From IMG/VR virus record IMGVR_UViG_3300034066_000059, positions 1-22,710 of that record: 22,710 nt of DNA; one strand, given 5' to 3'. Below, one piece after another: positions 1-22,710 of the stretch. The notes under the pieces were generated by a model. It was not told the origin of the DNA, made no database searches, and saw only the letters and a list, made by a program, of their open reading frames with translations. The DNA comes from a virus. The position numbers and the translations under genes are program-made. How positions within the stretch are numbered: the first letter of the stretch is position 1; every line of letters starts with the position of its first letter.

Positions 1-60
1 CCTACACTTGCACAAATTGAGTTAAGATTAACGGGCCTTAACAATACGCCATTAAAATGA
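1..60 (+). CDS. C-terminal end of an upstream gene (partial)
   Basis: The frame from base 1 reads 19 sense codons and ends in TGA at 58-60, giving a C-terminus ending in GLNNTPLK. The stop overlaps the ATG of the small terminase gene as ATGA. The same overlap occurs at several other junctions here, so this is probably the tail of a real gene in the same operon. Nothing can be said about its function from 19 residues. A chance open frame of this length is possible. Confidence 0.45.
   Translation, partial: PTLAQIELRLTGLNNTPLK
21..42. repeat. Short inverted repeat ahead of small terminase
   Basis: GTTAAG (21-26) and CTTAAC (37-42) form a 6-bp inverted repeat around a 10-nt loop, 15 bases before the small terminase start. 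Terminase small subunits often bind DNA near their own gene, so a packaging or control site is conceivable. The repeat is short and probably also lies inside the upstream coding frame, so chance is a serious alternative. Confidence 0.2.
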
Positions 61-518
61 CCAACAGACTGCCGCCCGAATTGCATTTGGTTCACGGCAC
101 CAAAGCCGCTCATAAAGCTGAGCCGTTGCCTGAACATGTGCGAATGCGAGTTCCAAAAGCGGATTGGCTGGACGATCCAGATTCTTGGGATCGAGATCAA
201 TTTATGCGAGAAACGGCTGAGTTTCTTTGGCAAACATACGGCATTGGCAGCGATCAAGACAAACACGTTTTGTCGGCACTGGCAACGCAAATAGAAATTT
301 ATGTTGAATGTTGGAAAGGTGTAAAAAAAGGAGGCATTATCACTCGATTTAACCAAGGTTCAACAATTGGCCCCAATCCATTTATTCGTGTTGGAGACAA
401 AGCATTGATGCGAGCAATTGCGTTGATGAATGAACTAGGGTTAACACCAAAAGGCCGATTGGTTGGGGGAGCTCAACGAGAAGCGGGTAAATATTCCAAA
501 CTTTTAAATGGACCATGA
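57..518 (+). CDS. terS: Terminase small subunit, P27 family
   Basis: This 153-residue protein is a DNA-recognition subunit of the packaging motor; it would bind the packaging start site and load the large terminase onto concatemeric DNA. The C-terminal half carries the P27-type signature: GPNPFIRVGDKALMRAIA (about 105-122), then the helix and LGLTPKGR (127-134). The N-terminal part is charged and includes a helical segment, about 45-90. The length is normal for the family. The start is the ATG at 57, which overlaps the upstream TGA; there is no clear Shine-Dalgarno sequence, so translation may be coupled to the upstream gene. The stop overlaps the ParB-like gene as ATGA. The assignment rests on motif and on position three genes before the large terminase. 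Confidence 0.85.
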   Translation: MTNRLPPELHLVHGTKAAHKAEPLPEHVRMRVPKADWLDDPDSWDRDQFMRETAEFLWQTYGIGSDQDKHVLSALATQIEIYVECWKGVKKGGIITRFNQGSTIGPNPFIRVGDKALMRAIALMNELGLTPKGRLVGGAQREAGKYSKLLNGP

Positions 519-1060
519 AAAGCAAAACGATAGAACAAGTTACGATAGAAAAACTGATCCCGTATGCAAGGAACAGTCGCACCCATAGTGATGCACAAAT
601 AGCGCAAATTGCTGCAAGCATCAAAGAATTTGGGTTCGTAAACCCCGTGCTTATTGATGAGCAATACGGCATTGTCGCGGGTCATGGGCGCGTGATGGCG
701 GCGCGTAAATTGGGCATGGAAGAAGTTCCGTGTATCAAATTAACTCATCTCACGGAAAATCAAAAGCGGGCTTATGTTATTGCCGATAACAAATTGGCAT
801 TAAACGCTGGTTGGGACGATGAGATGTTGCGCGTTGAATTGCAAGAATTAAGCGATGCGGACTTTAATCTTGCGTTTACGGGATTTGACGAAAATGAGTT
901 AATGAAACTCATGGGCTTAGAAGAAAAAGAAGAAGCAACAGAACAATCTGTGGACGCGGTTTTTGAAATTGTCATTAGTTGTTCAAGCGAAGATGAACAG
1001 CAAAATTTGTTTGAAACAATGACGACCAAGGGATACAAATGCCGCGTTTTAACCATGTAG
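515..1060 (+). CDS. ParB/Srx-fold nuclease-like protein
   Basis: This 181-residue protein has a ParB N-terminal-type domain: a start like IEKLIPYARNSRTHSDAQI (11-29), the helix IAASIKEFGFVNPVLID (32-48), and the core nucleotide-binding motif GIVAGHGRVMAARKLG (52-67). The ENQKRAYVIADNKLAL stretch (81-96) is typical of phage ParB domains that are often fused to a DNA methyltransferase; here no methylase follows. Instead there is an acidic linker (about 132-148) and a small C-terminal module ending in GYKCRVLTM. It overlaps the next gene by 22 bases, so the two are probably made together. There is no ParA nearby, so plasmid-type partition is unlikely. A role in DNA cleavage, NTP use or DNA modification during packaging is inferred, not shown. 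Confidence 0.8.
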   Translation: MKSKTIEQVTIEKLIPYARNSRTHSDAQIAQIAASIKEFGFVNPVLIDEQYGIVAGHGRVMAARKLGMEEVPCIKLTHLTENQKRAYVIADNKLALNAGWDDEMLRVELQELSDADFNLAFTGFDENELMKLMGLEEKEEATEQSVDAVFEIVISCSSEDEQQNLFETMTTKGYKCRVLTM

Positions 1061-2121
1061 TAGAAACTCAATATCAACCGTCTTTTAGAACAGAAAAAGT
1101 CGCTGGCATGTTTGATGTGCCGGTTGAACCCGTGATTAGAAAATCATGGATGGTTGATTTGCCAATTGAAGCAGCACCGTGGTCAATCGGTTTGATCGTT
1201 GGTGCAAGCGGCGCGGGCAAAACAACAATTGCAAAACGAGCATTTAAAGATGCAACATTTTTTGAGCAACATCAATGGGGCGCAACATCGTTTTTAAATG
1301 ATTTTAAAAAAGAGTTGGACGTAAAACAAATTACAGATTCTTTAAGTCATGTTGGATTTGCCAGCCCGCCATCTTGGTTGTTGCCATATTATTGTTTAAG
1401 TAACGGTCAAAAATTTAGGGCTGATTTAGCAAGGGCAATTTTAGAAACAGAAGGCATTCTCGTTTTTGATGAATTTACATCTTTGGTTGATCGCACAGTC
1501 GCCAAAATTGGCAGTTATGCAGTGCAAAAATTTGTTCGCAAAATGAACAGGCAATTTGTTGCGGTTACATGCCATTATGATGTTGCGGAATGGTTAGAGC
1601 CTGATTGGATTTATGATGTTTCGACAATGGAATTTTCTCGGAGGTCACTTCGGCGACCACAAATCGAAGTCCAGATTTCACAAGTACATCATTCCGTCTG
1701 GCAAATATTCAAAGGCCATCATTATTTAAGCGCCGAATTAAACAAGGCCAGTAAAATTTTTGTTGCTGAAATTGAGCAACAACCGGCAGCAATGGTGGCG
1801 ATTTTGCCGTTTCCGCATCCGCACATAAAAAACATGTGGAAAGGTCATCGAACGGTAGTTTTGCCTGATTTCCAAGGAATTGGATTGGGTAATAAATTAA
1901 GCGAACATGTCGGTGATTGGTTATTAAATCAAGGCAAAAGATTCACAAGCGTCACCAGCCATCCCGCTATGATTCATTATCGAGCAAAATCCAAAAAATG
2001 GATCATGACTCGCGGGCCAAGCAGATTGGCGCATCCGGGAACAAAAGCAAAAATTCAAACAGCAAAAAACACCAGCATTAGCAGGTTAACAGCGTCTTTT
2101 GAATATGTTGGCAATAAATGA
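1039..2121 (+). CDS. ABC-type ATPase fused to GNAT/Mom-like domain
   Basis: This 360-residue protein has two domains. Residues 20-200 form a soluble ABC-type ATPase: Walker A GASGAGKT (55-62), an LSNGQ signature-like motif (120-124), Walker B ILVFDE (140-145) and a switch histidine (H179, in VAVTCHYDV). There are no membrane segments, so it is not a transporter. Residues 215-335 look like a GNAT fold: HHYLS (227-231), a strand with AAMVAILPF (250-258), and the acyl-CoA loop VVLPDFQGIGLG (273-284), which fits the QxxGxG pattern. The family is familiar to me from phage packaging regions, but I know of no proven function. The GNAT part could act on DNA bases, like phage Mu Mom, or on protein. 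ATG 1039 follows AGGG and lies inside the ParB-like gene. The gene is visibly AT-rich compared with the large terminase gene after it. Confidence 0.75.
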   Translation: MPRFNHVVETQYQPSFRTEKVAGMFDVPVEPVIRKSWMVDLPIEAAPWSIGLIVGASGAGKTTIAKRAFKDATFFEQHQWGATSFLNDFKKELDVKQITDSLSHVGFASPPSWLLPYYCLSNGQKFRADLARAILETEGILVFDEFTSLVDRTVAKIGSYAVQKFVRKMNRQFVAVTCHYDVAEWLEPDWIYDVSTMEFSRRSLRRPQIEVQISQVHHSVWQIFKGHHYLSAELNKASKIFVAEIEQQPAAMVAILPFPHPHIKNMWKGHRTVVLPDFQGIGLGNKLSEHVGDWLLNQGKRFTSVTSHPAMIHYRAKSKKWIMTRGPSRLAHPGTKAKIQTAKNTSISRLTASFEYVGNK

Positions 2122-3779
2122 ATTATGAAGATGGAATCCTTTACGCTGTTGGTGTTGTAAAAGGTGAAATACCCGTCTGCCGAAATGTGCGTTTGGCCTG
2201 CCAGCGGTTCCTAAACCAGCTTGAAGATAAGGCATGGGCGTGGGAATTCCACACCCGTTACGTTGAGCATTTCCTAGAGTTTGCCGGGACGCTGTGCCAC
2301 ACCAAAGGCCCGGACGCTGGCAAGCCCCTGGTCTTGCAGCCGTTTCAAGTTTTCCTGATTTGCGCCATCTATGGCTTTCGGTCAAAAAAAGACCAAAAGC
2401 AAAGAATGGTGCGGGATGTGATTGTGTACATTCCCAGGAAGGCGGGCAAATCTACCCTGATTGCGGCTATCGGGCTTTATGAACTGGCCTTTGGGGAATC
2501 CGGGGCCGAAGTCTATTGCTTGGCGACAAACCGCGACCAAGCATCCATCGTGTTTACGGCGGCGCAGGGTTTCATTGATGCGATGCCGCCAGATGTTGCT
2601 GCGCTGTTCAATCCAAGCAGGAACCGCATCACAAAGCTGGGCGATGCCCAAAGCCGGTTTGAAGCCCTTAGCAGGGACACCAAAAAGACCGGGGACGGCA
2701 AAAACCCGTCTTGCGCCATCATTGACGAAGCGGCGCAAATTGTTGATCGCAACAGCATTGAGGTTCTTTTTTCGGGCATGGTGGCGCGTCAAAACCCGTT
2801 GCGTATTTACATCACCACCGCCAGCTTTACAAAAGAAACCAAGTTTTACGAGGACATGCAAATGCTGGAAGCAATGCTGTCCGGGGAAGCCGTGGACAAC
2901 CCAAGATGGTTTGGGTTACTTTTTAGTTTGGATCTTGCCGATGATTGGCGAGACCCGACAACATGGGCAAAAGCAAACCCGATGCATGGGATAAGCGTTT
3001 TTGAAGAAGCGATTTCCCAAAGAGCAGAAGAAGCGAAACACAAGCCCGCAGCTTTAAATGAATTTCTATGCAAGACCCTGAACCTTTACGTCAGCGCAAA
3101 TAGCGCCTGGGTTGATCGGAATTATTGGGATGACCCAAGGTGCAACATCATGACCCAGCGGGAGCCAGAATCCGTTTTCATTGGATTTGATTTAGCAGCA
3201 GTCCGCGACCTTAATGCCGTTTGTACTTTGAAGCGATACGACGATGCTGATTTTGAAGCCGAATGGAAATTCTTCATGCCTGAGGAGGGGTTTTCCCTAA
3301 TTCCAAAACATTACGGCGATATTTTTCGTGTGGCGCGGCAATCGGGCATTTTGCACATCACAGAAGGCAATGTGATGGATGACCGCGAAATCAGCGATTA
3401 CATCATTCAGCAATCAAACCGATATCATGTGACCGAAATTGGCTATGACGCATACAACGCAGCGTCACTGGTTGCAAGGCTGCACGATTCAGGATTGCCG
3501 GTCAAAAAGGTGGGGCAAGGCATGGCGGTTCTTAGCAACCCGTCAAAACACGTTGAAAAACTCATCATGCAACATGCGATTAAGCATGATGGCAATCCAT
3601 TCGTGGGATGGCAGTTGGGAAACTGCGAGGTTTATATAGATGTGAACGGAAACGTCAAGGTTCGCAAGAATGAAGCAGACAAAAGCGCAAAAGTAGATGG
3701 TATTATTGCGCTTATCATTGCGATGCATTGCAGCTTAGATCATCCCGCAATGAGTGGATTTGGTTTCCGCACCTTGTAA
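2118..3779 (+). CDS. terL: Terminase large subunit
   Basis: This 553-residue protein is the ATP-driven packaging motor and nuclease that cuts concatemers and pumps DNA through the portal. The ATPase domain has an adenine-binding LQPFQ (73-77), Walker A IPRKAGKST (105-113), Walker B AIIDEA (200-205) and an ITTAS coupling motif (232-236). The RNase H-like nuclease has acidic residues at D358 (IGFDLA), D444 (GYDAYNA) and D527 (KVDGIIAL), the usual three-site pattern, so it appears intact. Length and motif spacing fit the HK97-type large terminases. ATG 2118 overlaps the preceding TGA. Local base composition rises sharply at this gene start compared with the upstream cassette. Confidence 0.96.
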   Translation: MNYEDGILYAVGVVKGEIPVCRNVRLACQRFLNQLEDKAWAWEFHTRYVEHFLEFAGTLCHTKGPDAGKPLVLQPFQVFLICAIYGFRSKKDQKQRMVRDVIVYIPRKAGKSTLIAAIGLYELAFGESGAEVYCLATNRDQASIVFTAAQGFIDAMPPDVAALFNPSRNRITKLGDAQSRFEALSRDTKKTGDGKNPSCAIIDEAAQIVDRNSIEVLFSGMVARQNPLRIYITTASFTKETKFYEDMQMLEAMLSGEAVDNPRWFGLLFSLDLADDWRDPTTWAKANPMHGISVFEEAISQRAEEAKHKPAALNEFLCKTLNLYVSANSAWVDRNYWDDPRCNIMTQREPESVFIGFDLAAVRDLNAVCTLKRYDDADFEAEWKFFMPEEGFSLIPKHYGDIFRVARQSGILHITEGNVMDDREISDYIIQQSNRYHVTEIGYDAYNAASLVARLHDSGLPVKKVGQGMAVLSNPSKHVEKLIMQHAIKHDGNPFVGWQLGNCEVYIDVNGNVKVRKNEADKSAKVDGIIALIIAMHCSLDHPAMSGFGFRTL

Positions 3780-3788
3780 GGACGCATC

Positions 3789-5195
3789 ATGAAAATCCCA
3801 GGTATCCCCGAAATTTTTCAGCGTAAAGCTGCAAAAGCGGATGAATCAAACACGCTTTATGGGCAAACGGCGCTTGGGAATAATATTGTTTACCAAGGCG
3901 ACAACAAGCGCCCAACGGTAAACACGCAAATTCTGTATGTAACCACTAGCAGCACCACAGATGCAGGCAGGCCGGTTGATACAAGCCTGCTATCGCGCAA
4001 CAGTACGGTTATGTCGTGCGTTTCCGTCAAGGCTCGGGCCATTTCGCAGTTGCCAATCAAGATTATGGCGAAAGCCGACGATGGCACATATGTCGATGCT
4101 ATCTGCTCGGACAAAGTTGGAACAAGGGATAAAGCAAAAGCCAAATCTGTTTTAACTCTATTGGAAAACCCTAATAACTTCCAAAGCCAATATGAATTTT
4201 GGTATCAGTGGATGATGTGGCATGAAATGCTTGGCGAAGCCTTCACCTTGTGGTGGAGGAAAGACCAAGACAGCAACACGCAAACACCTTTGGAAATGTA
4301 CATTTTGGACAGCACATTGATTGCTGTCACGATTACGCCTGCTCGATATCCGTCTTATCGTCTTAGCACCCCAAGCTATGGATTCAGCAAGGATGAGCCG
4401 CTGGCAATGCATCAGGTGATGCATGTTAAAGATCAGGCGTGGCAAGGTTCGGCAGGTTTTAACAAAGGCATTCTGGCTGCCGAGTTGGTCGGGCTAGATC
4501 AGGATATTGATTTGTATGCCAATTACGTCATGCTAAACGGGGCCAAGCCCAGCGGCTTGTTTATCACTGAACAGGTGATTCCCGACAGCAAATATAAAGA
4601 AATTGCAGCGCGTCTAAAAGAGGCGTGGTCAAGTATGGTCGGGAGCCAAAAGACCGACAAGAGCAAACCCGGACAGGGCATGCTGCTAGATCAGGGCATG
4701 AAATATGAAGCCCTTAAACCCTTGACCCTGCAAGATACCGATTTGGCAAACCTGAAGCTGCAAACCATGAAGCGAATTTGCGCTGTGTATGGTGTGCCGC
4801 CAAGCATGGTTGGCGTGGGTGATAGCAAATACAACAACACGCAAACGATGCTGGATGAGTTTTATAAATCGACGATGTATCCGGTTTTGGTGAACGTTCA
4901 GCAGAAATTAAAGCAGCAGCTTTTTAACGGCTACCCAAATTTGTATGTGGAATTCGACACCAAAAATTTCCTGAAGGGTGCGCCGTTGGATCAAATGAAT
5001 TTTGCTCAATCTGGCGTGTCCAATGGCATCATGACACCAAATGAAGCACGGGAATATTTGGGCATGAGTAAAATTGACAACGCCGACCAATTGAAAAGTG
5101 ACGCAAAACCAGCGGAACCAATTCCTGGCAGCAGCCCGCAAGACACCGGGGGCGGGGGCGGCAATCAGACCCGGAAAATGAACATTGGCAAATAA
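3789..5195 (+). CDS. Portal protein, HK97 family
   Basis: This 468-residue protein would form the dodecameric ring at the capsid vertex through which DNA enters and leaves. Family features include the N-terminal NSTVMSCVSVKARAISQLPI helix (71-90), LLENPN (124-129), the aromatic FWYQWMMWHEMLGEAF stretch (137-152), and the conserved clip/stem region with KRICAVYGVPPSMVG (328-342) and YNNTQTMLDEFYKSTMYPVL (348-367). The C-terminus is a Gly/Pro-rich tail, probably flexible. The length is typical. The start follows AAGGA. It sits directly between the large terminase and the protease, the canonical place. Confidence 0.95.
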   Translation: MKIPGIPEIFQRKAAKADESNTLYGQTALGNNIVYQGDNKRPTVNTQILYVTTSSTTDAGRPVDTSLLSRNSTVMSCVSVKARAISQLPIKIMAKADDGTYVDAICSDKVGTRDKAKAKSVLTLLENPNNFQSQYEFWYQWMMWHEMLGEAFTLWWRKDQDSNTQTPLEMYILDSTLIAVTITPARYPSYRLSTPSYGFSKDEPLAMHQVMHVKDQAWQGSAGFNKGILAAELVGLDQDIDLYANYVMLNGAKPSGLFITEQVIPDSKYKEIAARLKEAWSSMVGSQKTDKSKPGQGMLLDQGMKYEALKPLTLQDTDLANLKLQTMKRICAVYGVPPSMVGVGDSKYNNTQTMLDEFYKSTMYPVLVNVQQKLKQQLFNGYPNLYVEFDTKNFLKGAPLDQMNFAQSGVSNGIMTPNEAREYLGMSKIDNADQLKSDAKPAEPIPGSSPQDTGGGGGNQTRKMNIGK

Positions 5196-5197
5196 AA

Positions 5198-5416
5198 TTG
5201 TCCATTATTTTCCGAATAGTGGTAGCATCCCTGGCAACATATAAGCCAAATGCTGACCCGCCACCTAAACGCGGGAGGCCACCTAAAATAATATACGACA
5301 TTGATAGATCAAACGTCGTTGAGGTAATACATGACCAAGCAAATGCTGATCCTGTGCGAAGCCAAACTAGCAACCGAGGCCGCACAAAGCGGAAAAGCAC
5401 CGACCGGAAAGATTGA
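5198..5416 (+). CDS. Possible small AT-hook protein
   Basis: A 72-residue frame begins at TTG 5198, just after the portal stop, and overlaps the protease start by 86 bases in another frame. It encodes KRGRPPK, close to the AT-hook core that binds the minor groove of AT-rich DNA, and later a second basic stretch, NRGRTKRK. Each is preceded by NADP, and the DNA under the two NADP motifs is nearly repeated (AAGCCAAATGCTGACCC and AAGCAAATGCTGATCC). Against it: no Shine-Dalgarno sequence, a rare start codon (GTG 5219 is an alternative), and the second basic stretch lies in the overlap with a well-supported gene. Even if it is not translated, these 135 bases are the only extended space between portal and protease. 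Confidence 0.35.
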   Translation: MSIIFRIVVASLATYKPNADPPPKRGRPPKIIYDIDRSNVVEVIHDQANADPVRSQTSNRGRTKRKSTDRKD

Positions 5417-6134
5417 GGCCCGAGTTACCACCTGGGGGCCGCGTGAAGGCGCAGACGGTCGGCGTTTTTTCTATAAGCCCGAGGGCTTTATGGATTGGGC
5501 AAAAGAATTTACATCGTCGGGCAGGCCGTTGCCCATGTTTGTCAATCATTCCGCAGATCAAATCCCTGTTGGTGAATGGACAGAATTTGCGTTTGATGAT
5601 GAGGGCATGACAGCTACCGGACGGCTGTACATGAACACCACACAGGGCGCAGACCTATATAACGTCATGAGCGAAAGCCCCGCAATGTTTGGCGGCGTTT
5701 CGGTTGGCGCATACGCTGAAGAATTTCAGTGGGTCAAAGAAGATGGCGAAGTGTTTCCCGCTGGATCGGGCGATTATTGGGATGAGGGTTATTTTCAAAT
5801 CACCAAAGGCGGGCTGCGCGAAGTGTCCGTGGTGATGTACCCCAACAATCCAGCAGCCGAAGTGCAAAAGCTGGAATACTTTACAGCCGAGGGGCGCGTA
5901 AACCCTCGCATGATGGAAAAGGCTCTGCGTGAGGCAGGGCTTTGCCGAAAGGATGCGACCACCGCATCTTTGTTGTTCGACAAAATTTTGTTGGCGCGTG
6001 AGGCCCAGCAAAAGCCTGTCGAAAAACCCCAAATCGTGAGTGAGTCCGATGCGGTGGCCGAAGAAGCAGCAATTCTCGAAGCACTTCAGCAACGCGAATT
6101 GATGCAAGCCCTTAATGCACGTTTGAAAGGTTAA
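5331..6134 (+). CDS. Prohead maturation protease, HK97 gp4-like (S78)
   Basis: This 267-residue serine protease would cut the delta domain from the capsid protein, and itself, during prohead maturation. The fold signature is present: MFVNHSADQIPVGEW with likely catalytic His73, AMFGGVSVGAY with likely catalytic Ser124, and GLREVSVVMYPNNPAAEV (161-178), the usual third conserved block. Residues 190-267 form a charged, helical C-terminal tail that may target it to the scaffold. ATG 5331 has GAGG ten bases upstream, which decides the start. It is followed directly by the capsid gene. Confidence 0.93.
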   Translation: MTKQMLILCEAKLATEAAQSGKAPTGKIEARVTTWGPREGADGRRFFYKPEGFMDWAKEFTSSGRPLPMFVNHSADQIPVGEWTEFAFDDEGMTATGRLYMNTTQGADLYNVMSESPAMFGGVSVGAYAEEFQWVKEDGEVFPAGSGDYWDEGYFQITKGGLREVSVVMYPNNPAAEVQKLEYFTAEGRVNPRMMEKALREAGLCRKDATTASLLFDKILLAREAQQKPVEKPQIVSESDAVAEEAAILEALQQRELMQALNARLKG

Positions 6135-6136
6135 TC

Positions 6137-7486
6137 ATGTCTGACAAAATTATTGAAAAGCTGGACGCTATCGCAGCATCCAACGAAGCCAAAATCAGCG
6201 AAATCACTGCGGCTGCTGAGGCCAAAGTGGATGCCGCTAAAGCTGAACTGACCGAAAAAGTCGCAGCCCTGGAAGCCAAAATTTCCACCCTGCAAGCGCC
6301 TGCTTACATCGAGCGCACAAGCCCCAGTGTTCGCAAAGAAGTGAACAAATCGGTTCGTGAGCAACTGAAACAAGTTATTGGCGGCAAATCGCAGTTTGAA
6401 AAAGAACTGAAGATTTTTGCCAACGAAGCTGAGATGCAAGCCTATTTGAGCGAGGCATCGGCCCTGACCGGCGGCGGTAATAATCAGGGTGGACGCACCG
6501 CGTATGACCCCGTGTTTCGTGCGCTGCGTCTTGCCAACCCGCTGCGCGGCATGTCCCGCACCGTGGCAACTGATGGTTCAAGCTATCAATTCCGCGTCAA
6601 GACCGGCAACGCTGGCGCACAGTGGGGCTACGCCATTCAAAACAACGGCGCGGCAACAACCGAGGACACCAGCATTTGGCAAATTGTGCTGAAGGATATC
6701 AACGTCCAATTCCCGATCCGCACTGCGGCTCTGGATGACATTGATGGCCTTGAGGCGAACGTTGTCGATGACATGCTGGCCGAATTCGCACAGTCTGAGG
6801 CGCTTTCGATGGTGGCCAATAATGACCAGAGCGGCACCGGCACATCGGTTGCAACTGGCGGCGCTGATGGCTTGCGCGGTTTGGATCAGTACCCTGGCGC
6901 AAATGCTACATACGCGGGCGGCACGTTCAGCGTTTCGGCATTTGGCACTAGCGGCACCGGTTCGACGACCGGTCTGCATAACGTGGCAACTTATGACCAG
7001 ATTACCACCAACGGCAATACCGTCGGCGCAAATAACATCACATATAACGATGTTATCAATCTGATCTATGCATTGCCGCAGCAGTATTGGACAGAAAACG
7101 CCAAGTTCCTGATTAGCCCGATTTTGCTGAACGGCATTCGGAATTTGAAGGACAACAACGGCGCACCGATCTTTAATCGTAACGAAGGTCTGTCGGTTGA
7201 GGGTATTGTTGGTCAGTTGCTGGGCTTTGACGTTGTGGTCAACAAGTATTTGGACACGCCATCGCAAACCGCAACGGGGTCGGCTGGCACAACTAGCCTG
7301 TATCCGATGTATTTTGCGGATTGGAGCCGGTTCCATACCATCATTGACCGTCTGAATATGGTTATGCGGAGATATGACCAGACGCTCCCAGGATTTATTA
7401 CATTCTTTGGGGAAAAGCGTTTGGCAACATCTGTGCGCGACCCGTTTGCTGGTGTGCGTTATCGCTCGACCGGCACCGCGACCTAA
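6137..7486 (+). CDS. Major capsid protein, HK97 fold, with delta domain
   Basis: This 449-residue protein is the main shell subunit. Residues 1-55 are an Ala/Lys/Glu-rich coiled coil, the scaffold-like delta domain removed by the S78 protease; the mature shell domain probably starts around residue 100-112, near SEASALTGG. Landmarks of the fold include FRALRLANPLRG (127-138), FPIRTAALDDIDG (192-204), GGADGLRGLD (241-250), YALPQQYW (311-318), and a C-terminal PGFITFFGEKRLATSVRDPF (418-437). It has a good Shine-Dalgarno (GAAAGG, 6125-6130). A paralogue follows after a terminator. Codon use is GC-richer than in nearby genes, as expected for a highly expressed structural gene. Confidence 0.95.
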   Translation: MSDKIIEKLDAIAASNEAKISEITAAAEAKVDAAKAELTEKVAALEAKISTLQAPAYIERTSPSVRKEVNKSVREQLKQVIGGKSQFEKELKIFANEAEMQAYLSEASALTGGGNNQGGRTAYDPVFRALRLANPLRGMSRTVATDGSSYQFRVKTGNAGAQWGYAIQNNGAATTEDTSIWQIVLKDINVQFPIRTAALDDIDGLEANVVDDMLAEFAQSEALSMVANNDQSGTGTSVATGGADGLRGLDQYPGANATYAGGTFSVSAFGTSGTGSTTGLHNVATYDQITTNGNTVGANNITYNDVINLIYALPQQYWTENAKFLISPILLNGIRNLKDNNGAPIFNRNEGLSVEGIVGQLLGFDVVVNKYLDTPSQTATGSAGTTSLYPMYFADWSRFHTIIDRLNMVMRRYDQTLPGFITFFGEKRLATSVRDPFAGVRYRSTGTAT

Positions 7487-7501
7487 TTGCAGGAAGCCAT
7501 T

Positions 7502-7529
7502 GGCGGGGGATTCGTCCCCTGCCTTTTTT
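7502..7529 (+). terminator. Intrinsic terminator between the two capsid genes
   Basis: GGCGGGGGA (7502-7510) pairs with TCCCCTGCC (7515-7523) across a TTCG tetraloop: nine pairs with one G-T, followed by six T residues (7524-7529). This is a textbook rho-independent terminator with a very stable loop. It lies 16 bases after the first capsid stop and 22 bases before the second capsid start, so it would cut read-through into the paralogue and all downstream genes unless antiterminated. Confidence 0.9.
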
Positions 7530-7551
7530 CCAAACAATAAACGGACAAATC

Positions 7552-8568
7552 ATGACCATCACCGAAAAAATCCTCAGCGGTATTAAGCAGGCAATCACCG
7601 AAGGCGGTGAGGCAAAAATTGATTTGCAAGAAGCGTCGGCAATTACCGGCTCGGGTTCGGGTGTTGGCGGTAATGTTGTTTTTGATGATGCTTTCGCAGC
7701 ATTGCGATATGCAAACCCTTTTCGTTTGGCTGCGCGACAAATTCCTGCCATTGGCTCGGATATGCAATTTGTTGCAAAAACCGGTAACGCAGCAAACAGC
7801 ACGAATCCTTGGGGCTACACGTTTACGCCTAATAGCGGTTCACCCAACGTAAACACCAGCATTTGGCAATTGCCTGTGCGCGTGTTGGTGGCTGAATTGC
7901 CGATTCGAACAGCGGTGCTGTCGGACGTTAACAATCTTGAGCCGACGATTGCCGAAGATTTGATGCTAGAGTTTTCGGCTCTTGAGGCCACTTCAATGGC
8001 GGTCAATAACGATCAAGCTGGAAGCACTACAACAAGCACGGGCGGCACAAATGGCCTGCGGGGCTTGGACATGTACGCCAGCGGCGCGGCAAGCGCATTC
8101 GGCACCAGCGGAACCGCAATTACAAACGGCATCCATACGCTGGCAACGGTGTCGCTTGGCGGGTCGGCTGTAACCTACAACAAGGTTGTGGACATGGTGA
8201 ACGCTTTGCCACCGCAATATTGGATGCTGCCGGGGACGATGTGGCACATGACCCCGACGATGATTCAAACGCTGCGCCAACTAAAAGACAACCAAGGTTT
8301 GCCGCTGTTTCTTGAGATTGGCGAAAAAGACGGTTGCGCTTTGGGGCATGTGTTTGGGTTCCCGGTTATTGCCAATCCTTACCTGACAAGCGCATTCCCG
8401 ATTTACCTTGCAAATTGGACGCGATTCCTGACCATTGGTGACACTGAGCAAATGACGATTAAAGCATTTGAACAAACACAGCCTGGGTTTATTACGATGT
8501 TTGCGGAAAAGCGCATGGTGTCATCTGTGCGTGATCCGTTTGCCGGTGTTCGCATGAGCGCAGCCTAA
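7552..8568 (+). CDS. Second major capsid paralogue without delta domain
   Basis: This 338-residue protein matches the first capsid protein along its shell domain: QEASAITGSG against SEASALTGGG, LRYANPFR against LRLANPLR, NTSIWQL, LPIRTAVL, GGTNGLRGLDMY, ALPPQYW, LKDNQGLPLF, and PGFITMFAEKRMVSSVRDPF. It has only about 27 residues before the conserved block, so the coiled-coil scaffold domain is missing and the protein resembles an already processed subunit. All fold blocks are kept, which argues against a decaying copy. It has a weak Shine-Dalgarno (ACGGAC, 7541-7546) and sits behind a terminator, so it is probably made at a lower level. It may form pentamers, a minor shell component, or an alternative shell; this is inference. 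Confidence 0.9.
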   Translation: MTITEKILSGIKQAITEGGEAKIDLQEASAITGSGSGVGGNVVFDDAFAALRYANPFRLAARQIPAIGSDMQFVAKTGNAANSTNPWGYTFTPNSGSPNVNTSIWQLPVRVLVAELPIRTAVLSDVNNLEPTIAEDLMLEFSALEATSMAVNNDQAGSTTTSTGGTNGLRGLDMYASGAASAFGTSGTAITNGIHTLATVSLGGSAVTYNKVVDMVNALPPQYWMLPGTMWHMTPTMIQTLRQLKDNQGLPLFLEIGEKDGCALGHVFGFPVIANPYLTSAFPIYLANWTRFLTIGDTEQMTIKAFEQTQPGFITMFAEKRMVSSVRDPFAGVRMSAA

Positions 8569-8581
8569 TTAGGGGCCAAGC

Positions 8582-9250
8582 ATGACGATAGAGCAGGTCG
8601 GTTATCTAAACTACGGTGCGCCGACACGCAATCCGTTCAATTACGAAAAGGTTGAGCAGATCAACCGCGACAACGTAACGGCGTGGTTGACGCTGGAGCA
8701 GTTGACGCAACAGATTAACCTTTACGATGACGAATCGCAGGATGCTTACATTCAAAGCCTGGAATTGGCAACGCGACAGGCTATCGAGGATTTTTTGGGC
8801 CTAAGCATTTTCCCCGTGTCTTATCGGGTTTGGTATAACGCATCATCGTTGTATGGAACCCCTTTAACGCTGGATTTGCCAGAAGTAAGCCAAAACATTG
8901 CGCCATCTTTGGAAGGCGTAACAATTAACGCGGTCAAATATTGGACGCAGGCGGCAGTGCCTGTTTTAAACACGGTAAACCCGAGCCAATATTATTACGA
9001 TCCCAGCGGCAACAAAGTTGTTTTAGCAAGCCTGCCAAGTAATTTAAATGTCGCAATGACAAGCCCTGTCTTTTGCGAATACACAACAACGGCAAATCCA
9101 ATTGCGGCATATCCTGTCATAAAGCAGGCCGGTTTGTTGTTGTTCGTGCATTTGTACAACAACCGCAGCAACACTACAGAAATTTCTTTAAAAGAAATTC
9201 CTTTCGGCGTTGCTACTTTGTTGCGCCCTTACAAGCCGTTGGTGATGTAA
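8582..9250 (+). CDS. Head-tail connector, HK97 gp6 / phiE125 gp8-like
   Basis: This 222-residue protein has the N-terminal helical connector pattern: LEQLTQQINLYDDESQDAYIQSL, then a helix LATRQAIEDFLGLSIFP ending in a beta region (VSYRVWY). Such proteins form a ring under the portal. At over 200 residues it is larger than HK97 gp6 and closer to the phiE125 gp8 type. A central beta region (VTINAVKYWT) and a C-terminal helix (KQAGLLLFVHLYNNRS) are also typical. The start has AGGGG upstream. The stop overlaps the next ATG (TAATG). Confidence 0.85.
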   Translation: MTIEQVGYLNYGAPTRNPFNYEKVEQINRDNVTAWLTLEQLTQQINLYDDESQDAYIQSLELATRQAIEDFLGLSIFPVSYRVWYNASSLYGTPLTLDLPEVSQNIAPSLEGVTINAVKYWTQAAVPVLNTVNPSQYYYDPSGNKVVLASLPSNLNVAMTSPVFCEYTTTANPIAAYPVIKQAGLLLFVHLYNNRSNTTEISLKEIPFGVATLLRPYKPLVM

Positions 9251-9594
9251 TGTCGATTAGGCGTTTTGAGGCAATTGACGTAAACAATTTGACCTTTGGG
9301 CAGTCAAGTTTTGGTCAGCAATCGACCACTCAAACCAAATGGTTTGCAACGCGGGCCGAAGTGTCCGAGGTTGCGAACAGCCTAAAGATAAGTGAGAAAT
9401 ATCGCGTCTATCAAGATTTGGTAAATTTCACGATCAATTACACGCCCAACGCTCGGACAATTGTTAATAATCAAAATTCATATTCGATTAGATGGCGCGA
9501 CCATGATTGGCGAATTACAGACGCTCGGGAATCAAATGATCGGATGAAAGTTAAATTGCTTTGCTACCGGACAGACCCTGTAACGGCGGTATAA
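9250..9594 (+). CDS. Head-closure / head-tail joining protein
   Basis: This 114-residue, beta-rich protein matches the head-tail joining type: a mid-length strand region (KYRVYQDLVNFTINYTPNA) and a C-terminal SIRWRDHDWRITDARES followed by KVKLLCYR, which corresponds to the family pattern of a described strand, then an aromatic-basic strand, then a closing strand. It would seal the connector after packaging. I chose ATG 9250, overlapping the connector stop; an open frame extends upstream to 9073 but lies inside the connector gene. It abuts the next gene with no gap. Confidence 0.72.
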   Translation: MSIRRFEAIDVNNLTFGQSSFGQQSTTQTKWFATRAEVSEVANSLKISEKYRVYQDLVNFTINYTPNARTIVNNQNSYSIRWRDHDWRITDARESNDRMKVKLLCYRTDPVTAV

Positions 9595-10014
9595 ATGGCA
9601 CAAACAAACCCGTTCGCGCTAGGGCAGGCGATCCAGTATCAACTGGCATCCATTGCCGCGCCTGTGCCGGTGTACGCAGCCTTTAACCGCAATTTTGCTA
9701 CGCAGCCCCAGTTCATTGTTTGGATGTTGCGGAACGTGCATCAGCCGGTTTACACGGGGCAACTGCAAAACAACAAAGGTATCGACACGCCTATTTTTCA
9801 AATTTCTGTTTACACGCAGAACATTGAGAATGGATTTACGATTTCAAATCAGATTTTGCAAGCCTTGCATGGTTACAGTGGAATGTTTGGCAACCCAGCA
9901 ACGAATGGGTTTTTCTTGGCAAAAGCTGATGTGTCATGGCTTTACAACACCTACGACAATGACGAAAATCTAGCCCATGTGGTGATGGATTGCATGTTGT
10001 ATATCCCAAACTGA
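9595..10014 (+). CDS. Tail terminator / tail completion protein
   Basis: This 139-residue protein lies between head closure and the tail tube gene, where the tail terminator (lambda gpU-like, DUF3168 type) is expected. It has an N-terminal helix (NPFALGQAIQYQLASI), a central strand block (FQISVYTQNIENGFTISNQI) followed by a helix, and a C-terminal strand pair ending in HVVMDCMLYIPN. The strand-helix-strand plan fits the tail-terminator fold, but sequence motifs in this family are weak. The start directly follows the previous stop, so translation is likely coupled. Confidence 0.65.
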   Translation: MAQTNPFALGQAIQYQLASIAAPVPVYAAFNRNFATQPQFIVWMLRNVHQPVYTGQLQNNKGIDTPIFQISVYTQNIENGFTISNQILQALHGYSGMFGNPATNGFFLAKADVSWLYNTYDNDENLAHVVMDCMLYIPN

Positions 10015-10015
10015 C

Positions 10016-10031
10016 AAGATACTAATATCTT
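10016..10031. repeat. 16-nt inverted repeat before tail tube gene
   Basis: AAGATA (10016-10021) and TATCTT (10026-10031) form a perfect 6-bp inverted repeat around CTAA, directly after the tail terminator stop and 24 bases before the tail tube start. It could be an operator, an RNA hairpin that sets a transcript end, or chance. It is weak as an RNA stem because five of the six pairs are A-T. Confidence 0.35.
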
Positions 10032-10055
10032 CAACCCTGTTTAAAGGAAAGCAAA

Positions 10056-10586
10056 ATGGCTCTTATCAATAAAGTGATGCCCGGTTATGTGGCAACCCTG
10101 TGGATGCAAGACGAGGTTTCGCCCGTTGCCCTGACAGATGCACAACTGTCTACTTGGACGGCGCAAGTTGCTAATCTGATTGGCTCATCTGCTGGAGGTA
10201 CTGGCACAAGTACCACCTGTCTTTTGATTCCCGTTGAGAACATTCCCCCATTCGGTGCTGATGATGCAATGGCTGCTTACGCGGTTGCTGGTGCCCGGAC
10301 AGGCGCGAAAATCACGACACAGAATCAGGTCACAAGCATGACCATTACCGCAGCATGGAACAGCGCAGACCCTGCCCTGTTGCTGATTCGCGGTGACGGC
10401 TACAGCGGGTCGGTTATCCGAACCTATGTGGTGGCTGTGTATGACGGCACCAACACCGTTGCCTATGCCTTTAACGCTCGCGTGGGCGGCATGACCTGGG
10501 ATTTGAACACCGCAGCGGAAAGCAAGTTCAATTTCACTTTGCACCCTGTTGGCGGCAACAGCTACGGCTGGTCAACCAACACCTAA
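10056..10586 (+). CDS. Major tail tube protein
   Basis: This 176-residue protein is in the tail tube position, after the tail terminator and before the chaperones. It is beta-rich, with a tube-type plan: an N-terminal strand (VMPGYVATLWMQ), a loop rich in Ser/Gly/Thr, a central strand block (ITTQNQVTSMTITAAW), and closing strands (VRTYVVAVYD-like and MTWDLNTAAESKFNFTLHPV). A strong Shine-Dalgarno (AAAGGAAAG) and the longest spacing in this part of the operon fit a highly expressed gene. It is flanked by an inverted repeat upstream and a GC-rich hairpin downstream. Assignment is by position and composition; no unique motif proves it. Confidence 0.78.
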   Translation: MALINKVMPGYVATLWMQDEVSPVALTDAQLSTWTAQVANLIGSSAGGTGTSTTCLLIPVENIPPFGADDAMAAYAVAGARTGAKITTQNQVTSMTITAAWNSADPALLLIRGDGYSGSVIRTYVVAVYDGTNTVAYAFNARVGGMTWDLNTAAESKFNFTLHPVGGNSYGWSTNT

Positions 10587-10593
10587 TGGTGAG

Positions 10594-10619
10594 ATGCCCT
10601 GCCCTCCGGGGCGGGGCAT
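10594..10619 (+). terminator. GC-rich hairpin after tail tube gene
   Basis: ATGCCCTGCCC (10594-10604) pairs with GGGCGGGGCAT (10609-10619) across TCCG: eleven pairs with one T-G. It starts 8 bases after the tail tube stop. No T-run follows, so it is not a standard intrinsic terminator; it may protect the 3' end of the tail tube message, pause polymerase, or lower translation of the next gene, whose only GGGG ribosome-binding stretch (10613-10616) is held in the stem. Confidence 0.6.
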
Positions 10620-10627
10620 TACAAGAC

Positions 10628-10861
10628 ATGATCCAACACGATATAAAGACCAGCGATGATTTGCTGGCATTCTTGGCTGCTCAGGCCGAAAAAGACGGCA
10701 AGCAATGGTTCGGTTATTTGCAACAGCGCATGACCGGCGTTAGCCTTTGCCATCAAATTGCTGCGCGTCATGCCGACACAATGACCCCTGCTGAAGTTGT
10801 CAATTACGTCAAAGAATTGAACAACGAAATTTTTCACCGCATTATCAAGCCGGGGGCTTAA
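10628..10861 (+). CDS. Small protein of unknown function
   Basis: A 77-residue, mostly helical protein between the tail tube and the gp10-like gene. I do not recognise the family. It contains SDDLLAFLAAQAEKDGKQWF, then a Met/His-rich middle (GVSLCHQIAARHADTM) and a helix, PAEVVNYVKELNNEIFHRI. I prefer the ATG at 10628: an in-frame ATG at 10586 would translate through the hairpin into an unlikely leader, although it would overlap the tail tube stop as TAATG. It ends directly before the next ATG. Possibly a small tail assembly factor, from position only. Confidence 0.7.
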   Translation: MIQHDIKTSDDLLAFLAAQAEKDGKQWFGYLQQRMTGVSLCHQIAARHADTMTPAEVVNYVKELNNEIFHRIIKPGA

Positions 10862-11416
10862 ATGGGCGGCGTTGTCATCAAGCTGGAAGGCATTGGCGAA
10901 GTTGACAAAGCATTAAAAAGCCTTGAGGAAGATTTTGGACAAAAGGAAAGCGCAAAGCGGGTGCTGGTGCCTGCGGTGCGCGAGGCGTTAAAGCCGGTGC
11001 TATCGGCAGCAATACAGAATGCTCCCAAGGACACAATGGGGCTTGCGTTGTCATTGCAAATCGAAGCAAGAAGGCCAACAGCAAAAGATCGGCGCAGCAA
11101 ATATATTACGCAAACCGATACGGTTATCGGAGCCGTCACCACAGCGTCAGGAAAAAAACTGGCGCGTATGAGCGAAGGCAAGGGGCTTATTGCGGCGCGT
11201 AAACGATTGAAGAAAATGGGATTTGATAATGCAGAATCTTTTGCAGGAATCAAATCTGATGCGCGGGCCATTGCTCAAGAGTTTGGCACCGCAAAACATG
11301 GCGCACAGCCTTATTTAAGGCCAGCATTGGAGGCAAACGCACAAAGCACAGTCACACGATTAGCAGACATTTTAAAACGGCGAATCGCTCAATTCCGAGC
11401 AAAACAAACAGCATAA
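10862..11416 (+). CDS. HK97 gp10-type neck / tail-completion protein
   Basis: This 184-residue protein carries the HK97 gp10 hallmark near its C-terminus, EFGTAKHGAQPYLRPALEAN (about 140-159), preceded by an N-terminal helix (GIGEVDKALKSLEEDFG) and NAPKDTMGLALSLQ, the usual substrate of this fold. A Lys/Arg-rich insertion (about 70-125, with RRPTAKDRRSKY and IAARKRLKKMG) makes it longer than the typical 110-150 residues. It would join the head-closure ring to the tail. Its place after the tail tube gene is unusual; more often it lies between head closure and tail terminator. The start follows the previous stop without a gap. Confidence 0.82.
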   Translation: MGGVVIKLEGIGEVDKALKSLEEDFGQKESAKRVLVPAVREALKPVLSAAIQNAPKDTMGLALSLQIEARRPTAKDRRSKYITQTDTVIGAVTTASGKKLARMSEGKGLIAARKRLKKMGFDNAESFAGIKSDARAIAQEFGTAKHGAQPYLRPALEANAQSTVTRLADILKRRIAQFRAKQTA

Positions 11417-11419
11417 GAC

Positions 11420-11908
11420 ATGACAAAACTTTCAAATCTTCTTGGCGAAAAATACCAAGCCAAACGCGCAAATATTTTTATCCGTTCATTTGAACTGGGC
11501 GGGCACACATTCAAAGTTCGCATTCCGTTTGTTGCGGAATCGGACGCGATCTACAAAAAGATCAGCGACCCAGACGCAGAGCATATTGAGCGCATCTATC
11601 AGCAACTGGCCGAGCCATTGCTTGTGCTAAAAGATCAAGCAACAGCAGATTCGGAAATTCAGTATCAAGAAAACGATATTGTGGTTAAAGGCCGATCCAT
11701 GAGGGAAGCGGCAAAAAATAAAGCGATGACGGAAAATCGAGTTGTGGAATATATCAAGCTGTTGGTTCCTGAACAGCCTGACATGAAACTTGATGATTTG
11801 ACATACGAAGAAGTGGAATCAGAATGGCCGTGGACTGTGCAAGTTGCTTTGATTGAAAAGATCACCGAGGCAATCAGCCCAAGTTACAAGGAAACGCGGG
11901 GAAACTGA
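11420..11908 (+). CDS. Tail assembly chaperone, lambda gpG-like
   Basis: This 162-residue protein precedes the tape measure gene and ends in a classical slippery site, which identifies it as the gpG-type chaperone. It begins with a beta segment (SFELGGHTFKVRIPFVAESD) that resembles tail chaperones built on a tube-like fold, followed by charged helices and a PWTVQVALIEKITEAI helix near the end. The stop TGA (11906-11908) comes straight after the GGGAAAC heptamer. It would bind the tape measure protein and recruit tube subunits during tail assembly and would be absent from the virion. ATG 11420 has no strong Shine-Dalgarno. Confidence 0.85.
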   Translation: MTKLSNLLGEKYQAKRANIFIRSFELGGHTFKVRIPFVAESDAIYKKISDPDAEHIERIYQQLAEPLLVLKDQATADSEIQYQENDIVVKGRSMREAAKNKAMTENRVVEYIKLLVPEQPDMKLDDLTYEEVESEWPWTVQVALIEKITEAISPSYKETRGN

Positions 11909-12261
11909 TTAGCTCATTGAGGACGCAGGTTGAATGCGCGATGATCTTCAATGGGCACACACACGACAGCCTAGCGCAGTTGGACGAAATGACGATGGCC
12001 CAAATCCAAGTAATGTATTCGGATGGGGTGCTGGGCAATCAAGGGGTGATAACAGTTTTAGGGCAATTAACGGCGGGTGTGTTTAATTACATGCGTGCGC
12101 CAAACACACCGGATTTCAAGCTAGCCAAGATTTTGTCATCCGCTTATGATTACATTGTGCCGCCACTGACTCCAGAGCAGCAAAAAGAAGCCACCAATAA
12201 CGCTTTGAAAACGTACATGACGGCTGCGCCCGGATTTCGGCAAGACAGGTTTAAAACATGA
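11420..12261 (+). CDS. Frameshifted tail chaperone, lambda gpGT-like
   Basis: A -1 shift at 11899-11905 joins the gpG frame to the frame that resumes at 11905 and ends with TGA at 12259-12261, giving about 280 residues (162 plus 118). The added part contains MIFNGHTHDSLAQLDEM, MSDGV-like and QLTAGVFNYMRAPNTPDFKL, then a charged C-terminus. It has no credible start of its own: the first in-frame options are TTG 11917 and ATG 11941, without a ribosome-binding site. The stop overlaps the tape measure ATG as ATGA. This matches lambda gpG/gpGT in order, slip type and place. Confidence 0.85.
11899..11956 (+). promoter_or_regulatory. Programmed -1 ribosomal frameshift signal
   Basis: The heptamer G_GGA_AAC (11899-11905) is in the right phase (X XXY YYZ) in the gpG frame, one codon before TGA. 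After a 6-nt spacer, GCTCATTGAGG (11912-11922) can pair with CTTCAATGGGC (11946-11956): eleven pairs, two of them G-T, around a 23-nt loop. The -1 frame is open from 11905 to 12261. Lambda uses GGGAAAG at the same place. Confidence 0.88.
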
Positions 12262-14315
12262 CAAACTTTATTGGTCGATTGGGCGTTACGCTGGGGCTTG
12301 ACAGCGCGGAATTTACACGCGGTATCGAGGGCGCTAAACGCGGGTTGCAATCGATTGGGCAGTTTGCCCAGCAATATGGCGCAATTGCAGCGACGACATT
12401 TGCAGGGGCAAGTCTCGCGGCGGCAAGATACGCTGATGAAATTGTAGATGTTGCAAAAGCAAATGACGTAGCGGTTTCGTCAATTATTCAATTGCGCGAT
12501 GCGCTGTCTAAAAGCGGCGGCGAGGCAGGTAACGCATCAAAGTTTTTGTCCAGTTTTACCCAGTACATTGACAAAGCTGCGGAAGGTTCTTTTGAGGCGC
12601 AGAAAACGCTACAAGGGCTGGGCGTTTCCCTAAAAGATTTAAAAACATTAAGCATAGATGAGTTGTTCAGGAAAACAGCAATTGGCCTTGCTGGAATGGA
12701 TGACGCGCTGACCCGCAGCGCAAAAGGCATGGAGGTTTTTGGTAAATCCTTTAAAGGAGTTGATGCCCAAGGATTTGGCGAAGAAATTAACAAATTAACA
12801 ACAATTACAAAACAGCATGAAGACGGAATAAAAGCGGCGGCAGATGCTTATGACAATCTTGCGGAAATGAGCCGCAGGGCATCAGAAAAGATGGCGTCAA
12901 CTGTTGGCCCAACAATGAAGTTTTTGACAGATGAAGTAAAAAAACTTTTTTTAGAAGGTAAAAAATTTGAAGATTCTGATTTGTGGAAAATGATTTTTCC
13001 GCAAATTAGATATGGCGCTGGAAATAAACAAACACCTAAACCCGAAAGCAATGAACCAACACCGGCTGATGTGGCTGGCGTTGCAAATGCTGGAGCGCCG
13101 GTTATACAAAGACGGCCAGTTAAGGCTGGAGTTGATAAAGAAGCAGAAGAAGCTGCCAAAAAAGAATTGGCAATAAGATTACGAGTAATGCAGTTAAGAG
13201 AGCAAGACCGAGAGCGCATAAACAAAGAAAATCAAGAGCTATTTGATTATCAAAGAAAAAACCGCGAAGCAGAAGAAGAAGCAGAAAACAAAAGGCAGCA
13301 ACGAATCGTAGATGCTCAATTTGATCGACAGAATCAAAGGGAAGAAGATGCGCGGGCATTTGCCCAGCAAGACGATCAAAGACAGCAAGCGCAATTGTTT
13401 TATGCTCGACAAGCAAGAGCAGATGAGGAAACTGCAAAACGTCAATTAACTATTTTTGATTTGCAAAAACAAGCACTGTTAATGAAAGACAGGGATGTAA
13501 AACTTGCCGAAGAAGTTCTGCAATTGCAATTTAAATATGCTGATAAAGTAAAAGAGATAAACGAAAATCAAGCATTGACAGACAAACAAAAAAAAGATGC
13601 ATTGTGGCAGCAAAAACAAGTTACGGAAGCTGAATTTGCTGTCGCAAGGGAGCGTCATAAATTCCGAGTGGAAATGGAATCGGAAGATATGGGGACAATT
13701 GGTTTCTTTGCGGCTGCAATACAACAAGCGCAAAACGCAAGAACTGCATTCCAATATGGTGGAGATGCTTTCCGATCAATGGTCGGCAGTATGGATGCGG
13801 CTTTAACTAAATTTGTTCAAACGGGCAAATTGAGTTTTAAAGATTTGACCCGGAGCATTATTCAAGATTTGATCTTGATTCAAATGCGAGCGCAAGCAAG
13901 TGCTTTGTTTTCGCGTTTAGTCGGTGGGTTAATTGGTAATGTAGGCTCAGGTAGTTTTATTGGCCCCGGTTTAGCACAAAACGCATTGCCAGCAGACTTT
14001 AACCAATATCTGGCAAATCCAAATGCTGGCGTCATCCCAATGATGGCAAACGGTGGCCCAGTATCAGGGAACAGTCCGTATATTGTTGGCGAGCGCGGCC
14101 CGGAGTTGTTTGTGCCGCAAAGAAGCGGCATGATCGTTCCCACAAATCAATTGGCAAACGCAATGGGTGGGCAAACGATCAATTACAACGGCCCATATAT
14201 CCAGCAGATGAGCGCAATTGACACGCAGTCAGGGATGCAGTTTTTGGCGCAAAATAAGCAAGCGGTCTGGGCGGCAAATCAAAGCGCCCAGCGGTCTTTA
14301 CCAATGAGCCGATAA
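12258..14315 (+). CDS. Tail tape measure protein, lambda gpH-like
   Basis: This 685-residue protein sets tail length and fills the tube. Residues 1-60 hold the N-terminal block IGRLGVTLGLDSAEFTRGI; 290-475 is a very charged Glu/Lys/Gln coiled coil; 500-560 is the gpH-type C-terminal region with LSFKDLTRSIIQDLILIQMR; and 598-640 has the widespread motif NGGPVSGNSPYIVGERGPELF. Hydrophobic stretches (about 37-56 and 480-490) may help membrane passage. At roughly 1.5 angstrom per residue the tail would be near 100 nm. ATG 12258 overlaps the chaperone stop. The central coiled coil is markedly AT-rich. Confidence 0.93.
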   Translation: MTNFIGRLGVTLGLDSAEFTRGIEGAKRGLQSIGQFAQQYGAIAATTFAGASLAAARYADEIVDVAKANDVAVSSIIQLRDALSKSGGEAGNASKFLSSFTQYIDKAAEGSFEAQKTLQGLGVSLKDLKTLSIDELFRKTAIGLAGMDDALTRSAKGMEVFGKSFKGVDAQGFGEEINKLTTITKQHEDGIKAAADAYDNLAEMSRRASEKMASTVGPTMKFLTDEVKKLFLEGKKFEDSDLWKMIFPQIRYGAGNKQTPKPESNEPTPADVAGVANAGAPVIQRRPVKAGVDKEAEEAAKKELAIRLRVMQLREQDRERINKENQELFDYQRKNREAEEEAENKRQQRIVDAQFDRQNQREEDARAFAQQDDQRQQAQLFYARQARADEETAKRQLTIFDLQKQALLMKDRDVKLAEEVLQLQFKYADKVKEINENQALTDKQKKDALWQQKQVTEAEFAVARERHKFRVEMESEDMGTIGFFAAAIQQAQNARTAFQYGGDAFRSMVGSMDAALTKFVQTGKLSFKDLTRSIIQDLILIQMRAQASALFSRLVGGLIGNVGSGSFIGPGLAQNALPADFNQYLANPNAGVIPMMANGGPVSGNSPYIVGERGPELFVPQRSGMIVPTNQLANAMGGQTINYNGPYIQQMSAIDTQSGMQFLAQNKQAVWAANQSAQRSLPMSR

Positions 14316-14316
14316 C

Positions 14317-14997
14317 ATGAGCTTACAAACCATTTTAAGCATTTGCGAATCGGTCGGCATTAACGATCAAAGATTTGTTGGGCAAACGCTAAGCCGCAAT
14401 CAGAAACTAACAACGTCGGAAATTCTGACGGTTGTTCCGTTTGAGTTTGAATTGCGACCAATGAATTATTTGTTTTATTCGCAAAATCGGACAACGCTAA
14501 ATAGCTTGCGAATTCCTGATAAATCATTGCCGCAATATTTAAACTTTGGTCAAACTGGATGGCTCAATTATGTCAAATATCAAGGAGACATGAGCGCAAT
14601 TGAAATTGGCAATTGTTTGTGGTTAACAGCCAGTGCAAATAAAACGCTTGTGCTTGGGGCGTTGCCTGCTTTAGCATCGACAGCCTATCTGTTTCGGGTC
14701 GGCGATTTTGTGCAAGTTGGTTTGTATTCTTACATTGTCACGGCTGATGTGCAAAGGGGAAGCGGCAGCACAGTGAATGTGCCTGTGCATCGCAACCTAA
14801 TAGCAACCTTGGCAACAACTGTCGCTTGCGTTGCTGGTCAATACGGCACTACCGTGGCAATGGGTGGCACAACCTACACTGGCGTTACATTCCAAGTTGT
14901 GTTGCGCGAATATCCAAATTACAGCCTTGTGCCAACCGCTAATGATTCGTTTATAAATTGGTCTGGCCCGTTTAGAGCGTTGGAGTTGGTGCTGTGA
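14317..14997 (+). CDS. Minor tail protein, likely distal tail/hub
   Basis: This 226-residue protein is the first gene after the tape measure, the usual place for a distal tail or lambda gpM-like protein. It is beta-rich with almost no charged helices. It contains EILTVVPFEFELRPMNYLFY, a WLNYVKYQGDMSAIEIGNCLW block, and a domain with LFRVGDFVQVGLYSYIVTADV that looks like a small beta barrel; the C-terminus ends FRALELVL. I do not recognise a precise family. Its GTGA overlap with the next gene suggests coupled translation and partnership at the tail tip. Confidence 0.68.
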   Translation: MSLQTILSICESVGINDQRFVGQTLSRNQKLTTSEILTVVPFEFELRPMNYLFYSQNRTTLNSLRIPDKSLPQYLNFGQTGWLNYVKYQGDMSAIEIGNCLWLTASANKTLVLGALPALASTAYLFRVGDFVQVGLYSYIVTADVQRGSGSTVNVPVHRNLIATLATTVACVAGQYGTTVAMGGTTYTGVTFQVVLREYPNYSLVPTANDSFINWSGPFRALELVL

Positions 14998-15599
14998 ACG
15001 TAATCACCCCAGTTCAAAACACAAGCAATATTCGCATTGCGGATTTCTTGCGTATATACACCACAAGCGGCGCATATTTGATGACAACCGCGCCCTCAAA
15101 CATGACGGTACCAGCAGTCGACGCTGCGCCATTCCAATCGGTTGGCACATTGTTGGCAATTGGTCAAATACAGCGCGACATTAAATCAACTGCCAACGAT
15201 ACAACAATCTCATTGTCGGGCATCGACACTTCAATGCTGGGCTTTGTCCTTGGGCAAAACGTCAAGGGTTCGCCAATTCAACTGTGGCATGGATTCTTTG
15301 ACACCGACGGCGCATTGATTACAACGGGCGGCACGGGTGGCTTGTATCAATACTTTAGCGGCATCATTACATCGTTTGCCATCAGTGAACAGTGGATGGA
15401 CGAAGCGCGAATGTATGTCGGAACAATCAGCGTTTCGGCATCGTCGATTCAATTGATCTTGCAAAATCGCATCGCGGGCCGATACACAAACAACAGTTCA
15501 TGGCAGTTCTACAACAGCACAGACACAAGCATGAATCGGGTTCCGTTTATCGAAACGATTAACTATCAATTCGGAAAAGATGCGCCCGCAAATTCGTAA
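14994..15599 (+). CDS. Minor tail protein, gpL-like position
   Basis: This 201-residue protein starts with GTG 14994, overlapping the previous stop. It has a beta-rich body with ISLSGIDTSMLGFVLGQNVK, a HGFFDTDGALITTGG turn, and a C-terminal segment (SMNRVPFIETINYQFGKDAP) that resembles phage tail-tip proteins with a late, Trp/Phe-rich end. Together with the next gene it fills the slots of lambda gpL and gpK. There is no iron-sulphur cysteine set as in lambda gpL, and I see only the position and general plan as support. Confidence 0.65.
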   Translation: MNVITPVQNTSNIRIADFLRIYTTSGAYLMTTAPSNMTVPAVDAAPFQSVGTLLAIGQIQRDIKSTANDTTISLSGIDTSMLGFVLGQNVKGSPIQLWHGFFDTDGALITTGGTGGLYQYFSGIITSFAISEQWMDEARMYVGTISVSASSIQLILQNRIAGRYTNNSSWQFYNSTDTSMNRVPFIETINYQFGKDAPANS

Positions 15600-16035
15600 G
15601 GCATCACCGTTTGATGTGTTGCAGATTTTGGACAAGCTGCGGGATTACCGTTCGCACATGCCCTATGGGTTCTTGGCAGATGCTGATGACGCAGAACACG
15701 TTAAAACGATGCTGGCGCATCTGATGGCGGGCCAGGGCGTGGTGATAGTGGCAGAGCAAGACGAGCGCCTTATAGGCGTTTTAATCGCGGGCGTAATGCC
15801 ATCTGTTTGGTCGCCTAAGCATCTGATGCTGACGGAATTTGCGTATTGGGTAGACGAAGAAGCCAGGGGCGGCACGACAGGCTACCGATTGTTGCGCGAG
15901 TATTTAAACGAAGCGGTTAAGATGAAGGAAGCAGGCCGCATTGCCAATTGTTTTATCAGCAAAATGGTCAGCAGCCCAGATTTGAAATATGAAAAATTTG
16001 GGTTTAAAAAACTTGAAGAATTTTGGGTGATGTAA
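15580..16035 (+). CDS. GNAT-family acetyltransferase in tail module
   Basis: This 151-residue protein has a GNAT plan: an N-terminal RKASPFDVLQILDKL (6-20), a strand pair GVVIVAEQDERLIGVLIAGV (53-72), a central YWVDEEARGGTTGYRLLREY (89-108), where RGGTTG is a loose acyl-CoA loop, and a C-terminal YEKFGFKKLEEFWV (137-150). The RxxGxG/A pattern is imperfect because the last Gly is shifted. It overlaps the previous gene by 20 bases and the hub gene by one, so it belongs to the tail operon. It occupies the place of lambda gpK (a peptidase). The substrate is unknown; it may modify tail-tip or host proteins. Confidence 0.85.
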   Translation: MRPQIRKASPFDVLQILDKLRDYRSHMPYGFLADADDAEHVKTMLAHLMAGQGVVIVAEQDERLIGVLIAGVMPSVWSPKHLMLTEFAYWVDEEARGGTTGYRLLREYLNEAVKMKEAGRIANCFISKMVSSPDLKYEKFGFKKLEEFWVM

Positions 16036-19000
16036 TGCCGGGATCAATCATTGCGGCTTATTTGGTGAATGCGGGAGTCATTGCGGCAGGATTTGCGGCA
16101 ACTGCTGTGGCATTTGCTGTCAATATGGTGGCATCGTCTATCATCAGCAAAGCATTTGCACCAAAAGGCTTTGGAACCAATGACGCAACGCCAAACCCTG
16201 GCAGTCCGGTGCAATTGCCGCCAGCAGGCGATAACAAAGTTCCGGTTGTGTATGGCACGGCATTTTTAGGCGGCATCGTAACCGACCTTAGCATCACTAG
16301 CGACAATCAAAAACTGTTTTACGTCATGACGCTATGCGAAGTGACAAACACAGAGCCGGGGCAAACGCCCGACACAATCAGTTTTGGCAACGTGTATTGG
16401 GGCGGCAAGCGTTGTCTCTTTGATGCTGTCGATCAATATAAAGTAATTGGGCTGCTGGATGAGTCAACGGGTGTCACCGATAACACGGTATCGGGCAGGC
16501 TAAATATTTATTTGTTCCGCAACGGATCGTCATCAGGCGCAAACACAGCGCAAACGGCGATTCAAATTATGTCAAGCGCGGGGCTGGTGTATCAATGGGA
16601 CAACACCAAGCTAATGTCAAATGTCGCATTTGCCATAGTTGAGATTACCTACAGTCAGTCGGCAAACTTAACTGGTTTACAACAAACAAGGTTTCAAGTT
16701 ACAAACAGCCGATATAAACCTGGGGATTGCTTGGCTGATTATTTGCAATCGGCTCGATATGGCGCGGCGCTGACAACTTCGCAGATTGATTACGCAACGC
16801 TGACGGCGTTAAACGTATACAGCGACACGGCGGTTACATACACAACATTTTCTGGAACTCCTGCAAATCAAATTAGGTTCAGGTTTGATGGTGCATTGGA
16901 CACCAATCAAACCGTTATGGATAATATTCAAGCGATGGCGTCTTGTGCTGATTGCTTGATTCGATACAACGAGATAACCGGCAAATGGGGCGTTATTGTT
17001 CAATCGTCATCGTACACGGTGGCAATGGACGTTAACGATTCTAATATGGTGTCGGCCATTCAAATCACGCCTATTGATTTAGCCTCAAGTTATAACATCA
17101 TTGAGGTTAAATTTCCAGACGGGACAAACCAAGATTCATTTAATACCGCATTATTTAATCTGGCGGTTGTAAATCCGTCGTTGATGTATCCAAACGAGCC
17201 GGTCAACAAACAGACCGTAACGCTTGGGTTGGTCAATAACAACGTGCGGGCGCAATACATTGCTAATCGGTTGCTTGAGGCAGCGCGGGAAGATTTGCAA
17301 ATCAAGGTCAATATCAATTATGTTGGTTTGCAATTAGAAGCTGGCGATATTGTCACGGTAACAAATGCAAATTATGGTTGGGTTGCAAAGCTGTTTAGAA
17401 TTTCGCAGGTTGTCGAGCAGTTTGGCGCAGATGGATCAATCACGGCAAACCTTACGCTGATGGAATTTAATCCAGCGGTGTTTGATGATGCAAACGTAAC
17501 GCAATTTACGCCGGCCCCAAATACCGGAATTGGTTCACCGTTGGGCTTTGGCACCTTGACGCCGCCCGCAATTGTTTCGGTGCAGCCAAGCGCGGCTGTG
17601 CCATCGTTTGGCGTGTCTGTAACGGCATCAGCAAACGGAATTGTTCAATATGCGGAAGTTTATTATTCAGCGTTTGCAAGCCCCACAGACGCACAGCGCA
17701 TCTTTGCAGGGACAACCGCTGTCAACCCTGGCGGCAACCCTTACAACCCAAATTCAAACATGGGCGTTGTCACGCTGACCGAAATACCGCAGGGGGATTG
17801 GTATTTCTTTGTTCGCATGGTAAATGCTTTGGGCAGCAGTGCGTTTAGCACGGCATCCAGTGTGCTGGTGTGGCGACCACTGACATTTCAATATGTGGAT
17901 CGCTATATTGCGGTTGCTTACGCTGACAACGCAACGGGCACGGTTGGATTTACAACCAACCCAAGGAATAAAGCCTATTTTGGCCTGTACAACAACGCTA
18001 CAGCAAACCCTCCCGCAGCGGGCGCAAGCGCCTACACATGGTATCAGGCAAGCAGCAATTTCGGCACAACAAATTATTTGCTGTTTGCAAATCGCCAAAA
18101 CCGAAAATTCAGTTTTGATATTGGCAATGCAGCACAAGCCAATCAAACGGCGACTTTTGTACCAACTGACACGAGCAAATTTGATGATTCGCTTTGGAGT
18201 GGGTTGCCTGATGGCATTAATATTATTGATCTTGACCAACGGACGGGGCAATTAACAAGGGTTGGCACAACATCAATTAGCAGCGCAGACGGGTTGTTAA
18301 GCATTACCAACAACACAAGCGGATCAATGGTCGTTTCGTTGGAGCGATTCTTAAACTTTGGTGCAGGGGTTTACAGTAAAACCTTTAACGCCGCCACATT
18401 GACCATTGACATTTATGGCCGAGTGGTAGGATTTACTCAACCGGATGCGTTTTATTTTACCGAGTCCGTTTTTACCGCAACGGGTGGGCAAACATCGTTT
18501 GCTGTAACGCATATCGTTGGCAATGTGTTGGTGTTTCGCAATGGCATTTTGTTAAGCACAACAGAATACACAGAAACAAGCACAACAGTTGTTTTAAATA
18601 ATGCTTGCGCGGCAGGCGAAACGGTTGTGGTGTTTAACATGCGGGCGGTAAGTACCGACATTTATTATGAGCCGTTGCAAACAAGCGTAAATACGGCGGC
18701 AGGGTTTGTAGTTAATTACACGTTTAATCCGTATCAGATTATTGAGCCGGGAGATAAAATTACGTTTGCAAACACCGGAACGCCAACACAATACACGGTT
18801 GCATCAACAGACACAACATTTAACAATATTACATTTACAACATCAGTTGCAGGTGTTGCAGCGGGTTCGCAAATTTATAGATATCGAGCAGCAGGCAGCG
18901 AATATAGGCCATTTAGCAGGATTGAAGATGACGTAACGTTTGTTTCTGATTATGCGTCAGGAGTAATTACAATTACCAACGGGTTTGAATTGGTGTTTGT

Positions 19001-19352
19001 TAATGGGTCTGCATTAAATGAAATTGATTATGATTTAGAAGGATTTGGTATCGGAGGATTCCCATCACCATTAACGGGACGAATTATAATAATTCAAATG
19101 GCGGCAAATAATTTTGGTGTGCCTGCGTCAAACATTACCAACACGGTTGCATATTCAACGTCTGGGGCGTTGTCGTATACATTCCCAAACAATCCGCTTT
19201 CAATGGCGCTTTATGCCAATGGCGCTTTGTTTGCCAAGGGATCCGGTTACGATTACACTGCGACAAGCGCAGGTTACAACCTCACAACCGCCATCCCCAA
19301 CAATTTCACCCTGTTAAATCAGCAGACCTTTGCCCGAGATGGTGCAGCGTAA
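16035..19352 (+). CDS. Central tail hub / host-specificity protein, gpJ-like
   Basis: This 1105-residue protein is the tail-tip hub that contacts the host. Residues 3-40 are strongly hydrophobic (IIAAYLVNAGVIAAGFAATA and onward) with small residues, unlike classic gpJ. Residues 50-480 carry hub landmarks: VPVVYGTAFLGGIVTDL, QTVMDNIQAMASCADCLIRY, and GDIVTVTNANYGWVAKLFRI. A fibronectin type III-like domain follows (PPAIVSVQPSA to SSVLVW, about 510-615). The C-terminal part has three copies of a beta hairpin ending in a similar V-F/Y-x-NG turn (VLVFRNG, ELVFVNG, MALYANG). I chose ATG 16035 (TAATG overlap with the GNAT stop); TTG 16023 is an in-frame alternative. Confidence 0.9.
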   Translation: MPGSIIAAYLVNAGVIAAGFAATAVAFAVNMVASSIISKAFAPKGFGTNDATPNPGSPVQLPPAGDNKVPVVYGTAFLGGIVTDLSITSDNQKLFYVMTLCEVTNTEPGQTPDTISFGNVYWGGKRCLFDAVDQYKVIGLLDESTGVTDNTVSGRLNIYLFRNGSSSGANTAQTAIQIMSSAGLVYQWDNTKLMSNVAFAIVEITYSQSANLTGLQQTRFQVTNSRYKPGDCLADYLQSARYGAALTTSQIDYATLTALNVYSDTAVTYTTFSGTPANQIRFRFDGALDTNQTVMDNIQAMASCADCLIRYNEITGKWGVIVQSSSYTVAMDVNDSNMVSAIQITPIDLASSYNIIEVKFPDGTNQDSFNTALFNLAVVNPSLMYPNEPVNKQTVTLGLVNNNVRAQYIANRLLEAAREDLQIKVNINYVGLQLEAGDIVTVTNANYGWVAKLFRISQVVEQFGADGSITANLTLMEFNPAVFDDANVTQFTPAPNTGIGSPLGFGTLTPPAIVSVQPSAAVPSFGVSVTASANGIVQYAEVYYSAFASPTDAQRIFAGTTAVNPGGNPYNPNSNMGVVTLTEIPQGDWYFFVRMVNALGSSAFSTASSVLVWRPLTFQYVDRYIAVAYADNATGTVGFTTNPRNKAYFGLYNNATANPPAAGASAYTWYQASSNFGTTNYLLFANRQNRKFSFDIGNAAQANQTATFVPTDTSKFDDSLWSGLPDGINIIDLDQRTGQLTRVGTTSISSADGLLSITNNTSGSMVVSLERFLNFGAGVYSKTFNAATLTIDIYGRVVGFTQPDAFYFTESVFTATGGQTSFAVTHIVGNVLVFRNGILLSTTEYTETSTTVVLNNACAAGETVVVFNMRAVSTDIYYEPLQTSVNTAAGFVVNYTFNPYQIIEPGDKITFANTGTPTQYTVASTDTTFNNITFTTSVAGVAAGSQIYRYRAAGSEYRPFSRIEDDVTFVSDYASGVITITNGFELVFVNGSALNEIDYDLEGFGIGGFPSPLTGRIIIIQMAANNFGVPASNITNTVAYSTSGALSYTFPNNPLSMALYANGALFAKGSGYDYTATSAGYNLTTAIPNNFTLLNQQTFARDGAA

Positions 19353-19361
19353 GGATAACCC

Positions 19362-19961
19362 ATGACCCAAGCATATAACCTTTCACAACTTGCAAACAAT
19401 CTAAACACATCGGGCCAGCTTGATGCTCAAGATGGTTTGGTAAATGCGGTGCCGGTTGGCAACGGAGGCACAGGAGCATCAAACACGACAAGTGCAAGGA
19501 CAAATTTAGATGTGCCATCCCGCAGCGGAAGCGGAGCAACAGGAACGTGGTCAATTTCCATAAGCGGCAATGCGGCAACAGCAACAACAGCATCAACCGC
19601 AAGTAGCGTCAATTGGACAAATGTATCCGGGAGGCCAACAACAGTTTCGGCCTTTACAAATGATTCTGGATATTTCCCAACTAATGCGGCTGTTTGGAAT
19701 AACGTAACCGCAAGCAGGGCAATTGATACAACTTACACAAACAATCAAGGCAAGATGATTTTTGTTTCGGTGTCGGGTGTATTGAACAACGGCGGCACAA
19801 GTGATTTTAAAGTTTCCGGAATAACAATTTCGCAAATTGGTGCCAGCAGTTCGGCAATTAGGATTCAGCAATTTATGGCAGTTCCTGCCGGCGCAACATA
19901 TCGAGTGCAAACTGTTGCGGCTGGGGGGTTGGGTATTGGCGAGTGGTATGAATTTTATTGA
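19362..19961 (+). CDS. Tail fibre protein
   Basis: This 199-residue protein has a fibre plan. It starts with a short leader and the widespread hinge motif PVGNGGTGASNTTSARTNL (about 31-49), followed by an Ala/Thr repeat (SGNAATATTASTAS), then FTNDSGYFP and a C-terminal beta domain with GKMIFVSVSGVLNNGGTSDF and VAGGLGIGEWYEF. Few charged residues and many Ser/Thr/Gly/Asn fit a trimeric fibre. AAGGATA precedes the ATG. The SGNAATATTA motif recurs in the last gene of the window, pointing to module exchange among fibre genes. Confidence 0.8.
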   Translation: MTQAYNLSQLANNLNTSGQLDAQDGLVNAVPVGNGGTGASNTTSARTNLDVPSRSGSGATGTWSISISGNAATATTASTASSVNWTNVSGRPTTVSAFTNDSGYFPTNAAVWNNVTASRAIDTTYTNNQGKMIFVSVSGVLNNGGTSDFKVSGITISQIGASSSAIRIQQFMAVPAGATYRVQTVAAGGLGIGEWYEFY

Positions 19962-19975
19962 CAAAGGAAAACACA

Positions 19976-20326
19976 ATGCCAACCACATTAAGAAACACTG
20001 ATATTTTATTTAATGATAGTTCTACGCAATCAAGTGGGCGTCAAGCGGCAAGAGCATACGCAAATTTTAATGGAACGGCAGCAACCATCAGATCGGCATT
20101 TAATGTTTCAAGCATTACAAAAAATGCGGTAGGTAGATATTATATAAATTTTACTACGGCAATGTCAGATTCAAATTACGCAACTGTAGCAAGTAGCAGT
20201 GAAAGTGATTTGTCGTTTGGATTTACGGGGTCTGGGCCAGTAAGTACAACGCAAGCATATATTTCTGTTTATGTAAGCACGTTTTATGTGGATCAAGCAT
20301 TTGTTAATGTAAGTGTATTCAGGTAA
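19976..20326 (+). CDS. Small tail fibre / receptor-binding protein
   Basis: This 116-residue protein belongs to a common phage fibre tip type: ARAYANFNGTAATIRSAFNV (about 26-45), VGRYYINFTTAMSDSNYATV (53-72), then short strands with repeated YISVYVSTFYVD-like patterns to the C-terminus. The start is ATG 19976, preceded by AAAGGAAA; a TTG 18 bases upstream is open but has no support. The gene is markedly AT-rich in places (17 of 60 bases G or C in 20101-20160), which suggests exchange. Confidence 0.75.
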   Translation: MPTTLRNTDILFNDSSTQSSGRQAARAYANFNGTAATIRSAFNVSSITKNAVGRYYINFTTAMSDSNYATVASSSESDLSFGFTGSGPVSTTQAYISVYVSTFYVDQAFVNVSVFR

Positions 20327-20331
20327 ATAAA

Positions 20332-20751
20332 ATGTCCAATCAAGTAATTGTTTTTACCGACGCTGACGGGCAATTTTCTATGTGTATTCCCACAGGAGAA
20401 TTGCCAATTGAAGAGGTGCAACAAAAAGACATTCCAAAAGACTGCGAATCGTTTATTGTTGATGTTGCAAATTTGCCAGCAAATGCAAATGATTTTTTTG
20501 AAGCGTGGCAACACATAGGCGGCGTGGTAACGATTAATTTAGCAAAAGCAAAAGAAATCACAAAAGCCCGTTTAAGAATTGAGCGGGCGCCGTTGTTGAT
20601 CGAACAAGATATTGCGTTTCAAAGGGCATTAGAAACAAATGCAAGCACAGAAACAATAATCGAAGAAAAACAAAGACTTAGACACTTGCCCGAATTGGCA
20701 GATCAATGCCAAAGCATAGAAGAATTGCGAGCATTGACAGCAAAAAAATAG
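20332..20751 (+). CDS. Putative tail fibre assembly chaperone
   Basis: This 139-residue, charged helical protein follows the fibre tip gene. Its N-terminal half has a beta segment (VIVFTDADGQFSMCIPTGE), then ANANDFFEAWQHIGGVVTIN, and a long helical C-terminal half (LAKAKEITKARLRIERAPLL, EKQRLRHLPELADQCQSIEEL). The WQ-x-x-G-V-x-I-x-x-x-KAK pattern followed by R-x-x-R-x-P-L-x-x-x-D is familiar from small proteins next to fibre genes in many phages and is taken to be a fibre chaperone or tail-tip accessory. Function is inferred from context. Confidence 0.65.
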   Translation: MSNQVIVFTDADGQFSMCIPTGELPIEEVQQKDIPKDCESFIVDVANLPANANDFFEAWQHIGGVVTINLAKAKEITKARLRIERAPLLIEQDIAFQRALETNASTETIIEEKQRLRHLPELADQCQSIEELRALTAKK

Positions 20752-20780
20752 ACTTGTTTTTTGCATTCAGTGATAATCAC
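20749..20780 (+). promoter_or_regulatory. Candidate promoter with overlapping palindrome
   Basis: TAGACT (20749-20754, four of six to the -35 consensus) and GATAAT (20772-20777, five of six to the -10 consensus) are separated by 17 bases. The -10 lies inside the perfect 11-nt palindrome GTGATAATCAC (20770-20780). It lies in one of the few gaps of this operon, so a separate promoter for the last fibre genes is plausible but unproven. Confidence 0.4.
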
Positions 20781-20800
20781 AACACAAGACACGATCCGTT

Positions 20801-20820
20801 CCGCTGAGAGTGCTTAGCGG
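20801..20820 (+). other. Hairpin in leader of the 20850 gene
   Basis: CCGCTGA (20801-20807) pairs with TTAGCGG (20814-20820), seven pairs with one G-T, around a 6-nt loop. No T-run follows. It lies 30 bases before the start of the next gene, and would be in the 5' leader of any transcript from the candidate promoter. It could affect RNA stability or translation; chance is possible. Confidence 0.35.
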
Positions 20821-20849
20821 CGCGTCAACACCCGAGAATTGGGGAAGCA

Positions 20850-21347
20850 ATGGCTGTCTTTTCAAAAAACACGCTGATACAAGTATCGGGATTCAACAAC
20901 CCGATCATTGCTGGCGAGTTGGTCTATCAGCAGAAAACGTATTGGAATCTTGTTTTTACAGGCACAAACAATGTCCCTGTAAACCTGACGGGCGCAACAA
21001 TCAACGCCCAAATCGTCAGGCGGCAGATTTCTAATCTGCAAGACACCCGAAACGGGTTAACGTTTGACATTTCAGACTACAGCCCGCCACCATCGCCTGT
21101 ACCCATGACGATCAGCAACCGCAATGATGCGGCTGGATCGTTTACGCTTGTTATCAACCAAACGTCTTGGGATGTAATAGCAGGCGATCCCGAATTGGAC
21201 ATTTCGGCACAAAATCCCGTGTGCTTTTCTGGGCGCGTAAAGATCGGATTTCCTTCGGCAGTCGGTGTCCCTGAAGATGATTCGATCATCTTTTTGCTGT
21301 TCCTTGTAAGGTCGGATGGTGTTGTAAACACTACAGCGGGCGTTTGA
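20850..21347 (+). CDS. Putative fibre/baseplate structural protein
   Basis: This 165-residue, beta-rich protein has a clear Shine-Dalgarno (GGGGAAG). It contains TYWNLVFTGTNNVPVNLTGA, ATINAQIVRR, a Pro-rich loop (DYSPPPSPVPMTI), AAGSFTLVINQTSWDV, and CFSGRVKIGFPSAVGVPED. The order of a ligand-like strand block followed by linker resembles the N-terminal beta domain of upper baseplate or fibre-base proteins such as BppU, but I cannot place it surely. Its place between a fibre chaperone and a collagen-like protein supports a virion surface role. Confidence 0.65.
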   Translation: MAVFSKNTLIQVSGFNNPIIAGELVYQQKTYWNLVFTGTNNVPVNLTGATINAQIVRRQISNLQDTRNGLTFDISDYSPPPSPVPMTISNRNDAAGSFTLVINQTSWDVIAGDPELDISAQNPVCFSGRVKIGFPSAVGVPEDDSIIFLLFLVRSDGVVNTTAGV

Positions 21348-21356
21348 GGTCAAACG

Positions 21357-21602
21357 ATGGCAAATCTCAATGTCACCGTGGTTGATGGTAACAACCTAAA
21401 CGTCCAAGTCACGCCCACACCGGATCAAACAATCACAATTGATCGTGGCGTGGCTGGCCCCGCTGGCCCACCTGGGCCAAACTCAATTGGCGGGTATCCA
21501 ATCAGCATCACAGGCGCAGCAAATTACGATGCGCTAATGTTTGTCAGCAATCAATGGGTTAACGTGCCGCAAACCGAAATCGCAGACGGCGGTAATTTTT
21601 AA
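21357..21602 (+). CDS. Small collagen-like protein
   Basis: This 81-residue protein has an N-terminal strand region (NLNVTVVDGNNLNVQVTPTP), a short collagen-type Gly-x-y run GPAGPPGP (about 34-41), and a C-terminal beta region (YDALMFVSNQWVNVPQT). It could be a short trimeric fibre adaptor. GAGGT precedes the ATG. The downstream gene's AAAGGGG overlaps or abuts its stop. Confidence 0.75.
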   Translation: MANLNVTVVDGNNLNVQVTPTPDQTITIDRGVAGPAGPPGPNSIGGYPISITGAANYDALMFVSNQWVNVPQTEIADGGNF

Positions 21603-21613
21603 AGGGGTAAATT

Positions 21614-22710
21614 ATGGCGAACACAATCCGCATCAAACGTCGGGCTAACGGTGGTGGCGCAGGCGCACCAGCTACACTTGCAAACGCCGAGATGGCGTTT
21701 AACGAACAAACTAATATCCTGTACTACGGCACGGGCACAGGCGGTAGCGGAGGGTCGGCTACGTCAATCATCCCGATTGCTGGCAATGGCGCATTTGTAG
21801 ACGTAAGCACCAATCAAACGATTGGCGGCGTGAAAACGTTCAGCAGCGCAATTGCGGCCGACATTACTGGCAACGCGGCGACCGCTACAACTGCGACCAC
21901 ATCAGGCACGGCAACGCAGGCCAATCAACTGACGACAGCCCGCACCATTAGCGTGAGTTCAGACGCTACAGGATCGACAAGTTTCAACGGTTCTGCCAAC
22001 GCTGACATTGCGCTTACGCTGGCAACAGTCAACGCCAACGTTGGCGCATTCACCAAGATTACTGTTAACGCCAAAGGCTTGGCAACGGCAGCAAGTCAAG
22101 CAAGCCTGACCGACTTGGCTGCGCCAACGGCAAATTTCAGCATGAACAATTTCACGCTGAGCAACTTGCCTGAGCCAATTAACCCGCAAGACGCTGCGAC
22201 AAAAAACTACGTTGACGGCATAGCACAAGGCTTGCATGTTCACGCATCGTGCGAAGCCGGTACAACAGCATCCCTTGCAAGCATCACGGGCGGCACAGTC
22301 ACCTACAACAACGGCACGGCAGGCGTTGGCGCTACGTTGACTTTGAGCAACCCATTAACCGTGCTGGACGGCGTGACGCTAAGCAATGGTTTTCGAATTC
22401 TGGTTAAGAACGAAGCCAACCTTGCCAACAACGGCATCTATGTGCGAACAAGCGCCACGGTGCTGACCCGTGCTAGCGATTTCGACACCGCAGCAGAAAT
22501 CGCTGGTGGCGACTTTACGTTTGTTTCTGCTGGCACGGTGCTGGACAACACGGGTTGGGTTCAGACAGAGCCGGTTAACGTCATTGGCACAGACCCAATC
22601 GAGTTTGTGCAATTTAGCGGGGCTGGCACATACACCGCAGGCACGGGTCTGACGCTGACCGGCAATCAATTTAGCATCACAAACACGGCGGTTACGGCGG
22701 CAACCTATGG
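21614..22710 (+). CDS. Large tail fibre protein (partial, runs off window)
   Basis: From ATG 21614 (with AAAGGGG upstream) the frame stays open to the window end, at least 365 residues. It begins with a basic leader MANTIRIKRRANGGGAGAP and a trimming motif TLANAEMAFNEQTNILYYGTG, typical of phage fibre N-termini; continues with SGNAATATTA-like ITGNAATATTATTSGTATQA (about 84-103), the SINPQDAATKNYVDG-type motif (NPQDAATKNYVDGIAQGLHV) and a repeated beta domain (VLDGVTLSNGFRILVKNEAN, NNGIYVRTSATVLTRASDFD). This head-to-fibre arrangement is common in phage adhesins. The C-terminal receptor-binding end lies outside the window. Confidence 0.88.
   Translation, partial: MANTIRIKRRANGGGAGAPATLANAEMAFNEQTNILYYGTGTGGSGGSATSIIPIAGNGAFVDVSTNQTIGGVKTFSSAIAADITGNAATATTATTSGTATQANQLTTARTISVSSDATGSTSFNGSANADIALTLATVNANVGAFTKITVNAKGLATAASQASLTDLAAPTANFSMNNFTLSNLPEPINPQDAATKNYVDGIAQGLHVHASCEAGTTASLASITGGTVTYNNGTAGVGATLTLSNPLTVLDGVTLSNGFRILVKNEANLANNGIYVRTSATVLTRASDFDTAAEIAGGDFTFVSAGTVLDNTGWVQTEPVNVIGTDPIEFVQFSGAGTYTAGTGLTLTGNQFSITNTAVTAATY

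Follow-up and report, generated by a model that had tools for sequence, protein, structure and literature searches.

Two HK97-fold capsid genes, with a terminator between them, in a lineage of small tailed phages: a candidate vertex subunit beside the major capsid protein

Two capsid genes in the head region

The window, i.e. the whole stretch of 22,710 nucleotides that was analysed, is a 22.7-kb tailed-phage fragment from IMG/VR in which the gene order is TerS, ParB-like, ABC-ATPase/GNAT fusion, TerL, portal, protease, M1, M2, connector and tail. The features of the head region considered here are:

5331..6134, + strand, prohead protease (Peptidase_S78; PF04586, E=7e-9; PHROG head maturation protease)
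6137..7486, + strand, M1, major capsid protein, 449 aa (PF05065, E=7e-27; HK97 fold in model)
6452..6472, + strand, predicted cleavage block of M1, residues 106-112 (EASALTG), kept in M1 and M2
7502..7529, + strand, intrinsic terminator in the M1-M2 gap (hairpin at 7502-7523 and six T)
7552..8568, + strand, M2, capsid paralogue with short leader, 338 aa (PF05065, E=3e-16; HK97 fold in model)
7552..7629, + strand, conserved 26-residue leader of M2 (alignment of 26 relatives; model)
7630..7650, + strand, retained candidate cleavage block of M2, residues 27-33 (EASAITG), from conservation

Position 7552 is the earliest start codon possible in the M2 frame. A preliminary description of this DNA had claimed two adjacent capsid paralogues, and both ORFs were found where it placed them, together with all of the sequence blocks that it quoted from the two proteins. 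In a BLASTP comparison, M1 and M2 shared 145 of 350 residues (41% identity; E=3e-82) over an alignment extending from residue 99 of M1 and residue 20 of M2 to near the C-termini. Their matches to PF05065, the sole Pfam family identified in either protein (E<=0.001), exceed the curated cut-off, and both match major head protein families in PHROG. AlphaFold models, for which confidence was modest (mean pLDDT 61.8 for M1 and 70.3 for M2), were compared with the PDB using Foldseek and matched HK97-fold capsids (E=3e-16 and 6e-14), with RcGTA and HK97 heads foremost among the best fold matches. The RcGTA capsid Rcc01687, which is among the best matches by fold, is also the nearest relative of known structure in sequence-profile comparison (E=3e-9 for M1 and 2e-4 for M2). 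Judged by their sequences, M1 and M2 are HK97-fold capsid paralogues.

The ABC-ATPase and GNAT acetyltransferase fusion (360 aa; window 1039-2121), located between the ParB-like gene and TerL, matches phrog_11143, a family of unknown function (E=4e-100). Unlike the window, Methylophilaceae phage P19250A carries no ParB-like or ABC-ATPase/GNAT gene at the corresponding place between TerS and TerL. An ORF at 15580-16035, found among the tail genes and directly upstream of a J-like gene, has the look of a GNAT-type acetyltransferase (putative, from the translation only), and a hypothetical gene occupies its place in P19250A.

Occurrence of the gene pair

Viral contigs were searched four times; with the loci of P19250A and an alphaproteobacterial MAG added, this gave 286 loci, window included. 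Each search covered the best 80 matches, from which a distant one-capsid sister group might escape. The M1-M2 tandem was present in 264 of the 286 loci, and the remaining 22 end at a contig edge; a fifth search yielded 77 more loci, 75 with the tandem and 2 cut by the contig. Because several loci overlap on one and the same contig, duplicates were removed from the first set to leave 172 distinct pairs, and M1 is directly followed by M2 in every relative with a contig spanning both places. No relative without M2 was found among the best 80 matches per search, all single-gene cases being contig ends, and the survey of relatives for conserved tandem order that the preliminary description had suggested thus found the tandem in every complete locus. 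A single capsid gene was seen only in the very distant phages RHph_X2_25 and ctGfd272 (about 20-23% identity). A stop or frameshift in M1 or M2 was detected in three tandem loci (L036, L136 and L152), and may be an assembly error in each.

The sole cultured relative in the phage collection is P19250A, a member of the same group in which genes 0005 and 0006 form the same tandem with the same terminator (60% and 55% identity). Gene 0006 is labelled 'hypothetical protein', indicating that the M2-type gene is overlooked at present. A related phage of OM43, Venkman, is described as resembling P19250A in synteny (PMC8163748). A search of the open-access literature found no published second capsid gene for such phages. 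The two-capsid-gene head is real, general and overlooked.

Two further loci were unusual in their setting. The 76 kb contig IMGVR_UViG_3300022748_000017 has the tandem twice, in divergent copies (L101 and L327) about 40 kb apart, and may represent two phage genomes joined, either really or by assembly. A tandem was also located on a 33 kb contig of an Alphaproteobacteria MAG (L154:5998-8445), which could be a prophage or a phage contig sorted into the bin of its host.

Duplication and selection

In a tree of 344 proteins, M1 and M2 were reciprocally monophyletic, with identities of at least 65% within M1, at least 49% within M2 and 34-49% between M1 and M2. The tree indicates that the two clades stem from one old duplication, which falls inside the lineage, with weak support (79; M1 clade 62), when the two very distant one-capsid phages are used as outgroups. 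The M1 and M2 distance matrices correlate (Mantel r 0.69; 0 of 500 permutations), and the divergence of M2 is about 1.5 times that of M1. With dN/dS values of 0.155 for M1 and 0.151 for M2, both genes are under strong purifying selection, and the M1-M2 comparison in the window gave a dN of 0.52 and a dS of 1.84. These values and the reciprocal monophyly agree with the earlier impression that the second gene is old and maintained.

The possibility that M2 is a recent or decaying copy was rejected, as the reciprocal monophyly, the low dN/dS and the retention of M2 in every complete locus are all against it. Gene conversion between M1 and M2 was likewise rejected, as identity within a genome (median 0.424) is not above that between genomes (0.426).

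When 72 representatives were compared, 54 positions were found to be fixed and identical in M1 and M2, and only four were fixed but different (M1/M2 R153/V74, D203/N127, F393/L286 and L406/E299). Outside the delta domain, M1 alone has residues 251-257, 289-295 and 376-384, stretches that we take to belong to the axial A domain, and M2 alone has residues 82-84, presumably in the E-loop. Common shell residues combined with a capsomer centre that differs would fit capsomer specialisation, without proving it.

M2 adjoins the connector gene, which starts mostly within 13 nt of it, and a role outside the shell, for example in the neck or as an assembly factor present only in the prohead, could be read from this position. 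However, M2 has kept the whole fold and the 54 fixed shell residues, and its dN/dS is as low as that of M1, making such a role highly improbable.

A terminator between M1 and M2

The 65-nt gap between M1 and M2 includes GGCGGGGGATTCGTCCCCTGCC followed by TTTTTT at 7502-7529, a terminator on which the preliminary description was silent. A comparable hairpin was found in 172 of the 172 distinct pairs, 168 by script and the other four (L130, L176, L182 and L229) by eye. The folding energy of the gap relative to shuffled sequences has a median z of -2.7, against -0.28 downstream of M2 and +0.16 upstream of M1. An alignment of 19 gaps has 96.5% of its cells paired, with two-sided changes in 7 of the 9 pairs; none of 500 shuffles reached these values, and the signal collapses on a one-column slide. 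As a generic terminator scan by itself was not significant (10 found, 7.7 expected), the case for the terminator rests on conservation and covariation.

A promoter for M2 was sought in the 65-nt gap and none was found. As there is little room for one and the next ORF is close, M2 falls within the operon section downstream of the terminator. Inspection by eye also showed a hairpin following the RHph_X2_25 capsid gene, which has no second capsid gene behind it. The terminator is therefore no specific mark of a vertex gene, and every gene beyond it is lowered equally. In 90% of representatives M1 has a lower effective codon number than M2, a stronger codon bias that would be expected from higher production of M1.

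M2 could also co-assemble with M1 and hold no fixed pentamer position, being placed in a mixed or irregular lattice or at the portal side only, where it would tune stability or composition. The common shell residues kept in M2 allow for this, and HK97-fold shells of mixed and variable composition are known from a Family 2B encapsulin (PMC12407261). However, the universal presence of M2 and the conserved terminator suggest a fixed minor role, and both phage/satellite precedents, T4 gp24 and Ccm, are pentamer-specific. We regard this arrangement as unlikely.

Delta domain, leader and cleavage block

The N-terminal domain of M1 (about residues 1-105) is modelled as predicted helices at residues 2-51, 65-81 and 97-108, and this helical N-terminal domain, with a Peptidase_S78 gene upstream, places M1 in the delta-domain class. 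M2 is without about 80 residues of the M1-type delta domain and has only the 26-residue leader in its place, which upholds the earlier claim that the delta domain is confined to the first protein. The leader is modelled as a helix (residues 3-17) and a strand (20-24) with a pLDDT of about 77, and may be a remnant of the delta domain or a replacement for it.

The block [KR]EASA[LI]T sits immediately after the M2 leader, and in M1 it is found where the delta-domain cut is expected, with 26 residues upstream of it in M2 versus about 105 in M1. Among the 72 representatives, the E is invariant in both proteins and the A, S and T are conserved at 93-97%, the values for M2 being 100% for E27, 95% for A28, 95% for S29 and 97% for T32. 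The protease encoded at 5331..6134 is the presumed cutter of both M1 and M2. As 297 of the 386 residues of the RcGTA capsid chain are modelled in the mature head, its mature N-terminus would lie near residue 89, nine before its GG. A109 in M1 and A30 in M2 stand just as far from their own GG, and would mark a putative cut region.

In T4, gp24 loses 10 residues and gp23 65 (PMC9958956), and the Ccm of SaPIbov5 loses 87 residues and CP 128 (PMC8569155). A shorter yet still cleaved propeptide is the pattern in the known penton paralogues, and by analogy M2, which has kept both the block and a conserved leader, is probably cleaved too and hence not "ready-matured". The earlier suggestion that M2 joins the shell without cleavage is therefore disfavoured. 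A form of it in which M2 is born mature, enters as a pentamer or a patch and is never cleaved, so that the leader stays in the virion, would account for the missing delta domain and the predicted order of the leader, and conservation of the block could serve the N-arm instead of cutting. However, M1 and M2 conserve the block equally well, and T4 gp24 and Ccm are both cleaved, and we judge it quite unlikely that M2 escapes cleavage.

In four loci of one subclade (L182 at 2816-4138, L194, L195 and L208), M2 starts with about 100 extra in-frame residues. What had appeared as a 'gap' of roughly 340 nt that might hold an extra gene proved to be this N-terminal extension. The hairpin is still upstream, and the usual leader and cleavage block follow the added module. 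The module matches phrog_2859 (E=1e-30). In Synechococcus phage S-CBS3 and Roseobacter phage CRP-406 it forms the extreme N-terminus of a 'major head protein' (836 aa) and a 'major capsid protein' (794 aa), respectively, and in Actinomycetia phage DSL-LC01 it occurs in a gene annotated as a capsid maturation protease. The M2 N-terminus can therefore take modules of prohead proteins, and the acquisition of a module at this end fits a lumen-facing propeptide.

Comparison with known two-protein shells

Like M1 and M2, gp23 and gp24 of T4 are paralogous HK97-fold proteins with the minor gene downstream of the major one and the protease gene upstream. An intrinsic terminator, AGGGAACCTTCGGGTTCCCT plus a T run (L367:3537-3556), lies directly after gene 23 and before segD and gene 24, and the minor protein has the shorter propeptide (PMC9958956). 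The preliminary description was thus right to name gp23/gp24 as the comparison. However, M1 and M2, with PF05065 as their only Pfam match, are not members of the gp23/gp24 family, and their 41% identity to each other compares with about 20% for gp23/gp24. The delta domain is fused to M1 whereas the T4 scaffold is separate (gp22), and the genome is about 38 kb (P19250A) rather than 169 kb. T4 gp24 is a vertex protein, whereas the location of M2 at the pentamers is a proposal drawn here from the genes. M2 may work like T4 gp24 while standing outside the gp24 sequence family.

Ccm is, like M2, an HK97-fold capsid homologue with a shorter N-terminal propeptide, and it co-assembles with the capsid protein of phage phi12, to which it is 24% identical, and occupies the pentamers (PMC8569155). 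Ccm alone cannot build shells (PMC8569155). As Ccm redirects assembly via the pentamers (PMC8569155), M2 could set size or shape in a similar way, through a choice of T number or of a prolate versus an isometric head. However, Ccm comes from a satellite in competition with its helper, whereas M2 lies inside the phage head operon in all relatives. Since M1 and M2 share one operon in every genome, there is no alternative genome needing another shell size, and a size-setting role is improbable.

Two-component encapsulins of Family 2B also have two co-assembling HK97-fold shell proteins, though in an irregularly tiled cellular nanocompartment and not a DNA-filled phage head (PMC12407261). In RcGTA, unlike the arrangement proposed for M1 and M2, one protein forms both pentamers and hexamers (PMC7296036).

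Proposed role of M2

On balance, we favour an arrangement in which M1 forms the hexamers and the less abundantly produced M2 forms the 11 non-portal pentamers. M1, with a full delta (scaffold) domain, would build the hexamers of the prohead, and M2, a duplicate minus about 80 delta-domain residues, would supply the pentamers, contributing 55 of 415 subunits if a T=7 head is assumed. The terminator after M1 would limit transcription into M2, so that this minor subunit and the products of later genes would be made at a lower level. The encoded protease would probably cut both proteins at the shared conserved block, releasing the delta domain from M1 and the short leader from M2. That pentamers and hexamers are made from the same protein in related HK97-fold phages counts against a vertex role.

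Based on anatomy and precedent, a pentamer role nevertheless has the best support of the explanations considered and is somewhat the more probable outcome. Among the roles listed in the preliminary description, it stands as the leading candidate. The sequences themselves show the common ancestry of M1 and M2, their tandem order, the single old duplication, purifying selection, the conserved terminator, the block kept in M2 and the stronger codon bias of M1, while the pentamer location, like the stoichiometry and the cleavage of M2, is a part of the two-gene shell proposal that we infer. More tentatively, and a little short of an even prospect, this siphovirus lineage of about 38 kb would have a separate, protease-processed vertex protein that is lowered by a terminator, arose independently of T4 and has an N-terminus that swaps prohead modules (L182, L194, L195 and L208).

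In the textbook view, small tailed phages have one-protein shells in which the same chain serves in hexamer and pentamer. A recent review treats T4 as the exception among tailed phages and ties this to its large genome (PMC13185644). If the proposed role is correct, capsomer specialisation would not need a large genome, and would be found in a lineage represented by hundreds of environmental members and a single phage in culture. The lineage would then offer a compact system for studying how delta domains, cleavage and gene dosage choose the pentamer subunit.
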